DNA from: Bacteroidia bacterium 43-41
Lineage (GTDB): Bacteria > Bacteroidota > Bacteroidia > Bacteroidales > Dysgonomonadaceae
Reading direction: 5' to 3'
Length of the DNA stretch: 64,000 bases
Assembly (NCBI GenBank): GCA_001898165.1
Contig: MKTD01000057.1
Location: 1 to 64,000 of the forward strand
A model generated the notes under the pieces. It was not told the DNA's origin. It did no database searches and worked only from the letters and a program-made list of their open reading frames with translations. Position 1 is the stretch's first letter; every line of letters starts with the position of its first letter. Positions 1 to 64,000 of the stretch are shown here, piece by piece. The position numbers and the translations under genes are program-made.

Positions 1-69
1 TGAACAGATAAGCCGGTGATGATAGGTCACTTTCAAAGAACACTTGCCTAATCCTTGCCAAAGGGACGA

Positions 70-819
70 TTAATATACTACCTTGACTGGCGCACCGTAA
101 GTGTACAGGCTGACGGCTCCATCGGCTTCGAGGATGATTTTTTTCAGCAGCGTGATGCGCGCGCCGTACCCTACCACTGTGTTGGCTGCGGGAAGCGTCC
201 TGTATTCTTCGGCAAGCAGCGCACTGTTGTGGGGTTCCGTCTTGGGGTTGTCTTTCGCACGAAGCACATGCAGGTCAAGAAAATTTCTGTTTGTTCCATA
301 CCCCACTTTCGCCGCCCAGCCGGTTCTGCTGAACGAGAACGGTGAAAGCGCCATTCTCGTGGTATCGATCACCGTTGCCCTGTTGAGCCTGCCATACATA
401 AATCCCAATCGCCATTTGCCGGGGTTTGCCTCCACTCCGCCGCCCAGCATGGTGTGGCCGCTCAAGGTGTAGGGCGAGAAACTCACGTTGCGATAGCCTC
501 CATGCAGCGTCAGCCATTTGTAGGTAGGGCTCATGCCGAACTGGTTGAACGGCTGGCGAAACGAACGATCATCTTTGCTCAGGATAAAACTGAAAGGGAT
601 ATCCCAACCGTACAAACTCAACGTGGGGCTGCCCGAAAACATCCAGGTGAAAGGTGTCCTGCGGTTGGGAATGCCTGAAGCGTTGTAGAAAATACCGCGC
701 AATTCGGTGCTCCCTGAAAACTGCACGGGTTTCCGGTCCTTGATGCCGCTCAAGTCTTGCGCTTCGAGGAGCAGATGACTGAATGAAAAGAGAATCGAAA
801 TTGTCCAAAAAAACTTCAT
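70..819 (-). CDS. Outer-membrane-type protein, probably truncated
   Basis: The 249-residue product starts with a signal peptide (residues 1 to about 20, ending LLLEAQ) and continues with alternating aromatic/polar segments typical of a Bacteroidota outer-membrane beta-barrel. I recognise the general type but not a named family. The protein stops abruptly after YGAPVKVVY in what looks like mid-barrel, with no C-terminal aromatic strand. After the stop, another frame stays open to the window edge (positions 1-69, reading like RQVFFESDLSSPAYLF), so a frameshift near position 72-90 is possible. It lies 46 bp downstream of the collagen-like lipoprotein gene on the same strand and may share its transcript. 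Alternatives are a naturally short protein or a sequencing error. Confidence 0.55.
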   Translation of the reverse strand: MKFFWTISILFSFSHLLLEAQDLSGIKDRKPVQFSGSTELRGIFYNASGIPNRRTPFTWMFSGSPTLSLYGWDIPFSFILSKDDRSFRQPFNQFGMSPTYKWLTLHGGYRNVSFSPYTLSGHTMLGGGVEANPGKWRLGFMYGRLNRATVIDTTRMALSPFSFSRTGWAAKVGYGTNRNFLDLHVLRAKDNPKTEPHNSALLAEEYRTLPAANTVVGYGARITLLKKIILEADGAVSLYTYGAPVKVVY

Positions 820-865
820 AGGGATTGGATGTTTTACAAGTTCAACACTCTTGATGCATTACGCA

Positions 866-1855
866 TCAATCTATGATTCCGAATGCCCGCCTCACATCCT
901 CGTAATTGCTGAAATCTACACTGCTCCTGGTTGATGGCACACCACCCGGAATGATAACGTAGCGGAATACCAAATTACCAAGGGAAGGTGGACCAACGGC
1001 GTTACCGCTCCGGTAATAACTTTGAAATTCAATTGTTGAAAGTCTTGCCATAAAGGAATATGGCTCCGTCTCATGACTCAATTGGATGATATATTCATTG
1101 TTATTTTGGTAAGTTACTTTTTGATAAACAATCACAACACCTCTATCAATAATTTGCTGTGTGATTTCCGGAACATTGAGAGAATAGTAGAGCAGATAAT
1201 CAACGGTGGAAATACGCATCCAGTCACTATAAATTACGTTTGCCGTGCCGGGATCGCCTTTATCACCCTTGTCACCCTTGTCACCTTTAACTCCTTGATC
1301 GCCTTTGTCGCCTTTATCACCCTTGGGCCCTTTCAGGTTAAAAGGTGTTCCCCAGCTTGAGGTCATTTTGGGTCCGTAAAGCAATCCGTTCGTCTTGTCC
1401 AGATAATAATCTCCTGTCGCTCCCAACGACTGCTGGGGAGTTCCGTTACCCGACAATATCTTACTGCCCGGCACACCTGCGGGACCTTGCTTCCCGGCAA
1501 CACCCTGTGGTCCTGTATTCCCTTGTGGACCTTGTGGACCTTGTGGACCTTGTGGACCTTGTGGACCTTGGGATCCGGCGGTTCCGGCGACGCCCTTCAA
1601 CGGTACGCCCGCTCCCCAGTTGCCGGATAGTTTGGGGCCGTAAAGCGTAGCGGCAAGCTTATCGACATACATGTCTCCGTCACGGCCAATCGCGGCTGTT
1701 GGAGGCACATCACCCGAATGGAACATGACGCCGTCTATCCCGGGTAGTCCTTGCTCGCCCTGAATTCCCATCGGTCCTTCATCCCCTATGCACCCTGGAT
1801 TCATTGAAAGGATGACAAGAACGGCGGCAATACCGAAAAATTTGAATACTTTCAT
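866..1855 (-). CDS. Collagen-like repeat lipoprotein
   Basis: This 329-residue protein begins with a lipoprotein-type signal (Cys22, followed by acidic residues as in surface-exported Bacteroidota lipoproteins, although the lipobox NPGC is weak). Three collagen-like Gly-X-Y blocks lie at about residues 24-42, 88-130 (GPQ repeats) and 176-204 (GDK repeats). Between them sit two copies of a roughly 45-residue module (about 43-87 and 131-175) sharing GDxYxD, LYGPK and LKG. The last 125 residues form a separate C-terminal domain I do not recognise. Bacterial collagen-like regions form trimeric stalks, so a surface fibre is likely by inference. The GPQ block is encoded by a perfect 9-bp tandem repeat (1521-1565). 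The start is preceded by a 17-bp direct repeat (1863-1896). Confidence 0.85.
1521..1570. repeat. 9-bp tandem repeat in collagen-like gene
   Basis: Five exact copies of CCTTGTGGA followed by a partial copy encode the Pro-Gln-Gly repeat of the collagen-like protein. The unit is a multiple of three, so slippage would change stalk length without breaking the frame. Confidence 0.95.
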
Positions 1856-1862
1856 TTGCTTT

Positions 1863-1896
1863 AATTTTTTAAAATGTTAAATTTTTTAAAATGTTA
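1863..1896. repeat. 17-bp direct repeat upstream of collagen-like gene
   Basis: Two adjacent exact copies of a 17-bp AT-rich unit (AATTTTTTAAAATGTTA) sit 8-41 bp ahead of the collagen-like lipoprotein start codon. It could be a regulatory site or simple slippage product; nothing more can be said from sequence. Confidence 0.85.
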
Positions 1897-1981
1897 AAAT
1901 TCTCTCATTTGGATAATGGTTTGCTCCGAATTTGTAATACACCGAATAAACATTGCCAATACCGATTGTTGCGTCTGGTCA

Positions 1982-2584
1982 TTATTTCTGTATCTTGACA
2001 TCCATTGCAACCGTGCCGCTCGTCTTGGCATTCCCGTCAAGAGCGATGATGCTTATCAGTCCCCATTTTTCATTGCCTGTTTTGAATTTGTACACCTTGC
2101 CAGCCGAGATCTGATACTCTCCTTTTACCGTTACGTGATTATCCTTGTCAATCAATGTCTTCAACTCGGGATAGCTCTTGACGCCTTCAAACTGGCCGGC
2201 GGTTATATCGGTTACCCCGATTTCCATGGTCGTCAACAGCTCCCATTTGGCAAGGCCATGCTGAAGGTCTGTTTGTATTTTATTATCTATCGTCGTGTAT
2301 TGTGCCACGGCTGATGGAGAAACCAGGCAGGGTGCGTTGCTCGGGTCGTCGTGGAAAAACACGAGGTCGATTTGTCCCTGATTTTCAAAAGCTTCGCGGA
2401 TGGTGTAAATTTTGCCACTGTAAAGGTTGACAAAACTTCCAATCTGCACATGGTTCTGATTGCCAAGCACAATCCTATTGTGAGTGACAAGCGACTCGGA
2501 AGCGGGTTCTCCCTCGTCCGACGAGCAAGCGGGAAATATGAGCATGATGCAGCCCATAATGGATAAAAATGTAAACTTTTTCAT
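1982..2584 (-). CDS. Putative surface lipoprotein, unknown function
   Basis: The 200-residue product has a clear lipoprotein signal (MKKFTF..., lipobox ending FPAC, Cys20) followed by Ser-Ser-Asp-Glu-Gly-Glu, an acidic tail of the kind that directs Bacteroidota lipoproteins to the cell surface. The mature part contains no motif I recognise. A -7-like element (2608-2615) lies 24 bp upstream of the start codon. It is the first of three minus-strand genes, followed after about 125 bp by the collagen-like lipoprotein, so the two may be displayed together. The function is unknown. Confidence 0.75.
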   Translation of the reverse strand: MKKFTFLSIMGCIMLIFPACSSDEGEPASESLVTHNRIVLGNQNHVQIGSFVNLYSGKIYTIREAFENQGQIDLVFFHDDPSNAPCLVSPSAVAQYTTIDNKIQTDLQHGLAKWELLTTMEIGVTDITAGQFEGVKSYPELKTLIDKDNHVTVKGEYQISAGKVYKFKTGNEKWGLISIIALDGNAKTSGTVAMDVKIQK

Positions 2585-2607
2585 AAAATTTGTTGTTTTA
2601 AATGGTG

Positions 2608-2615
2608 CAAAAATA
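2608..2615 (-). promoter_or_regulatory. Candidate -7 promoter box for lipoprotein gene
   Basis: On the minus strand the sequence reads TATTTTTG, matching the Bacteroidota -7 consensus TAnnTTTG, a short distance upstream of the lipoprotein start. I see no good -33 TTTG, so the call is tentative. Confidence 0.4.
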
Positions 2616-2927
2616 GCCTCGCCCTAAAGAATAGTAAAGTAAAAAACGGACATTTTGTCAATTTGTCGATATTTCTCACGCTTTTGGCTCTGGTTAAAAG
2701 TAGATTAGGTTAAAAAAGATCGAACTTCCTGTTTTTCATATTTTAGAACATCAAGATTCGAACAAGCGGAACTATATCTGGAACATATCGTCCAGAATAT
2801 TGGGACAAGTACCTGTCCATGATACCAATGATAACAAGGAGGTGCGCACGAGTAAAGAAAAAAGGAACCGCCTGGATGAAAAGACTTCACCTTAAATGAT
2901 TGATGCGGCAGAAAACGATGCGCCCGT
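2616..2927. other. Intergenic region without recognisable gene
   Basis: About 310 bp between the lipoprotein gene and the 3' end of the AraC regulator. Short open stretches exist on both strands but none has a signal, motif or context that supports a gene. No strong terminator hairpin was seen. Confidence 0.5.
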
Positions 2928-3746
2928 TCAGACTAAGTTTTGATTCAGAGAATTGTTCTGCTCTTTTATTTCATGCAAAGGAACACCTAAAAACCGGACG
3001 GCCTCTTTGTTCAAATGGGAAAGGTCGTAAAATCCATAGTCAAATGCCAGGTTGCCCACATCCGAGGCAGGATTCAGCATCCATTCATTCATCAATTTCG
3101 AAAAACGGACCATGGCGCTGTATTTTTTAGGATTAACTCCTACCTGCCCGATAAATTGGCGCAGCAGATGTCGGTTGCAGGTGAAGGCGGCATCTGCCAA
3201 TTCCCTCACGCTGACTTTTCCTTTCGTAGTATGGATTTTGTCGAGCGCCCTCAGTATGGCCGGCTTAATATTTTGCCTTTCCAAAAAGCGAACGAAGTAT
3301 CTTTCAATCAGCTGAACCGAGTTCTCTGGGTTATTCCGGTTTTCCCGGTTTTCCCAAAGCTGCTCGCTCAAAAGTCGCAACGGCGCATGAATATCACTCA
3401 CACAAGAAATTTCATTGACGAAAGCCCCGGCATTATCTCCAAAAATTATTTGGGCAGCCTGTGGTTTCAATATCGCCACCCATATTTTCAACTTTCCGTT
3501 GAAGGACATTTTGGAGGGTGTGAAACCCAAGCCTGCAAAATATACATTTCCGTTGTGTAGCTGATGCCTGCTATGCCCGATTTCTATTTGCCATGCACCA
3601 CTGTCGGGTGCAGTGATTATCACTGCAGGATAATTTCTAGGAACCGTCCGGAAGTTCAATGTCCCGGAATTCTCCATGAAAACTAACCGGGATACCAGTA
3701 AATCAAATCCGGGGGAGGGGGAGAATTCAAGATACCTCATATGCAT
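2928..3746 (-). CDS. AraC-family transcriptional regulator
   Basis: The 272-residue protein has a C-terminal AraC/XylS-type DNA-binding domain (about residues 165-260): the first helix-turn-helix includes VRELADAAFTCNRHLLRQF and the second includes NLAFDYGFYDLSHLNKEA, ending in the FLGVPLHEIKE tail. The N-terminal 160 residues resemble the cupin-like sensor region of DUF6597-type AraC regulators, but no ligand can be named. Two Met codons open the frame (MHMRYLEF); the second, at 3740, is an equally plausible start. It is flanked by an acyltransferase relic and a lipoprotein gene, all on the same strand, and no target is obvious. Confidence 0.85.
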   Translation of the reverse strand: MHMRYLEFSPSPGFDLLVSRLVFMENSGTLNFRTVPRNYPAVIITAPDSGAWQIEIGHSRHQLHNGNVYFAGLGFTPSKMSFNGKLKIWVAILKPQAAQIIFGDNAGAFVNEISCVSDIHAPLRLLSEQLWENRENRNNPENSVQLIERYFVRFLERQNIKPAILRALDKIHTTKGKVSVRELADAAFTCNRHLLRQFIGQVGVNPKKYSAMVRFSKLMNEWMLNPASDVGNLAFDYGFYDLSHLNKEAVRFLGVPLHEIKEQNNSLNQNLV

Positions 3747-3786
3747 CCATGTTTAATATGAAAGACAACCGTTGTTTTGTTTAAAT

Positions 3787-3801
3787 CGGGTGTCTCACCC
3801 G
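3787..3801. repeat. Short perfect hairpin upstream of AraC gene
   Basis: CGGGTG-TCT-CACCCG is a perfect 6-bp stem with a three-base loop, about 40 bp upstream of the araC-type start codon. There is no T-run, so it is more likely an operator or mRNA structure than a terminator. The rest of the 3747-4052 interval shows no gene. Confidence 0.5.
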
Positions 3802-4052
3802 TTGAATCATTATTCCATGTTTGTCGGAAGTTTAATCATCGATTTGCAACCGTTCCAACTAAACGCACATCCTGTGATTTTTGTTGTGATATTTAAAGAT
3901 TTTATTCCAAGAAATTGCCCTGGCACTTTTACTCATTGGGCAGGTTGTCTTCGATTGTGAAATATTTCTGATTACGATGACTTGTATTTTCAGGAATTGT
4001 GTAATATAAAAATCCATCAGCTATATCAACGGTTTATCCGCATATAACGAGA

Positions 4053-4981
4053 TTACCTCAACGCCTTTTCTTTGCCTAAAAAGAATTTTGTAATATTCAA
4101 TTTATCCATTATCCAGGCAATACCGAAACTACCGAAAAGAGTAAAAGTAACCGCAACAACAGTAAAGAGTATCCCTGATGGATCGAACGAGAATATCGGA
4201 ACAAACGGTTTAGATAGCAATGTGAAGATTGGAGAAAATAAAAGTAAAATAAGCGTATTACGTCCGATAAAACTACTTGCAGATTTGAGTAAAGCAGGTA
4301 AATAGGGATATAAAGACAGAAGAAAACTGATTGATAAATAAGTAATTATTATCCCGGCCAATGTGCCCCTGTTTAAATTATCGGGGAAAGCACACAATAA
4401 AATAAGAGGTAACAGGGACAACTTAGACGGTTGAAATATGGAGATAAATGGTATGTTGCTTTGTCGGACAATAGCCCCGGCCATGAAAAAAATAGCGTTA
4501 TTGAATGACATTAATCTGGCATAGGACAAAGCTAAAAAAGAAAGGCCCAAAAGGATGAAACGTTCGATTGGCTTACAAAAAACCAACTTATCGAGAAAAT
4601 ACCATACAACACTACATAGTATTAATGTGTGAAGGTACCAATAAGGGCCCAAGGGAGCAATAAAAATCTTTTTGATGAAAATCCAAGGGGTAAGTTCCGT
4701 AATATGTTCTCTTATCGGTAAAATAAATGCCATAAAAGTATAGCCGGATTCCATAACCATATAAGGTATAAAAATCCATATCATCATTTGCAAGAATGAA
4801 GAAGTCTTTTTTTCGTATTCAGCAGATAGCCTGATATAATAAGGAAACCGGGCATATGAAAAGTGTAAACCACAGATTTCACATAAGGATATTTATCTCC
4901 AATATAGACCAAATGAAATATGATCATTAAAATAATGAACACACATTTTAAGTAGTCGAGTTCCTCGATTCTTTTCTCCAT
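4053..4981 (-). pseudogene. Acyltransferase_3 family membrane protein, frameshifted
   Basis: Two adjacent minus-strand frames together make one acyltransferase-3-like integral membrane protein. The first part (4784-4981) carries the family N-terminus: EELDYLKC, a first membrane helix with the conserved His (IIFHLVYI) and SGYLLNTKK. The second part (4053-4793) carries about eight more hydrophobic segments up to GKEKALR. They join if one base is added in a run of seven T on the plus strand (4807-4813): the reading NTKK-KTSSFLQ-MMIWIF then continues smoothly to about 311 residues, close to the family norm. Members O-acylate surface or secreted sugars. The lesion may be a true mutation, a switchable homopolymer or a sequencing error. 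Confidence 0.8.
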
Positions 4982-5183
4982 AGCAAAGTTCGTATAATTT
5001 TTTATGCAATATGAATCGCCGCGAAATTAAACAAAAGTTTTAAAACATTCCTCGTAATAACAATGTTAAATTCTAATGTCGATTTTCTGATATTTCGCGA
5101 ATGGATGAAACAAATGTGTATTCCGTACCGGTAATTGAAGTGATAACCAATATCAACAAAAACAAAGTTTTTTCGTCGGAATC

Positions 5184-5621
5184 TTATTTTTTGTCCTTCA
5201 GCAACGTTTCCAAAAGAGCATTTTTCTCTTTCTCCAGCTCGAGCATCCGTTCGTACAGGGCAGTTTTCTCATTGGACAATTCGATGAACCGGTCAACTGG
5301 ATCGGGGTTATTATTGATATCTCCATCATTATAATAAATACCAGCCATACAACCTTTCTCGAACGTATTGTTTTCAATGATGAAAGTTACCGGGTCTTCC
5401 TTCAGTTCCTTGATCAGTTCGGGAGCCACGTTGAGGGCTTTGGCAAAACGTTCGATTACATCGTCGTTGAGGACTTTTCTCTGTTCGTAAGTAGAAATCA
5501 GCGCTTGGCTGAGTCCCATCATGGAGGCCAGTGCTTCTTGCTTTATCCCCAGCGTGTGCCGGAAACGCTTAACGGCGTGCCCGTGGTGAGTGTTTTTTGA
5601 TGTTTGTTCCTTTGTTTCCAT
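5184..5621 (-). CDS. Xre-type helix-turn-helix regulator with coiled-coil tail
   Basis: I place the start at 5621 (METKEQTSK), giving 145 residues. The frame stays open 117 bp further upstream, but that stretch encodes atypical residues and contains the paired palindromes expected of an operator. An HTH_3/Xre domain occupies about residues 15-72 (IKQEALASMMGLSQALISTYEQ is the DNA-contact region, allowing for the loop). The C-terminal 40 residues (FIELSNEKTALYERMLELEKEKNALLETL) form a heptad-like coiled coil, probably for dimerisation. The two near-identical palindromes at 5670-5704 sit about 50-80 bp before the start and suggest autoregulation. A cognate target is not visible. Confidence 0.85.
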   Translation of the reverse strand: METKEQTSKNTHHGHAVKRFRHTLGIKQEALASMMGLSQALISTYEQRKVLNDDVIERFAKALNVAPELIKELKEDPVTFIIENNTFEKGCMAGIYYNDGDINNNPDPVDRFIELSNEKTALYERMLELEKEKNALLETLLKDKK

Positions 5622-5669
5622 ATATCTCCGGATATTGTTACCGCAAATATATGCAAAAAACGGGATACA

Positions 5670-5704
5670 TTGATAACTATCAACGCGAAATTGATAACTA
5701 TCAA
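5670..5704. promoter_or_regulatory. Paired 14-bp palindromes, probable operator
   Basis: TTGATAACTATCAA occurs twice, at 5670-5683 and 5691-5704. Each has perfectly complementary 6-base arms (TTGATA/TATCAA). The centre-to-centre distance is 21 bp, two helical turns, as expected for two repressor dimers on one DNA face. They lie directly upstream of the Xre-type regulator. Confidence 0.7.
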
Positions 5705-5819
5705 TGCACTTCTTAACAGATACTTCATAAAATCTCATTTACTTTGGGCATTTAACAAACGATAAATAAATTAAAAAATAAAATGCTATGGGACCATAAC
5801 AGAATTTAGAATGAATTGT

Positions 5820-5827
5820 TACCTTTG
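5820..5827 (+). promoter_or_regulatory. Candidate -7 box for leader RNA
   Basis: TACCTTTG matches TAnnTTTG exactly and would start transcription near 5833, ahead of the structured leader. It overlaps the start of a perfect 11-bp inverted repeat (5824-5834 with 5838-5848, loop AAA), which could be an operator or a 5' hairpin. No clear -33 element was found. Confidence 0.45.
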
Positions 5828-5832
5828 TACCG

Positions 5833-6016
5833 TAAAATACGGTACAAAATAATATAGCGCTTTTTTGGTCTTTATAACGAATCCGCAAAATTCAAATCAG
5901 GAGACCAGGAATGGAAGCGCCCTTAGCAATAAGGGCGTGGACATTGTTCTATTCTCCTGGAAGGCCCTTGCGGAGCCTGTTATAAGGAATAGCGACAATC
6001 GTCCACGCCTCTTTTT
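5833..6016 (+). ncRNA. Structured leader RNA / putative attenuator
   Basis: The segment can fold into an ordered set of helices. A first domain pairs GCGCTT (5857-5862) with AAGCGC (5915-5920) around a GGTCT/AGACC helix (5867-5871 with 5902-5906). A perfect 8-bp hairpin capped by a GCAA tetraloop follows (5918-5937). A second hairpin pairs GGCGTGGAC (5934-5942) with GTCCACGCC (6001-6009), extended by ATTGT/ACAAT, and is followed by CTCTTTTTTT. The tetraloop hairpin shares bases with both neighbours, so terminator and antiterminator states are mutually exclusive, as in riboswitches or attenuators. It does not match a riboswitch consensus I know. It could also be a stand-alone small RNA. The next gene, susC, begins 250 bp downstream. 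Confidence 0.5.
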
Positions 6017-6018
6017 TT
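6001..6018 (+). terminator. Rho-independent terminator of the leader
   Basis: The 3' arm GTCCACGCC closes a long hairpin with 5934-5942 and is followed within two bases by seven T. This is the strongest terminator-like element in the leader region. Confidence 0.6.
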
Positions 6019-6157
6019 ATATCCCCGCATATACATTAAAGCCACACCGAATAAGATTCAGCAGTCCGGCTATCGACTCTCTTATTCTTTCTTCGCCCGT
6101 ACGATTGCCCGCTACTGCACCGGGTTTCAGTTACCTGCAAACTTTTTCCTCTTTCAG

Positions 6158-6245
6158 CCGGCATTAGCCGGAAATATCCGTTTAATTTTTCAATAAACGC
6201 CGACAAGGCATTTGCCGTTTGTAACGGATCAAATTTGTAGTCGGC
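6158..6245 (+). promoter_or_regulatory. Second structured element before susC
   Basis: A CCGGC-ATTA-GCCGG hairpin (6158-6171) is followed by a possible three-way junction: GCCGAC (6199-6204) pairs with GTCGGC (6240-6245) around two small hairpins, GGC-ATTT-GCC and CCGTT-TGT-AACGG. The closing arm ends 21 bp before the susC start. It may be 5' UTR structure or a protein site. Confidence 0.4.
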
Positions 6246-6266
6246 TTGTAAACATTAACATATACT

Positions 6267-9200
6267 ATGATGGAAAAAAACAAATCTAATTATCCTGAAT
6301 TTTACCTGTCGTTATCCGTCTTACGGGATATATACGCACGATGCCGGTTGTTATTCCTGCTATTGGCGGGATCCTTTCTTTTTATAAACTCTATTTATGC
6401 GCAAACAGTCACCGTGACCGGAAAAGTCGTTGATGAAGATGGAGATCCGCTTATAGGAGCAAATATCATTGAAAAAGATAATCCTTCGAACGGGACCGTT
6501 ACCAATGAGGATGGCTACTACAGCATTCAAACGGACAAAGGCCATACGTTGCGTTTTTCCTATATAGGGTTCCTCACAAAAGAAGCAATTGTACAAGGCA
6601 ATATCCTCAACATCACGATGGAAAGTAGTTCTATAGCCATGTCGGAGTTGATGGTGGTAGCTTACGGTACCACCGACAAGCGTACCTACACCGGCTCCGT
6701 GGCTACCGTTAACGCAGAGAGTATAACCAGAAACAGATCGAATAACGTGTTATCAAGCCTTCAAGGCCTTGTGCCGGGCATCCAGCTGGAAAATAAATCC
6801 CGGAGAGGAGGACAAAGCACGCCGGAGATAGTGATCAGGGGAGCCTCTTCCATCAACGCAAGCATACAACCCTTGTACATCATTGACGGGGTTCCGAATG
6901 ATGCGATGAGACACCTGAATCCCGACGACATCGAATCCATATCCGTCCTGAAAGATGCCGCGGCTATCTCCCTTTATGGGGCGAGGGCGACAAACGGGGT
7001 TATCCTCATCACCACAAAGCAGGGAAAAAGGACAGGCGACCGGGTCGTAGTCTCCTATACCGGCCAGTTTGGCTATTCCACCCGCTCCGGCCGCGATTAC
7101 GAACAGGTGTCACCGAATGAATATTATGAGTTGACCTGGGAAGCGATGCGGAACGGAGCAATCGATGACGGGGGGTTACTTACGGCAGGAGGCAAGTCTT
7201 ATAAAACCCCGGAGGAGTACGCCACAAACGAGCTTCTTAACACGCTGGGATATAATGCCTTTAATATGAACAACCCGGTGGAAATGGACGGGAGGCTACA
7301 TCCCGATGCGCAACTGCTGTGGTGGGAAGATTACAATAAAAAACTGCTGGGCACCGGATCACGGAACGAGCATTCTTTCAGCATTAGTGGGGCATCCGAG
7401 AGGATTAGTTACTACCTTTCGACCGGTTATTTGAATCAGCGGGGAATTGAACCCGGGAACCCCGGTTTTGACAGGTTTACCACCAGATTGAACTTTACGT
7501 ATAAAATCAATAACAAGGTCTCGGTAGGGACAAATATCAGCGTCAGTTCTTCCAACTCCCGGACAACCGGCATCGACAACGGATATGCAGATTTCACGAC
7601 GTACGCACGGCTCACGCCGGGGTTATACCCCCTATACAAAAGGGATCCGGCAGGCAAGTTGGTTTACGGCGAGGATGGCAATCCCATTCTTGACTTTGGG
7701 AACGGCCCGTCGGATCTGATGAACTCCCGTCGCCCGGACGTTACCGGGACAGGGCCCGCTCATGGCGTAAACCCGCTGGGAACGCTGGACCTTAATAAAT
7801 CGACAAGCAAAGGAAATTATATCTTTACCAACTATTACTTTGATTATGATATTCTTGAGAACCTGAACTTCAAGGCAAGTTATTCCAGAAACATCTCCAC
7901 CGATAAGTCATCGGTTTACCGCAACAGGACAATTGGCTCGGCGACATCTACCAACGGCGCCATGGACGTGACGACATCCGAATATGTCAACTGGACCACC
8001 AACGGAATCCTCACCTACAATAAAAACTGGGACAATAAACATAACCTGAAACTGATGGCCGGTACGGAAATCAACGAATGGAGCACATCGAACATGAGTG
8101 CGTCGGTCAGAAACTTTGCTTTTGAAGGAATGGACGAACTGGTAAACGGTTCGGATATTGTGAGGCCGGGCCTCGGCCCCGGCACATCATCGGAACAACG
8201 TTTGGTTGGCTTCTTTTCGAGGGCCGAATATAATTTTCTCAACAGATATTTCCTTTTGGGAAGCATCAGGAGAGACGGCTCTTCCAATTTTCATCCCGAT
8301 ACCCGCTGGGGTAACTTTTGGAGCCTTGGCGCCGGATGGCTTGCGTCGGAAGAAACGTTCCTGAAAGACATCAATTGGATCTCATTGTTAAAATTCAGAG
8401 GCAGCTACGGGACTTCCGGCAATATCGGCTCGCACGATTACAGGGCCTATTACAAGTCAGGCTATTCGTTTCTGGGACAATCGGGCGTTTATATTTCCAG
8501 TATGCCCAACCGTTTCCTGAAGTGGGAAGTGAACAAGCAGTTAAATCTCGGCTTAGATGCAAATTTTATCAAAAACCGCATTTGCCTCTCTGTCGACTTG
8601 TATAACCGGGTAACGGACGATCTGTTTTACAACGTGCCCTTATCGCCATCCATAGGATTCAGCCAGGTACTCCGTAACATCGGCTCGTTAAGTAACAAGG
8701 GAGTTGAGCTTTCACTGACTACTGAAAACATTACCACACGGGATTTCAACTGGACCACTAATTTCAACATCGCCCACAACAAGAACAAGATACGATCATT
8801 GAATCAGGATGAGTTCGTTACAGGGTACAGAATCTATAAAGTGGGACAAAGCACAACCGAATTTTATATTGCAGAATATGCCGGTGTAAACCCCGAAAAC
8901 GGGAAATCCCGGTGGTATATTGATGAGGTGGATGAGACCTCCGGAGAAAAAACCGGTAAACGGGTAACCACGGAGAACTTTAACGAAACCAGCTACAAAT
9001 CGGTCCGCCTGGCAGATGGTTCTTACAAGGTATTCAGGGACCTCGGACGTAAACCGGCCGGAAATTTCACACCAAAAGTAACGGGAGGATTTCTCAATTC
9101 TTTCCGTATAAAGAATGTGGATTTTAGTTTTCTCTTCAATTATTCACTCGGATCCAAAGTTTTAATGATGGATTATGCTGCCTTGACATCCTCGGCCGGA

Positions 9201-9560
9201 GGGGTGTTTCATAAAGACATGCTGAACAGGTGGCAGCAACCGGGCGATGTAACTTCCATTCCCAAGTTGACAACATACAAAACAGGGAATTATACCGGAA
9301 GCAGTTCCTATATCTCTACTTTCTATTTGCGGAAAGGGGACTACCTGAAGTTGAAAAACGTAACTTTGGGATATACATTGCCCGCCAACACCACCAACGC
9401 GTTCCACATCTCCTCGACCAGAGTTTACATGCAGGCCGACAATGTTTTTTATCTCAGCCATGAGCGGGGATTCGATCCCGAACAGGTTTCCATGGGTCTC
9501 GTCAACACCATCTACCCTGCACTGGCCACCTATTCAGTGGGAATAAAATTAGAATTTTAA
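6267..9560 (+). CDS. SusC/RagA-family TonB-dependent outer-membrane transporter
   Basis: This 1097-residue protein forms the outer-membrane channel that imports a ligand captured by its SusD partner, powered by TonB. The signal peptide is long, with a charged N-terminal stretch and a hydrophobic segment ending IYAQ near residue 46. A carboxypeptidase-regulatory-like domain follows (VTGKVVDEDGDPLIGANI...), then the TonB-box region (ELMVVAYGT), the plug (VPGIQLENKS, IRGASSI, YIIDGVPND, SISVLKDAAAISLYGARATNGVILITTK) and a beta-barrel ending in the terminal strand YSVGIKLEF. ATG codons at 6267 and 6270 are both possible starts. The susD gene follows after 16 bp. The ligand is not known; the TlpA and DsbD genes downstream do not define one. 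Confidence 0.95.
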   Translation: MMEKNKSNYPEFYLSLSVLRDIYARCRLLFLLLAGSFLFINSIYAQTVTVTGKVVDEDGDPLIGANIIEKDNPSNGTVTNEDGYYSIQTDKGHTLRFSYIGFLTKEAIVQGNILNITMESSSIAMSELMVVAYGTTDKRTYTGSVATVNAESITRNRSNNVLSSLQGLVPGIQLENKSRRGGQSTPEIVIRGASSINASIQPLYIIDGVPNDAMRHLNPDDIESISVLKDAAAISLYGARATNGVILITTKQGKRTGDRVVVSYTGQFGYSTRSGRDYEQVSPNEYYELTWEAMRNGAIDDGGLLTAGGKSYKTPEEYATNELLNTLGYNAFNMNNPVEMDGRLHPDAQLLWWEDYNKKLLGTGSRNEHSFSISGASERISYYLSTGYLNQRGIEPGNPGFDRFTTRLNFTYKINNKVSVGTNISVSSSNSRTTGIDNGYADFTTYARLTPGLYPLYKRDPAGKLVYGEDGNPILDFGNGPSDLMNSRRPDVTGTGPAHGVNPLGTLDLNKSTSKGNYIFTNYYFDYDILENLNFKASYSRNISTDKSSVYRNRTIGSATSTNGAMDVTTSEYVNWTTNGILTYNKNWDNKHNLKLMAGTEINEWSTSNMSASVRNFAFEGMDELVNGSDIVRPGLGPGTSSEQRLVGFFSRAEYNFLNRYFLLGSIRRDGSSNFHPDTRWGNFWSLGAGWLASEETFLKDINWISLLKFRGSYGTSGNIGSHDYRAYYKSGYSFLGQSGVYISSMPNRFLKWEVNKQLNLGLDANFIKNRICLSVDLYNRVTDDLFYNVPLSPSIGFSQVLRNIGSLSNKGVELSLTTENITTRDFNWTTNFNIAHNKNKIRSLNQDEFVTGYRIYKVGQSTTEFYIAEYAGVNPENGKSRWYIDEVDETSGEKTGKRVTTENFNETSYKSVRLADGSYKVFRDLGRKPAGNFTPKVTGGFLNSFRIKNVDFSFLFNYSLGSKVLMMDYAALTSSAGGVFHKDMLNRWQQPGDVTSIPKLTTYKTGNYTGSSSYISTFYLRKGDYLKLKNVTLGYTLPANTTNAFHISSTRVYMQADNVFYLSHERGFDPEQVSMGLVNTIYPALATYSVGIKLEF

Positions 9561-9576
9561 AAATAAAAATTGACGT

Positions 9577-11043
9577 ATGAAAAAAAATATAATTACAGCA
9601 GTCATTCTTTGCCTTATCACTTCCTTGACCGGATGTGATGATTTTCTGGATGTCGTGCCTCGCGATAAAGTTTCGTCCGACATCGTTTTCAACAGCGACA
9701 AATCTACAGAGGTGGTGCTAAACGGCGTCTATGACCATATGACATATGCCGCCGAAGGGTTTTTCATATATGCTCCAAGCCTCGGGATCCACAATTTTAT
9801 CGTTTCAGGAGATTGGATGGGACAGGATGTTATCCCCAAAAGCAGCATCACACAATGGCAGGCCGATGATTACAGCTTCACCTCGCGCGGTATGGAGAAA
9901 GATCGTCCCCGGTTCTTCTGGTCCTATTGTTACAGCCATATTAATGTACTGAACGATTTGCTGGCCCGAATCCCATCCATGCAGGGAAGTCCTTCTGCTA
10001 AAAAACAAATAGAAGGAGAAGCGCGGGGGCTGAGGGCCTATAACTATTTCTTGCTTACACAATGGTTTCAACAGACATATTTGATTGATCCACAGGCACC
10101 CGGCGTGCCCCTTTATCTGGAGAGTGCAATCGACCCAAAACCACGCGCTTCAATGGAAGAGAACTTCAAGGCCATCATACAGGATCTGCAGTGGGCGATT
10201 CAAAATATGAGTGAGGAAAGAAGGGGCGGTTCAAAATATGTAATCGGCAAAGATGTGGCAAAAGGGTTACTCGCCAAGGCATATCTGGAAGTGGGCCAAT
10301 ACGCCGAAGCGAAGGTCCTCGCGGAAGAGTTGGCATCAAAATACCCGCTGATGACGGAAGAAGAATATAAAAAGGGTTTCAGTGACGTGGACGTATCGGA
10401 ATGTATCTGGGGATTGCCTGTTTCCACAAAAAACATGAATGCCAATTATTGCTTGCAGACGATCTGGTCCCACCCCCGCAAGCATAAAAGATGGTCCAAT
10501 AATTTTGTCTTTTTGAACGATTTATTTGTGGAATTGTTCTCTGAGAGCGATATGCGAAAAGGGCTTATCTCACTAAATCCGGTTGCCGGAGATGCGGAGA
10601 GGTATCCCGAACGGAAATATGTGAGTTCAAAAATCATGGATCCCGACGATGCCCAAAAACTGCCGGACGTCTTGCTGATGAGGAGCAGTGAAATGATTCT
10701 CATTCAAGCCGAATGTGCAGCCCGGATGAACCAATCCCCCGAAGCCCAAACGATTTTATTCCGGCTTCAGAAGCATCGCGATCCAAATGCGATAATCAGC
10801 ACGGCAACCGGAGAGGAGTTGCTGGACGAGATCCTGATAGAAAGGCGGAAGGAACTTTACGGGGAAGGATTTGCGATAGGGGACATAAAGCGTATGCGCA
10901 AACCGTTAATAAGGAAAGGATTGCACACGATAAAAGGCGTCGGGGCTACCGGCGTACTATACCCGGCGGACAGCCATGAATTCTTTCTGCAAATTCCGCA
11001 AGACGAAATACAAACCAATCTTGAGATCATACAGAATCCATAA
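9577..11043 (+). CDS. SusD/RagB-family outer-membrane lipoprotein
   Basis: The 488-residue product is the surface lipoprotein that caps the SusC channel and binds its substrate. The signal peptide ends in the lipobox LTGC (Cys20) followed by DDFLDVVP, the usual start of mature SusD proteins. TPR-like helices fill the N-terminal half (QIEGEARGLRAYNYFLLTQWF; VAKGLLAKAYLEVGQYAEA), and the C-terminal RagB/SusD domain includes LMRSSEMILIQAECAARM and ILIERRKELYGEGFAIGDIKRM. Both are hallmark segments. It lies 16 bp after susC and 18 bp before the TlpA-like gene, so co-transcription is likely. Confidence 0.95.
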   Translation: MKKNIITAVILCLITSLTGCDDFLDVVPRDKVSSDIVFNSDKSTEVVLNGVYDHMTYAAEGFFIYAPSLGIHNFIVSGDWMGQDVIPKSSITQWQADDYSFTSRGMEKDRPRFFWSYCYSHINVLNDLLARIPSMQGSPSAKKQIEGEARGLRAYNYFLLTQWFQQTYLIDPQAPGVPLYLESAIDPKPRASMEENFKAIIQDLQWAIQNMSEERRGGSKYVIGKDVAKGLLAKAYLEVGQYAEAKVLAEELASKYPLMTEEEYKKGFSDVDVSECIWGLPVSTKNMNANYCLQTIWSHPRKHKRWSNNFVFLNDLFVELFSESDMRKGLISLNPVAGDAERYPERKYVSSKIMDPDDAQKLPDVLLMRSSEMILIQAECAARMNQSPEAQTILFRLQKHRDPNAIISTATGEELLDEILIERRKELYGEGFAIGDIKRMRKPLIRKGLHTIKGVGATGVLYPADSHEFFLQIPQDEIQTNLEIIQNP

Positions 11044-11061
11044 TTATAAATAATAACAAAA

Positions 11062-12192
11062 ATGAAACAATTAATCCAAACACTGTTTTTTTTACTGCTG
11101 GCTACTGTCGTGTATGCGCAGGAAAGTACCATTACCGTCCGCGGAACCGTTAAATTTCCGGATGAAAAGTTTCCCATCCTTATCTACTATACTGACGGTC
11201 CGGAGAGAATCGATATTGATTCAATTCCACTGAAAAATGACAACTCGTTCGAGAAGAGAATTACGTTGCCCCATCCCGGCGTTTACAGAATTGACGTGCA
11301 AAAATGGGAGAACCTCTCTTTCTGGGGTGAAGATGAGGACATCACGGTAAATTTCAGGGGTAGTGATACGGCACGGGTGAAAATCAAGAACCCTCCTTAC
11401 GAGTTTATTGAAAACGCGGGGCCTAACAATCAATTGATGAACCTCCTCAACTATTTCAATTACAGAAGTTATCAGACAATGATTCAGGCAGGCCAGGAAA
11501 GCTACCGTGCCATGAAAAGTGATTCCGAAGAATGGAAAGAATACGCGAATGAGGGTTACGCCAGAAATGAGGATAACACGCTGGCAGATTATATATTCCT
11601 TGCTAAAAATTACAGCGGAAGGAACAGCGCCGTGGCCCTGCTCCCGTATTTAAGAAATACGCCGGTCAAAGATGAGTTAATAGCCAGGCTGGAAACGACA
11701 AAAAGCAATTACTATCCGTTTGTACAATATAAAAAGGAGGAGAAGGAGAGAGTTGAAAAACTGAGTAATTTACAACCAGGGATGAAAGCTCCTCATTTTT
11801 CACTGCCTGCACCGGACGGTATTCAAAAATCAGGGCCGGAAAATTACAAGGGGAAATACCTGTTGATTGACTTCTGGGCATCGTGGTGCGGTCCTTGTTT
11901 AAATACCATTCCCCACCTGAAAGAGATTTACAGCAAGTATAACGCAAAAGGGCTGGAGATTTTGTCCGTTTCTATCGATGACAAGGAGGATGCCTGGAAA
12001 AAAGCCCTGGCAAAACAACAGATGCCGTGGGACCAGGTCCGCGCGCCCAACTCGGGCAAGGAGATCATGAAGGATTATCAGTTTTCCGGTATTCCCCATC
12101 TTGTATTGTTGGATAAGGAGGGAAAGATTATTGAACGGTGGATCTCCCCGGAAAAACTGGAAGGATTACTAAAAGAAAGACTCTACAAATAA
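11062..12192 (+). CDS. TlpA-like periplasmic thiol-disulfide oxidoreductase
   Basis: The 376-residue protein has a signal peptide (ending VVYAQ, residue 20), an N-terminal DUF4369-like beta domain (about 23-110), a helical linker and a C-terminal AhpC/TSA-TlpA thioredoxin fold (about 240-376). The active site WCGPC (Cys276, Cys279) and the cis-proline segment GIPHLVLL are intact. Such proteins reduce or exchange disulfides in the periplasm and are often encoded next to SusC/SusD pairs. Here it follows susD by 18 bp, and a DsbD gene follows, which could supply its electrons. The partner relation is an inference from gene order. Its substrate is not known. Confidence 0.9.
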   Translation: MKQLIQTLFFLLLATVVYAQESTITVRGTVKFPDEKFPILIYYTDGPERIDIDSIPLKNDNSFEKRITLPHPGVYRIDVQKWENLSFWGEDEDITVNFRGSDTARVKIKNPPYEFIENAGPNNQLMNLLNYFNYRSYQTMIQAGQESYRAMKSDSEEWKEYANEGYARNEDNTLADYIFLAKNYSGRNSAVALLPYLRNTPVKDELIARLETTKSNYYPFVQYKKEEKERVEKLSNLQPGMKAPHFSLPAPDGIQKSGPENYKGKYLLIDFWASWCGPCLNTIPHLKEIYSKYNAKGLEILSVSIDDKEDAWKKALAKQQMPWDQVRAPNSGKEIMKDYQFSGIPHLVLLDKEGKIIERWISPEKLEGLLKERLYK

Positions 12193-12211
12193 ACAGGCTA
12201 AATCGAATCGT

Positions 12212-12246
12212 AAAAGGATCGGGTGACTGCCTGGTCCTTTTCAATT
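12212..12246 (+). terminator. Weak terminator-like hairpin after tlpA-like gene
   Basis: AAAAGGA (12212-12218) pairs with TCCTTTT (12235-12241), followed by CAATTTT. It may terminate or attenuate transcription before the dsbD gene, but the T-run is interrupted. Confidence 0.45.
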
Positions 12247-12306
12247 TTATATAGCGCCTGACAAGCAAACAATGATATTTAACGCAACAAAAATCTTTAT
12301 AATTAT

Positions 12307-14340
12307 ATGAAATCACTAACCACCCTCTTTGGCTTTCTGTTCCTTTTAACCTCCCTCACCTTTGCTCAGGACGAGGCGACGTGGAGCTTTTCTCTGGAAG
12401 ACAAAGGAAAGGGAGAGATAGATCTGGTTGCCGAAGCGAAAATAAAAAAAGGATGGCATCTTTACGATACGGATATACCCGACGGAGGCCCCAGTCCCAC
12501 TCAACTCAGCTTCGATAAGGTCACCGGAGCGGAACCTGTCGGTGAATTCCATGCTGATGGCAAGCAGGCAACAGTGAAGTACGATGCTATCTTTCAGATG
12601 AACATAGGTACGTTTCAGGACAATGCCCGGTTTGTACAACGACTAAGAGTGACTGACAAAGCCGGCTTCTCAATACAGGGCGATGTGCGTGCCCAGGCAT
12701 GTGACAACAGTAGCTGCACCCCTCCCTTGCCGCACGATTTTTCCTTCACGGCGGCAGAGCTGCCGGCCACGATCACCGTTGCCGCACCCACTGTATCTGC
12801 GGCAAGCGAAACAAGTTTGCCGCTTACAACCCTGTCTCCGGCACAAGTTGCGGACAGCCTGCAAGTGTCAGCGCCCATTGCTGCTATCTCGGCGGAGATT
12901 GACGGCGATGGGCTTTGGACACCTGTGATTGATGAGTTGCAGGTTTTCGGAGTAAAAGGGGGCACCACCGGCATGTCTCTGTTTTGGATTTTCTTCTCCG
13001 GGTTTATCGGCGGGCTTATTGCGTTGGTTACTCCCTGTGTATGGCCCATGATACCAATGACCGTAAGCTTTTTCCTGAAACGGAATAAAACAGAAAAGAA
13101 AAAGGCCGTCACTGAAGCGCTGGTTTATGGCAGCGCCATCATTGTGATATATGTAGTGATGGGGCTTCTTATTACCGGGATCTTCGGTGCTAGCGCCCTG
13201 AACAACCTGGCTACCAGCGCCCTGTTCAATCTGATTTTCTTTGCCCTCCTGGTCGTTTTCGCCATCGCCTTCTTCGGTGGTTTTGATTTAGTGCTCCCAT
13301 CTAAATGGACAAACAGGATGGACGAGAAAGCGGATAAAACATCCGGGGCACTCAGCATCTTCTTCATGGCTTTTACCCTTGTGCTGGTATCATTCTCCTG
13401 TACAGGCCCCATTATCGGGACACTATTGGTGGAAGCGGCAGTATCGGGCAACATCCTGGGGCCCGCCATCGGCATGCTGGGGTTTGCCATTGCCCCGGCC
13501 ATTCCTTTTGTGCTTTTTGCCATCTTCCCGTCATGGTTAACCAACCTGCCCAAGTCCGGCGGATGGCTTAACTCGGTAAAAGTGGTGTTGGGGTTTCTCG
13601 AGCTGGCGTTGGCTCTTAAGTTCCTGTCTGTTGCCGATCTGGCATACGGATGGGGTATATTCGACCGGGAAGTATTTCTGGTGCTATGGATTGTGATCTT
13701 TACCCTGCTGGGCATCTACCTGCTCGGGAAACTCAAATTTCCCGGCGACAACGATCTGCGGCATATCACTGTACCGCGACTATTCCTTTCTATCATCTCG
13801 CTCGCCTTCGCCATTTATATGATTCCCGGATTATGGGGCGCACCGTTAAAAGCTACCAGCGCCTTCTCTCCTCCCTTATATACTCAGGATTTTAACCTGT
13901 ACAACGGTGAGGTGCATGCCCGGGCGATGGATTATGAAACCGGTGTCGCCATGGCAAAGCAACAGGACAAGCCGGTACTGATAGATTTTTCCGGTTACGG
14001 CTGTGTGAATTGTCGAAAAATGGAGGCATCGGTATGGACCGACCCCCGCGTGAAAAATATCCTTGATAATGAATATATCCTTATTACATTGATGGTGGAT
14101 GATAAAACACGCCTGCCCGAAATTATTGAGGTGAATGAAAACGAGAGGACAACACGACTGAAAACGGTCGGAGACAAATGGAGTTACCTGCAGCGTCACA
14201 AATTCGGAGCCAATGCTCAACCTTATTACATCGCCCTGGATCATGAGGGGAAACCGCTAAGCCCTTCGTATGCCTATGATGAGAGTGTGGAGAAATATTT
14301 AGAATTCTTGCAGGCAGGATTGACAAACTTTAAAAAATAA
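12307..14340 (+). CDS. dsbD: DsbD-type thiol:disulfide interchange protein
   Basis: The 677-residue protein carries electrons from cytoplasmic thioredoxin across the inner membrane to periplasmic thiol proteins. All three modules are present. The N-terminal DsbD-alpha-like domain (about 21-150) has the Cys pair CDNSSC (132, 137). The transmembrane domain (about 225-510, eight hydrophobic segments) has the conserved cysteines TPCVWPM (Cys244) and SFSCTGP (Cys365). The C-terminal thioredoxin-like domain has GCVNC (Cys566, Cys569). A signal peptide ends at TFAQ. It lies 114 bp after the TlpA-like gene, with a weak hairpin between, so it may be read from the same transcript or its own promoter. 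Confidence 0.95.
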   Translation: MKSLTTLFGFLFLLTSLTFAQDEATWSFSLEDKGKGEIDLVAEAKIKKGWHLYDTDIPDGGPSPTQLSFDKVTGAEPVGEFHADGKQATVKYDAIFQMNIGTFQDNARFVQRLRVTDKAGFSIQGDVRAQACDNSSCTPPLPHDFSFTAAELPATITVAAPTVSAASETSLPLTTLSPAQVADSLQVSAPIAAISAEIDGDGLWTPVIDELQVFGVKGGTTGMSLFWIFFSGFIGGLIALVTPCVWPMIPMTVSFFLKRNKTEKKKAVTEALVYGSAIIVIYVVMGLLITGIFGASALNNLATSALFNLIFFALLVVFAIAFFGGFDLVLPSKWTNRMDEKADKTSGALSIFFMAFTLVLVSFSCTGPIIGTLLVEAAVSGNILGPAIGMLGFAIAPAIPFVLFAIFPSWLTNLPKSGGWLNSVKVVLGFLELALALKFLSVADLAYGWGIFDREVFLVLWIVIFTLLGIYLLGKLKFPGDNDLRHITVPRLFLSIISLAFAIYMIPGLWGAPLKATSAFSPPLYTQDFNLYNGEVHARAMDYETGVAMAKQQDKPVLIDFSGYGCVNCRKMEASVWTDPRVKNILDNEYILITLMVDDKTRLPEIIEVNENERTTRLKTVGDKWSYLQRHKFGANAQPYYIALDHEGKPLSPSYAYDESVEKYLEFLQAGLTNFKK

Positions 14341-14454
14341 CCGGGTAGGAGGAAAATAAAATGGGTTTCCCTCCTAATCTCGAATAGTCAGGCATCCAGG
14401 CTTGTATTGGGCAATAGGCCTGTTCATATTGAGAAATAGCGGTTAGGGGTTTTC
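14341..14454. other. Intergenic region after dsbD
   Basis: An imperfect hairpin (TAGGAGG 14346-14352 with CCTCCTA 14370-14376) follows the dsbD stop codon but has no T-run. It may stabilise the 3' end. Nothing else is visible. Confidence 0.35.
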
Positions 14455-14604
14455 ATGTCTGATAAAACGTCCCTTGTTGTTGCGGCAATAAAACGTGTAT
14501 CGTTTAGAATCGAGTTCAAAAAAAGGAAAAGTTTAGAAAAAAAGAGTAATTTTGTCAAAACAGTAGCTCAGCAAGTAGGTGTATATTACCCTGATATTCA
14601 TTAA
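14455..14604 (+). CDS. Small ORF, possible gene remnant
   Basis: A 49-residue frame starting MSDKTSLVVAAIKRV and ending VGVYYPDIH reads like protein: it is basic, with amphipathic stretches. I do not recognise a family. It lies in a decayed interval between dsbD and a broken regulator gene. A -7-like TAATTTTG (14547-14554) lies within it, which argues that part of it may be promoter rather than gene. It could be a fragment of a lost gene, an authentic small protein or chance. Confidence 0.25.
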   Translation: MSDKTSLVVAAIKRVSFRIEFKKRKSLEKKSNFVKTVAQQVGVYYPDIH

Positions 14605-14685
14605 TGAGTATAACAAATAAAAAATAGCTTTATAACTGCAGTTGAAGAAATATTTGATCACATAAACGGAGTAAGTATTCATCTT

Positions 14686-15826
14686 ATGAACATCAAAGAA
14701 ATTATAAGACAGCCCGAAGGCAGACGTTTAGAATTCAAGGAAATCCTTCCCGAGAATGCAGACTTGGCCAATACGATCATTGCTTTTGCAAATGATGCCG
14801 GTGGAGAACTATATATTGGCATTCGGAATAATCCGAGAGAGATTGTCGGACTTCCTGAAGAAGAGCTTGTGAGTACAGAGGAGCAAATAAGCAACATTAT
14901 ATTTGATCGTTGTTATCCCGTAATTCTGCCGGACATTACTTTTCTGACAGAGGATGACAAGCATATTATACGGGTAACTGTATATCGGGGTAGCGCATTG
15001 CCTTATTATCGGAAAGATAAGGGTAAGTTAAAAGGGACTTATATTCGGGTCGGTTCCTCCAATCGTTTGGCAGATGGAGAAATTATAGCTGAACTAGAAC
15101 GTAGAAAACGAAATATATCATTCGATAGTGAATTGATAATGGACAAACCCGCAAGTGAGTTAGACATTGAGAATTTCAAACAGGAATATCAAGATAAGGC
15201 GGGAGGTATTCTGGATATTCAAACCCTTCGTAAGTTGGAACTTGTCAAAGAGATGAACGGAACGGAATATCCGACGAATGCTTTGGTACTGTTCTCGGAT
15301 GATGAACTTCGTCGTTCACTGTTCCCTTTTGTCAAGGTAGAATGTGCAAGGTTCAAGGGCATTACCTCGGATGAATTTATTGACCAGAAAAGTATTTTAA
15401 CCAATATTGCTACCCAGGCAGAAGAAGCTTACAATTTTGTGTTGCGTCATATAAACAAAGGTGCTGTTCGTGAAGCTTGACTATGCTGCGCAGCAAGAGT
15501 TAGGGCCAGAGTTGCAGGAGGAGTTACAGCAAGAGTTACAGCAAGAGTTACAGCAAGAGTTACAGCAAGAGCTACAGCAAGAGCTATATAATCCTTCGCT
15601 GTATTTAGAAGTACTTTCCAGAATAGTGGAATCACCTCTTTCTCGAAAAGAAATATCAGAGGGATTTGGACAGAAACAAATATCTGGACAATTAAACAAG
15701 ATACTGTCAAAATTGGTTGAAGATAAATTGATAGAACACACGATTCCAGAAAATAAAAATCACCCTGACCAAAAGTTTAGGATAACAAAACGGGGAATTC
15801 TCTTTTTAGAATTGTTGAAGAAGTAA
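14686..15826 (+). pseudogene. AlbA_2/AAA_4-type putative transcriptional regulator, internally deleted
   Basis: The first frame (14686-15480, 264 aa) has the AlbA_2 (Schlafen-like) DNA-binding domain: EGRRLEFKEIL, IIAFANDAGGELYIGI, YIRVGSSNRLAD. Then comes the start of the HATPase_c_4 region, ending at LRHINKGAVREA. In intact relatives about 130-150 further residues (REAVRNAVVHRDY-type and GNGL-type motifs) should follow. They are missing. Instead a second frame (15461-15826) picks up with LDYAAQQELGPELQ, a Gln/Glu-rich linker and a C-terminal winged helix (SRKEISEGFGQKQISGQLNKIL). The gene therefore appears to have suffered an internal deletion with a frame change near 15457-15480. Two separate short proteins could still be made. 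Confidence 0.75.
15509..15580. repeat. 12-bp tandem repeat (Gln-Gln-Glu-Leu linker)
   Basis: Four copies of GAGTTACAGCAA, one variant GAGCTACAGCAA and a degenerate first unit encode ELQQ repeats that link the two parts of the broken regulator. The unit keeps the frame, so copy number can vary without frameshift. Confidence 0.9.
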
Positions 15827-15946
15827 GAATAGCTGCTCAATTGATGGGGGTAGCAAAGAAAATGTGGCAATTCCCTTTCTTTAACAAAGAATGGAAAAGG
15901 ATTACTGAAGGATAACCATAAGTTGTTATCGAGCATATTGACCGTA

Positions 15947-16087
15947 ATGTTTACAAAATATAGTCCTGCTTATCTTGATCGCTATTCGTCTGAAAATATC
16001 GGATTTGTTGGTATTGGTTTTAATCTTGTGCTACTGGATAGATACGGGAAGAAAGACCAAAGAGATACATTCTATTCGTACGAATAG
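15947..16087 (+). other. Possible 46-residue gene remnant
   Basis: An ATG-started frame (MFTKYSPAYLDRYSSENIGF...DTFYSYE) has protein-like composition but no family I can name. It ends inside a 16-bp perfect palindrome (16072-16087) and lies in decayed sequence between the broken regulator and the XylR-like gene. It may be the 3' end of a lost gene. Confidence 0.2.
16072..16087. repeat. 16-bp perfect palindrome
   Basis: CTATTCGTACGAATAG is fully self-complementary and sits 12 bp beyond the 3' end of the XylR-like regulator gene. No T-run follows. It could be a protein-binding site; the role is unknown. Confidence 0.6.
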
Positions 16088-16099
16088 TTTAGGTTTATT

Positions 16100-17275
16100 T
16101 TACAGATCCGTTGATTGTCTGTCAACTTTTGAAAATTTCTTGCGGAAATTTGATGGAGTATAACCTGTGTTTTTTTTGAAAATCCGGTAAGCATTCCTTA
16201 CATCATTAAAACCGGTTTCAATAGCTATATCCAATAAGTTTTCCTGAGTTGTCAATAATTTATAAGCGAGATATTCTGTTTTCTTTTCCAATATAAATTG
16301 GTAAATGGTGATACCCATTGCTTCCTTGAACTTTTTTTCAAGGTTTCTTCGTCCAAGCGGAACAATTTGTGTCAATTGATCAATGGATATATCAGATGTG
16401 AAATTTTTCTCAAGATGTTCAATTATCTTTGCAATATATTTGTTTGAAATATTATATTTTTCCGTAGATTGTCGTTGTTCAATGCGTATCGGCTTTTTAA
16501 TGATGTTGAAAGGAATATTTTTTTTATTTGTAATCAGTGTATGAAGTTTCTTGCCTGCAATATATCCGATATTTTCATCGTCGGTTACAATAGAAGAGAT
16601 GGATGGATAAGACAAGTTACAGATAAGTTCGTCATTATCAACTCCCAGTAAAGATATTTCATTCGGAATGTCGATATTGTTTATTTTACACATTTCGGCT
16701 ACCTGAAGAGCGAAATAGTCGTCACAAGCAAAGAGTGCAACCGGTTTTGGAAGCGATGACAACCATTCATTCAACTCTATATGGCTTCGGCTCCATTGAC
16801 TATTGGTTAAATATTCCGATTCAAAATAATAATAATTTCCTCCTAATTTCTCTACTTCGATACGATATCCTTCTGCTCTCCCTTTTGACCATAAAAAATT
16901 CTTGTTGCCGTAAAAAGCAAAATTTTTAAATCTTTTTTTTGCAAAAAAATTAGCAGCTATCGCGCCCACTTCCATATAATCGCCGGATATTTTTGAGAAC
17001 CAATCGGCATCATCTTCATAATTTTGAAGAAACACAGGAATATCCAGTTTCGCTAAAAATTTAATCTCATGGTATTCCCACTGAACAATAATCGCATCGA
17101 TCCCCCACTCCTTGATTCGTTCCACGACTCCCTCTTCGCCGTACAGCATTTTATAATACAAAGGTAACCGGTAGAATATCCAAGGGCCATTTTCATGAGC
17201 ATAACGAATCAGTCCGGACAGAAAGCGGCGGCTGAACTCAGTGGCAGAATCTATAAGAATAAGTATCTTGACCAT
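16100..17275 (-). CDS. XylR-like sugar-sensing AraC/LacI hybrid regulator
   Basis: This 391-residue cytoplasmic regulator fuses an N-terminal periplasmic-binding-protein-like ligand domain (about 1-275; starts KILILIDSATEFSRRFLSGL, and has FACDDYFALQVAEMCK and EISLLGVDNDELICN as in LacI/XylR sensor domains) to a C-terminal AraC-type double helix-turn-helix (about 285-385; DISIDQLTQIVPLGRRNLEKKF and LLDIAIETGFNDVRNAYRIFKKNTGYTPSNFR, shown here only as landmarks). It is divergent from the susC-led locus across a 262-bp gap, the usual arrangement for a regulator of the neighbouring sugar genes. The inducer is probably a sugar from that pathway, by inference an amino sugar. Confidence 0.92.
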   Translation of the reverse strand: MVKILILIDSATEFSRRFLSGLIRYAHENGPWIFYRLPLYYKMLYGEEGVVERIKEWGIDAIIVQWEYHEIKFLAKLDIPVFLQNYEDDADWFSKISGDYMEVGAIAANFFAKKRFKNFAFYGNKNFLWSKGRAEGYRIEVEKLGGNYYYFESEYLTNSQWSRSHIELNEWLSSLPKPVALFACDDYFALQVAEMCKINNIDIPNEISLLGVDNDELICNLSYPSISSIVTDDENIGYIAGKKLHTLITNKKNIPFNIIKKPIRIEQRQSTEKYNISNKYIAKIIEHLEKNFTSDISIDQLTQIVPLGRRNLEKKFKEAMGITIYQFILEKKTEYLAYKLLTTQENLLDIAIETGFNDVRNAYRIFKKNTGYTPSNFRKKFSKVDRQSTDL

Positions 17276-17440
17276 TGCTTGTTTTTAAGGGGATCCTCTT
17301 TGACCAGATTTACATTAATGTTGTCATTTAACAGTAATAAGTGGTATAATGTTCTATAATCGGTATTATTTCTATGAATATATTCGGGATATGTCGCATG
17401 TTATTCGCTAATTATCTTATAAAATGTTAAATTAGAACCC

Positions 17441-17448
17441 TATCTTTG
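17441..17448 (+). promoter_or_regulatory. Candidate -7 box of the GH109 locus
   Basis: TATCTTTG matches TAnnTTTG and would start transcription near 17454, giving an 84-nt leader before susC. No TTTG appears at the -33 position, as would fit an activator-dependent promoter. The remaining divergent region (17276-17537) is AT-rich with no gene. Confidence 0.55.
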
Positions 17449-17537
17449 TAAAAATTAATGCCGGTCATGCAATATATGGACAAGATCTACTAAAAGTTAT
17501 AATTAGATAATTTAATAACAAAATTAAATGTATACCT

Positions 17538-20500
17538 ATGGAACGAATGATTCGAAAATTGTTTTTAATAAGCGCATGTTTCTTATTTTTATCAATCCCT
17601 ACTTATAGTCAGGGTGCGTCTATCAGACAGGGTACTGTTACCGATAAAGTAACGAAAGAAACTTTACCCGGAGTCCAAGTAATAGTAAAAGGTACATTCA
17701 AGGGAGGAGTGAGTGATATGGATGGAACTTTTAAAATTGAAGCAAACAATGATGATTATCTGGTGTTTAGTATGCTCGGTTATGAATCTAAGGAGATTCC
17801 TGTAGCGAACAAAACATCTTTCACTGTTGAATTAATTCCTACCACTTACGATCTTGGAGAGGTTGTGGTTACTGCGTTGGGTATTGAACGAAAAACCAGA
17901 ACGCTGTCGTATTCAACTCAACAGATAGAGGGTTCAATAGGAGAGATAAAGGATAACAGTTCTAATATCTTAAGCAGTTTGTCGGGGAAAATATCGGGAG
18001 CGGTGATAACTACTGCCGCAACTGGTCCCGGTGCGGCGGCCCGTGTTGTGCTTCGGGGTAACCGCTCCATCAGCGGAAATAATACAGCACTGATCGTGAT
18101 TGACGGTGTTCCATATGATAATACTTCATACGGGCAAGCTACGGGTACCATGTATAACTACGGTGGGGGCGACGGTGCCGTGAATATCAATCCCGATGAT
18201 GTAGCTTCGATCAATGTTCTGAAAGGTCCGTCTGCCGCCGCGTTATACGGCAGCAGAGCCGCTAACGGCGCAATCATAATAACCACGAAACAAGGAAAAG
18301 AGGGACGTCTAAAAATAGATTTTAATAGCGGTATGTCCGTGGACAAGCCTAATTTATTAATCAACTTCCAGAATACATACGGCAGGGGTAATGGCGGCGT
18401 TGCCGCACAAGGAATAGGTGAAAGTTGGGGTGCAGCAGCTCAGACCTATTCCACCAATGTGAAAGATTTTTTTGAAACCGCTTACTCTTTTAATAATACG
18501 GTAAGCCTGTATGGGGGCACGGATATGATGCAGGGATTTGCTTCTTATACCAATAACTCTGTAGAGGGCATGATACCTGGTAATAAATTGGAAAGGAATA
18601 CAATGAACCTGAGAATAAATACTCAGTTTCATTCCAGACTCACAACCGATGCCAAGATCACGTATGTGAATCAAAAAGTGAAAAATCGTCCGCGTTTAGG
18701 AGATGCAGGAACACCCATAGAGGCATATATTATGCCGAGAGATATGAGCGAACAGGAATTGAAAGAATATGAAACAATCAACCCGAACAACGGGCAACCG
18801 GTACGAAAATACTGGACGACTTCTTCCATTTACGACAACCCATATTGGAGCACCAACAGGACGTCGGTCAATGAAGAACGTAACCGTGTAACACTATTGG
18901 GTTCTGCTAAATATCAGTTGCTGGATTGGTTGAGTATCTTGGGACGGGTGAGTTATGACCGGTATGATGACAAGACAGACGGTTCTTTCTACGACGGTAC
19001 GGTTTCGTTGGGTGATGTAAAAGCAGGTGGAAAATATTATGAAACAAATTCTCAATACTGGGAAAGAAACTTTGATTTACTCCTGTCGGGGGAGAATACT
19101 ATCACAGAATATATAAGCCTCAATTACAACTTAGGAACCAGTTTCTTAAAGAGGAAATATGCTACAGTGACAAATATGGCTAACGGGCTTTCTATCCCAA
19201 ACAAATTCAGCTTAGCTGCAGCAACTACTCCGGCTTTTCAAGACGTTGGAGGATATACCCGGGCTTTGAATTCTGTATATGGTAACCTGCAAGTAGGGTT
19301 TAAATCATATTTATTCGTAGATGTAACTGGCAGAAACGACTGGTCATCCACATTACCTTCTCCTCATAAATATTTCTATCCATCTGTCGGTTTATCCGCT
19401 ATAATATCAGACATGATGGATATGCCCTCCTGGATTAGCTTCGGAAAAATAAGAGCCTCTTATACACAAGTGGGTAACGATCCCGATCCCTATTTACTGA
19501 AACAGCAATTTCTATTTGCTTTAGGAGCCGGACAAGGATTTATCTCTCGGAATCAGATAAAGTCAATTCAGGATTTGAAACCAGAAAAAACAAAATCATA
19601 CGAAGTTGGTTTGGACTGGAGGTTCTTAAATGGTCGCTTGGGGCTTGATGCTACATTGTATAAGAGTAATACTATCAATCAGTTATTGTATGTTGGCTTG
19701 CCTATGGCCAGCGGGTTTAACAGGCGGTACATTAATGCCGGAAACATCGAGAACAGAGGAATGGAAATTCAGTTGAACGCTAATCCCATTGAAACGAAGA
19801 ACTTTAACTGGAGTACCGGCATCAATTTTTCAAGAAATATAAATAAAGTAATTGAACTGGCACCGAACACCACACAGGTTAATATTACCGACAATACGAA
19901 ATATGCCACAGTGATTGTGAAGGAAGGCAGTTCTTATGGCGATCTATATGGAAGGGCCTGGAAAAAAGATGCTACCACCGGGAAACATATTGTGGATAAC
20001 AGGGGATTGCCGATAGTAGAGTCAAACCAGAAACTTGGAAATTTTAATCCCGATGCTATGTTGGGATGGAGTAACAGGTTGAGTTATAAAAATTTTAAAG
20101 TTTCATTCCTGATCGATGCTCGTATCGGAGGAGAGATGGTCTCCGGAACCGATGCTTATCTTGCAGCCTATGGAGTTGCCGGCTATACTGAAAAATTCAG
20201 GGAAGGGGGGCTGGTACTTGATGCCGTAAAGGTCGATGGCTCTGCTAATACTACCGCTATTACTTCTCAACAATTATGGACTACCGTTTCCCAGAATGGG
20301 CGTGATGCTTGGGGTGATTTCTTTACATATGACATGACCAATGTGCGCCTCAGGGAGTTATCGGTCGGATATGATTTTCAATTGAAAGAAACAGCTGTCA
20401 TTGAATCCGCGTCACTCTCCATCACAGGAAGAAACCTGTTGTTTTTCTATAGAGGAAAATCGATAATGAATATTAACGGTATCGATAAAAGAGATAACCC

Positions 20501-20606
20501 TACAGATCCGGATACATCCTTGGGCGCCGGAAATTATCAAGGAGTAGAATTGGGGTTGCCACCGCTGTCAAGAACAATTGGACTTAATCTTAAATTAACT
20601 TTTTAA
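17538..20606 (+). CDS. SusC/RagA-family TonB-dependent transporter of the amino-sugar locus
   Basis: The 1022-residue protein has a signal peptide (ending PTYSQG, about residue 26), a carboxypeptidase-regulatory-like domain (QGTVTDKVTKETLPGVQVIV; KGTFKGGVSDMDGTF), the TonB-box/plug region (EVVVTALGI, SLSGKISGAVIT, LRGNRSISGNNTALIVIDG, SINVLKGPSAAALYGSRAANG) and a barrel with the terminal strand TIGLNLKLTF. It imports the glycan or sugar bound by the downstream SusD. It is the first gene after the divergent hybrid regulator, and susD follows after 11 bp. The substrate is inferred from the enzymes downstream to contain N-acetylhexosamine; the protein itself does not show this. Confidence 0.95.
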   Translation: MERMIRKLFLISACFLFLSIPTYSQGASIRQGTVTDKVTKETLPGVQVIVKGTFKGGVSDMDGTFKIEANNDDYLVFSMLGYESKEIPVANKTSFTVELIPTTYDLGEVVVTALGIERKTRTLSYSTQQIEGSIGEIKDNSSNILSSLSGKISGAVITTAATGPGAAARVVLRGNRSISGNNTALIVIDGVPYDNTSYGQATGTMYNYGGGDGAVNINPDDVASINVLKGPSAAALYGSRAANGAIIITTKQGKEGRLKIDFNSGMSVDKPNLLINFQNTYGRGNGGVAAQGIGESWGAAAQTYSTNVKDFFETAYSFNNTVSLYGGTDMMQGFASYTNNSVEGMIPGNKLERNTMNLRINTQFHSRLTTDAKITYVNQKVKNRPRLGDAGTPIEAYIMPRDMSEQELKEYETINPNNGQPVRKYWTTSSIYDNPYWSTNRTSVNEERNRVTLLGSAKYQLLDWLSILGRVSYDRYDDKTDGSFYDGTVSLGDVKAGGKYYETNSQYWERNFDLLLSGENTITEYISLNYNLGTSFLKRKYATVTNMANGLSIPNKFSLAAATTPAFQDVGGYTRALNSVYGNLQVGFKSYLFVDVTGRNDWSSTLPSPHKYFYPSVGLSAIISDMMDMPSWISFGKIRASYTQVGNDPDPYLLKQQFLFALGAGQGFISRNQIKSIQDLKPEKTKSYEVGLDWRFLNGRLGLDATLYKSNTINQLLYVGLPMASGFNRRYINAGNIENRGMEIQLNANPIETKNFNWSTGINFSRNINKVIELAPNTTQVNITDNTKYATVIVKEGSSYGDLYGRAWKKDATTGKHIVDNRGLPIVESNQKLGNFNPDAMLGWSNRLSYKNFKVSFLIDARIGGEMVSGTDAYLAAYGVAGYTEKFREGGLVLDAVKVDGSANTTAITSQQLWTTVSQNGRDAWGDFFTYDMTNVRLRELSVGYDFQLKETAVIESASLSITGRNLLFFYRGKSIMNINGIDKRDNPTDPDTSLGAGNYQGVELGLPPLSRTIGLNLKLTF

Positions 20607-20617
20607 TAATTGTAACA

Positions 20618-22165
20618 ATGAAAAAATATATATCCTGTTATGTTATATCTCTCATACTATTAATGGGCTGTACGGGAGACTTTGAAAAAATGAATACCGA
20701 TCCTAATAATTTAACGGAAGTAGGTCCACGTGAGATGCCGTTCATGTTCGCTAAGGCGCAATCAGCATCGGCCTTAAATCGTAGCTTTTATCAAACTGTA
20801 CAGAATCTCGGTGCAGACCTGTATGCCCAGTATTTTGCACTGACAAGCACATCCTTCTCCACTGACCGTTACGTGCTTGTTCCCGACTGGCAACGGCGTT
20901 TCTGGACGGTGGTCTATGTAGATACAGCACCGCAATTGAAAGCAATTAAAGAGAACGCAGAGTCCGGTTCCGGAGAAGCTGCTTTGGCTGATATCCTATG
21001 GGTGTATGCTTTTCATAGACTAACCGATCATTTTGGCCCTGTTCCCTATTTTCAGGCTGCCGAACCGGTTGAAATTATTCCTTACGATTCACAGGAAAAA
21101 ATATACGATGATTTTTTTACCCGATTAGAATCGGCTGTTAAAACCCTTAAAGGATTACCGGATGGAACAACAGTCTTCAAGGGTTATGAGCTGATGTATG
21201 ACGGAGACATTAAGAAATGGATCGCTTTTGCAAATACATTACGTCTTCGTTTGGCATTACGTATATCGAAAATAGATCCGGCTCGGGCTAAGATTGAAGC
21301 AGAGGCTGCCGTTACCGCGGGAGTACTGATGAATAATTCTCAGAATGCATTTTTAAAGAAGGCAGAACCGGGTAATGATACAAACGGTTTGTCACAGGTA
21401 GCGGCATGGAATGAGTTTGCGATGAGTTCTACTATGGCATCTTATTTGAAAGGCTATGAAGATCCGCGTCTGTACGTCTATTTTCAACCCAATATTACTA
21501 CCGGAGCGTATACGAGTTTAAGAAACGGGCTGCCGGCCACCTTGTTGGGGAAGGCGAGGAATACCCCTTCGCAGAACTCCAATGTGGGAACTTATTGGGT
21601 TACACCCAAAAATGATAAAACTTTTAACCCGAATCTTACGGCTCCGTTTCATGTGATGTGCGCGGCAGAAGCTTATTTCTTAAGAGCGGAAGGAGCTTTG
21701 AATGGATGGAGAATGGATGGAACCGCCGAAGAGTTATATAATAAAGGTATTGAAACAAGTATGAAGCAATGGGGAATTAGCCCGGACGATATTGCCGGAT
21801 ATATCCAGTCTGATAAGCAACCTATTGCTCCGGATGATGACCAAAATTCACCAGCAGTGGCCTCTATCCCCGTAAAATTCAGTAACAATGTTGCTGAGCA
21901 ACGTCAACAAATTGGTACCCAGAAGTGGTTAGCCATTTTTCCAAACGGTATGGAGGCTTGGGCGGAGTTTAGAAGATCGGGTTATCCGCTCATGTATCCG
22001 GTATATCAATCGGACAATCCTCTGCTTCCACAGGAAAGTTTTATCAAAAGACTGCCTTTCCCGTTAACAGAAGAGGCGAACAATAAAACCGAACTGGAAA
22101 AAGGTAAGGCTCTTCTGGGTGGTCCAGATAATGTCGCAACCAACCTTTGGTGGGATGTGGACTAA
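20618..22165 (+). CDS. SusD-like (SusD_2 type) glycan-binding lipoprotein
   Basis: The 515-residue protein has a lipoprotein signal ending LMGC (Cys18) followed by TGDFEKMNTDPNN, the signature opening of the SusD_2 (PF12771-like) branch. Helical repeats follow (ADILWVYAFHRLTDHFGPVPYFQA; FANTLRLRLALRISKIDPARA, positions approximate), and the C-terminus has the NGMEAWAEFRRSGYP motif found across this branch. It sits at the cell surface over the SusC channel encoded just upstream and binds the incoming ligand. The gap to the NagB-like gene is 74 bp, so the operon probably continues. Confidence 0.93.
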   Translation: MKKYISCYVISLILLMGCTGDFEKMNTDPNNLTEVGPREMPFMFAKAQSASALNRSFYQTVQNLGADLYAQYFALTSTSFSTDRYVLVPDWQRRFWTVVYVDTAPQLKAIKENAESGSGEAALADILWVYAFHRLTDHFGPVPYFQAAEPVEIIPYDSQEKIYDDFFTRLESAVKTLKGLPDGTTVFKGYELMYDGDIKKWIAFANTLRLRLALRISKIDPARAKIEAEAAVTAGVLMNNSQNAFLKKAEPGNDTNGLSQVAAWNEFAMSSTMASYLKGYEDPRLYVYFQPNITTGAYTSLRNGLPATLLGKARNTPSQNSNVGTYWVTPKNDKTFNPNLTAPFHVMCAAEAYFLRAEGALNGWRMDGTAEELYNKGIETSMKQWGISPDDIAGYIQSDKQPIAPDDDQNSPAVASIPVKFSNNVAEQRQQIGTQKWLAIFPNGMEAWAEFRRSGYPLMYPVYQSDNPLLPQESFIKRLPFPLTEEANNKTELEKGKALLGGPDNVATNLWWDVD

Positions 22166-22239
22166 CCCGGTTACGATATGTTTACTTATTATAGAGTAAG
22201 GGATATAGACAACAAAATTTGGTATATAATTAATAAGGA

Positions 22240-23010
22240 ATGACAACTGAAATCAAACAATTCAAGAAAGAAAATCTTACCGTCCGTATTTTCACGGATG
22301 AGGCTTCTGCTGGAAAAGGCAGTGCGGACTTTGTGGCCAAACATTTAGATGGCGCTATTCAAGCCAAAGGACATGCCAATTTGATCCTGGCTACCGGCGC
22401 GTCGCAATTTGCCTTTATTGAGGCTATGAAAAACCTTTCCATCGATTGGGGCAAAATTACCGTATTTCATTTGGATGAATACAAAGATCTGCCTGAAACA
22501 CATCCGGCCAGTTTCCGAAAATATCTGAAAGAAAGAATCCTCGATGTGGTAAAACCATTTCAGGTTTATTATATTAATGGCGATGCAAAAGAAATCGAAC
22601 GTGAAGTAGCCCGGTATGAGGAACTATTAAAAGCAGCTACAGTGGATGTTGCTTGCATAGGCATCGGAGAGAATGGTCATATCGCCTTTAATGATCCCGA
22701 AGTAGCTGATTTTAATGATCCGGCATTGGTGAAAATAGTGCAGTTAGATAATACCTCACGCCGGCAACAATTGGGGGAGGGATGGTTCTCCACTCTCGAA
22801 GAGGTACCAATGGAAGCCATTAGCCTGACGATCCCTGCTATTATGCGTTGCAAAGTAATCAGTTGTATGGTGCCGGATAAGCGAAAAGCCAATGCTGTTT
22901 ATAATACACTGAATGCGGAAATATCGACTGCATGTCCGGCAACGATTTTAAGAAGGCATCCTCATACAGTATTGTTTTTGGATGAAAACTCCGCCTCTCA
23001 ATTAAAATGA
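22240..23010 (+). CDS. NagB-like glucosamine/galactosamine-6-phosphate deaminase family protein
   Basis: The 256-residue cytoplasmic protein belongs to the NagB/6-phosphogluconolactonase fold family. Motifs include VFHLDEYKDLPETHPASF (Asp79, matching NagB Asp72), GIGENGHIAFNDP (144-153) and the C-terminal ATILRRHPHTVLFLDENSAS. Compared with E. coli NagB, catalytic Asp141 is Asn145 and Glu148 is Asp152, while the His (His147) is kept. This matches a distinct NagB-like subfamily often annotated as glucosamine-6-phosphate deaminase. In this locus, release of ammonia from GalN-6-P or GlcN-6-P is plausible, but isomerase activity on another sugar phosphate is possible. Its stop overlaps the next start by 4 bp (ATGA), implying translational coupling. 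Confidence 0.88.
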   Translation: MTTEIKQFKKENLTVRIFTDEASAGKGSADFVAKHLDGAIQAKGHANLILATGASQFAFIEAMKNLSIDWGKITVFHLDEYKDLPETHPASFRKYLKERILDVVKPFQVYYINGDAKEIEREVARYEELLKAATVDVACIGIGENGHIAFNDPEVADFNDPALVKIVQLDNTSRRQQLGEGWFSTLEEVPMEAISLTIPAIMRCKVISCMVPDKRKANAVYNTLNAEISTACPATILRRHPHTVLFLDENSASQLK

Positions 23011-25043
23011 AACGAAATCTGTTTGTTTTGCTGTTTATCGTTATACTCTGTACAGGTATCCGGGGACAAAATGATCTCCCGGATATCTTTACCGGTAACA
23101 GGAATAACGATTTGATAAGTTTCTCTCTTAAGAGAGAGGCAGCGAAAGCCTACAACCTGTTACAGCTCCCTCAAAGTAAGGATGAATGGATCACACGGAG
23201 AGAAGAATTAAGAGATAATATCCTTCAACACGCAAGAGTGTCTTATAATCCTGATTTGCCTTTAGCATATAAGGAAACAGGTAATTACAAAAAGGATGGA
23301 TTTTCTATTAAAAATATATACTTTCAGACACAACCGCATGTATTCGCTACGGCTAACTTGTATATTCCTGACGGAAATGGCCCTTTTCCTGCGGTAGTTG
23401 TGGCAATGGGACATTCACGCAACGGGAAATTGTATCCTGAGTATCAGGCATTGGGGCAAACATTGGCTTTGAACGGTTATGTTGCCATTGCTATTGATCC
23501 CTGGGGTGCAGGAGAGCGGACCACAGTTCATGGCGAATTTGAATATCATGGAGCTAATTTGGGTGCGTCTCTGTTGAATGTGGGAGAAACTTTAATGGGA
23601 GTCCAGATTACGGACAATATGCGGGCTGTTGACTTGCTCTCATCTCTTCCTTTTGTTGATAACGAAAATATAGGCGCAACGGGAGCGAGTGGGGGAGGTA
23701 ACCAGGTCATGTGGCTTGCTGCGGCGGATGAACGAATTAAAGCGGTTGTTCCCGTAGTAAGTGTAGGAACTTTCCAGTCGTATATACTGAACAGCAACTG
23801 TGTATGTGAAGTATTGACCGGAGGATTGACCTTTACCGAAGAATCGGCGGTATTGGGTCTTATTGCACCCCGGGCACTGAAAATTTGCAGCGGACTGAGA
23901 GATTCAAATTTGGCATTCCATCCACAGGAAATGTTGAGAAGTTTCAATGAGGCAAAGGCTATCTATAGATTATATGATGCTGATAACAGACTATCCTATC
24001 AGATATTTGATACGCCTCATGGTTACTTTCCCGAAATGAGGGAAGCCATGCTTGGGTGGTTCGATCTCCATTTGAAAAAAGAGGGCACAGGTGCTCCGAA
24101 GAAAGAAAAGCAGTTTGTTCCGCTGCCTGAGTCCGAGTTAATGGTCTTTTCCAAAGGACGACGCCCGGTAGAGGTTGTTTCTACCGGAGATTATTGTTTT
24201 TACCAAGGTTCACTACTGAGAACAAAGATGTTGTCGGATAACAATATGGATGTTCAGGAAAAAAAGGAGGAATTAAAACAGATACTGAGGATATCGGGCA
24301 ACAATGATTTGAAAGATATTCACAAATTATCAAATTCAAATGATTGGGCACGGTATATTTTAGAAACTACAACCGGGGACCTTATACCTATATTACTTTA
24401 CTTACCTCATATAAATAGCACCGAATATGTTTTGATTGCTAATTCAATGGGAAAGAAAGGGATTACTCAGGAGGCGATTGAGCAATTAATAAAAAGAAAA
24501 AACGGTATTTGTATCGTAGATCTATGGGGTATTGGAGAGAGTATCTCTTCTGAGGCCAAACGTATTGACGGCTTATTACCTGAATTTCACACTTTATTCC
24601 GTTCTGCACTGTGGTTAAACCAAACTATGCAAGGAATTTGGATTGAGCAGTTGGATATTGTTTTGAACTGGCTGATAAATTCATATCAGATAAAAGAAAT
24701 CACTATTGATGCCGATAGAGAGTTGGCCGTAGCAAGTGTATTGTCTTCTGTCCTCGGCAATAAGGCCGATAAATTAATTCTCAGGGAGATGCCATTGAGT
24801 TATTTATTTGATAAATCTGGCAATATCGATTATTTTTCCATGGCTATTCATATTCCTGACTTTTTACTCTGGGGAGATATGTCGCTTGCAGTTGCTATGT
24901 GTAATAAAGATATTACCTTTATTGATCCGGTAACCATTTCCGGAAGAGAGTTAAGTAGCAAAGAAGTTGAAGAGTTCAAAAAGGAGCTCAGTCATTTTGA
25001 TTCACTCTCAAAGAGACGTTCGAAGGTTCATTTTATAAAATAA
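23007..25043 (+). CDS. Tandem alpha/beta hydrolase (acetylxylan-esterase-like), secreted
   Basis: The 678-residue protein has a signal peptide (ending IRGQ, about residue 21). Its first half (about 40-370) is an alpha/beta hydrolase of the acetyl xylan esterase/Abhydrolase_7 type: oxyanion segment VVVAMGHSRNG, nucleophile GASGGG (Ser228), and likely acid Asp299 (SGLRDSN) and His338 (DTPHGYF). The second half (about 450-678) looks like a degenerate copy of the same fold: VLIANSMGKKG and VDLWGIGES mirror the first half, but no GxSxG remains. It is likely a periplasmic carbohydrate esterase that removes acyl groups from the glycan. The substrate is inferred only from the locus. It overlaps the NagB-like gene by 4 bp. 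Confidence 0.85.
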   Translation: MKRNLFVLLFIVILCTGIRGQNDLPDIFTGNRNNDLISFSLKREAAKAYNLLQLPQSKDEWITRREELRDNILQHARVSYNPDLPLAYKETGNYKKDGFSIKNIYFQTQPHVFATANLYIPDGNGPFPAVVVAMGHSRNGKLYPEYQALGQTLALNGYVAIAIDPWGAGERTTVHGEFEYHGANLGASLLNVGETLMGVQITDNMRAVDLLSSLPFVDNENIGATGASGGGNQVMWLAAADERIKAVVPVVSVGTFQSYILNSNCVCEVLTGGLTFTEESAVLGLIAPRALKICSGLRDSNLAFHPQEMLRSFNEAKAIYRLYDADNRLSYQIFDTPHGYFPEMREAMLGWFDLHLKKEGTGAPKKEKQFVPLPESELMVFSKGRRPVEVVSTGDYCFYQGSLLRTKMLSDNNMDVQEKKEELKQILRISGNNDLKDIHKLSNSNDWARYILETTTGDLIPILLYLPHINSTEYVLIANSMGKKGITQEAIEQLIKRKNGICIVDLWGIGESISSEAKRIDGLLPEFHTLFRSALWLNQTMQGIWIEQLDIVLNWLINSYQIKEITIDADRELAVASVLSSVLGNKADKLILREMPLSYLFDKSGNIDYFSMAIHIPDFLLWGDMSLAVAMCNKDITFIDPVTISGRELSSKEVEEFKKELSHFDSLSKRRSKVHFIK

Positions 25044-25055
25044 ATATATTTCATC

Positions 25056-26504
25056 ATGCAAATTAATAGAAGAAATTTCCTTAAAGTGGCGGGAGCTACG
25101 ACCGTATCTGCCATGTTACCGGTCAAAGGAATAGGTAACGGAATACTTGCTGAGAATCAACAATCGGACAAGTCTTTAAAAAAAATATACAACGAAGTTT
25201 ATAAAAAGCATTCTCAGAAATTTAATATGTGTGGGTATGCTGCTCCAAAACTGGAAACGGTCAGAGTGGGTTTTGTAGGCGTCGGATCGAGGGGAAGTGC
25301 TGCTGTAGAGAGGGTAAGCCGTATTGACGGAGTTAAAATTATTGCCATATGTGACGTGCAATCCGAGAATGCCGAGAAAGCGAAAGCGCGTATTCAAACA
25401 TCGGGACATCCGGCCATTATCTATTCGGGGAAAGAAGATACCTGGATGGAGATGTGCAGGAGAGAAGATATTGATCTTATATATGTTGCTACCCCCTGGG
25501 AATTACATGCTCCGATTGGAGTATATTCCATGAGGCAAGGTAAGCACGTAGCATTGGAAATCCCTGCTGCAACTACAGTAGAAGATTGTTGGCAATTAGT
25601 AGAAACCTCCGAACACACCAAGAAGCATTGTGTGATCCTGGAGAACTGTTGTTACGATTTTTTTGAGTTACTTACCTTAAACCTTGCACGCAATGGATTT
25701 TTTGGTGAAATAGTACATGCCGAAGGAGGATATATTCATGAAATAGGGGAAAGCTTGTTCTTCAGAGGGAAACCCGGACGCAGTTGGCGATTGAATGAAA
25801 ACATGAGGAGGAACGGGAATCTCTATCCCACACATGGATTGGGGCCAGTGGCACAGATCATGAATATCAACCGGGGAAATCGGATGGAGTATATGGTATC
25901 GATGTCATCTGATGACTTTTTGATGGGTCAATATGCTAAAGAGCTCTCCCTGAAAGAGGATTATTTTAAACAGTTTGAAGGTGCCTCATTCCGGGGGAAC
26001 ATGAATAACTCGATCATAAAAACAGTTAAAGGACAAACAATTCTCATTCAGCACGATATCACCACACCCCGCCCTTATTCACGGCTGCATGTCATAAGCG
26101 GCACAAAAGCAATAGCCCGGAAATACCCCCTTCCTCCACGTTTATCCATTGCTGAGGATCATAATAACTGGTTGTCTGACGAGAAATTCGAGGAGATTGA
26201 AGCGAAATACAATCCCCCCATCATAAAAAAGATGCAGGATATAGCCAAAGAAATCGGAGGACACGGGGGAATGGATTTTCTGATGGACTGGAGATTGATC
26301 GATTGTTTAAGAAACGGCCTGCCTGTTGATATGGATGTTTACGACGCTGCCTCCTGGAGTGTTATAGGCCCGTTAAGCGAATGGTCGGTAGCCCATCGTT
26401 CGGCGCCGATTGATATCCCTGATTTTACAAATGGAGCCTGGAAAACAAATCAACCCCATGATATCTCTTTAAAGAACGGAGGAACTACGGGAGTTATCGC
26501 ATAA
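25056..26504 (+). CDS. GH109-type NAD-dependent alpha-N-acetylgalactosaminidase
   Basis: The 482-residue protein starts with a twin-arginine-like signal (NRRNFLKVAG) and has a Gfo/Idh/MocA Rossmann domain with GFVGVGSRG (residues 72-80). It carries the GH109 markers CCYDFFELLTLNLARNG, RRNGNLYPTHGLGPVAQ and NRMEYMVSMSS. Known GH109 enzymes hydrolyse terminal alpha-linked GalNAc, as in blood-group A or mucin-type structures, through an NAD-assisted redox mechanism. The Tat signal fits export of a pre-folded, NAD-bound enzyme. It lies 12 bp after the esterase gene. Other Gfo/Idh/MocA oxidoreductases with Tat signals exist, but the THGLGP block strongly favours GH109. Confidence 0.9.
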   Translation: MQINRRNFLKVAGATTVSAMLPVKGIGNGILAENQQSDKSLKKIYNEVYKKHSQKFNMCGYAAPKLETVRVGFVGVGSRGSAAVERVSRIDGVKIIAICDVQSENAEKAKARIQTSGHPAIIYSGKEDTWMEMCRREDIDLIYVATPWELHAPIGVYSMRQGKHVALEIPAATTVEDCWQLVETSEHTKKHCVILENCCYDFFELLTLNLARNGFFGEIVHAEGGYIHEIGESLFFRGKPGRSWRLNENMRRNGNLYPTHGLGPVAQIMNINRGNRMEYMVSMSSDDFLMGQYAKELSLKEDYFKQFEGASFRGNMNNSIIKTVKGQTILIQHDITTPRPYSRLHVISGTKAIARKYPLPPRLSIAEDHNNWLSDEKFEEIEAKYNPPIIKKMQDIAKEIGGHGGMDFLMDWRLIDCLRNGLPVDMDVYDAASWSVIGPLSEWSVAHRSAPIDIPDFTNGAWKTNQPHDISLKNGGTTGVIA

Positions 26505-26588
26505 AATATTTATTGCCGGTCTCTTGATGTTCCCAACTTCCATGAATGGTCAGCGGGAAAATTAATAATTACAAATAGCATTTTCTTA

Positions 26589-27890
26589 ATGGACAGAAAA
26601 GTTTTTTATATCTCAATGGGTATTTTGGCCGTTATGTACTTTGTCTTCGGTCTGGTATCATGGATTAATGCAATCCTTATTCCTTACTTCAAAATTGCTC
26701 TTGAACTGACACATTTTCAATCATATTTTGTTACTTTTGCCTTCTATATTGCCTATTTTGTGATGGCCATCCCGTCAGGTTTATTATTAAATAGAACGGG
26801 ATATAAAAAAGGAATCATGTACGGATTCATATTCCTGTCGTTTGGTGCTCTTATCTTTATCCCGGCTGCTTTTATGCGGCAATACGCCGTTTTTCTCGCG
26901 GGATTGTATTGCCTGGGAACAGGGCTTGCCGTTCTTCAAACAGCGGCAAACCCTTACGTCACCATGATTGGGTCAATCGACAGTGCAGCACGACGAATGA
27001 GCGTGATGGGAATTTTTAACAAGTCTGCGGGCATCATCGCACCTTTGCTTTTTGCGGCAGTAGTGTTCAAATCGGCCGATAATACTACTTTTGCATTACT
27101 TGAGGCAGGTACGCTTTCCGATATAGAAAAAAATATTATCCTTCAGGAACTGATTCGAAGGGTGATTGTCCCATATGCCATTCTTGCCATTTTTTTACTA
27201 TTCGTAGGTATTGGGATAAGGTATTCAGTATTGCCGGAGATAGAGGCCGGAGAAAGTAAGACAGGAGGAGAAGATAATACGAATGTCCCCAGGAAGTCCC
27301 TTCTGGATTATCCTTATCTTATCTTTGGAGCTATCGCAATCTTTTTGCATGTGGGTACACAGGTTGTGGCAATAGATACTATTATCAATTATGCCGGGTC
27401 GATGGGTATCGGCCTATTGGATGCGAAATTTTTTCCATCCTATACGCTTACATGTACAATTATAGGCTATATATTGGGCATCTTGCTCATTCCCCGGTTT
27501 ATTTCGCAAAATGCCGCTTTAAAGTTTTGTACTGTGCTCGGGTTACTCCTTTCTTTGGGAGTAGTGTTTGCCAATCATACCGTTTCACTATTCGGACATA
27601 CGGGAAACATCTCAATATGGTTTCTGGCTTCAATAGGATTTCCTAACGCGTTGATATATGCAGGTATCTGGCCTTTATCGATTCACAACTTGGGTAAATT
27701 CACCAAAACAGGATCTTCCCTTTTGATCATGGGATTGAGTGGTAATGCCATCCTGCCACTAATCTATGGTGCGATAGGGGATCATCATGGCTTAAGAGCA
27801 GGATATTGGGTGTTGATTCCGTGCTTTCTCTATTTGGTATGGTTTGCTTTTCATGGGCATATGATTAATCATTGGAAAAGAGTAAAATGA
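26589..27890 (+). CDS. FucP-family sugar:proton symporter (MFS)
   Basis: The 433-residue inner-membrane protein has 12 predicted hydrophobic segments and the FucP/NagP-type opening (YFVFGLVSWINAILIPYFK). The central part has CLGTGLAVLQTAANPYVTMIGS, and the second half has GFPNALIYAGIWPLSIHNLGKFT, both diagnostic of the sugar symporters of this family. It is the last gene of the locus, 84 bp after the GH109 gene. It would carry the released monosaccharide, probably GalNAc or GlcNAc, into the cytoplasm, where the NagB-like enzyme could act after phosphorylation. No kinase or deacetylase (NagA) gene is present in the window. Confidence 0.93.
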   Translation: MDRKVFYISMGILAVMYFVFGLVSWINAILIPYFKIALELTHFQSYFVTFAFYIAYFVMAIPSGLLLNRTGYKKGIMYGFIFLSFGALIFIPAAFMRQYAVFLAGLYCLGTGLAVLQTAANPYVTMIGSIDSAARRMSVMGIFNKSAGIIAPLLFAAVVFKSADNTTFALLEAGTLSDIEKNIILQELIRRVIVPYAILAIFLLFVGIGIRYSVLPEIEAGESKTGGEDNTNVPRKSLLDYPYLIFGAIAIFLHVGTQVVAIDTIINYAGSMGIGLLDAKFFPSYTLTCTIIGYILGILLIPRFISQNAALKFCTVLGLLLSLGVVFANHTVSLFGHTGNISIWFLASIGFPNALIYAGIWPLSIHNLGKFTKTGSSLLIMGLSGNAILPLIYGAIGDHHGLRAGYWVLIPCFLYLVWFAFHGHMINHWKRVK

Positions 27891-28185
27891 AATTCCCGAC
27901 CATATCCCGGCCATGGTGTCCACTACCCTGACACCTGCCTGCATCATGGAGGTCGATGTCTGGAAAGGATTGTGATTACTTCGAGGACAAATCTGTCATG
28001 AATTTCGAGAAAATGGTATTTATTGCCATGGATAAAAGTAATTATAATTCTCCGGAAGTAATAAAAAGAGTTTTTTTCCAAGTACGGAGAAAATTAAATC
28101 CCGAGAGTAACAAGTGTCTCAATAAAAAGGCAGTTGCACCTGCAAGTATCAGCGGATATTTTGAAGGAACTTCAAATCCGGGTTA
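27891..28185 (+). other. Intergenic region with unsupported 84-residue ORF
   Basis: A frame at 27956-28210 (MSGKDCDYFEDKSVMNFEK...) is open but has no recognisable family, no signal and a convergent overlap with the PAP2 gene. It may be chance or a remnant. No other gene is seen. Confidence 0.3.
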
Positions 28186-28206
28186 TTCTGTTTTCAAAAA
28201 ACAGAA
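28186..28206. terminator. AT-rich convergent hairpin
   Basis: TTCTGTTTT and AAAACAGAA form a perfect 9-bp stem with a three-base loop at the 3' end of the PAP2 gene. A run of A/T on both sides could make it a bidirectional terminator, though it is GC-poor. Confidence 0.4.
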
Positions 28207-28970
28207 ATGAAACTTAGTCCCAATCCTCCCTCATCATAAGTTGGAACAATAAAGGAAGTGAGTTGCTTCTCTTTTTTGCAAAATACTTTTTGAAGATAGG
28301 GGTACGTCCAGTATACTATTTTTGTGGATAAGATGCCGATTCCCGCGCCTGCCACCACATCACTTACCCAGTGTTTATTGTTGTAAATGCGGGAAGCACC
28401 GATAAGCGTTGCCATGCCGTATCCGCCGATACTTATCCATACCGATTGATTTTTATATTCCTGATGGAGAAATTCAGCAGCCACAAAGGCCGTAGCTGTA
28501 TGGCCGGAAGGGAACGAATAGCGGTTTGAACCATCGGGGCGTTCGCGTGAAGTGGCGTGTTTGACAGGGGAAACGATGCCGGCTTCCAATATATTGCTCA
28601 ATCCGTAAAGGATGAGCATGTCAGGCATTTTGTGGGTGCTGCTCACCCCGCACAACTTCATTCCAAAGGCTGCAACCGCCGGGGAAAATTGAAGATAATT
28701 GTCCCAACTGTTGTGCCACATGGAATTGTCTTTGAGCAGTTCATTTTTAGTTGAATAATCTAACTGCCGGATTGCACCGAAATTAAATGAAAGCGCCCCA
28801 TAAACGATCATTGCCGAAGGTACTGCGATGCTGATGGCTCCTGTGATTTTGTTTGCTTGCTTTTGCCCTGTAGGAATAGTATCCGATATGTTTACCGTAT
28901 CCTGTGCAGACAGAAGAAAAGGATAGGCCAGTGAAAAACAGAGGATTACCAAGATCTTCAAATTGTTCAT
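28194..28970 (-). CDS. PAP2-family lipid phosphatase
   Basis: I choose the start at 28970 (MNNLKILV), 258 residues, because it leads directly into a signal peptide (ending LLSAQ); the frame continues 21 bp further upstream across a palindrome. The three phosphatase motifs are intact: KHATSRERP (KX6RP), FPSGHTATAF (PSGH) and SRIYNNKHWVSDV (SRX5HX3D). Family members dephosphorylate lipids such as undecaprenyl pyrophosphate, lipid A or phosphatidylglycerophosphate at the periplasmic face of a membrane. The gene follows a response regulator-kinase pair on the same strand, 77 bp downstream of the kinase gene, so it is probably their target or partner. Confidence 0.9.
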   Translation of the reverse strand: MNNLKILVILCFSLAYPFLLSAQDTVNISDTIPTGQKQANKITGAISIAVPSAMIVYGALSFNFGAIRQLDYSTKNELLKDNSMWHNSWDNYLQFSPAVAAFGMKLCGVSSTHKMPDMLILYGLSNILEAGIVSPVKHATSRERPDGSNRYSFPSGHTATAFVAAEFLHQEYKNQSVWISIGGYGMATLIGASRIYNNKHWVSDVVAGAGIGILSTKIVYWTYPYLQKVFCKKEKQLTSFIVPTYDEGGLGLSFISVF

Positions 28971-28995
28971 CTTTGTATGTTTGAAATACAAAGAT
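28969..28995. promoter_or_regulatory. Palindrome overlapping PAP2 start
   Basis: ATCTTTGTAT and ATACAAAGAT form a perfect 10-bp inverted repeat with a 7-base spacer. It overlaps the PAP2 start codon and lies between the kinase and PAP2 genes. It could be a regulator-binding site or an RNA hairpin masking the start. Confidence 0.55.
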
Positions 28996-29047
28996 GAAAG
29001 GTGATTTTGAAGAAATTTTGAATTGATCCCCAGAAATGCGAAAAAGG

Positions 29048-30334
29048 TCAGCCAAAAACGACGGAGAACCGATGCATTCCGTTTTCGTAATCATAGGCAA
29101 TGTCCCATCCGTATTGAACACAAATTTGCTTTACAATGGCAAGTCCGAGCCCGCTGCCTTTTACTTTCTCGTTCATTTGTCCGAAACGGTGAAACAGCAT
29201 TTTCCGGTTTAAACTTTTTCCGGTTCCCGTATTACAAACAACCAGCTTGTTTTGTTCCAGCTCCACAGAGAGGTTGCCGTTGGGGGCATTGTGTTTGATT
29301 GCATTCGTAATCAAATTATTTACCAGGCTCTCCAACAGAGTCCTGTTTGCCTGGATCATCAGGCTTTTATTGCCTGTTTTGATGGTTGTTGTGATATGAT
29401 TGGCTTCGGCCTGTTCCAAGAGAAATGGCAGGAGATTATCCAGAATTTCGACGACATTCAGGTCTTGTGTATCCAGAAACTGCAAGTTGTCTATTTTCGC
29501 TAACAACAACAAGTTCTTATTCATTCTTGTCAGGCGTGAAGTTGCTTCGTATAATGATTGTATGATTTGCATTTGGCTTTCACTTAAATCCTGTTGTTGC
29601 AGCATGATGTCCAATTTAGACTGGAAGACGGCCAAGGGGGTTTGCATCTCATGAGAAGCATTTTCCGTAAATTCTTTTTGTATTTTATATGCCTGGACAC
29701 TGTTGGCTATCAATATTTCGACTGCCTTATTTAATTGGGAAAATTCACGAACATTATTCGCGTGGAAAACGGGAATCTCACTGTTCCGGATGTTAAATCT
29801 CCTTATTTCGGACAACGTTTGATAAAACGGCCTCCAAAGTTTTTTGTACAGGAGATGGGTGATAATAACAAACCCGATCAATAAAATAGAGAAAAATATC
29901 AGATGGAGAATCGTTCCGAATTGAATGATCTTTTTTGCTTCATAAATGCTTAAATGAATAGAGAGGATATAATCCTTTCCTTCGATTTTTATTCTTGAGT
30001 AGAGGATCCGGCAGGATATGTTCTCTTTCTCATGTTCATCGTAGCATTCGGAAGTAACAAAACGGGATGTTTCCGTTTGTCCGTCGTCAGGCAGGATTTT
30101 CTTGTCGATATTGAACTTGTTCCATAACGGAATTTCGTCCACTCGAAGTGTGTTCAGGCCTTTTTTGCAGACTTCATCTTTTTGTCCGAGCAGGTACTCA
30201 TCTATTTCGTGAATGTAGTATCTTTGGTAGTAAAAATAATAGAAAGGCAGGGCAATAAGGAGCAGCAAGATTCCAAATACCACGTAATAACTCAATGTTT
30301 TACTCAATAACTTTCTTTTTTTTATTCTATCCAT
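29048..30334 (-). CDS. Sensor histidine kinase
   Basis: The 428-residue membrane kinase has two membrane helices (about 15-37 and 138-162) enclosing a roughly 100-residue periplasmic sensor domain with two or three Cys (ECYDEH, NISCRI). A HAMP-like linker follows. The phosphoacceptor box is ASHEMQTPLAV (His228), the N box is NNLITNAIKHN and the G box is GSGLGLAIVKQI. The usual G1 DxGxG block is weak here (VVCNTGTGKS). It overlaps the response regulator gene by 13 bp and forms a two-component system with it. The PAP2 phosphatase downstream suggests an envelope-stress or lipid-modification role, by inference. Confidence 0.93.
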   Translation of the reverse strand: MDRIKKRKLLSKTLSYYVVFGILLLLIALPFYYFYYQRYYIHEIDEYLLGQKDEVCKKGLNTLRVDEIPLWNKFNIDKKILPDDGQTETSRFVTSECYDEHEKENISCRILYSRIKIEGKDYILSIHLSIYEAKKIIQFGTILHLIFFSILLIGFVIITHLLYKKLWRPFYQTLSEIRRFNIRNSEIPVFHANNVREFSQLNKAVEILIANSVQAYKIQKEFTENASHEMQTPLAVFQSKLDIMLQQQDLSESQMQIIQSLYEATSRLTRMNKNLLLLAKIDNLQFLDTQDLNVVEILDNLLPFLLEQAEANHITTTIKTGNKSLMIQANRTLLESLVNNLITNAIKHNAPNGNLSVELEQNKLVVCNTGTGKSLNRKMLFHRFGQMNEKVKGSGLGLAIVKQICVQYGWDIAYDYENGMHRFSVVFG

Positions 30335-30999
30335 TTATATCCTACTCCGTATATGGTTTTGATGGAATCGTTATTATGGCCTGCTTTATATAATTTTCCT
30401 TTCAGGTTTTTAATGTGCGCATAGACAAAATCCTGGTTGTCGAGCATATCTGCCATGTCACCCGAAAGGTGTTCTGCCAGTGCATTTTTAGATACAACCC
30501 TATTCTTGTTGCCAATCAAAAACAACAATAAATCGAACTCCTTTTTAGTAAGGACAACTTCTTCCTCGTTAAAAAAAACTTCTTTTGATAGCAGGTTGAT
30601 CGTTAGTCCGTTTGATGTAATGATATTATTACTCGAATATTGTGCCCTGCGGATCAATGCATAAATTCGCACGCCTAACTCCGACATGTGGAAAGGCTTG
30701 GAAAGGTAATCGTCCGCTCCGATATGGATACCTTTGATTCTATCGTCTAATGAGCCTTTAGCCGAGATAATGATAACTCCCGTTTTCTTTTTTTCTTTTT
30801 TCAATGTTTCCAATAGGGATAAACCGTCGCCGTCAGGAAGCATCAGGTCAAGCAGGATGCAATCGTAATCATACAACGTAATGCGCTCAATGGCATTGTT
30901 GTATGTCGCAGCATGTTCGCAAAGATAGTCCTGTTTCGACAGGTATTCTACTATGCTTTGAGCCAATTCGGCTTCATCTTCGATCAATAAGATTTTCAT
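30322..30999 (-). CDS. OmpR/PhoB-family response regulator
   Basis: I start it at 30999 (MKILLIEDEA), 225 residues, since the receiver domain begins exactly there. The receiver (1-120) has the acidic pocket EDE, phosphoacceptor Asp51 (LLDLMLPDG) and conserved Lys (IISAKGS). The C-terminal winged helix (about 128-225) has LTKKEFDLLLFLIGNKNRVVS and KTIYGVGYKWIE. It partners with the overlapping kinase gene and probably controls the PAP2 gene in the same operon. There is no recognisable -33/-7 promoter with confidence upstream. Confidence 0.95.
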   Translation of the reverse strand: MKILLIEDEAELAQSIVEYLSKQDYLCEHAATYNNAIERITLYDYDCILLDLMLPDGDGLSLLETLKKEKKKTGVIIISAKGSLDDRIKGIHIGADDYLSKPFHMSELGVRIYALIRRAQYSSNNIITSNGLTINLLSKEVFFNEEEVVLTKKEFDLLLFLIGNKNRVVSKNALAEHLSGDMADMLDNQDFVYAHIKNLKGKLYKAGHNNDSIKTIYGVGYKWIE

Positions 31000-31136
31000 G
31001 CGATAAAGGTACAAATCTTAGCGATTCTGTTTATTTAAAACCTGCGTTTTCTTGGTTAAATAATTTAAGTTTCGCGTAGTTGCGGTTGTGAAAAATAATT
31101 TTGCATCGTTGGCGCTAACAAAGTAACTTAATATTG

Positions 31137-31166
31137 CATCATCAATCCAAAAAATATGTAATTTTG
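31137..31166 (+). promoter_or_regulatory. Orphan plus-strand promoter-like element
   Basis: A TTG near 31135-31137 and TAATTTTG at 31159-31166 (exact TAnnTTTG) are separated by about 21 bp, close to Bacteroidota spacing. Transcription would begin near 31172, in a region with no plus-strand gene, and would immediately enter the hairpin at 31180-31211. Confidence 0.35.
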
Positions 31167-31171
31167 CACCG

Positions 31172-31211
31172 TAAAAACAGCAGGCGGCTAAACTCACGTT
31201 CTGCCGCCTGC
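31172..31211 (-). terminator. Terminator of the sigma/DUF4252 operon
   Basis: GCAGGCGGC (31180-31188) and GCCGCCTGC (31203-31211) make a perfect 9-bp GC-rich stem. On the minus strand it is followed by a T-run (31173-31177), the right polarity to end the operon whose last gene stops at 31261. Confidence 0.8.
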
Positions 31212-31260
31212 CCATCGTTTAAATATAAAAAAGAAAAAAGTTATTTGTGCTTTCCCGGGT

Positions 31261-31776
31261 TTAACTGCCCGGGTCAGTTGTTTTTTCTTCAGCTTCACCT
31301 TCCCGCAACGAGCTGGAAATTTTCGAAATCGAATTGAAATCTATATTTCCCGAAACCGTAATTATGGTTAGTTTGCTGTCGTCATCCAATGCAATAAGGA
31401 TAAGGTCCTGCGTTTTCTCGTCAATTTTTTTCATCAGGATATTTATCTTCGACCTTCTCTCATTCACCGAGACCACTTCCTTGTATTCCGTGAATTCACT
31501 GAATGCCATCTCCTTTGCCTTTTCAAAATAATACTTTGAGTCGGCTTTATTCTCTGTCGTGATAATGCGGATACTATTCAGTTCGCGAAAAGTTGTTTTT
31601 AGTTCTTCGTCGCTGGTATTCGAAGCCATTTTGTTAAGCATCGCCTTTCCTATGTTCACGTTACTTACTGGACGTTCCGTTTCGACGCACTCCTTCAGAA
31701 ACTTCGTAATGAAATCGTTCGCGAAAATCGATGTTGCCGAAAACAAAATAAACAGGACCAAAAAAGTTCTTTTCAT
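31261..31776 (-). CDS. DUF4252 family secreted protein
   Basis: The 171-residue product has a signal peptide (ending TSIFAND, about residue 20) and reads as a DUF4252 protein, a family found in Bacteroidota next to ECF sigma/anti-sigma genes. Landmarks are FTEYKEVVSVNERRSKINILMKK (positions about 90-115) and LIALDDDSKLTIITVSGNID. The molecular function is unknown. Its start overlaps the stop of the membrane protein gene by 4 bp (ATGA), so it is translated with it. It probably acts in the envelope pathway controlled by the sigma factor, by context only. Confidence 0.85.
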   Translation of the reverse strand: MKRTFLVLFILFSATSIFANDFITKFLKECVETERPVSNVNIGKAMLNKMASNTSDEELKTTFRELNSIRIITTENKADSKYYFEKAKEMAFSEFTEYKEVVSVNERRSKINILMKKIDEKTQDLILIALDDDSKLTIITVSGNIDFNSISKISSSLREGEAEEKTTDPGS

Positions 31777-32336
31777 AGATTTTCAGGTTTGATGTTATTG
31801 TTTGAATCCGGATTATATAATGGAATCCCTGAACTTAACGAGTCGATCTCCGACCAGTCCAACTTTAAATTATCCAATTGCTCCAGCGATTTAACGGAGG
31901 CCTCTTCGGTGGCTTGCAATGCCTCGGAAAGCTTTTCCAGAGCCAATGTGGCTTGTTGTATGGCGGCATCCGGATCGTTGTATGTTTCTGCAAAAACCTG
32001 ATTGTTTTGTCTGGCGAAAAAGAAAACGGATATCCCGATTCCCGCAATAAGGATAACCGATGCGGCAATGCGCAGGAAAGGCTCGAATATTTTTATGGTG
32101 ATGTACTGTTTCTGCCTGCCGGCCTTGCGGATCGATGCTTCGAGCCTCTTTTCGAAATCACTGCTCAACTCCATCGTTTGGTGGCCTTGTTTATAGGCAA
32201 ACAGGGGAACAAACTGCAGCAGATCTTCGGGGACATCGCCGAAGTTGAAGAATTCCTGTAACTCCTGTTCTTCCGGGACTGATGTCTCGCAATTCCAGTA
32301 ATTTTCCAGCAATGTATGTATTCTTTCGATATTCAT
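31773..32336 (-). CDS. Membrane protein, probable anti-sigma factor
   Basis: The 187-residue product has a cytoplasmic N-terminal part (1-88), a single membrane helix (about 89-108, RIAASVILIAGIGISVFFFA) and a periplasmic helical part rich in Ala/Glu/Leu. Its opening (IHTLLENYWNCETSVPEEQEL) resembles the zf-HC2-like start of Bacteroidota anti-sigma factors, though zinc ligands are not preserved. It sits directly after the ECF sigma gene, sharing one base (TAATG). Gene order and topology make it the likely membrane partner that holds the sigma factor inactive. No conserved anti-sigma motif confirms this. Confidence 0.7.
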   Translation of the reverse strand: MNIERIHTLLENYWNCETSVPEEQELQEFFNFGDVPEDLLQFVPLFAYKQGHQTMELSSDFEKRLEASIRKAGRQKQYITIKIFEPFLRIAASVILIAGIGISVFFFARQNNQVFAETYNDPDAAIQQATLALEKLSEALQATEEASVKSLEQLDNLKLDWSEIDSLSSGIPLYNPDSNNNIKPENL

Positions 32337-32842
32337 TATTGTTTACCCGATAATAATTCTTTCATTTTACTCCTTGCCCTGAAAAGGTTCACTTTAACCA
32401 AATCTTCGCTGATATCCAACGCTTCAGCTATTTCCCTGTAGCTCATCCCTTCAATTTCACGAAGTTGAAACACCATTTTCTGATTCTCCGGCAGTCTGTC
32501 GATACATCTATATATTAATGTGTTTCTTTCGGTCTCAACCAGTTTGAAATACGGCGTTATGTTATCTGTGAAAACTCCGCTTTCCGATTCAGGAGCAATA
32601 TTTTCTGTTTTCCTTATCGATAGAGCCTCCACTCTGTCGAATGCTAAGTTTTTTGTTGTGCGGAAGCAATAAGCTTCCAGATTTTCGATGTTATCCCACT
32701 CCTCATTTTTCGTCCAAAGCTTCAGAAACACATCCTGTACGATGTCTTCTGCTTCGGCGGAATCTCTCACGATGCTCCACGCAAGCCGGAAGAGTTTATC
32801 CTTTAGCGGCAAAATGACCCGATGGAATTTATCGTGACTCAT
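32336..32842 (-). CDS. ECF-subfamily RNA polymerase sigma factor
   Basis: The 168-residue sigma factor has region 2 (AWSIVRDSAEAEDIVQDVFLKLW, about 19-42, with the -10-binding YCFRTTKNLAFDRV) and region 4 (LPENQKMVFQLREIEGMSYREIAEALDIS... up to MKELL). It directs RNA polymerase to a small regulon in response to a signal relayed by the membrane protein encoded next to it. A -7-like box for the primary sigma factor lies about 44-51 bp upstream. It is the first gene of a three-gene operon ending at a clear terminator. The inducing signal is not shown. Confidence 0.95.
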   Translation of the reverse strand: MSHDKFHRVILPLKDKLFRLAWSIVRDSAEAEDIVQDVFLKLWTKNEEWDNIENLEAYCFRTTKNLAFDRVEALSIRKTENIAPESESGVFTDNITPYFKLVETERNTLIYRCIDRLPENQKMVFQLREIEGMSYREIAEALDISEDLVKVNLFRARSKMKELLSGKQ

Positions 32843-32885
32843 TATAAAGGTGACGGTTGAGGGTTGAAAAAGTTACAGTTGAATA

Positions 32886-32893
32886 CAAAAATA
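32886..32893 (-). promoter_or_regulatory. Candidate -7 box of the sigma-factor operon
   Basis: TATTTTTG on the minus strand matches TAnnTTTG and lies about 50 bp upstream of the sigma-factor start. No convincing -33 element accompanies it. Confidence 0.4.
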
Positions 32894-33258
32894 TTTTATT
32901 TTTTTTGATTTTTGCCGGATTTGAGGATTTTTTAAGAAAAGTCACCGTCAACAGACGGGGATTTGTTGTTATTCTCTTCAACTTTCGCATGTTTTCTCGG
33001 ATAGTGCATACGGCTAAAGCAGAGATATTTAGATGTTTTACGGGGGTACCCATAGGATGCAAGAAGCGTAAAAAGAAGAGCTGTCCGAAGCGAAGCAAGT
33101 TCTCCTCTTTTAGCTTTTGCGTACTGGAATGGGTCGTAAAATATAGTCAGACGATGATTTAGTCGCAATCCTATAGCTTGCGAAAGTTGAAATAGTTTCT
33201 ATAAAACAGTGCATAAAAAAATTCAATACAGGTTTCTGAAAAAAAACACCGTTTATAA
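32894..33258. other. Divergent intergenic region with imperfect palindrome
   Basis: About 365 bp between the sigma-factor and ribosomal promoters. It holds an imperfect palindrome around a GCGAAG core (roughly 33067-33130: AAAAAGAAGAG facing CTCCTCTTTTA). Similar GCGAAG/CTTCGC motifs recur in intergenic spaces of the ribosomal cluster. No gene is supported. Confidence 0.4.
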
Positions 33259-33290
33259 TTTGCATATCTTATTGATTATTTGTAATTTTG
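33259..33290 (+). promoter_or_regulatory. Primary promoter of the ribosomal cluster
   Basis: TTTG (33259-33262), a 20-bp spacer and TAATTTTG (33283-33290) match the Bacteroidota -33/-7 promoter very well. Transcription would begin near 33297, giving a leader of about 125 nt before rpsL. Confidence 0.8.
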
Positions 33291-33421
33291 TGCCGTTTTT
33301 AACCCCAGGAATGGTGGTTTTTGACGCTAATCATTTGATTATATTTAAGTTATAATTGGGTGGAATTACATAAAGAAATTAAATTTATCAGTAAAATAAA
33401 AGACAAAAAGAAAGTAGAAAA

Positions 33422-33829
33422 ATGCCTACAATTCAACAATTAGTAAGAAAAGGCCGCACGGTTATAGAAGAGAAAAGTAAATCTCGCGCGCTCGATTCGT
33501 GTCCGCAAAGACGCGGTGTGTGTGTAAGGGTTTATACTACCACTCCCAAAAAGCCAAACTCCGCAATGAGGAAAGTGGCTCGTGTACGTTTAACTAACTC
33601 TAAGGAAGTGAATGCCTACATTCCGGGCGAAGGCCACAACTTGCAGGAGCACTCTATCGTATTGGTGCGCGGCGGTCGTGTAAAAGACCTTCCGGGTGTG
33701 CGTTATCACATTGTTCGCGGAACATTGGATACTGCCGGTGTAAATGGCCGTACCCAGCGTCGTTCTAAATATGGAGCCAAGCGTCCTAAACCGGGAGCAG
33801 CCGCTAAGCCGGGTGCAAAAAAGAAATAA
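33422..33829 (+). CDS. rpsL: 30S ribosomal protein S12
   Basis: S12 sits at the decoding centre of the small subunit and helps control accuracy. The 135-residue product has the universal block [18 protein letters not shown] and [13 protein letters not shown]; the Lys residues linked to streptomycin resistance are wild-type. A basic Pro/Ala/Lys-rich tail ([16 protein letters not shown]) ends the protein. It is the first gene of the supercluster, about 125 nt after a strong promoter. A 167-bp gap without a gene separates it from rpsG. Confidence 0.98.
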
Positions 33830-33996
33830 TCCCGCACTAAAAAAGTACGCTTTAATTTATTAAGTTATATTCAAGTAAAATCGTTGTTGGAATTTTTGGG
33901 AAAAGCTACTGACTATAGGTTGAGTAAACGATTCGGTGGAATTGTTGAAGACAGATAAAAAACGGCAACCAAACACAACACAAATTAGTTAAAACA

Positions 33997-34473
33997 ATGA
34001 GAAAGACAAAACCTAAAAAAAGACAGGTTCTTCCCGATCCTGTATATGGTGATGTAAGGGTGACAAAGTTTGTTAACCACCTTATGTATGACGGAAAGAA
34101 AAGCATATCTTACGATATTTTCTATTCCGCGTTAAACACAGTAAAGGCTAAATTGCCCAACGAAGAAAAACCGGCTCTCGAGATTTGGAAAGCCGCATTA
34201 GACAATATAACACCGCAGGTTGAGGTGAAATCACGCCGTGTTGGCGGAGCAACATTTCAGGTGCCTACGGAAATTCGTCCCGAAAGAAAAGAATCCATTT
34301 CAATGAAAAACCTCATTCTTTATGCTCGCAAAAGAGGGGGTAAAACGATGGCAGACAAATTGGCTGCCGAGATTGTTGACGCATATAACAATCAGGGAGG
34401 ATCATACAAACGTAAAGAGGATATGCACAGAATGGCAGAAGCGAACAGGGCTTTTGCACATTTTAGATTTTAA
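33997..34473 (+). CDS. rpsG: 30S ribosomal protein S7
   Basis: S7 nucleates assembly of the 30S head and contacts tRNA in the E site. The 158-residue length is normal. Landmarks are [37 protein letters not shown] and the C-terminal [15 protein letters not shown]. It follows rpsL and precedes fusA by 25 bp, the classic str-operon order. Confidence 0.98.
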
Positions 34474-34498
34474 AAAAACAGACCCATAGGTAAAAAAG

Positions 34499-36628
34499 AT
34501 GGCAAAAGGTTCAAAAGAAGCATTAATTTTCACTCGCAACATCGGCATTATGGCGCATATTGATGCCGGAAAGACAACTACGTCGGAACGTATCTTGTTT
34601 TATACGGGATTAACCCATAAAATTGGAGAGGTGCACGACGGGGCTGCCACGATGGACTGGATGGAGCAGGAGCAGGAACGTGGGATTACCATTTCTTCCG
34701 CCGCTACCACCGCGAACTGGAAATATAATGACCAGACATACAAAATTAACCTGATTGACACTCCGGGGCACGTAGACTTCACCGTGGAGGTTGAACGTTC
34801 GCTACGTATTCTCGACGGAGCCGTGGCGGCATTTTGCGCCGTAGGCGGAGTTGAGCCGCAATCGGAGACAGTGTGGCGTCAGGCAGACAAATATAAAGTA
34901 CCGCGAATTGGTTACGTGAATAAGATGGACCGTTCGGGGGCAAATTTTTTCGAGGTAGTTCGCCAGGTAAAGGAAGTGCTTGGAGCAACTCCCTGTCCCA
35001 TTCAAATTCCCATAGGCGCTGAAGAGAGCTTCAAAGGCGTGGTGGATTTGATTACGATGAAAGCGCTGTATTGGCACGATGAGACCATGGGCGCAGAGTA
35101 TCATGTGACAGAAATCCCTGCCGATTTGGTGGATGAGGCCAATGAGTGGAGAGAAAAGATGCTCGAAACGGTTGCTGAGTTCGATGATGTGTTGATGGAG
35201 AAATTTTTCGATGATCCGACTACCATTACGGCGGATGAGATAAGAGCTGCTGTAAGAAAAGGAACTCTTTCCATGCAGATCAATCCGATAATTTGCGGAT
35301 CTTCTTTTAAAAATAAAGGAGTACAAACATTGTTGGATGCCGTTTGTGCATACCTGCCCAGCCCGGTTGACACCGATGCTATTGAAGGAGTTGATCCGAG
35401 GGATCCTGAAAAAACGGTTGTCCGTCATCCCGATCCAAACGAACCGATGTGTGCGTTGGCGTTTAAAATTGCGACGGATCCTTACGTAGGGCGTCTCTGC
35501 TTCTTCCGTGTTTATTCGGGAGAGCTGGAAGCCGGTTCTTACGTTTATAATCCGCGTTCGGGTAAGAAAGAACGTATTTCCCGTCTGTTTCAAATGCACT
35601 CCAACAAGCAGAATCCAAAAGAATTTATCGGATGCGGTGATATTGGCGCCGGAGTTGGATTTAAAGATATCCGCACGGGCGATACCCTTTGCGACGAAAA
35701 TAAACCCATTGTTCTGGAGTCGATGGATTTTCCCGATCCGGTTATTGGAATTGCGGTTGAACCTAAAACTCAGAAAGATTTGGATAAACTTTCCATCGGT
35801 CTGGCTAAACTGGCGGAAGAAGACCCGACATTCACGGTTAAGACGGATGAAGAAACAGGCCAGACGGTTATCTCCGGGATGGGTGAGCTTCACTTGGAGA
35901 TCATTATCGATCGTTTGAAACGCGAGTTCAAGGTTGAAGCTAACCAGGGGCGCCCGCAAGTTTCTTACAAAGAGGCAATTACCAAGCCGGTTGAGTTGCG
36001 TGAGGTTTACAAAAAACAGACCGGGGGCCGTGGTAAGTTTGCCGATATTATTGTCCGTGTAGAACCTGCCGATGCCGATTTCGAAGGCGAATTGCAGTTT
36101 ATCGATGAGGTGAAGGGCGGAAATATCCCGAAAGAATATATCCCGTCCATCCAGAAGGGTTTCCAACGCGCGATGAAAAACGGTGTCCTTGCCGGATACG
36201 CATTGGATAAGCTGAAGGTTACCGTAATTGATGGTTCTTACCATCCGGTGGATTCCGACCAGCTGTCGTTCGAGATCTGCGCCATGCAGGCATTCAGGAG
36301 CGCCAGCGAGAAAGCCGGCCCTGTTCTGAAAGAGCCGATAATGAAAGTTGAAGTGGTTACCCCCGAGGAAAGTATGGGCGATGTAATCTCAGACTTGAAC
36401 AAACGCCGCGGACAAATTGAGGGTATGGAATCGAACCGTTCAGGGGCGCGCATCGTGAAAGCAAAAACTCCGCTTTCTGAAATGTTCGGATATGTAACTT
36501 CGTTACGTACAATCACCTCGGGAAGAGCAACTTCCACTATGTCTTTCGACCATTTTGAGGAGGTCTCTCCTTCCATCGCAAGACAAGTGTTGACGGAAGT
36601 AAAAGGTCGTGTTGATTTGATTAAATAA
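34499..36628 (+). CDS. fusA: Translation elongation factor G
   Basis: EF-G is the GTPase that drives translocation of tRNA and mRNA on the ribosome. The 709-residue product has all G-domain motifs: G1 [10 protein letters not shown]2 region RGITI, G3 DTPGH, G4 NKMD. Domains II to V follow, with GMGELHLEI in domain III and the C-terminal [14 protein letters not shown]. It lies between rpsG and rpsJ; no tuf gene follows, as is usual for Bacteroidales clusters. A long open frame on the opposite strand (34802-36244) is a shadow of this gene. Confidence 0.98.
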
Positions 36629-36643
36629 CATTATTAAAATAAT

Positions 36644-36949
36644 ATGAGCCAAAAAATCAGAATTAAACTGAAATCCTACGATTATAGCCTGGTTGATAAA
36701 TCGGCAGAAAAAATCGTAAAAACCGTAAAAGCTACGGGTGCAGTAGTTAGCGGACCTATTCCGTTGCCCACTCACAAACGCATATTTACTGTGAACCGCT
36801 CTACATTCGTAAACAAAAAATCGCGCGAGCAATTCGAACTTTCGTCTTTCAAACGGTTGATCGATATCTACAGCTCAACTGCGAAAACCGTTGACGCGCT
36901 GATGAAACTCGAGTTGCCGAGTGGAGTAGAGGTAGAGATCAAGGTGTAA
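36644..36949 (+). CDS. rpsJ: 30S ribosomal protein S10
   Basis: S10 is part of the 30S head and also links NusB/NusG to RNA polymerase in antitermination. The 101 residues match the family length, with [14 protein letters not shown] at the start, [17 protein letters not shown] in the middle and VEVEIKV at the end. It follows fusA by 15 bp. A 104-bp gap with a palindromic element precedes rplC. Confidence 0.98.
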
Positions 36950-36964
36950 TAAATAAGACAGAAG

Positions 36965-37020
36965 AGCCAGGAGCCAGGACAAAAGAATCAAGATAAAAAT
37001 CTTTGATCCTTGGTTTTTGA
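36965..37020 (+). repeat. Palindromic element between rpsJ and rplC
   Basis: ATCAAGAT (36987-36994) faces ATCTTTGAT (36999-37007) across AAAA, flanked by CCAGGA-like and TCCTTGG arms. The low-complexity, imperfect palindrome resembles the extragenic repeats seen in Bacteroidales genomes. Whether it is repeated elsewhere cannot be seen here. Confidence 0.5.
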
Positions 37021-37053
37021 ATCTAAATAATTAATTAATTAAACAACAGAGAA

Positions 37054-37671
37054 ATGCCAGGATTAATTGGAAAAAAAATCGGAATGACATCCGTTTTCAG
37101 TGCCGAGGGAAAAAATATTCCATGCACTGTTATCGAAGTAGGTCCTTGCGTGGTTACTCAGGTTAAAACCGTTGAGAATGACGGTTACGACGCTATTCAG
37201 CTTGGGTTTGAAGATAAAAAAGACAAACACACACCCAATGGAGAAAAGGGTCATTTTAAAAAAGCCGGAGTTAGCCCCAAGAGACACTTGGCCGAGTTCA
37301 AAGGATTTGGTAACAACTACAAGTTGGGATCCGAAATCACTGTTGATCTTTTCAACGATGCCATTTATGTGGATGTAATCGGAACATCGAAAGGTAAAGG
37401 TTTTCAGGGCGTTGTAAAACGTCACGGTTTTGGTGGTGTGGGACAGTCCACTCACGGTCAGCACAACAGGCTGCGTGCTCCGGGATCTATCGGAGCTTGT
37501 TCCTATCCCGCTAAAGTGTTCAAAGGAACTCGCATGGCCGGACAAATGGGTAATGAACGTGTAACGGTTCAAAATCTTCAGGTGATTAAAGTAATTCCCG
37601 AACACAATCTTTTATTGTTGAAAGGTTCGGTTCCGGGATGTAAAGGTTCAATTGTAGCAATAGAAAAATAA
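37054..37671 (+). CDS. rplC: 50S ribosomal protein L3
   Basis: L3 binds near the peptidyl transferase centre and starts 50S assembly. The 205-residue product has [13 protein letters not shown], the loop [20 protein letters not shown] and the C-terminal [15 protein letters not shown]. It begins the S10-type block after the palindromic element; rplD starts 2 bp beyond its stop codon. Confidence 0.98.
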
Positions 37672-37672
37672 A

Positions 37673-38302
37673 ATGGAATTAAGCATATACAATATCAATG
37701 GAGAGGTAACAGATAAAAAGGTGACACTCAATGATTCCATTTTCGGAATTGAACCTAACAATCATGTTATCTGGTTAGACGTAAAACTTTATCTGGCTAA
37801 CCAGCGTCAGGGTACGCACAAATCGAAAGAGAGAAACGAAATCGCAGGGAGCACCCGCAAGCTCATTCGTCAGAAAGGGGGCGGCGGAGCACGTCGCGGC
37901 GACATCAAATCGCCGGTTATGGTAGGCGGAGGCAGGGTATTTGGACCTAAACCCAGAGATTACGGTTTCAAACTCAATAAAAAGGAAAAAGCATTGGCAC
38001 GCCGTTCGGCCCTTTCGCTGAAAGCCAAGAACGATGCTATTTTGGTAATGGAAGATTTCAACTTCGATGCACCCAAAACGAAGAACTTTGCAGAGCTGAC
38101 AAAAAAATTGCAACTTGCTGATAAAAAGCTACTTTTCGTTTTGCCAAGTCAAAATAAAAACGTATATTTGTCGGCCCGGAATTTACCGGGAGTCGAGATT
38201 ATAACTGCTTCAGACATAAATACATACAAGATTATGAACTGTGGGAATTTAGTGCTCACGGAAGCGTCTGTTGCTGTAATTGATGATTTACTTAAAGCAT
38301 AA
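37673..38302 (+). CDS. rplD: 50S ribosomal protein L4
   Basis: L4 lines the peptide exit tunnel and in some bacteria represses its own operon. The 209 residues include [19 protein letters not shown], the tunnel-loop [25 protein letters not shown] (approximate landmarks) and [13 protein letters not shown]. It is tightly packed between rplC (2 bp) and rplW (13 bp). Confidence 0.97.
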
Positions 38303-38314
38303 GGAGACAAGACA

Positions 38315-38608
38315 ATGGGAGTAATTATAAAACCAATTTTTACAGAAAAACAGACCGCGGTTACCGAGAAGTTCGAAAACCGTTACGGTTTCATTGTAGT
38401 TCCCGGAGCTAACAAAGTAGAAATCAAAGATGCAATTGAATCACTCTACAATGTTCACGTAGAACAGGTGAATACGATGAAATACGATGGCAAGCTGAGA
38501 AGCCGCTACACTAAATCCGGTGTTGTTACCGGTAGCACGCCATCCTATAAGAAAGCAATTGTAACCTTGAAGAAAGGTGAAACAATCGATTTATTCAGCA
38601 ATATCTAA
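38315..38608 (+). CDS. rplW: 50S ribosomal protein L23
   Basis: L23 forms the docking site for trigger factor and SRP at the tunnel exit. The 97-residue product has IIKPIFTEKQTAVTEK and YGFIVVPGANKVEIKDAIE, both family landmarks, and ends KKGETIDLFSNI. It lies between rplD and rplB with short gaps. Confidence 0.97.
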   Translation: MGVIIKPIFTEKQTAVTEKFENRYGFIVVPGANKVEIKDAIESLYNVHVEQVNTMKYDGKLRSRYTKSGVVTGSTPSYKKAIVTLKKGETIDLFSNI

Positions 38609-38614
38609 TTAAAA

Positions 38615-39442
38615 ATGGCAATACGTAAACTAAAGCCCACAACACCGGGGCAAAGACACAAGATTATCGGTTCTTTTGAAAATATCACTGCATCGGAACC
38701 GGAGAAATCTCTTGTAGTTGGAAAATCAAGCACAGGTGGACGCAACCATCGCGGTAAAATGACGATTGGTTATATTGGCGGCGGACACAAAAGACGCTTT
38801 CGTTTTATTGACTTCAAGAGAACAAAAGACGGAGTTCCTGCCGTTGTAAAAAGCATTGAATACGATCCAAACCGGTCGGCACGCATTGCGTTGCTCTATT
38901 ATGCCGATGGAGAAAAAACGTATATCCTTGCTCCCAACGGATTAGAAGTTGGAACCACAGTGATGTCGGGACCGGAAGCGGCTCCCGAAGTTGGTAATAC
39001 ACTGCCCTTGGCAAATATACCCCTTGGTACGGTAATTCATAACATTGAGTTGCGTCCGGGACAAGGTGCAAAAATGGTACGTTCGGCCGGAACATTTGCT
39101 CAGTTGGTTTCGCGCGAAGATAAATACGCGGTTATCAAAATGCCTTCAGGTGAAGTTCGTAAAATTCTTGCTACATGTAAAGCTACTATAGGAAGTGTTG
39201 GTAATTCAGACCATGCTCTGCAACAATCAGGTAAAGCCGGCCGTTCAAGATGGCTCGGACGTCGTCCACACACACGCGGGGTTGTTAAAAACCCGGTTGA
39301 CCACCCCATGGGTGGTGGTGAAGGTCGCGCGTCGGGAGGCCATCCGCGTTCGCCCAAAGGCATCTATTCAAAGGGCTTGAAAACAAGAGCTCCGAAAAAG
39401 CATTCTTCTAAATACATCGTAGAAGGAAGAAAGAAAAAGTAA
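38615..39442 (+). CDS. rplB: 50S ribosomal protein L2
   Basis: L2 binds 23S rRNA at the subunit interface and is needed for peptidyl transferase activity. The 275 residues match the family; landmarks are [28 protein letters not shown], and the conserved C-terminal [15 protein letters not shown], in which the key His is present. It lies 6 bp after rplW and 21 bp before rpsS. Confidence 0.98.
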
Positions 39443-39463
39443 TCTGATTAACAAGTAACAATT

Positions 39464-39733
39464 ATGAGCAGATCGTTAAAAAAAGGTCCGTATATCAACA
39501 TAAAATTAGAGAAGAAAGTGACTGACATGAACGAAAGCGGTAAAAAAGCTGTCGTAAAAACATGGGCGCGCGCTTCAATGATTTCCCCCGATTTTGTGGG
39601 CCACACCATTGCAGTACACAACGGAAACAAATTCATTCCGGTGTATATTACCGAAAACATGGTAGGACATAAGTTAGGTGAATTTGCGGTAACACGCACA
39701 TTCCGTGGACACTCCGGCAATAGGAAGAAATAA
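39464..39733 (+). CDS. rpsS: 30S ribosomal protein S19
   Basis: S19 pairs with S13 in the 30S head and contacts A-site tRNA. The 89-residue product has [37 protein letters not shown] (landmark positions about 50-75) and [10 protein letters not shown]. It sits in the standard place between rplB and rplV. Confidence 0.98.
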
Positions 39734-39770
39734 TCGGCGGGACTTAACTGAATAAAAAAATAGAAAAGAC

Positions 39771-40181
39771 ATGAGTGCTAGAAAAAGAATATCAGCAGAA
39801 CAACGCAAAGAAAACCGTAAAGAGGTTGCTTTAGCCGTGTTGAGAAATGCTCCCTCTTCGCCCCGAAAAATGCGATACGTTGCAGATATGGTTCGTGGAA
39901 TGGAAGTTTTTAAAGCATTGGGCGTTTTAAAGTTCTCCAATAAGGAAGCATCGGCAAGAGTTGAAAAACTGTTGCTCTCGGCCATCTCCAACTGGGAACA
40001 GAAAAATGAACGCAAAGCCGAAACCGGCGAATTATATATCAAAACAATTTCTGTTGACGAAGGTGCTACGCTGAAAAGACTTCGTCCCGCCCCGCAAGGT
40101 CGCGGTTACAGAATCCGCAAACGTTCAAATCACGTTACAATTGTGGTAGATACTTATAAGAAAGAACAAGATCAAAATTAA
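39771..40181 (+). CDS. rplV: 50S ribosomal protein L22
   Basis: L22 lines the exit tunnel; its loop is a site of macrolide resistance. The 136 residues include [18 protein letters not shown] and the loop region [26 protein letters not shown] (approximate). It precedes rpsC by 9 bp. Confidence 0.97.
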
Positions 40182-40190
40182 TAGAGGCAG

Positions 40191-40958
40191 ATGGGACAAA
40201 AAGTAAATCCGATAGCAAATCGTCTGGGAATCATCAAAGGATGGGATTCTAATTGGTACGGTGGAGATAATTATGGCGAAATGATGCTCGAAGACAGCAA
40301 GATTCGCAATTATTTAAACGCTCGTCTTGCCAAAGCAAGTGTTTCTCGCATTGTAATTGAAAGAACATTGAAATTAGTTACAATCACTATATGTACCGCC
40401 CGTCCGGGAATTATTATCGGTAAAGGCGGCCAGGAAGTGGACAAACTGAAAGAAGAGTTGAAGAAAATCACCGATAAAGATGTTCAGATCAACATTTTTG
40501 AGATAAAGAAACCTGAATTGGATGCGGTCATCGTTGCCAACAACGTGGCGCGCCAGGTGGAAGGTAAGATTGCCTACCGCCGTGCGGTGAAAATGGCTAT
40601 CGCTTCAACCATGAGAATGGGTGCCGAAGGCATTAAAATTCAGATTTCAGGCCGTTTGAACGGTGCCGAAATGGCCCGTTCGGAAATGTATAAAGAAGGA
40701 AGAACTCCGTTGCATACTTTCCGCGCCGATATTGATTATGCTCACGCTGAAGCTTTAACCAAAGTAGGTTTAATCGGTATTAAAGTTTGGATCTGCCGGG
40801 GTGAAATCTACGGTAAAAAAGATCTTGCACCTTCATTCGCATCCTCTAAAGAAAATCGTTCTCAAGGCGGTGGCGGACGCAGCGATAGAGGTAACCGCCC
40901 CGAAGGAGGCAGAGGAGGCGCCAGAAGAAACAGAAGAAATAACAACAAAAACGCATAA
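40191..40958 (+). CDS. rpsC: 30S ribosomal protein S3 with Gly/Arg-rich tail
   Basis: S3 forms part of the mRNA entry channel. The 255-residue protein has the KH domain ([20 protein letters not shown]) and the conserved C-terminal domain ([10 protein letters not shown]-type segment, here [20 protein letters not shown]). The last 40 residues ([17 protein letters not shown]...) form a Gly/Arg/Asn-rich tail longer than in E. coli but common in this phylum. It lies 6 bp before rplP. Confidence 0.98.
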
Positions 40959-40964
40959 ACCAAT

Positions 40965-41393
40965 ATGTTACAACCGAAAAAATCAAAGTTTAGAAGACAG
41001 CAGAAAGGCCGCATGAAAGGCTTTGCCGGTCGCGGTAATCAGTTGGCATTCGGTTCGTTCGGGATAAAATCGTTACAATCAAAATGGATCACAGGCAATC
41101 AGATTGAGGCTGCCCGTGTTGCCGTAACACGCTATATGCAACGCCAAGGACAAGTTTGGGTGCGCATCTTCCCCGATAAGCCGATTACCAAGAAACCTGC
41201 TGAAGTACGTATGGGTAAAGGAAAAGGTAATCCCGAAGGATACGTGGCTCCTGTTACCCCCGGAAGAATTATTTTCGAAATCGAAGGCGTTCCGTACGAT
41301 GTGGCAAAAGAAGCTTTGCGCTTAGCAGCTCAGAAATTGCCTGTTACGACAAAATTCGTTGTCAGAAGAGATTATGAACAACCACAAAATTAA
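40965..41393 (+). CDS. rplP: 50S ribosomal protein L16
   Basis: L16 helps organise the A site of the large subunit. The 142-residue length is normal. Landmarks are [39 protein letters not shown] (about 75-95) and [15 protein letters not shown]. It is placed between rpsC and rpmC, as expected. Confidence 0.98.
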
Positions 41394-41406
41394 TTCGTAA
41401 GGCAAG

Positions 41407-41610
41407 ATGAAATCAAAGAAACAAGAATACAAAGAATTGACGGATAAAGATTTGAGGGAAAGACTGGATGCTGAACAAACAGAATTGATCCGGACAAAGA
41501 TCTATCATACGACTACTCCGCTCGATAATTCAGGTTCAATAAGAGAAAAACGCAGAAACATTGCACGTATTCAAACCGAATTGCGCGCTCGTGAATTGAA
41601 AAAAGATTAA
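41407..41610 (+). CDS. rpmC: 50S ribosomal protein L29
   Basis: L29 lies near the tunnel exit next to L23. The 67-residue, two-helix product has the family segments [18 protein letters not shown] and [16 protein letters not shown]. It lies 13 bp after rplP and 8 bp before rpsQ. Confidence 0.95.
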
Positions 41611-41618
41611 TAATTAGA

Positions 41619-41876
41619 ATGGAAACGAGAAATTTAAGAAAAGAAAGAATCGGGGTCGTTTTCAGCAACAAGATGGAAAAAACCGTCACCGTTACTGTAA
41701 AATGGAAAGAGAAACACCCTATATATGGGAAGTTCGTTAATAAAACGAAGAAATTTCACGCCCATGATGACAAGAACGACTGTAACATAGGAGATACAGT
41801 GCGTATAATGGAAACACGTCCTTTGAGCAAAACAAAGAGATGGAGAGTGGTTGAAATAATAGAAAGGGCCAAGTAA
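41619..41876 (+). CDS. rpsQ: 30S ribosomal protein S17
   Basis: S17 is a primary 16S rRNA-binding protein with an OB fold. The 85 residues include [36 protein letters not shown] and [16 protein letters not shown], all typical. Only one base separates its stop from the rplN start. Confidence 0.98.
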
Positions 41877-41877
41877 G

Positions 41878-42243
41878 ATGATACAGCAAGAATCAAGACT
41901 AAACGTAACCGATAACAGCGGAGCCAAGGAAGCACTTTGCATTCGCGTATTAGGCGGGACAAGAAGACGTTATGCGTCAGTTGGGGATGTTATTGTTGTA
42001 GCTATTAAAAGCGTAATCCCTTCGAGTGATATTAAAAAAGGCGCCGTAACAAAAGCAATCATTGTCCGCACAAAAAAAGAAATTCGCCGTGCCGATGGTT
42101 CTTACATCCGCTTCGACGATAATGCCTGCGTTCTTCTGAACAGCGCTGGCGAGTTGAGGGCAACCCGCATCTTTGGCCCGGTTGCACGCGAATTACGTGC
42201 TACTAACATGAAGATTGTTTCATTAGCGCCCGAAGTACTTTAA
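41878..42243 (+). CDS. rplN: 50S ribosomal protein L14
   Basis: L14 forms an intersubunit bridge and is the binding site of the silencing factor RsfS. The 121-residue length and the segments [40 protein letters not shown] and FGPVARELR are standard. It starts the spc block. Confidence 0.98.
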
Positions 42244-42264
42244 TCTATTAAACAATCACAGACG

Positions 42265-42585
42265 ATGAGTAAATTACATATTAAAAAAGGAGATACGGTT
42301 TACGTGAACTCCGGGGAAGACAAAGGCAAAACAGGACGCGTGCTCGAGGTGCTGGTGGCTAAAAACCGCGCTATTGTCGAGGGAGTAAATATCGTGTCGA
42401 AGCATGCAAAACCCAATGCAAAGAGTCCCAATGGAGGAATTGAAAAGAAAGAAGCTTCCATCCATATCTCGAAACTCAACCCGGTTGATCCGAAAACCGG
42501 AAAACCAACACGCATTGGTAGAAAAGAAGACAGTAAAGGTAAGTTAGTGCGTTATGCAAAAAAATCAGGGGAGGTAATTAAGTAA
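42265..42585 (+). CDS. rplX: 50S ribosomal protein L24
   Basis: L24 is an early 23S rRNA-binding protein with a KOW motif ([23 protein letters not shown], landmark). The 106-residue product also has [10 protein letters not shown] and [15 protein letters not shown]. Its stop codon shares one base with the rplE start (TAATG), so the two are translationally coupled. Confidence 0.97.
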
Positions 42586-43229
42586 TGGCTAAAGAAGTAA
42601 AAAAAGAAAAAGCGGCAAAAGCTGCCGAACCAAAAGCTGAAGCTCAGAAAGATACTAAGGCTGCTGCCCCTCAAAAGAATACGGTTACTCTCAAAAAAGA
42701 GTATGCCGAGCGCATTGTACCCGCTTTGATGAAAGAATTCAGCTACAAGTCTGTCATGCAGGCTCCCAAGCTCGATAAGATCGTTATCAACCAGGGATTG
42801 GGAATAGGAGTTGCAGACAAGAAAATAATTGAAACAGCTATCAACGAACTAACGGCAATTACTGGCCAGAAAGCAGTTGCAACTTATTCGAGAAAAGATA
42901 TTTCTAACTTTAAGTTGCGTAGGAAAATGGCCATCGGGGCGCGCGTAACATTGCGTCACGATAAAATGTACGAATTTCTCGAAAGACTTATCCGCGTCGC
43001 ATTGCCGCGTATTCGTGACTTTAGGGGTATTGAAGCAAAACTTGACGGAAGGGGAAACTACACCCTGGGAATCCAGGAACAGATTATCTTTCCCGAAATC
43101 AATATCGATAGCATCTCCAGGTTGCTGGGAATGAACATTACGTTCGTAACATCTGCTGCAACCGATGAAGAGGGCTACGCACTCCTTAAAGAATTTGGAT
43201 TACCGTTTAGAACAGAAAAAAATAAGTAA
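42585..43229 (+). CDS. rplE: 50S ribosomal protein L5 with N-terminal extension
   Basis: L5 binds 5S rRNA and contacts P-site tRNA. The core begins at [17 protein letters not shown] (about residue 36) and continues with [13 protein letters not shown], the [17 protein letters not shown] loop and the C-terminal [10 protein letters not shown]. The core is full length. The first 33 or so residues ([20 protein letters not shown]...) are a Lys/Ala-rich extension absent from typical L5, which is about 185 residues. No ATG, GTG or TTG codon occurs between the first Met and the core, so the extension must be translated unless another start is used. Confidence 0.97.
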
Positions 43230-43232
43230 GAA

Positions 43233-43502
43233 ATGGCAAAAGAATCAATGAAAGCCCGCGAGGTGAAAAGAGCTAAGATGGTTGCCCGTTATGCCGAAAA
43301 AAGAGCAAAATATCTGGCAGAAGGCGATTACGAAGCACTTCAGACTATCCCTAAAAACGCGTCTCCCGTCCGCTTGCACAACCGTTGCAGCATAACCGGA
43401 CGTCCGAAAGGCTATATGCGCCAGTTTGGATTATCGCGCATTCAGTTTAGGGAAATGGCGTCGAAAGGGCTCATACCCGGAGTGAAGAAAGCAAGTTGGT
43501 AA
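43233..43502 (+). CDS. rpsN: 30S ribosomal protein S14, zinc-free long form
   Basis: S14 is needed for 30S head assembly. The 89-residue product is the long form without the CXXC zinc sites of the 61-residue type. Landmarks are [37 protein letters not shown] and [10 protein letters not shown]. It lies 3 bp after rplE. An unusual 147-bp gap with hairpins separates it from rpsH. Confidence 0.98.
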
Positions 43503-43520
43503 TTTAAATGTTATTCAGTA

Positions 43521-43565
43521 GTTGTTCGATGATTATTCTGTTGTAAAGCGAAGTGAATGAACAAC
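43521..43565 (+). repeat. Stem-forming element between rpsN and rpsH
   Basis: GTTGTTC (43521-43527) pairs with GAACAAC (43559-43565), followed by several GCGAAG motifs (43549, 43567, 43585). This gap is longer than usual for the spc operon, and the element may be an inserted extragenic repeat. Confidence 0.45.
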
Positions 43566-43610
43566 GGCGAAGTCGAATAGCGTGAGCGAAGAGAACGAAG
43601 TAAACTAAAT

Positions 43611-43646
43611 ATTGTCCCGGCAGGCGGGATCAATTTAAATTTTTTT
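43611..43646 (+). terminator. Terminator-like hairpin inside the spc operon
   Basis: ATTGTCCCG and CGGGATCAAT flank a GCAGG loop, giving a stem with one small bulge, followed by TTTAAATTTTTTT just before the rpsH start (43650). It looks like a Rho-independent terminator or attenuator in mid-operon. It may lower expression of downstream genes, or read-through may be the rule. Confidence 0.55.
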
Positions 43647-43649
43647 ATA

Positions 43650-44045
43650 ATGACAGATCCAATAGCAGATTATTTGACGCGGTTGAGAAATGCTATCCAG
43701 GCGAAGCATCGTGTGGTGGAAATTCCCGCATCAAACTTGAAAAGAGACATCACAAAGATTCTCTTTGACAAAGGCTACATTCTTAATTATAAGTTTGTAG
43801 AAGACGGACCGCAAGGCTCAATTATGATTGCCTTGAAATACGATCCGGTAAATAAAGTGAACGCGATCAAGAAACTGATCCGCGTGTCATCGCCAGGGTT
43901 ACGCCGATATACCGGCTACAAAAACATGCCGCGTGTACTGAATGGTTTGGGCATTGCCATATTATCTACTTCAAAAGGAGTAATGACGGATAAAGAAGCT
44001 GCCGTTCAGAAAATTGGCGGTGAAGTATTGTGTTACGTTTATTAA
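43650..44045 (+). CDS. rpsH: 30S ribosomal protein S8
   Basis: S8 binds 16S rRNA helix 21; in E. coli it also represses the spc operon through an mRNA site near rplE. The 131-residue product has TDPIADYLTRLRNAIQAKH, LIRVSSPGLRRYTGYKNMPRV (approximate) and the C-terminal ILSTSKGVMTDKEA. It starts 4 bp after the T-run of a terminator-like hairpin and 19 bp before rplF. Confidence 0.98.
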   Translation: MTDPIADYLTRLRNAIQAKHRVVEIPASNLKRDITKILFDKGYILNYKFVEDGPQGSIMIALKYDPVNKVNAIKKLIRVSSPGLRRYTGYKNMPRVLNGLGIAILSTSKGVMTDKEAAVQKIGGEVLCYVY

Positions 44046-44063
44046 TTTCAGGAGGAGAGTAAT

Positions 44064-44618
44064 ATGTCGAGAATAGGAAAATTACCCATATCATTGCCTT
44101 CCGGCGTTGCAGTAACGGTGGGAGAAGATAACGTGATTACGTTGAAAGGCCCGAAAGGAGAACTGAAACAACGCGTGAACCCTGATATTAAAGTGGAGGT
44201 TGAAAACGGTGTCTTAACCGTTGTAAGGCCTACCGATGATAGAGAACACAGAGCTTTGCACGGTTTATACCGTTCTTTGCTCCATAATATGGTGATTGGT
44301 GTTTCGGAAGGATTTCGTAAGGAACTGGAACTTGTTGGCGTTGGATATCGTGTGACAAACAGCGGGCAAATCCTGGAGTTATCGCTGGGTTATACCCACA
44401 ACATATTCCTGGAATTACCCCAGGAGATTAAAGTGGAAACCAAGATGGAAAGGAACAAAAATCCGCTTATTATTTTGGAGTCTTCCGATAAACAATTGCT
44501 CGGACAGGTTTGTGCTAAAATCCGTTCGTTCCGCAAACCCGAACCTTACAAAGGTAAAGGTGTTAAGTTTGTTGGCGAACAGCTACGCCGCAAATCGGGC
44601 AAGACAGCAGGTAAATAA
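44064..44618 (+). CDS. rplF: 50S ribosomal protein L6
   Basis: L6 lies near the factor-binding site of the large subunit. The 184 residues have the two-domain family pattern: SRIGKLPISLPSGVAVTV, RALHGLYRSLLHNMVIGV and the C-terminal FRKPEPYKGKGVKF. It is placed normally between rpsH and rplR. Confidence 0.98.
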   Translation: MSRIGKLPISLPSGVAVTVGEDNVITLKGPKGELKQRVNPDIKVEVENGVLTVVRPTDDREHRALHGLYRSLLHNMVIGVSEGFRKELELVGVGYRVTNSGQILELSLGYTHNIFLELPQEIKVETKMERNKNPLIILESSDKQLLGQVCAKIRSFRKPEPYKGKGVKFVGEQLRRKSGKTAGK

Positions 44619-44639
44619 TTTACGTAAACAGAAATCGCT

Positions 44640-44984
44640 ATGTTAACAAAAATAGAAAGAAGACTAAAGATTAAAACTCGTGTTCGCGGTAAAATAAGCG
44701 GAACCAAAGAGTGTCCGCGTTTGTCCGTGTTCAGGAGCAATAAACAAATATACGCGCAGGTTATCGACGATGTTAACGGAGTTACCCTGGCATCGGCTTC
44801 GTCTTTGAAAGTTGATGAAAAACTTCCAAAGAAAGAAATGGCTGCAAAAGTTGGTGAAATGATTGCCAATAACGCTAAAGAAGCCGGAGTTGAGAAGGTG
44901 GCATTTGACAGGAACGGTTACTTATATCATGGACGTATAAAAGAATTGGCTGATGCCGCTCGTAAAGGAGGACTTAAATTTTAA
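44640..44984 (+). CDS. rplR: 50S ribosomal protein L18
   Basis: L18 binds 5S rRNA together with L5. The 114 residues include [37 protein letters not shown] and [24 protein letters not shown]. It lies 6 bp before rpsE. Confidence 0.98.
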
Positions 44985-44990
44985 ACAACT

Positions 44991-45509
44991 ATGACAGGAA
45001 CAGACAGAAGAGTAAAATCGACAAACGATTTAGAGTTAAAAGACAGGCTGGTAGCTATCAATCGTACTACCAAAGTGACTAAAGGAGGTCGTACATTCAC
45101 ATTTGCTGCTATGGTTGTAGTTGGAAACGAAGACGGCATTATTGGCTGGGGCCTGGGAAAAGCCGGTGAGGTTACTACTGCTATTGCCAAAGGCGTTGAA
45201 GCAGCCAAAAAGAATTTAATGAAAGTCCCGGTTTACAAAGGAACCATCCCTCACGAACAGTCTGCCCGTTTCGGCGGAGCCGAAGTATTCCTGAAGCCGG
45301 CCTTCACCGGAACAGGTGTGAAAGCAGGGGGTGCCATGCGTGCCGTGTTGGAGAGTGCCGGAATTACCGATATCCTGGCAAAATCGAAAGGATCGTCAAA
45401 TCCCCACAATCTTGTGAAAGCTACAATTGAAGCTTTGTGCGAATTGAGAGACCCCATCACCGTTTCTCAAAATCGCGGAGTAAGTTTAGAAAAAGTATTT
45501 AACGGATAA
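44991..45509 (+). CDS. rpsE: 30S ribosomal protein S5
   Basis: S5 is part of the mRNA entry channel and influences accuracy. The 172-residue product has the double-stranded RNA-binding fold ([21 protein letters not shown]), [17 protein letters not shown], and the C-terminal [16 protein letters not shown]. It is followed after 18 bp by rpmD. Confidence 0.98.
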
Positions 45510-45527
45510 AAACAGAAGGATTTTGAA

Positions 45528-45704
45528 ATGGCTACTATAAAAGTAAAACAGACAACAAGCAGAATAGGGGCTCCTAAAGATCAGAAAAAAACGTTAGACG
45601 CTTTGGGACTTACCAAAATGAACCGGGTGGTTGAACATGAAGATAACCCTTCCATCAGGGGGCTTATCCGGAAAGTTCATCATTTAGTGACAATTGTAGA
45701 ATAA
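45528..45704 (+). CDS. rpmD: 50S ribosomal protein L30
   Basis: This small gene encodes 58 residues: it opens MATIKVKQTTSRIGAPKDQK, has TLDALGLTKMNRVV and ends KVHHLVTIVE, all matching bacterial L30. It lies between rpsE and rplO, as expected for the spc operon, with an ATG preceded by GAA-rich sequence. Confidence 0.97.
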   Translation: MATIKVKQTTSRIGAPKDQKKTLDALGLTKMNRVVEHEDNPSIRGLIRKVHHLVTIVE

Positions 45705-45736
45705 ATTAGTTTATAACGATAAAAAATAATACAATA

Positions 45737-46183
45737 ATGAATTTATCGAACTTAAAACCCGCTGAAGGAGCAACCAAAACCCGTAAAAGAATTGGCCGCG
45801 GAACGGGGTCGGGTAGAGGAGGCACTTCAACAAGAGGACATAAAGGAGCAAAATCAAGGTCGGGTTATTCCAGAAAAACCGGATTCGAAGGAGGTCAGAT
45901 GCCTTTGCAGCGCCGCGTACCTAAATTCGGATTTAATCCGCTCAAGAGAGTTGAATATAAAGCCATTAATATTGAAACCCTTCAGGTATTGGCCGACTCT
46001 CAGAAAATTGAAAAAATAACTCCGGAGGTATTGATCAATGCCGGCCTTATTTCCCGAAAACACCTGGTTAAAATTCTTGGAAGAGGAACACTTTCGGCAA
46101 AATTGGAAGTAGAAGCTCATGCTTTCTCCAAGACAGCCGAACAAGCTATTTCTTCTGCAGGAGGGACAGCCGTAAAACTCTGA
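45737..46183 (+). CDS. rplO: 50S ribosomal protein L15
   Basis: L15 is a late-assembly protein of the large subunit. The 148-residue product has the Gly/Arg-rich start (RIGRGTGSGRGGTSTRGHKG), FEGGQMPLQRRVPKFGF and the C-terminal HAFSKTAEQAI. The secY start lies 4 bp beyond its stop codon. Confidence 0.98.
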   Translation: MNLSNLKPAEGATKTRKRIGRGTGSGRGGTSTRGHKGAKSRSGYSRKTGFEGGQMPLQRRVPKFGFNPLKRVEYKAINIETLQVLADSQKIEKITPEVLINAGLISRKHLVKILGRGTLSAKLEVEAHAFSKTAEQAISSAGGTAVKL

Positions 46184-46187
46184 GAAA

Positions 46188-47510
46188 ATGGGATTTGTAC
46201 AGACAGTAAAAAATATTTGGAAAATTGAGGACCTGAGGATGAGGTTGCTCATCACTCTTGGCCTCATTGCCATATACCGGTTTGGTTCGTATGTAGTACT
46301 TCCGGGTGTTAACCCATTGCAACTCCAGGCGTTACAAACAAATGCCAGCTCCGGCTTGTTGGGATTGCTCGATATGTTCTCGGGAGGTGCGTTTGCAAAT
46401 GCTTCAATCTTTGCTTTGGGAATTATGCCCTACATCTCTGCTTCTATCGTGATGCAGTTGTTGGGTATTGCCGTTCCGGCTTTCCAGAAAATGCAACGCG
46501 AAGGTGAGAGCGGACGTACCAAAATGAACCAGTACACTCGTTATTTGACTGTTGCGATTTTGCTTTTACAAGGCCCCGCTTATATTTACGGAGCTTTAGG
46601 ATCGGCAATTCCGGGCGGATTATTTGATTGGGTAATTCCATCAACCGTTATTCTTGCAGGCGGCAGTATGTTTGTGTTGTGGTTGGGAGAAAGAATTACC
46701 GACAAGGGTGTTGGTAACGGTATCTCCTTTATCATTCTTATTGGTATTATTGCACGTTTACCACACGCTTTGGTAGCTGAAGTTGCCCGGTTGATCAATG
46801 CACCGGGAGGCTTGGTACTCTTCCTGCTCGAAATTATTTTCTTGCTGGTTGTTGTTGCCGGGGCTATTATGCTGGTACAAGGCACGAGAAAAATACCTGT
46901 ACAGTATGCTAAACGTATTGTAGGAAATAAGCAATATGGTGGTGTTCGCCAGTATATTCCCCTGAAAGTGAATGCAGCTAACGTAATGCCTATCATTTTT
47001 GCGCAGGCAATTATGTTTATTCCGCTTACTATAGCTAAGTTCTCTGTGAAAGAAGGCGGCGGTTTTTGGGCTTCGTTGATGGATTACAGCAGTTTTTCCT
47101 ATAACTTTATCTTTGCGTTGCTGATTATCGCGTTCACCTATTTCTATACGGCAATTACCGTTAATCCTATTCAAATGGCAGAGGACCTGAAGAGGAACAA
47201 CGGATTTATCCCCGGCGTGAAACCGGGCAAGAGGACGGCGGAATACATCGATTTAGTTATGTCAAGAATTACATTTCCCGGTTCGCTTTTTCTGGCATTG
47301 GTAGCTATTATGCCTGCATTTGCCAGAATTGCCGGTATAAATTCACAGTTTGCACAATTCTTCGGAGGAACCTCATTGCTGATTCTTGTCGGGGTAGTGC
47401 TTGACACACTGCAACAGATTGAAAGTCACTTGCTGATGCGCCATTACGATGGCTTCCTTAAATCGGGAGCTAAAATTAAGGGAAGGTCCGGCTCAATTGC
47501 AGCTTATTAA
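46188..47510 (+). CDS. secY: Protein translocase subunit SecY
   Basis: SecY forms the inner-membrane protein-conducting channel with SecE and SecG. The 440-residue protein has 10 hydrophobic segments. Landmarks include the plug region near GLLGLLDMFSGGAFANASIFALGIMPYISASI (approximate), EGESGRTKMNQYTRY, NNGFIPGVKPGKRTAEYID and the C-terminal LMRHYDGFLKSGAKIKGR. It follows rplO and precedes map. Confidence 0.98.
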   Translation: MGFVQTVKNIWKIEDLRMRLLITLGLIAIYRFGSYVVLPGVNPLQLQALQTNASSGLLGLLDMFSGGAFANASIFALGIMPYISASIVMQLLGIAVPAFQKMQREGESGRTKMNQYTRYLTVAILLLQGPAYIYGALGSAIPGGLFDWVIPSTVILAGGSMFVLWLGERITDKGVGNGISFIILIGIIARLPHALVAEVARLINAPGGLVLFLLEIIFLLVVVAGAIMLVQGTRKIPVQYAKRIVGNKQYGGVRQYIPLKVNAANVMPIIFAQAIMFIPLTIAKFSVKEGGGFWASLMDYSSFSYNFIFALLIIAFTYFYTAITVNPIQMAEDLKRNNGFIPGVKPGKRTAEYIDLVMSRITFPGSLFLALVAIMPAFARIAGINSQFAQFFGGTSLLILVGVVLDTLQQIESHLLMRHYDGFLKSGAKIKGRSGSIAAY

Positions 47511-47531
47511 GTTTCCGGAAAATAAATTTGA

Positions 47532-48317
47532 ATGAATAGTAGAACGATCATACTGAAAACCGACGAAGAAATCGAATTGATGCGTCAGAGCAACCGTTTG
47601 GTAGGAATGACTCTGGGAGAGCTTTCCAAACATATCAGACCTGGGGTGACGACCCTTCAGCTCGATAAAATTGCAGAAGAATTTATCAGAGATCACGGAG
47701 CTATTCCCACCTTTTTAGGATACGGCGGTTTCCCTAATTCCATCTGTACCTCGGTAAATGAAAAAGTGGTACACGGAATACCCGATAATCAACCTTTACA
47801 GGAAGGCGACATATTATCCGTTGATTGTGGTACAACCAAACGCGGATATTGTGGCGATTCGGCATATACGTTCTGCGTTGGAGAGGTAAAAGAAGAGATT
47901 AAACAATTACTCAAAGTTACTCAAGAAGCGCTTTACAAAGGCATCGAACAAGCGCGCCAAGATAAGAGGATAGGAGACATAGGCTCCACCATACAAACTT
48001 ATTGCGAGTCGCACGGTTATTCGGTTGTAAGGGAATTGGTAGGTCACGGAATCGGCAGGAATATGCACGAAGCGCCCGAAGTGCCGAATTACGGCAGAAA
48101 AGGAACGGGCCCGTTATTGAGAAACGGAATGTGTATTGCCATTGAACCGATGATCAACATGGGAAGTAAAAATGTGGTGTTTGAAAATGACGGATGGACC
48201 GTACGAACCAAAGACCGCAAGCCATCGGCACATTTTGAGCACACCATAGCTATCCGAAACGGGAGTGCCGATATCTTATCGACATTTGAATTTATTCAGG
48301 AGACAAGCAACAATTAG
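47532..48317 (+). CDS. map: Methionine aminopeptidase type I
   Basis: The enzyme removes the initiator Met from nascent proteins using a dinuclear metal centre. All five ligands are visible in the 261-residue product: Asp98 (SVDCGT), Asp109 (YCGDSAY), His172 (LVGHGIG), Glu205 (AIEPMI) and Glu236 (HFEHTIA). His80-region HGIP (VVHGIPDN) is also present. It lies between secY and infA, a common Bacteroidales order. Confidence 0.97.
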   Translation: MNSRTIILKTDEEIELMRQSNRLVGMTLGELSKHIRPGVTTLQLDKIAEEFIRDHGAIPTFLGYGGFPNSICTSVNEKVVHGIPDNQPLQEGDILSVDCGTTKRGYCGDSAYTFCVGEVKEEIKQLLKVTQEALYKGIEQARQDKRIGDIGSTIQTYCESHGYSVVRELVGHGIGRNMHEAPEVPNYGRKGTGPLLRNGMCIAIEPMINMGSKNVVFENDGWTVRTKDRKPSAHFEHTIAIRNGSADILSTFEFIQETSNN

Positions 48318-48329
48318 AAAGGATCATAA

Positions 48330-48548
48330 ATGGCTAAACAAACAGCAATTGAACAAGACGGAACAATAGTGGAAGCATTGTCTAATGCCATGTTCCGTGT
48401 AGAATTGGAAAACGGGCACGAAATTACGGCACATATCTCGGGAAAAATGCGCATGCATTACATCAGAATCTTACCTGGAGACAGAGTGCGGGTAGAAATG
48501 TCGCCTTACGATCTTTCGAAAGGAAGGATTTCATTCAGATACAAATAA
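48330..48548 (+). CDS. infA: Translation initiation factor IF-1
   Basis: IF-1 blocks the ribosomal A site during initiation. The 72-residue OB-fold product has [21 protein letters not shown], the segment [19 protein letters not shown] and the C-terminal [13 protein letters not shown], all standard. It lies 12 bp after map. A 90-bp palindromic spacer follows before rpmJ. Confidence 0.98.
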
Positions 48549-48630
48549 AATCAGACATTTAGACATCAGATATTAGCATCAGACCACATATTGTCTGAAA
48601 TCTGAAATCTGATATCTGACATCTAAAAAA
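48549..48630 (+). repeat. Palindromic element between infA and rpmJ
   Basis: Outer arms TAGACATCAGATAT (48560-48573) and ATATCTGACATCTA (48612-48625) and inner arms TCAGAC (48579-48584) and GTCTGA (48593-48598) make a long imperfect hairpin of ATCAGA-type repeats. A run of A follows. It resembles extragenic palindromic repeats. Confidence 0.6.
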
Positions 48631-48638
48631 ATACAAAT

Positions 48639-48755
48639 ATGAAAGTAAGAGCATCTTTAAAAAAACGTACGGCAGATTGCAAAATCGTTCGCAGAAAAGG
48701 CCGTTTATACATTATCAACAAAAAAAATCCCAAGTTCAAACAACGTCAGGGATAA
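48639..48755 (+). CDS. rpmJ: 50S ribosomal protein L36, zinc-free form
   Basis: The 38-residue product opens [11 protein letters not shown] and ends NPKFKQRQG, as in L36. Only one Cys (Cys14) of the usual three-Cys, one-His zinc site remains; the other ligand positions are Thr, Asn and Phe. It is therefore a zinc-independent form, as known in other Bacteroidota. It lies between two palindromic spacers, after infA and before rpsM. Confidence 0.96.
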
Positions 48756-48764
48756 TGCATAAAA

Positions 48765-48837
48765 GTTATTCACTTCGTGTAGTTCAGCTTTGCTGTAATT
48801 TACGCTTCGCGCGGTATTCGTAGCGGTGTTGAATAAC
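48765..48837 (+). repeat. 73-nt dyad element between rpmJ and rpsM
   Basis: GTTATTCA (48765-48772) and TGAATAAC (48830-48837) close a segment containing smaller self-complementary stretches (AGCTTTGCT, GTAATTTAC, CGCTTCGCG). No T-run follows. It could act as mRNA stabiliser, processing site or inserted extragenic repeat. Confidence 0.55.
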
Positions 48838-48882
48838 TGTCGATTTTAATTGAATTTAAAACAAAAAAAAACAGAGAATTAT

Positions 48883-49263
48883 ATGGCTATAAGAATTGTA
48901 GGTGTCGATTTGCCGCAAAATAAGCGAGGCGAGGTAGCGTTAACTTATATCTATGGCATCGGACGCAGCTCGGCAAACAGTATTTTAGTTAAAGCCGAAG
49001 TTGATAGAGATATCAAAGTGAAAGATTGGACAGACGATCAGGCAGCGCGCATTCGTGAGATCATTTCAACCGAATATAAAGTAGAGGGAGACCTTCGCTC
49101 AGAAGTACAGTTGAACATTAAACGACTGATGGATATTGGCTGCTACCGCGGTATCCGCCATCGTATCGGGTTACCTGTCCGCGGACAAAGCACCAAAAAT
49201 AATGCACGTACGCGCAAAGGAAGGAAGAAAACAGTTGCTAACAAGAAAAAAGCTACTAAATAA
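48883..49263 (+). CDS. rpsM: 30S ribosomal protein S13
   Basis: S13 contacts P-site tRNA and forms intersubunit bridges. I start it at 48883 ([17 protein letters not shown]), 126 residues, the usual family start; the frame is open 33 bp upstream but those residues are atypical. Landmarks are [30 protein letters not shown] and [10 protein letters not shown]. It begins the alpha block. Confidence 0.97.
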
Positions 49264-49275
49264 TAGATAAGGAAT

Positions 49276-49665
49276 ATGGCAAAAAGAACAGTTGCAGCAA
49301 AAAAGAGAAATGTTAAAGTAAGCGCCGAAGGACAGGCACACATCTCTTCATCGTTCAATAACATCATTGTTTCGTTAACCAACGATAACGGGGAGGTGAT
49401 AAGCTGGTCATCAGCCGGGAAAATGGGTTTCAGAAGTTCTAAAAAGAACACCCCCTACGCGGCTCAGATGGTAGCGTCGGATTGCGCTAAAGTTGCTTAT
49501 GACCTGGGGCTTCGCAAAGTGAAAGCTTACGTGAAAGGCCCGGGAAACGGTCGCGAATCGGCTATCAGAACCATTCATGGTGCAGGAATTGAAGTAACCG
49601 AAATAGTTGACGTTACACCCATTCCTCACAACGGTTGTCGTCCGCCCAAAGCAAGAAGAGTCTGA
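49276..49665 (+). CDS. rpsK: 30S ribosomal protein S11
   Basis: S11 lies on the platform near the Shine-Dalgarno-binding region. The 129-residue product has [31 protein letters not shown] and the C-terminal [17 protein letters not shown]. It lies 12 bp after rpsM. A 213-bp gap with no gene and only weak palindromes precedes rpsD. Confidence 0.98.
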
Positions 49666-49878
49666 TCCTGTTGTTATTCGCTTTGCGTTATGCGTCGTTT
49701 CGGTTAATACATTTAACTATACGACCGATTACAATCGAATTCTAACTGAATATAAAGAAAGAGTAAATAATCATAAGTTTCAATCATACAGAAACTTGAG
49801 CTGTGATTTTGGTTACACAACAACTTCTCTGTAATCGCGGCAGCACAGTTTAGGCTTCAAAAAGTTTAATTTGTAAAA

Positions 49879-50487
49879 ATGGCAAGATATACTGGTCCAA
49901 AAACAAAAATCGCCCGTAAATTTGGCGAACCTATTTTCGGTCCCGACAAGGTCCTTTCTAAAAAGAACTACCCCCCGGGACAGCACGGAAATACACGCAG
50001 ACGTAAAACCTCGGAATATGGAATTCAGTTGCGTGAAAAACAACGTGCAAAATATACTTACGGAGTGTTGGAAAAACAATTCCGTTTAACTTTCGAAAAA
50101 GCTGCCCGTAGCCGCGGTATTACAGGTGAAGTACTGCTTCAGTTATTGGAATCGCGTTTAGATAATGTTGTTTTCCGCTTAGGTATCGCACCTACTAGAG
50201 CAGCCGCCCGCCAGCTGGTATCGCACCGTCATATCACCGTAAACGGAAAAGTGGTAAACATTCCGTCGTACAACGTGAGAGCCGGAGAAGTTGTTGGCGT
50301 GAGAGAAAAATCGAAATCGTTGGAAGTGGTTTCAAATGCACTTACCGGTTTCAATCACAGTAAATATCCTTGGTTGGAGTGGGACAGGGCAACCATGAGC
50401 GGCAAGTTTTTGCATTTGCCCGAAAGAACCGATATCCCCGAAAACATTAAAGAACAGTTGATTGTAGAATTATATTCTAAACAATAA
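49879..50487 (+). CDS. rpsD: 30S ribosomal protein S4
   Basis: S4 nucleates 30S assembly and in E. coli regulates the alpha operon. The 202-residue protein has the N-terminal segment [16 protein letters not shown], the S4 RNA-binding domain ([35 protein letters not shown], about 92-126) and the usual end VELYSKQ. It lies 4 bp before rpoA. Confidence 0.98.
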
Positions 50488-50491
50488 TTTC

Positions 50492-51493
50492 ATGGCAATA
50501 TTAGCATTCCAAAAACCCGATAAAGTAATTATGATCCAGGAGAACGCGTTCTCCGGAAAGTTCGAATTCCGTCCGCTGGAACCCGGCTACGGCATTACCA
50601 TTGGTAACGCGCTGCGCCGTATTTTGCTTTCTTCACTGGAAGGATATGCAATTACATCGGTGAAGTTTGACGGAGTTGAACACGAATTTGCTTCTATTCC
50701 GGGTATAATTGAAGATGTAACGGCTATTATCCTGAATCTGAAAAAAATCAGATTTAAAAGAATAGTAGAAGAATTTGATACGGAAAAAGTAAGTCTCAAT
50801 GTATCGGGCACGAATGTCTTTAAAGCCGGAGATATTGGCAAATTGCTGACCGGTTTTGAAGTCCTCAACCCCGAGCTCGAAATCTGTCATTTAGAAAAGA
50901 AAGCTGAATTACGGCTCGAACTGACCATCAACAAGGGACGTGGATACGTTCCTGCTGAGGAAAATCGTGCTATGTTGCCTTCTGAAGACGTGCAAACAAT
51001 CGCTATCGACTCTATTTTCACGCCCATCAGAAATGTAAAATACGAAATTGAAAATTACCGTATTGAACAAAAGACCGACTACGAGAAACTGATCATCGAA
51101 GTTACTACCGATGGATCCATCCAACCCAAAGATGCTTTGAAGGAAGCCTCCAAAATTCTTATCCAGCATTTTGCTTTGTTTTCTGACGAAGCCAAGATGA
51201 TGGTAGAAACCACCGGCGCTGAAAACATCGAGGAGTTCGACGAAGAAGTGTTGCATATGCGTCAATTGCTGAAACGCAAATTGGCCGACCTGAACCTCTC
51301 GGTCCGCGCTCTCAACTGTCTGAAGGCAGCAGAGGTGGAGACTCTGGGACATTTGGTCATGCACAACAAAAACGATTTGTTGAAGTTCAGGAACTTCGGA
51401 AAAAAATCACTTACTGAACTGGAAGAACTGCTTGATAGTTTAAGCCTGTCGTTCGGTATGGATATTTCGAAATATAAATTAGATAAAGATTAA
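50492..51493 (+). CDS. rpoA: RNA polymerase alpha subunit
   Basis: The alpha dimer is the scaffold of RNA polymerase assembly. The 333-residue product has the N-terminal assembly domain ([21 protein letters not shown], landmark; [14 protein letters not shown]-type end near residue 230) and the C-terminal domain ([22 protein letters not shown] and [19 protein letters not shown], about 265-310), which contacts DNA and activators. It lies between rpsD and rplQ. Confidence 0.98.
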
Positions 51494-51498
51494 CGATA

Positions 51499-52149
51499 AT
51501 GAGACACAATAAGAAAAATAATCATTTAGGACGTAAAGCTGCACACCGCGACGCCATGTTGTCGAATATGGCAACATCGCTCATCATGCATAAACGTATT
51601 TTCACTACTGTGCCTAAAGCCAAGGAATTAAGGAAGTTTGTAGAACCAATCATCACTAAATCAAAAGACGATACTACCAGCTCACGAAGAATAGTTTTCA
51701 GTATGCTGCAAAGCAAATATGCCGTTACCGAACTCTTTCAGAATGTTTCGCAGAAAGTGGCTGATCGTCCGGGAGGCTATACCCGCATCATCAAAACCGG
51801 CTATCGCCTGGGAGATAATGCTGCGATGTGCTTCATAGAGTTGGTTGACTACAACGAAAACATGCTGGGTGATGGCGGAGCCAAGAAAGCAAAAACACGT
51901 CGTTCACGCAGAAAAGCTACGGGTGTTGCCACTCCGGCCGTTGCCGCTGATTCTAAAGCAAAGGAGCCGAAAGTAAAAAAAGAAGAAGTAAAGAAAGCTG
52001 AAGAAGTAAAGGCTGAAGAAACTGTAGAAGAAAAAGATACAAAAGAAGTGAAAGCTTCTGAAACTCCTGTGACAGAAAATAGTGACACACAGGACGAAAC
52101 GCAAATCGCTGGGGAAGCATCTGCCAAAGGTGAGGAACTAAAAGACTGA
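51499..52149 (+). CDS. rplQ: 50S ribosomal protein L17 with long acidic/basic tail
   Basis: L17 lies near the tunnel exit. The core (1-125) has the family start [35 protein letters not shown] and [16 protein letters not shown]. The last 90 residues are a low-complexity Lys/Glu/Ala/Thr tail ([20 protein letters not shown]...) without homology I recognise. E. coli L17 has no such tail, though shorter tails occur in Bacteroidota. It is the last gene of the cluster, followed by two terminator hairpins. Confidence 0.97.
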
Positions 52150-52162
52150 ACCAAGATGTAAC

Positions 52163-52183
52163 CACAGCGAAGCTGTGATTTTT
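52163..52183 (+). terminator. First terminator after rplQ
   Basis: CACAGC-GAA-GCTGTG is a perfect 6-bp stem with a stable GAA loop, followed by ATTTTT. It lies 13 bp after the rplQ stop codon. Confidence 0.65.
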
Positions 52184-52202
52184 AAAATGTTAAACATTAG
52201 GG

Positions 52203-52242
52203 AAGCGCCGCGAGTGATTCGTAGCGCTTTCTGCTTTTTTTT
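52203..52242 (+). terminator. Second terminator after rplQ
   Basis: AAGCGC (52203-52208) and GCGCTT (52224-52229) form a stem followed by TCTGC and eight T. With the first hairpin it makes a tandem end for the ribosomal cluster. Confidence 0.7.
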
Positions 52243-52378
52243 ACCGTGAGATACCTAAACTCAAACTTTATGTTGATTCAGACGTTTTAAGATTTAAATG
52301 GATCTACAAGATCTAACCGGGATTATTGAGAATGATTTTCATGTATTTAAAATTAATTAATCAACCTGTTTTTGAGCA

Positions 52379-53617
52379 ATGAAAAAAATAGTAGTTATAG
52401 GTTGCGGTTTTGGGGGTTTACAGTTTGTAAGGCATTTGAAGAAGAATAAATTCGATATCCTTATCATTGATAAAATAAATCATCACCAATTTCCGCCTTT
52501 GTTTTATCAGGTGGCCGCCTCGCAAATAGAACCGTCAACCGTTTCATTCCCCATCCGCAAAATTTTTCAGAATAGAAAAGATGTACGGGTTCGCCTGGCA
52601 AAAGTGAATTCCGTAAATGCCGGCGAAAAAACTATCGACACTTCAATCGGTGTTTTTTCGTATGATTACCTGGTTATTGCCACCGGGGCGCGGACAAACT
52701 TTTACGGGAACCGGCAGGTGGAGGCGAATTCATTGGGATTAAAATCCACCTATCAGGCCATAAACGTCCGAAATTTTATCCTGATGAATTTCGAAAAACT
52801 TCTTTACGAAACCGACAAGGAGGGCCTGTACAATATCGTCATTGTGGGCGCAGGCGCCACCGGCGTTGAGATGGCAGGCGCATTTGTAGAGATGAAGCGC
52901 GAAGTGCTCCCTAAAGACTATCCCAATATCGATTCCTCTAAACTCAACGTATATCTCCTTGAAGGAGGCCCGAACACGTTGCCTGCCATGAGCCGTTTTG
53001 CTCAGAACTATTCCGAAAAATACCTGCGTGCAATGGGTGTGATTGTAAAAACCAACGTGATTGTAACCAACTATGACGGTGACGAGATCACACTCAACAA
53101 CGGAGAAACCATTCGTTCCAAGAGCGTGATCTGGTCGGCGGGTATCACTGCCAACGCACTTGGAGGCATTCCGCCGGAATCTATTGTGAGAGGCGGAAGG
53201 ATAAAAGTGGACAGAATAAATCGGGTAGAGGGGCTCAGCGATGTTTTTGCTATTGGGGACGTAGCCTATATGGAAACGGAAAAATACCCCCACGGCCATC
53301 CACAGGTGGCCAATGTGGCCATAGGACACGGTAAAAACCTGGCGAAAAACCTTCAGAATATCGATTTGAATAAGAATAACCTCCGGTCTTATGAATACCG
53401 TAATCTGGGAGCCATGGCTACCGTTAGTAGAAACAAAGCGGTGGTTGACCTTCCCTTTGCTAAATTCAAAGGCCGGTTCGCGTGGCTTGTCTGGATGTTT
53501 CTTCACCTGATGCTTATTCTCAGTGTACGGAATAAACTTATTATTTTTATTAACTGGGCATGGAATTATGTTACCAGGAATAATTCGCTGCGGCTTATCC
53601 TGAAGGATCAGGATTAG
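52379..53617 (+). CDS. Type II NADH:quinone oxidoreductase (NDH-2-like)
   Basis: The 412-residue flavoprotein transfers electrons from NADH to quinone without pumping ions. It has the FAD-binding GCGFGGLQF (8-16), a second Rossmann motif for NAD (VGAGATGVEMAGAF, about 158-171), and the FAD-contact VFAIGDVAY near residue 300. A C-terminal hydrophobic stretch (WLVWMFLHLMLILSV) fits membrane anchoring. It is a stand-alone gene about 135 bp after the ribosomal terminators. The stop overlaps a terminator-like hairpin. Other pyridine nucleotide-disulfide oxidoreductases are less likely given length and anchor. Confidence 0.9.
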   Translation: MKKIVVIGCGFGGLQFVRHLKKNKFDILIIDKINHHQFPPLFYQVAASQIEPSTVSFPIRKIFQNRKDVRVRLAKVNSVNAGEKTIDTSIGVFSYDYLVIATGARTNFYGNRQVEANSLGLKSTYQAINVRNFILMNFEKLLYETDKEGLYNIVIVGAGATGVEMAGAFVEMKREVLPKDYPNIDSSKLNVYLLEGGPNTLPAMSRFAQNYSEKYLRAMGVIVKTNVIVTNYDGDEITLNNGETIRSKSVIWSAGITANALGGIPPESIVRGGRIKVDRINRVEGLSDVFAIGDVAYMETEKYPHGHPQVANVAIGHGKNLAKNLQNIDLNKNNLRSYEYRNLGAMATVSRNKAVVDLPFAKFKGRFAWLVWMFLHLMLILSVRNKLIIFINWAWNYVTRNNSLRLILKDQD

Positions 53618-53641
53618 TTCCGCTTGAGCCGGTCCTTTTTT
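53603..53641 (+). terminator. Terminator of the NDH-2 gene
   Basis: AAGGA near 53603 pairs with TCCTT near 53633, with further pairing inside, followed by six T. The hairpin begins within the last codons of the gene. Confidence 0.6.
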
Positions 53642-53695
53642 ATCAAAAAGAGGTGCTAAGTTACAAAGTAGGTCGCACAGGAGAATATTGAGATG

Positions 53696-53703
53696 TACTT
53701 TTG
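53696..53703 (+). promoter_or_regulatory. Candidate -7 box before DUF6448 gene
   Basis: TACTTTTG matches TAnnTTTG, placing transcription start near 53709 and supporting the downstream start codon at 53745. No clear -33 element was seen. Confidence 0.5.
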
Positions 53704-53744
53704 TTTCAATAAAATTTATTACTAACCCTTTTAAAAGAATAAAA

Positions 53745-54362
53745 ATGGAAACAAAAGAAAAGAATTTCAAAACAGTTAATGTACATCTCAAAGGCATGTT
53801 ATCAATGATTTTTGTATCGTTGTTGCTGTTTCTTGCTTCAACGCCTGCCTTTGCTCATTGTGATTCGTACGACGGCCCCGTTATTAAGGATGCGATTAAA
53901 GCACTTGAAACCAACGATGTGAAGTTAGTCTTCAAATGGATTACCCCGGATCAGGAAGCTGAAATAACCGGTCTGTTTAATAAAGTGTACGGTTTGAAAA
54001 ATGGCGACCGGGAGATCTACTCCATCGTTGAAAAGCATTTCTTTGAAACGCTGGTGAGGCTGCATCGTGAAACGGAAGGCGCACCTTATACCGGGTTAAA
54101 ACCGGCCGGAACCACCAAGCAAATAATTGTGATGAGCGATAAGGCCATTGAGAACGACGATATTGATAAGTTGCTCGCGCAATTGAACAACCATATCGGA
54201 AGTGTGATCAGAGAAAAATACCACAAAGTGGCAATGCTGAACAAGGTGAAAGATAACTCCGCCGAAGAAGGCAGGGCTTACGTGAAAGCTTATGTTGATT
54301 ACACGCACTCGCTCGAAGCGCTTCACGATATTTTAGAAAATGGCGGCGGGCATAATCATTGA
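53745..54362 (+). CDS. DUF6448 family secreted protein
   Basis: I start it at 53745 (METKEKNFK), 205 residues; an upstream Met at 53688 lies in the promoter. A signal peptide ends TPAFAHC, and the mature protein opens with AHCDSYDGPVIKDA, the hallmark of this family. The rest is helical, with HFFETLVRLHRETEGAPYTGLKPAG and a His-rich end (GGGHNH). The first His/Cys/Asp and the terminal HNH could bind metal, but that is inference. The function is unknown. It stands between the NDH-2 gene and an outer-membrane protein gene, with no sign of an operon. Confidence 0.88.
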   Translation: METKEKNFKTVNVHLKGMLSMIFVSLLLFLASTPAFAHCDSYDGPVIKDAIKALETNDVKLVFKWITPDQEAEITGLFNKVYGLKNGDREIYSIVEKHFFETLVRLHRETEGAPYTGLKPAGTTKQIIVMSDKAIENDDIDKLLAQLNNHIGSVIREKYHKVAMLNKVKDNSAEEGRAYVKAYVDYTHSLEALHDILENGGGHNH

Positions 54363-54437
54363 TTTTTTTCAAAAAACTTCGCCGAGTTTGTAACGGAAAT
54401 AGCCTTTGTTACGTCGTATAGGTATATACTCCAAAAT

Positions 54438-56972
54438 ATGATGAAATTTTACTATACGTCGCTATTTTTCTTATTTTCATTATTGGCTTTTTCCCAAACA
54501 AAAACTTACACCACTTCACGCACGCAACAAGCACCGGAGATAGACGGGCAACTGACGGACGACTGTTGGCAGAATGCCGGTTGGGAGAGTGATTTTGTGC
54601 AGTTTGAACCCAATCAGGGTGCTGCACCCTCCCAACAAACGCAATTTGCCATCGTGTATGACGATAACAATTTGTACATCGCCATAAAAGCACTCGACTC
54701 CGAACCCGATAAGATTGTCCGCCGTGTTTCGCGGCGCGATGTTGCCGACGGCGATGCGGTGGCCATTGTCATAGACAGCTACGAAGATAAGATGACTGCC
54801 TTTGCGTTTTTAGTTTCTGCCGCCGGCAGCAAAACCGATTGGAGGCAAACCGAGGGCAACGGCGAGGACAATAGCTGGGATCCGATTTGGGAAGTGCGGA
54901 CTTCCCTGCAACCCGATGGCTGGTACGCCGAAATGCGTATTCCGTATTCGCAACTTCGTTTCGGAAAGAAAGTCCGATACCGTTGGGGATTGGAAGTGAT
55001 GCGTCACGTTTATCGTCATCAGGAGCGTTCGTTCTGGCAACCCATCGATAAAGCCTCGGCAAAATTTATCGGCGATTTTGGAACTTTGGAAGGCATTTGT
55101 AACATTTATCCCAAAAAGGATATTGAAATTGTTCCTTTCGCACTTTCTCAACTGACACTTTCGGAAAAAGAAACAGGAAATCCGTTTGCCACGGGAACCC
55201 GTACAAAAGCATCGATGGGAGTGGACGGTAAGATCAGCCTTACCAACGACATTACGCTGAACTTCACGATAAATCCCGATTTCGGGCAAGTGGAAGCCGA
55301 TCCGTCAGTGGTGAATCTAACCAATTTTGAAACCTATTTCAACGAAAAGCGGCCTTTCTTTGTAGAAGGGAGCAATATTTACCATTATCCGTTCGATTTG
55401 ACCAATAACGAGCAGAACAAACTCTTTTATTCACGTCGGCTGGGTAGGGAACCACATCTCAACTACGACACAAAAGACGGCGAATATGTACGCGAGCCGG
55501 GAAGGACAACTATTCTGGGTGCGGTTAAAGTGTCGGGAAAAACGCGTAAAGGAACTTCCATCGGGATATTAAATGCGGTTACACAGAAAATGAGCAGTGA
55601 AATAGATCGCGACGGTGAACGATTGAAATATGCTGTGGAACCTACTTCAAATTATTTTGTGGGCAGGTTGGAACAGGACCTTGATAGTGGCAACCTCATT
55701 GTCGGGGGAATGATCACGGCCACCAACCGTAAGATAGATGAACAGCAATTTGAGGTTCTGCCCGGTTCGGCATACACGGCAGGGATGAATTTAACCAAAT
55801 ACTGGAAAGACAAATCTTATTTTATCACGGCAAGAACATTTTTCAGTCACTTGCGAGGATCGCAGGAAGCGATGGTCCAATTGCAGAAATCGTCGGCGAG
55901 GTATTATCAAAGACCCGATGCGAAGCATTTGGAACTTGATGCGGAACGTACATCGCTGAGCGGTTTTGGGGGTTCGGTGAGTGGAGGTAAGGTTTCCGGG
56001 CATTTTAATGTGTTGGGTTTCAGTAGCTGGAGCTCTCCCGGACTGGAGTTTAACGATATCGGTTTTAAACCCAATGCCGATATGTTTATGAACGGTGTTT
56101 GGGCAGAGTGGAACGAATGGCGTCCGAGAGGCATCGTAAACAAGTATCGGTTTAATGGTTCCTTGTATAACATAAGGGATTTTTCGGGAACTTCACTGGT
56201 GTGGGGAAATGAAGCGTATGGGCACATTCAGTTTACCAATTATTACGATATTGCCGGAGGATTGAATATTAATCATCCGGGATTATCTAATTCAATGTTG
56301 AGAGGAGGTCCTGCTATTAAAACGCCGGGAGTCATAAATTCGTGGTTTTCCGTTGAATCGGACAGCCGGAAGAAACTAAGCATGGAATACGATATGAGTT
56401 TTTCTCACGGTTATGAGAACTCGAGACGTTCCATTTCGTATGGATTGGATATCACCTACAAGCCCAGTGACCGCCTTGCCCTTTCGCTTTATCCGCAATA
56501 TGTCAAATCTACCGGCCATCAGCAATATGTGCGTACGGTATCGGGAGAAAACCCTACCTATATTCTGTCGTCTATCAACCAGAATATCGCATCGGTATCC
56601 GTTCGGATAAATTACGGTATTACGCCCGATATGTCATTGCAGTGGTATGCGCTTCCGTACCTGTTCTCCGGCGATTATTACGGTTTTAAAACGGTAACCC
56701 GGCCGAGGGCAGACAAATTTAACGATCGGTTCACGGCCATGGATACCTACGACTACGACAATCCCGATTTTCATTTTCTTCAATTCCGCTCCAACCTGGT
56801 TTACCGGTGGGAGTACAAACCCGGATCGGTACTCTATCTGGTGTGGTCGCAAGGAAGAACGGTACAGGGAGAAGACGGGACGTTCCGGTTTAAAGATTAT
56901 GTGTGCGATTTGTTTAAAGCGGCTCCTCAAAACGATTTTCTCATAAAAATTTCGTATGCGTGGATATTTTAA
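54438..56972 (+). CDS. DUF5916/CBM9-like outer-membrane protein
   Basis: The 844-residue protein has a signal peptide (ending LLAFSQ, about residue 20), an N-terminal carbohydrate-binding family 9-like domain (about 25-210: APEIDGQLTDDCWQNA, VYDDNNLYIAIKALDSEP, YAEMRIPYSQLRF) and a large DUF5916 region that begins with FALSQLTL and contains the landmark TLNFTINPDFGQVEADPSVVNLTNFETYF. The remaining strands suggest a C-terminal outer-membrane barrel ending in SYAWIF. The family's role is not established; surface binding of a polymer is possible. It appears to be monocistronic, 75 bp after the DUF6448 gene. Confidence 0.92.
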   Translation: MMKFYYTSLFFLFSLLAFSQTKTYTTSRTQQAPEIDGQLTDDCWQNAGWESDFVQFEPNQGAAPSQQTQFAIVYDDNNLYIAIKALDSEPDKIVRRVSRRDVADGDAVAIVIDSYEDKMTAFAFLVSAAGSKTDWRQTEGNGEDNSWDPIWEVRTSLQPDGWYAEMRIPYSQLRFGKKVRYRWGLEVMRHVYRHQERSFWQPIDKASAKFIGDFGTLEGICNIYPKKDIEIVPFALSQLTLSEKETGNPFATGTRTKASMGVDGKISLTNDITLNFTINPDFGQVEADPSVVNLTNFETYFNEKRPFFVEGSNIYHYPFDLTNNEQNKLFYSRRLGREPHLNYDTKDGEYVREPGRTTILGAVKVSGKTRKGTSIGILNAVTQKMSSEIDRDGERLKYAVEPTSNYFVGRLEQDLDSGNLIVGGMITATNRKIDEQQFEVLPGSAYTAGMNLTKYWKDKSYFITARTFFSHLRGSQEAMVQLQKSSARYYQRPDAKHLELDAERTSLSGFGGSVSGGKVSGHFNVLGFSSWSSPGLEFNDIGFKPNADMFMNGVWAEWNEWRPRGIVNKYRFNGSLYNIRDFSGTSLVWGNEAYGHIQFTNYYDIAGGLNINHPGLSNSMLRGGPAIKTPGVINSWFSVESDSRKKLSMEYDMSFSHGYENSRRSISYGLDITYKPSDRLALSLYPQYVKSTGHQQYVRTVSGENPTYILSSINQNIASVSVRINYGITPDMSLQWYALPYLFSGDYYGFKTVTRPRADKFNDRFTAMDTYDYDNPDFHFLQFRSNLVYRWEYKPGSVLYLVWSQGRTVQGEDGTFRFKDYVCDLFKAAPQNDFLIKISYAWIF

Positions 56973-57078
56973 CCCACTCTTCCCATGCCGGATACACCGA
57001 AACCAGCCGGTGATTCAGTTTATTCCCTGAAATTGGCGTGGACTCAGGTATGCTGATGGAAGAGATTGATTTGGATTT

Positions 57079-57951
57079 TTATTTATCCATCACAGGAAAT
57101 AACTCCCTGATTTCCGATTCATTGGGTTGCCTTCCGTATTCACATATTTCGAAAGCTTCAGCATCGGTAATCTTGTCCGCTTTCTCCTTTCCATACCATT
57201 TTACAAGAGATTCTTTCACAGAGGGTAGTATGGTCCTTCTTCTGCCGTTCTTCAGCCATTCCAGCCGTTCTTTTTCATCTTTAGGAACGTTCTGTTCTTG
57301 AGAAGCTGTCCACGGTAACCACTCAAAATACTGAGATTCGTGTGCCGCCATTCCGTAAATTTTCCGGTCCAGAACGTCTGAAATATCAATGGCAATATCA
57401 GGAGTAAACGGATATGGCTTTTGAAACCGGTCTTGCGCATACAGGAAAACAGGATTTTTTCTCAAGGGAGGAGTATCCGATACCACGTTTGGAACAATCA
57501 CCATGTAAGCTGCATCCTGCAACACAATAGCCGTGTTCCTGTGGTCGGGATGGTAATCGTATGGCCGGGGGCCGATTACAATGTCGGCATTCCATTCACG
57601 GATTAACCGGATAACCTGGTGGCGCACTTCGAGGGTAGGAAACAACTCACCGTCGTGGTTATCGAGTATCCTGTATGTCACACCAAATCGTTTACCGGCT
57701 TCCTGCGCTTCGGCCCTGCGAATTCTCGCCAATGCTCCCCCGCCTTTCGATTGATGCCCGGCATCTCCGTTTGTGAGTGATACGAACAACACGTTGTGTC
57801 CGAGTTTTGCAAATTTAATTGCTGTTCCGCCTGCTGTTCCGTCCGGATCATCAGGGTGCGCACCAAACACGATCACATTTATTTTTTTATCCTGCCCCGA
57901 CACAAAGCTAAAGGGGAGAAACAGGAAAAGAATGGAAACGAGATACTTCAT
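57079..57951 (-). CDS. PIG-L (LmbE-like) family deacetylase
   Basis: The 290-residue protein has a signal peptide (ending FVSGQ, residue 20) and the zinc-hydrolase motifs of the PIG-L family: AHPDDPDG (His32, Asp34, Asp35) and the later HPDHRNT, both zinc-binding. Relatives remove N-acetyl groups from GlcNAc-type compounds, such as GlcNAc-PI or bacillithiol/mycothiol precursors. Here export to the periplasm suggests action on a sugar outside the cytoplasm; the substrate is unknown. It diverges from the Nif3-like gene, with a short shared intergenic region, and convergently faces the DUF5916 gene. Confidence 0.9.
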   Translation of the reverse strand: MKYLVSILFLFLPFSFVSGQDKKINVIVFGAHPDDPDGTAGGTAIKFAKLGHNVLFVSLTNGDAGHQSKGGGALARIRRAEAQEAGKRFGVTYRILDNHDGELFPTLEVRHQVIRLIREWNADIVIGPRPYDYHPDHRNTAIVLQDAAYMVIVPNVVSDTPPLRKNPVFLYAQDRFQKPYPFTPDIAIDISDVLDRKIYGMAAHESQYFEWLPWTASQEQNVPKDEKERLEWLKNGRRRTILPSVKESLVKWYGKEKADKITDAEAFEICEYGRQPNESEIRELFPVMDK

Positions 57952-57996
57952 GATAAGCTAATTTGTTTGTTTATCACAAAAATACGAAAAATGAAC

Positions 57997-58004
57997 TATA
58001 TTTG
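57997..58004 (+). promoter_or_regulatory. Candidate -7 box before Nif3-like gene
   Basis: TATATTTG matches TAnnTTTG and would place transcription start near 58010, close to the ATG at 58026. Weak TTTG/TTTA candidates occur upstream at an imperfect distance. Confidence 0.45.
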
Positions 58005-58025
58005 CAGATATAATCCATATTTGTT

Positions 58026-59120
58026 ATGCGAATAAAAGAAATATTGCAAACGATAGAAAACCTGGCTCCAATTCCGCTGCAGGAGGATTTTGACAACAGC
58101 GGGTTACAGGTTGGCGATGTAAGTCGTGAAGCTACTGCTGCCTTGCTCAGCCTCGATGTGACGGAGAGCGTGGTTGACGAAGCCGTCTCACTGGGATGCA
58201 ACCTTATAATCTCGCATCATCCGCTGGCCTTTAAACCGTTTAAATCGTTGACGGGGCGCACTTACGTTGAGCGGTGTATGATAAAGGCCATCAAACACGA
58301 TATTGTGGTTTATGCTGCGCATACCAACCTCGATAACGCCTGGCAGGGAGTGAACTTTAAACTTGCAGAGATGCTTGGCTTGCAGCAACCCAGAGTGTTG
58401 AGCCCTCAAAAAGACGCTTTGCTTAAATTGGTTACCTTTGTTCCCGAATCGCATGCCGAGTATGTCAGGAACGCCTTGTTTAATGCGGGAGCGGGAAATA
58501 TAGGCAACTACGATTCGTGTAGTTTCAACCTGCACGGCGAAGGCACTTTCAGGGCTAACGAGTCGGCAACCCCTTTTGTGGGCGACGTTGGAAAACTCCA
58601 TTTCGAGAAAGAGGCGAGGATTGAGACCGTTTTACCCAAATTCAGGCAGGCAGATGTGTTGCGGGCATTGTTATCGGTTCATCCTTACGAAGAGCCGGCT
58701 TATGATTTTTACCCCCTCAAAAACGATTGGGCGCAAGCCGGGAGCGGGGTGGTGGGTGTTTTGCCCGAACCGGTCCCGGAGCAGGAGTTTCTGTATTTAC
58801 TGAAAGATGTATTCAATTTGCCGACCATCCGTCATACCAAATTACAGAACCGGGAAATTCACGATGTGGCTTTGTGTGGAGGCTCAGGTGCATTCCTCAT
58901 TCCCGAAGCCATTACCTATGGCGCCGATGCATTTATTACAGGGGAAGCCAGGTACAATGACTTTTATGATGTGGATAGCCGCTTATTGCTCGCTGTCGTA
59001 GGGCATTACGAATCGGAAATTTGCACGAAAGAGATCTTTTTCGATATAATTTCGAAAAAATTTCCTACCTTTGCTGTTCATAAATCGGCATTCGATTCGA
59101 ATCCCGTAAAATACCTGTAA
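58026..59120 (+). CDS. Nif3-like dinuclear metal centre protein
   Basis: The 364-residue protein belongs to the NIF3/YqfO family, with the N- and C-terminal halves forming a dimetal site: LIISHHPLAFKP (about 58-69), HTNLDNAWQGVNF (about 99-111) and near the C-terminus VVGHYESE. A PII-like insert lies between them (about 130-235, starting LLKLVTFVPESHAEYVRNAL). This length fits the longer YqfO form. It is sometimes annotated as GTP cyclohydrolase 1 type 2, without firm evidence; its biological role remains open. The zinc-ribbon protein gene follows after 153 bp, as in many Bacteroidota, suggesting a functional link. Confidence 0.95.
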   Translation: MRIKEILQTIENLAPIPLQEDFDNSGLQVGDVSREATAALLSLDVTESVVDEAVSLGCNLIISHHPLAFKPFKSLTGRTYVERCMIKAIKHDIVVYAAHTNLDNAWQGVNFKLAEMLGLQQPRVLSPQKDALLKLVTFVPESHAEYVRNALFNAGAGNIGNYDSCSFNLHGEGTFRANESATPFVGDVGKLHFEKEARIETVLPKFRQADVLRALLSVHPYEEPAYDFYPLKNDWAQAGSGVVGVLPEPVPEQEFLYLLKDVFNLPTIRHTKLQNREIHDVALCGGSGAFLIPEAITYGADAFITGEARYNDFYDVDSRLLLAVVGHYESEICTKEIFFDIISKKFPTFAVHKSAFDSNPVKYL

Positions 59121-59273
59121 AAGAAAGCGGTCTGACGTTGTTCCCGCAGTTGCAGGTAATGTGGTAACAGAACGATAATCTTCGTGGGGTTACTGCATTT
59201 TTTTATAGTAGAGGAGCGGTTATGCCGCATTTCATTTTAAAGTGAATAAACAGAGAATAAAACTTTATATATT

Positions 59274-60041
59274 ATGGCAACAAGAAAAAAAGTTACAGTA
59301 GAAGATATTGCAGTGGACGAAAAACTGAAATCGTTGTACAAGTTGCAATCTTATCTTTCAGAAATCGATAAAATCAAAACATTAAGAGGTGAACTTCCTC
59401 TTGAAGTGGCTGACCTTGACGACGAAATCGCCGGATTAGGAACGCGTATCAATAAATTTGAACTCGATTTGAAAGAACTGGGTGAGATGACCAGGCAGGA
59501 GAAATTCAAGATCGAAACCAGCAAAACGAAAATCGAAAAGTATAATAAGCAGCTCGAAAATGTTCGTAACAGCAAGGAGTTTGATCATCTATCGAAAGAG
59601 GTGGAGTTTGAAACGCTTGAAATTGAATTGGCCGAAAAGCATATCCGTGAAAATACGCAATCCGAAAAGTTGATTAAAGAACAGATTACGGCTGCCAACG
59701 AGCAACTTAAAGAAAAGAATTTCGATTTGGAAGCTAAAAAGAAAGAGCTCGATGATATTGTTTCGGAAACCAAAGCCCAGGAAGAAAAGATCCGCGAAAA
59801 GGCTAAAAAGACCGAAACTACTATCGAGCCCCGATTGCTCACCGCATTCAAACGAATCCGTAAAAATGCACGCAACGGATTAGGAATTGTACCTATCCAG
59901 CGTGGTGCCTGTGGTGGTTGCTTCAATAAAATTCCGCCCCAGAAACAAATGGATATTAAAATGGGGAAGAAAATTATCGTGTGTGAGTATTGCGGGCGGA
60001 TTATGATTGACCCCGAATTAGCGGGAATTACTACGGAATAA
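59274..60041 (+). CDS. Coiled-coil zinc-ribbon protein (CT398/C4-type)
   Basis: The 255-residue protein is mainly a long coiled coil (about 15-190; many heptads of Glu/Lys/Leu) followed by a C4 zinc ribbon (about 205-245) with GACGGCFNKIPPQ and VCEYCGRIM. The four Cys pairs (two CXXC-like motifs) are intact. Relatives such as Chlamydia CT398 and the actinobacterial family are thought to be scaffold or nucleic-acid-linked proteins; the function is not settled. It follows the Nif3-like gene, a recurrent pair. Its last codons overlap the 3' end of the convergent YfhO gene by 24 bp. Confidence 0.9.
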   Translation: MATRKKVTVEDIAVDEKLKSLYKLQSYLSEIDKIKTLRGELPLEVADLDDEIAGLGTRINKFELDLKELGEMTRQEKFKIETSKTKIEKYNKQLENVRNSKEFDHLSKEVEFETLEIELAEKHIRENTQSEKLIKEQITAANEQLKEKNFDLEAKKKELDDIVSETKAQEEKIREKAKKTETTIEPRLLTAFKRIRKNARNGLGIVPIQRGACGGCFNKIPPQKQMDIKMGKKIIVCEYCGRIMIDPELAGITTE

Positions 60042-62528
60042 AAACTTCCGTAGCACTATCCACGCCGCCGTGAGCAACATGATCAACAAGGCTGCATAAG
60101 CCACCGCATCCGTAACTTTTATACTTACCGGCTCAAAACGAAATTCCACGGTATGCCTTCCCGCAGGAATGGGCAGTGCCCGCAGTGTGTAATTGGCACG
60201 CAACATCTGGACCGGTTGTCCGTCTATGGTGATTTGCCATCCCTTGGGATAATAAATCTCCGAGAAGACGGCCAATTCATCTTTTTTCGTATCCACCGTG
60301 TAGGTGATGAAGTTAGAGTCGTAATCGGCCAACACAATAGTGGATGCCGAGTCGGCAGGCGACACGTTGAACCCTTGCAAAACAGGCTCGAATTTTTTAT
60401 CGGTCACGGCTTGAGTGCGTAAATCCATGGTTGCCAGCGCATCGATCTCTTCATCGGCATTGTTTGCAAACTGAATGCCGTCTACAAACCAGGCATTTCC
60501 CATGGCGTAAGGATTTTCTATAGGTACCGTTCCGCCTTGTGTTGGCATGATGATCCATTTGGCGTTGAGCATGTTTAACACCTTATACCCGTCGGCGTTC
60601 ACGGAGTCCATTGCCCCTTGTGTACGGATAATGTCTTGTTGCAAAACACCCATTTCCTTACTTATGTGTATATCGATCAAATCCTGGTACCGGCGTAGTT
60701 TTGCTGCATGATACCCACCGATTGTTTTGTGGTAATAAGGTGTAATTCCATCGTCGAACGTGTTGGTTGCCATATTCAGTACACGGTAGTATTTGGTGGT
60801 GTCCTGTAAAATATGCTGATCGGTTGGTGTTTGCGAAAAGATCTGCTGTTCGTTCAATTTAGTAGTGAAATCGCCGTCGTTGAGGTACCTTTTGTTTACC
60901 GTCCACATATCGGCAAGGCAAAGGAGTAAAATTCCGGCCACGGTCCATTGGGCTTTCAATTTGTCGGACATAAAAGCGATCAGTATCAATACTCCACCAA
61001 GAATGATATAAAAACTACGCCAGGCATCTGCTTTAAAGATGGAGATGCGCATTTCCGTAAGGTTTCCGATAACAGCCTGAATGTGCTCTGTTGGCAGCGA
61101 CTGCAGTTGCTGCATTTCGAAATTGGAAATATAAGAAGGAAAAAACAGTTTGGGCATCAACCAGAACAGAATGGCCATACCGCCTGTGGCAGCCCAACTG
61201 ATACTTAAATATTTTATATTGCTTTTCAGCGTTTCGGGCTTTTGGATAATTTCTTTTAACGCAAGTGCTGCAAGTAGTGGAATACAAAATTCGGCAACTA
61301 CCAAAATGGATGAAACGGTTCGAAACTTATTGTACATGGGTACATAATCGATAAAGAAATCGGTAAGCGGCATAAAGTTTTTACCCCACGAGAGGAATAT
61401 CGAAAAGAGGGTCCCTGCCAGTAATGCCCATTTTATTGGCCCTTTCACGATAAAAAGGCCTAAAATAAACAGCGTTAAAACAAAAGCTCCCACGTAAACC
61501 GGTCCCGCTGTCCACGGTTGTTCGCCCCAGTATTGCCCGATTTGTTTATACAGTTCACGGTATTCTGGACGCGACTGCTCCATCGCTTTCGGGTTTTCCG
61601 ACATCCGGGCAGACGAAGATCCGCCTTTGGCGTTTGGAATGAGCAGCGTCCAGGTTTCATCTACCCCGTAGCTCCACCCCGTAATGTAATCGCGCTCCAA
61701 TCCGTTCTTCGATTTGTTTTCGACACCGTGGTGCGAGAGTTCCGATTTCCCGCGCATCGTCTCCTTTGTATATTCATAAGTATGGTACAAATTAGAGGAA
61801 TTTGCCAACACCCCAATTAACCCTGCAATAGCCACAACGGCCGTGGATTTCAAGAAATCGGCAAGTTTCTTTTCGCGAACAGCTTGCACGAAAAAGGCAA
61901 CCACCATGAAAAACATAAGGAAGAGGAAGTAGTAACTCATCTGAATATGGTTTGCCGAAATCTGGAATGCCACGAAGATCATGACCAGCAATGCGCCCAA
62001 CAGGTATTTCTTCCGGTACGCATACACCAAACCCGCAATGGTAGGCGGAATATAGGCCAATGTGATGAACTTCCAGATATGCCCGGCCGCGATGAGTATG
62101 AAAAAGTAGGAAGAGAATGCCCAGATAATGGCTCCCAGCGCACTGATTAAAGGGGAGGCCCCGAACGCCCGCATCAGGATATAAAACCCGAGCAGCATAA
62201 TAAAAACAAGGCAAATGTAGTTGGGCAAAAACAGGGAGTAGGCGTTTTTCGCCAGCTCCTGAGGTTTGTTCGAATCGTACGTGGGGCTCATCTGGTACGA
62301 TGGCATTCCTCCAAACATCGAGAGGTTCCAACGCGTACGTTCTCCGTCGTGACGCTTCATAAAATCACGCTGTTCCTGCCCTATTCCGATAGCGGCAAGA
62401 GAATCGCCCTGAGTAATGGCGCGGCCGTCCATCACTGCCGGCGCAAAATAGATAAATGAGATAAGGATAAACAAGATGATTACGATTAAATCGGGCAGAA
62501 ATTTCTTGAGTTCGTTGGAATTTTTCAT
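60018..62528 (-). CDS. YfhO-family membrane protein
   Basis: The 836-residue protein has about 13 hydrophobic segments in its first two thirds (starting FLPDLIVIILFILISFIYFAP, landmark) and a large C-terminal extracytoplasmic region ending with one or two more helices. YfhO-type features include AITQGDSLAAIGIGQEQRDF near the N-terminus and the C-terminal beta-rich segment YPKGWQITIDGQPV. Homologues are glycosyltransferase-C-like proteins; B. subtilis YfhO glycosylates teichoic acid lipids, but the substrate here is not known. A -7-like box (62561-62568) lies about 33 bp upstream. Its 3' end overlaps the zinc-ribbon gene by 24 bp. Confidence 0.93.
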   Translation of the reverse strand: MKNSNELKKFLPDLIVIILFILISFIYFAPAVMDGRAITQGDSLAAIGIGQEQRDFMKRHDGERTRWNLSMFGGMPSYQMSPTYDSNKPQELAKNAYSLFLPNYICLVFIMLLGFYILMRAFGASPLISALGAIIWAFSSYFFILIAAGHIWKFITLAYIPPTIAGLVYAYRKKYLLGALLVMIFVAFQISANHIQMSYYFLFLMFFMVVAFFVQAVREKKLADFLKSTAVVAIAGLIGVLANSSNLYHTYEYTKETMRGKSELSHHGVENKSKNGLERDYITGWSYGVDETWTLLIPNAKGGSSSARMSENPKAMEQSRPEYRELYKQIGQYWGEQPWTAGPVYVGAFVLTLFILGLFIVKGPIKWALLAGTLFSIFLSWGKNFMPLTDFFIDYVPMYNKFRTVSSILVVAEFCIPLLAALALKEIIQKPETLKSNIKYLSISWAATGGMAILFWLMPKLFFPSYISNFEMQQLQSLPTEHIQAVIGNLTEMRISIFKADAWRSFYIILGGVLILIAFMSDKLKAQWTVAGILLLCLADMWTVNKRYLNDGDFTTKLNEQQIFSQTPTDQHILQDTTKYYRVLNMATNTFDDGITPYYHKTIGGYHAAKLRRYQDLIDIHISKEMGVLQQDIIRTQGAMDSVNADGYKVLNMLNAKWIIMPTQGGTVPIENPYAMGNAWFVDGIQFANNADEEIDALATMDLRTQAVTDKKFEPVLQGFNVSPADSASTIVLADYDSNFITYTVDTKKDELAVFSEIYYPKGWQITIDGQPVQMLRANYTLRALPIPAGRHTVEFRFEPVSIKVTDAVAYAALLIMLLTAAWIVLRKFLFRSNSR
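60031..60053. terminator. Bidirectional hairpin at convergent gene ends
   Basis: CTACGGAA and TTCCGTAG form a perfect 8-bp stem around a 7-base loop. It lies across the stop codons of the overlapping zinc-ribbon and YfhO genes and could terminate both transcripts, although no T-run follows directly. Confidence 0.45.
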
Positions 62529-62560
62529 CGTTATGTTGCTTTGTAAACGTATTTAAGGAA

Positions 62561-62568
62561 CAAATTTA
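62561..62568 (-). promoter_or_regulatory. Candidate -7 box of the YfhO gene
   Basis: On the minus strand TAAATTTG matches TAnnTTTG about 33 bp upstream of the start codon. No clear -33 element is visible. Confidence 0.45.
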
Positions 62569-62611
62569 CAGATTATTTCTGAAAGCGAAGCCCTGATGCG
62601 ATTGTTTTGAA

Positions 62612-62648
62612 TAAAAAAAGAAGTGAAACGGGTGAGTTCCACTTCTTT
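62612..62648 (-). terminator. Terminator of the small beta-barrel gene
   Basis: AAAGAAGTG (62617-62625) and CACTTCTTT (62640-62648) form a perfect 9-bp stem. On the minus strand it is followed by a run of T (62613-62619), ideally placed 22 bp beyond the stop codon of the gene upstream. Confidence 0.8.
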
Positions 62649-62669
62649 GCAGGTTGTAACACAGGAGGC

Positions 62670-63185
62670 TCAGAATCTTTTCCCGATAGTAATTCCCATA
62701 CGCGGATACCCGCTGTCGTTTACAAAATCGCGTCCGCCGCCGAAATACAGTTCACCTACCCAGTTATTTTTGGTCAGGTACTTCCATCCTAATGCCAATC
62801 CCAATCCGGCACCTGTTGATCCACTGGAAAACACGGAACCGTTGGCTTCGATAAAAAAACCGGCTCCGTACTTTTGCAGGTTGGTTGAACTTCCTCCAAA
62901 ATACCAACGGGCATAAGGAGTAAATGCAAAATCTAAAGGATAATCGTCCGAATTCAGGCTAATTCCTGCCGATGCTCCTACGCCAAAATCTTCACCAAGG
63001 ATACGTTCGTAGGACACTTCGGGGAATAAACCAAAGATGGTGGTCCCCAAATTCAATTTCAATTCATTTAATTGGGCGGGCGTATCTTTTGCAAGATCTC
63101 CTCCAAAGACACTTTGTGTGCGTTGTTGTGAAAATGCCGAAACACTGATAATCAACGCGATTGATACTAAAGCAAATTTTTTCAT
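62670..63185 (-). CDS. Small outer-membrane beta-barrel protein
   Basis: The 171-residue product has a signal peptide (ending SAFSQQ, about residue 20) and alternating strands ending in the aromatic MGITIGKRF, typical of small eight-stranded porin-like (OmpA/OprF-type or OMP_b-brl) proteins. Glycine- and aromatic-rich strands such as YGAGFFIEANG and GLGLALGWKYL support this. No specific family or ligand can be named. It has its own terminator and lies between the metG gene and the YfhO gene, all on the minus strand. Confidence 0.8.
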   Translation of the reverse strand: MKKFALVSIALIISVSAFSQQRTQSVFGGDLAKDTPAQLNELKLNLGTTIFGLFPEVSYERILGEDFGVGASAGISLNSDDYPLDFAFTPYARWYFGGSSTNLQKYGAGFFIEANGSVFSSGSTGAGLGLALGWKYLTKNNWVGELYFGGGRDFVNDSGYPRMGITIGKRF

Positions 63186-63289
63186 ACAGTTTTTATTAAA
63201 TGTTGTTTTAACATTCTACAATTAAGACTCAAAAACGGTAAAAACGCTGCATAAACTGATGTTAAAAAAATAAAATTGTAAATTCTCCA

Positions 63290-64000
63290 TCAACTCACCT
63301 GGCTTCCCGGCTTCACATCTACCGATGGCTCAATCAACGATAACGAACCATCGGCATTTTCTGCCGAAAGAATCATCCCTTCAGACATAATGCCGCGCAA
63401 CTTTCTCGGCTCCAGGTTGGCAATGAAGCATACCTGTTTACCCACCAACTCTTCGGGGTTGGGGTAGTATGCTGCAATTCCCGATAAAATCGTACGCTTG
63501 TTCAGGCCATCGTCCAGCAAGAACCGGAGCAATTTATCGGCCTTCGGTACTTTTTCGCACTCCAGAACAGTTCCCACACGGATATCGAGTTTCCCGAAAT
63601 CGTCGTAAACGATGCTCTCTTTTACAGGTTTAGCCCTGTAGGCTTCCTGTTCGTTCGCCGCTTTGGTGGCGTGAAGTTTTTCCACTTGCTTTTCGATGGT
63701 TTCATCGTCTATTTTCTCGAAAAGGAGTTCCGACTTTCCTAATTCGTGTCCTTTGGGCAGCAGGTCAAAACTGCCCAACTGTTCCCAATCGAATTTATCG
63801 GCATGGATGAACGAGTAAATTTTCTTCGCCGAAAAAGGCAGGAACGGCTCGCATACGATGGCCAGGTTAGCAACCATTTGCAACGATACGTTCAGGATGG
63901 TAGCCGTGCGTACCTTATCGTCTTTTGCCGTCTTCCACGGCTCGGTGTCTGCCAAATACTTGTTACCGATGCGTGCGAGGTTCATCGCTTCTTTTTGCGC
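63290..64000 (-). CDS. metG: Methionyl-tRNA synthetase, C-terminal part
   Basis: The gene runs off the right edge; the frame stays open to 64000, so only the last 236 codons are seen and the upstream start lies outside. The visible part covers the end of the anticodon-binding domain ([38 protein letters not shown]) and the C-terminal tRNA-binding/EMAP II-like domain ([67 protein letters not shown]), which MetG dimers use to hold tRNA. The enzyme charges initiator and elongator tRNA-Met with methionine. Confidence 0.97.

Follow-up and report, generated by a model that had tools for sequence, protein, structure and literature searches.

A candidate class of attenuator leader RNAs with long-range helices upstream of susC and other surface-protein genes in Bacteroidota

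The susC gene of Bacteroidia bacterium 43-41 (genome size 3.6 Mb) is preceded by a structured RNA that probably represents a new class of cis-acting 5' attenuator leaders. The RNA has its own candidate promoter, two hairpin domains joined by three long-range helices, and a terminator that would set the level of read-through into the gene behind it, here the susC-susD-tlpA-dsbD genes. This reading is based on the structure, covariation, competition between strands, leader position, promoter signal and wide distribution of the family. The RNA lies in a window of 64,000 nucleotides, the whole stretch of DNA that was analysed, to which all coordinates refer unless a locus is named. The first-pass annotation of this stretch had described a promoter-like box, a 5' domain, a perfect GCAA-capped hairpin and a terminator with a T-run, and all four are in place; the inverted repeat over the promoter (5824-5848) and the long-range helices H1, H2 and H3 were absent from it. 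The features of the locus are the following.

5184-5621, minus strand: divergent XRE/Cro-type HTH protein; the ORF is open to 5738, and homology in many relatives stops at 5621
5820-5827, plus strand: -7 box TACCTTTG of a Bacteroidetes-type promoter, from sequence
5824-5848, no strand assigned: perfect inverted repeat TTTGTACCGTA-AAA-TACGGTACAAA over the promoter, candidate operator or 5'-end hairpin; imperfect in close copies
5855-6018, plus strand: core of the structured leader RNA with the intrinsic terminator at its end, from 15 aligned close copies, covariance models R1 and R2, and relatives
5857-5920, plus strand: 5' domain (5' hairpin), from sequence and fold
5857-5862, plus strand: 5' strand of P1, partner 5915-5920; P1/P2 tested jointly at arm level
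5867-5871, plus strand: 5' strand of P2, GGUCU, partner 5902-5906; close copies show two-sided changes at two of its five pairs
5872-5878, plus strand: 5' strand of H1, UUAUAAC, long-range partner 5979-5985; 7/7 pairs change on both sides
5879-5893, plus strand: PL hairpin GAAU-CCGCAAA-AUUC, partner of the PR loop through its own loop; its stem is 94.5% paired and has two-sided changes at two pairs
5882-5888, plus strand: 5' strand of H2, UCCGCAA, loop-loop helix, partner 5968-5974; covariation
5898-5904, plus strand: 5' strand of H3, CAGGAGA, long-range partner 5953-5959; covariation
5918-5937, plus strand: HP, perfect GCAA-capped hairpin CGCCCUUA-GCAA-UAAGGGCG, competing with the terminator 5' arm and P1
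5934-5942 and 6001-6009, plus strand: lower stem of the terminator, 5' arm GGCGUGGAC and 3' arm
5943-5947/5995-5999 and 5949-5954/5987-5992, plus strand: upper stems of the terminator
5963-5977, plus strand: PR hairpin GGC-CCUUGCGGA-GCC within the terminator loop
6012-6018, plus strand: T-run of the terminator, from sequence
6019-6266, plus strand: spacer between the RNA and susC, partly conserved among close copies, best at 6100-6187
6267-9560, plus strand: SusC/RagA outer-membrane transporter, the putative controlled gene
9577-11043, 11062-12192 and 12307-14340, plus strand: SusD, TlpA-like and DsbD-like genes following susC

The box TACCTTTG matches the Bacteroidetes sigma-A consensus TAnnTTTG, as given in PMC9723704. 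Its position suggests a transcription start near 5832-5835. The inverted repeat spans both the -7 box and the expected start and lies beside the divergent XRE regulator gene. By eye, longer inverted repeats are seen at the equivalent site of other copies (e.g. L099 and L131), and thus the repeat in the window may instead be a hairpin at the 5' end of the transcript. Elsewhere in the window, the protein encoded at 866-1855 (minus strand) of this bacterial genome has a collagen-repeat match (PF01391).

The fold of the region 5820-6018 has an energy of -73.9 kcal/mol, the mean of shuffled sequences being -44.7 (z = -6.76, none of 200 shuffles as good). Helices H1, H2 and H3 link the loop of the 5' hairpin to the loop of the terminator, and the two strands of H2 are the loops of the local hairpins PL and PR. 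These long-range helices are the defining feature of the RNA class. In an alignment of 67 members each of the 21 pairs in H1-H3 has two-sided changes that retain the pairing, and the fraction of paired cells is 97.0% for H1, 93.4% for H2 and 98.0% for H3; the whole structure has 674 two-sided cells versus 230 in shuffles. Since this alignment was fitted to a model containing H1-H3, the cleaner test for these helices is given by the 15 full close copies, which were aligned by MAFFT and not fitted to the structure. Here H1, H2, H3 and HP together have 13 two-sided pairs and 49 two-sided cells versus 11.9 cells in shuffles, with none of 500 shuffles as good by either count, and sliding the helix partners abolishes the signal. 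The two-hairpin fold of the same copies has three two-sided pairs, two of them in P2, which is not above shuffles (241/500) and counts against the attenuator reading, and a covariation score above all 500 shuffles. Given these copies, RNAalifold chooses a rod in which the 5' end is paired with the 3' end as well.

The other elements vary in how well they are held by the 67 members. The lower stem of the terminator is 89.9% paired, with two-sided changes in four of its seven pairs; the upper stem is 57.5% paired, which counts against the attenuator reading. The three pairs of PR are 80.6% paired with no two-sided changes. The canonical PL/PR pair was judged by us to be present in 69 of 72 members, the search itself demanding this plan. 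Three of the 72 (L146, L151, L165) were considered mis-parsed and were removed together with near-duplicates, leaving 55 non-redundant members. Among these, the H1 strand scores 17.7 with its own partner versus 8.1 with a foreign one, and the H3 strand 20.7 versus 12.4. The analogous result for H2 is biased, since the loop search requires complementary loops: in a control of this search a score of 25 was reached by 55/55 members; 325 chimeras reached it in 33.5% of cases and 165 shuffles in 24.8%.

The capped hairpin HP had been described as overlapping both its neighbours, and indeed its positions 5918-5920 also belong to the 5' domain and its positions 5934-5937 to the terminator; in the drawn structure it excludes the lower stem of the terminator and trims P1. 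The competing elements each fit their own partners. With narrower segments and gaps allowed, the own versus foreign scores in the 55 members are 26.1 versus 19.1 for the P1/P2 arm, 32.0 versus 22.0 for the terminator and 31.4 versus 22.0 for HP (0/2000 permutations in each case), HP having been located as the best hairpin of each sequence, a procedure that favours its own score. In this test arms that are not partners have no clear excess, and P2a:Tb, the outer rod pairing of fold B (see below), is weakly supported (17.5 versus 16.7, 36/2000 permutations). With wider segments the excess is small (18.9 versus 15.9 for P2, 23.8 versus 20.3 for T); this and the weak P2a:Tb pairing count against the attenuator reading. 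In the 67-member alignment seven of the eight HP pairs change on both sides and 70.7% of cells are paired, while in the 15 close copies the stem pairs are invariant. Thus, as expected of an attenuator, the terminator and a competing hairpin share a strand and both are supported by covariation, more weakly so in the close copies.

The loop of HP is GCAA in ten and GAAA in five of the close copies, and by our scan the 55 non-redundant members have five GNRA, two UNCG and 48 other loops. The GCAA loop is a trait of this clade and the GNRA cap is incidental to the RNA class. The attenuator-like logic proposed in the first-pass annotation is supported by the structure conserved in relatives, by the fit of the 5' stem, HP and the terminator to their own partners despite competition, by the lack of an Rfam match to the RNA and by the leader position (54/69, see below). 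The candidate leader peptide, starting at an ATG inside AATGGAAGCGCCC in the 15 close copies, was rejected, as it was not seen in the distant members inspected; the base that varies at this site is the N of a GNRA loop.

The following mode of regulation would be consistent with these structures. Fold A would consist of the 5' stem P1/P2 together with the terminator. In fold B, HP would capture the 5' arm of the terminator and read-through should be allowed. H1 and H3 could bridge the two domains in either fold. The strand order permits the junctions P2/H1/T/H3 and H1/PL/H3/PR, so that, on paper, P1/P2, T, H1 and H3 could all form together with the loop-loop helix. The elements P2, H1, T and H3 may be drawn as a four-way junction, the arms of which could re-pair to H3 and HP; this would turn P2 and T into HP with a rod. 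Such four-way-junction switching is our inference from the structure as drawn. The balance between A and B would control transcription, and a factor, be it a metabolite, a protein or an RNA, would set it. When nested energies are computed, 52 of 55 members prefer the rod, with the 3' arm of the terminator free, to the two-domain fold, a point against the attenuator reading; this calculation leaves out all pseudoknot pairs of the terminator fold. The copy in the window is among the three exceptions: its two domains have -60.5 and its rod -56.4.

The position of the relatives is mostly that of a leader. The nearest downstream ORF within 400 nt of 69 relatives (68 from outside the close clade and the home copy in L169, some of them inter-related) is on the same strand in 54 cases, on the opposite strand in 6, and absent in 9, by mechanical ORF calls of which a few are doubtful (L107, L104). 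For the upstream ORF of the same relatives the counts are 34, 22 and 13. In 54 non-redundant loci they are 44/3/7 downstream versus 29/15/10 upstream. The distance from the end of the RNA to the first start codon has a median of 56 nt with quartiles 49 and 91 (101 loci). The gap of about 250 nt to susC in the window is unlike this, and counts against the attenuator reading. Within 70 nt upstream of the RNA the promoter signal TANNTTTG is present in 36 of the 69 relatives, compared with 11 of 256 control windows; shuffles contain it in 5% of cases.

The genes behind the RNA often encode candidate secreted proteins. By a crude rule of our own, signal-peptide-like starts are enriched among the first ORFs, with 64 of 101, paralogues included, the control being 39 of 245 other ORFs taken from these loci. 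Leaving out the 40 extra-copy loci from few genomes gives 33 of 66, and restriction to non-redundant loci gives 26 of 53. A Pfam scan covered 30 of the 89 listed first ORFs of at least 90 amino acids. It found the SusC/TonB receptor, porin, SUMF1-like, WG and SprB repeats, and the type IX sorting tail, and further CsgG (three ORFs), sortilin/BNR, receptor-L/LRR-like, BACON, caspase and FG-GAP domains. LytTR, response regulator, N6 methylase, RmuC and a RibD-like enzyme were also seen, and 10 of the 30 scanned ORFs had no Pfam match. The downstream genes are so diverse that they suggest no obvious metabolite, which counts against the attenuator reading.

Several other motifs lie near the copies. 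Two DUF805 RNAs (RF03081) occur at L133:1700-1765 and 2664-2732, the first directly behind the copy and before its gene; an RNA of the Rfam cis-regulatory type between the copy and the gene fits the leader role. In many copies of the genome with 40 matches (L189-L208) the first 50 nt after the RNA contain a small hairpin CACCUUU-CCGGGGACUUU-CAAGGUG before the start codon. Stretches containing GGGGA follow several copies in another genome (G272). A SAM-II riboswitch match of 67.4 bits was found at L228:2768-2826, in the same locus as a copy but outside the RNA.

The first-pass annotation also allowed for a stand-alone small RNA that ends before susC. In a stronger form, the RNA would always end at its terminator and act in trans on other messages, like FopS of Bacteroides, whose sRNAs, according to PMC11697453, repress susC translation in trans via their own 5' end on the susC mRNA. 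This precedent near SusC, the RNA's own promoter signal and terminator, the many matches per genome, and the copies between genes read the other way all agree with such a role. However, a same-strand ORF follows 54 of 69 copies, in most cases some 40-130 nt away, a plain sRNA needs no competing hairpin HP, and the variable elements are consumed by internal pairing. We consider the trans-acting sRNA unlikely as an explanation of the family. A stand-alone RNA does fit a minority of copies: in four loci of one genus (L103, L104, L107, L130) the RNA lies between mnmA-type (tRNA_Me_trans) and ispF-type (YgbB) genes that are read in the opposite direction, the identity of these neighbours having been checked in L124. 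No conserved small ORF was found behind the four copies, which counts against the attenuator reading, and they may be stand-alone RNAs. The copies of this genus are the plainest departures from leader placement.

The attenuator leader, as we prefer to read it, is widespread. Covariance model R1 was built from the 15 close copies, and model R2 from 34 members; E-values of both are rough by the search tool's own statement. R1 finds relatives in 17 of 101 genomes of the home family and in 11 of 295 genomes drawn from the order, the own genome being counted in both, and the distant relatives hold the same structural plan with new letters. R2 has matches at a nominal E <= 0.001 in 170 of 393 Bacteroidales genomes and in 40 of 296 Bacteroidota genomes, the latter being the own genome, one of the order, 24 of the class and 14 beyond it. 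In 422,120 bases of fetched loci, R2 recovers the 38 expected matches (two of which are one place) and a single weak extra one (L126, 34.8 bits). R1 also matches the reverse strand of several members, as expected from the rod shape. Eight genomes chosen mostly for high counts have 40, 27, 21, 11, 10, 5, 2 and 1 matches, the weakest of them near 38 bits. The home genome has three close copies and five matches with the wider-family model, one of them partial.

Such numbers could also be produced by a selfish or mobile repeat of the MITE/REP type that spreads a promoter and a terminator, the fold serving the element and not the gene. Genomes with as many as 40 matches, some of which lie near contig ends, and a partial home-genome copy (L170, G000:C2, about 6204-6324, minus strand), whose 3' end passes into unrelated sequence beside an ISL3-type transposase ORF (5532-6164), would agree with this. 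However, the copies have a preferred orientation and spacing to the downstream ORF, and in the genome with 40 matches 15 of the 20 fetched copies share the spacer and, unless the contig ends first, one paralogous surface-protein family; the private compensated helices described below are hard to explain by recent transposition. A mobile repeat thus seems quite improbable. Plasmid or phage cargo was rejected, as the close-copy sequence has no blastn match at E 0.01 in either collection.

The nearest named holders of the RNA, among the 12 contig stretches found, are Petrimonas sp. IBARAKI and Proteiniphilum species. The order of genes in Petrimonas/Proteiniphilum is XRE regulator, RNA, SusC-type transporter. 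Twenty close-copy loci were compared, some being near-identical between genomes (e.g. L043/L047 and L046/L050). An XRE-type gene is divergent upstream in 19 of them, the exception (L048) starting about 350 bases before the aligned start. A SusC relative is downstream in 19 of 20, behind another ORF in L048 and L049. Identity to the window proteins is about 24-30% for SusC versus 34-84% for XRE; thus the regulatory cassette is better conserved than the transporter. Judging from its position, the XRE protein of this clade probably acts on the promoter repeat. A universal XRE partnership was rejected: relatives of the window XRE protein accompany the Petrimonas/Proteiniphilum copies, and of 18 distant loci L110 alone has one. 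Damage is seen in four of the 20 close copies, which could be natural on/off mutants. All or most of the 3' half is missing from L049 and L051, while in L053 and L054 the promoter box and segments of the RNA are gone. L049 resembles a deletion fusing the 5' hairpin to the T-run; in L051 it is the terminator half that is absent.

That control in the window is exerted by an XRE repressor at the promoter palindrome, with the RNA a constitutive insulator or terminator without a switch, is suggested by the divergent XRE gene in 19 of 20 close loci and the perfect repeat over the -7 box, but is very improbable, as the RNA family is far wider than the XRE association (1/18 distant loci) and the mutually exclusive helices are supported.

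The helices H1 and H3 of paralogous copies are strongly divergent. From the genome with 40 matches (G449) 20 copies were fetched and 15 used (105 pairs, MAFFT columns). For the 5' arm the mean pairwise identity is 0.89, for the 3' arm of the terminator 0.94 and for the spacer 0.92. The middle part that contains HP has 0.76, the upstream 60 nt have 0.73 and the kissing loops 0.69 and 0.67; the values fall to 0.43 and 0.35 for the H1 strands and to 0.40 and 0.41 for the H3 strands. Nevertheless, in every one of the 15 copies its own H1 and its own H3 have at least 8 contiguous pairs, G-U allowed, versus 4 of 210 foreign combinations reaching 7 pairs for H1 and 19 of 210 for H3; with shuffled partners the numbers are 2 and 11. 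In two other genomes (10 and 7 copies fetched, less alike elsewhere) own helices also exceed foreign ones, with one short H1 of 4 pairs. Similarly, in 19 Petrimonas/Proteiniphilum copies (171 pairs) H1a is 0.53 and H3a 0.71 identical, and the rest 0.92. Four cross-genome pairs with the rest at 0.96-1.00 share both keys, whereas others at 0.957-0.969 do not. Among seven same-genome pairs H1 differs in five and is shared in two, and H1 and H3 are both shared in none.

Compensated positions that outpace the spacer and the upstream DNA are unusual for plain structural helices, and their fast change suggests selection for difference. Tentatively, each leader could carry a private self-complementary key, made of H1, H3 and in part the kissing loop, by which paralogues would recognise their own half; for example, a terminated leader would feed back on its own gene alone. 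This would amount to gene-by-gene control of surface proteins by orthogonal RNA self-recognition, an idea that we regard as doubtful. Active avoidance of cross-pairing between copies was not seen when own, foreign and shuffled partners were compared. The divergence may also reflect neutral saturation or selection against recombination between repeats. Still, hypervariable yet compensated helices make orthogonality among paralogous RNAs a specific and testable claim. If the attenuator reading is right, the family is a widespread class of regulatory RNAs in Bacteroidota, located before genes for outer-membrane transporters, for surface repeat proteins and for proteins carrying type IX sorting tails, and provides a direct handle on the gene-by-gene control of SusC/SusD and surface-protein repertoires.

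The first-pass annotation could not assign the RNA to a known class, and neither could the Rfam covariance-model scans; the conservation and covariation in relatives by which it could be checked are present, as the covariance models and the two-sided changes in 21/21 pairs of H1-H3 demonstrate. No Rfam 15 family reaches its gathering score on the window RNA, including 6S-Flavo, Bacteroidales-1, Flavo-1 and cobalamin, and at E up to 10 the RNA matches eukaryotic RNA families alone (E 0.12-7.4). In the sets of 14, 20 and 16 relatives scanned, no Rfam match overlaps the RNA; the matches there lie elsewhere. Titles and abstract beginnings retrieved by searches of 5.39 million open papers contain no description of it, and it may have been predicted earlier among the 3161 candidate RNAs in human microbiomes; that report names HTH-XRE among the most frequent neighbours of candidates (PMC8040213).

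Like FopS, the RNA forms a multicopy Bacteroidales family with its own promoters and a connection to SusC; unlike FopS, which acts in trans, it is mostly placed as a cis leader (PMC11697453). Rfp18 of Flavobacterium psychrophilum is also a strongly structured Bacteroidota RNA, conserved in its genus and affecting protease mRNAs (PMC9723704). The DUF805 RNA (RF03081) is likewise of the Rfam cis-regulatory type, but is a separate 68-nt motif that adjoins the copy in L133 and does not overlap it. In CopA/CopT, ColE1 RNAI/RNAII and phi29 pRNA, hairpin loops are complementary and the sequence of the loop or helix sets self against non-self; here, by contrast, both predicted partners are in one transcript. 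The closest likeness is to attenuating riboswitches and to leaders controlled by proteins or RNAs, which also combine a promoter-proximal 5' position, a structured domain, and an intrinsic terminator with a competing hairpin. Unlike them, the domain can be depicted as two four-way junctions that a loop-loop helix closes, the copy number is very high in some genomes, the targets are diverse and often secreted, and the private helices are hypervariable. Given the leader position and the lack of an earlier description in the literature covered, we therefore place the RNA as a new class within a known kind, the cis-acting attenuator leaders, with an unusual architecture and evolution.
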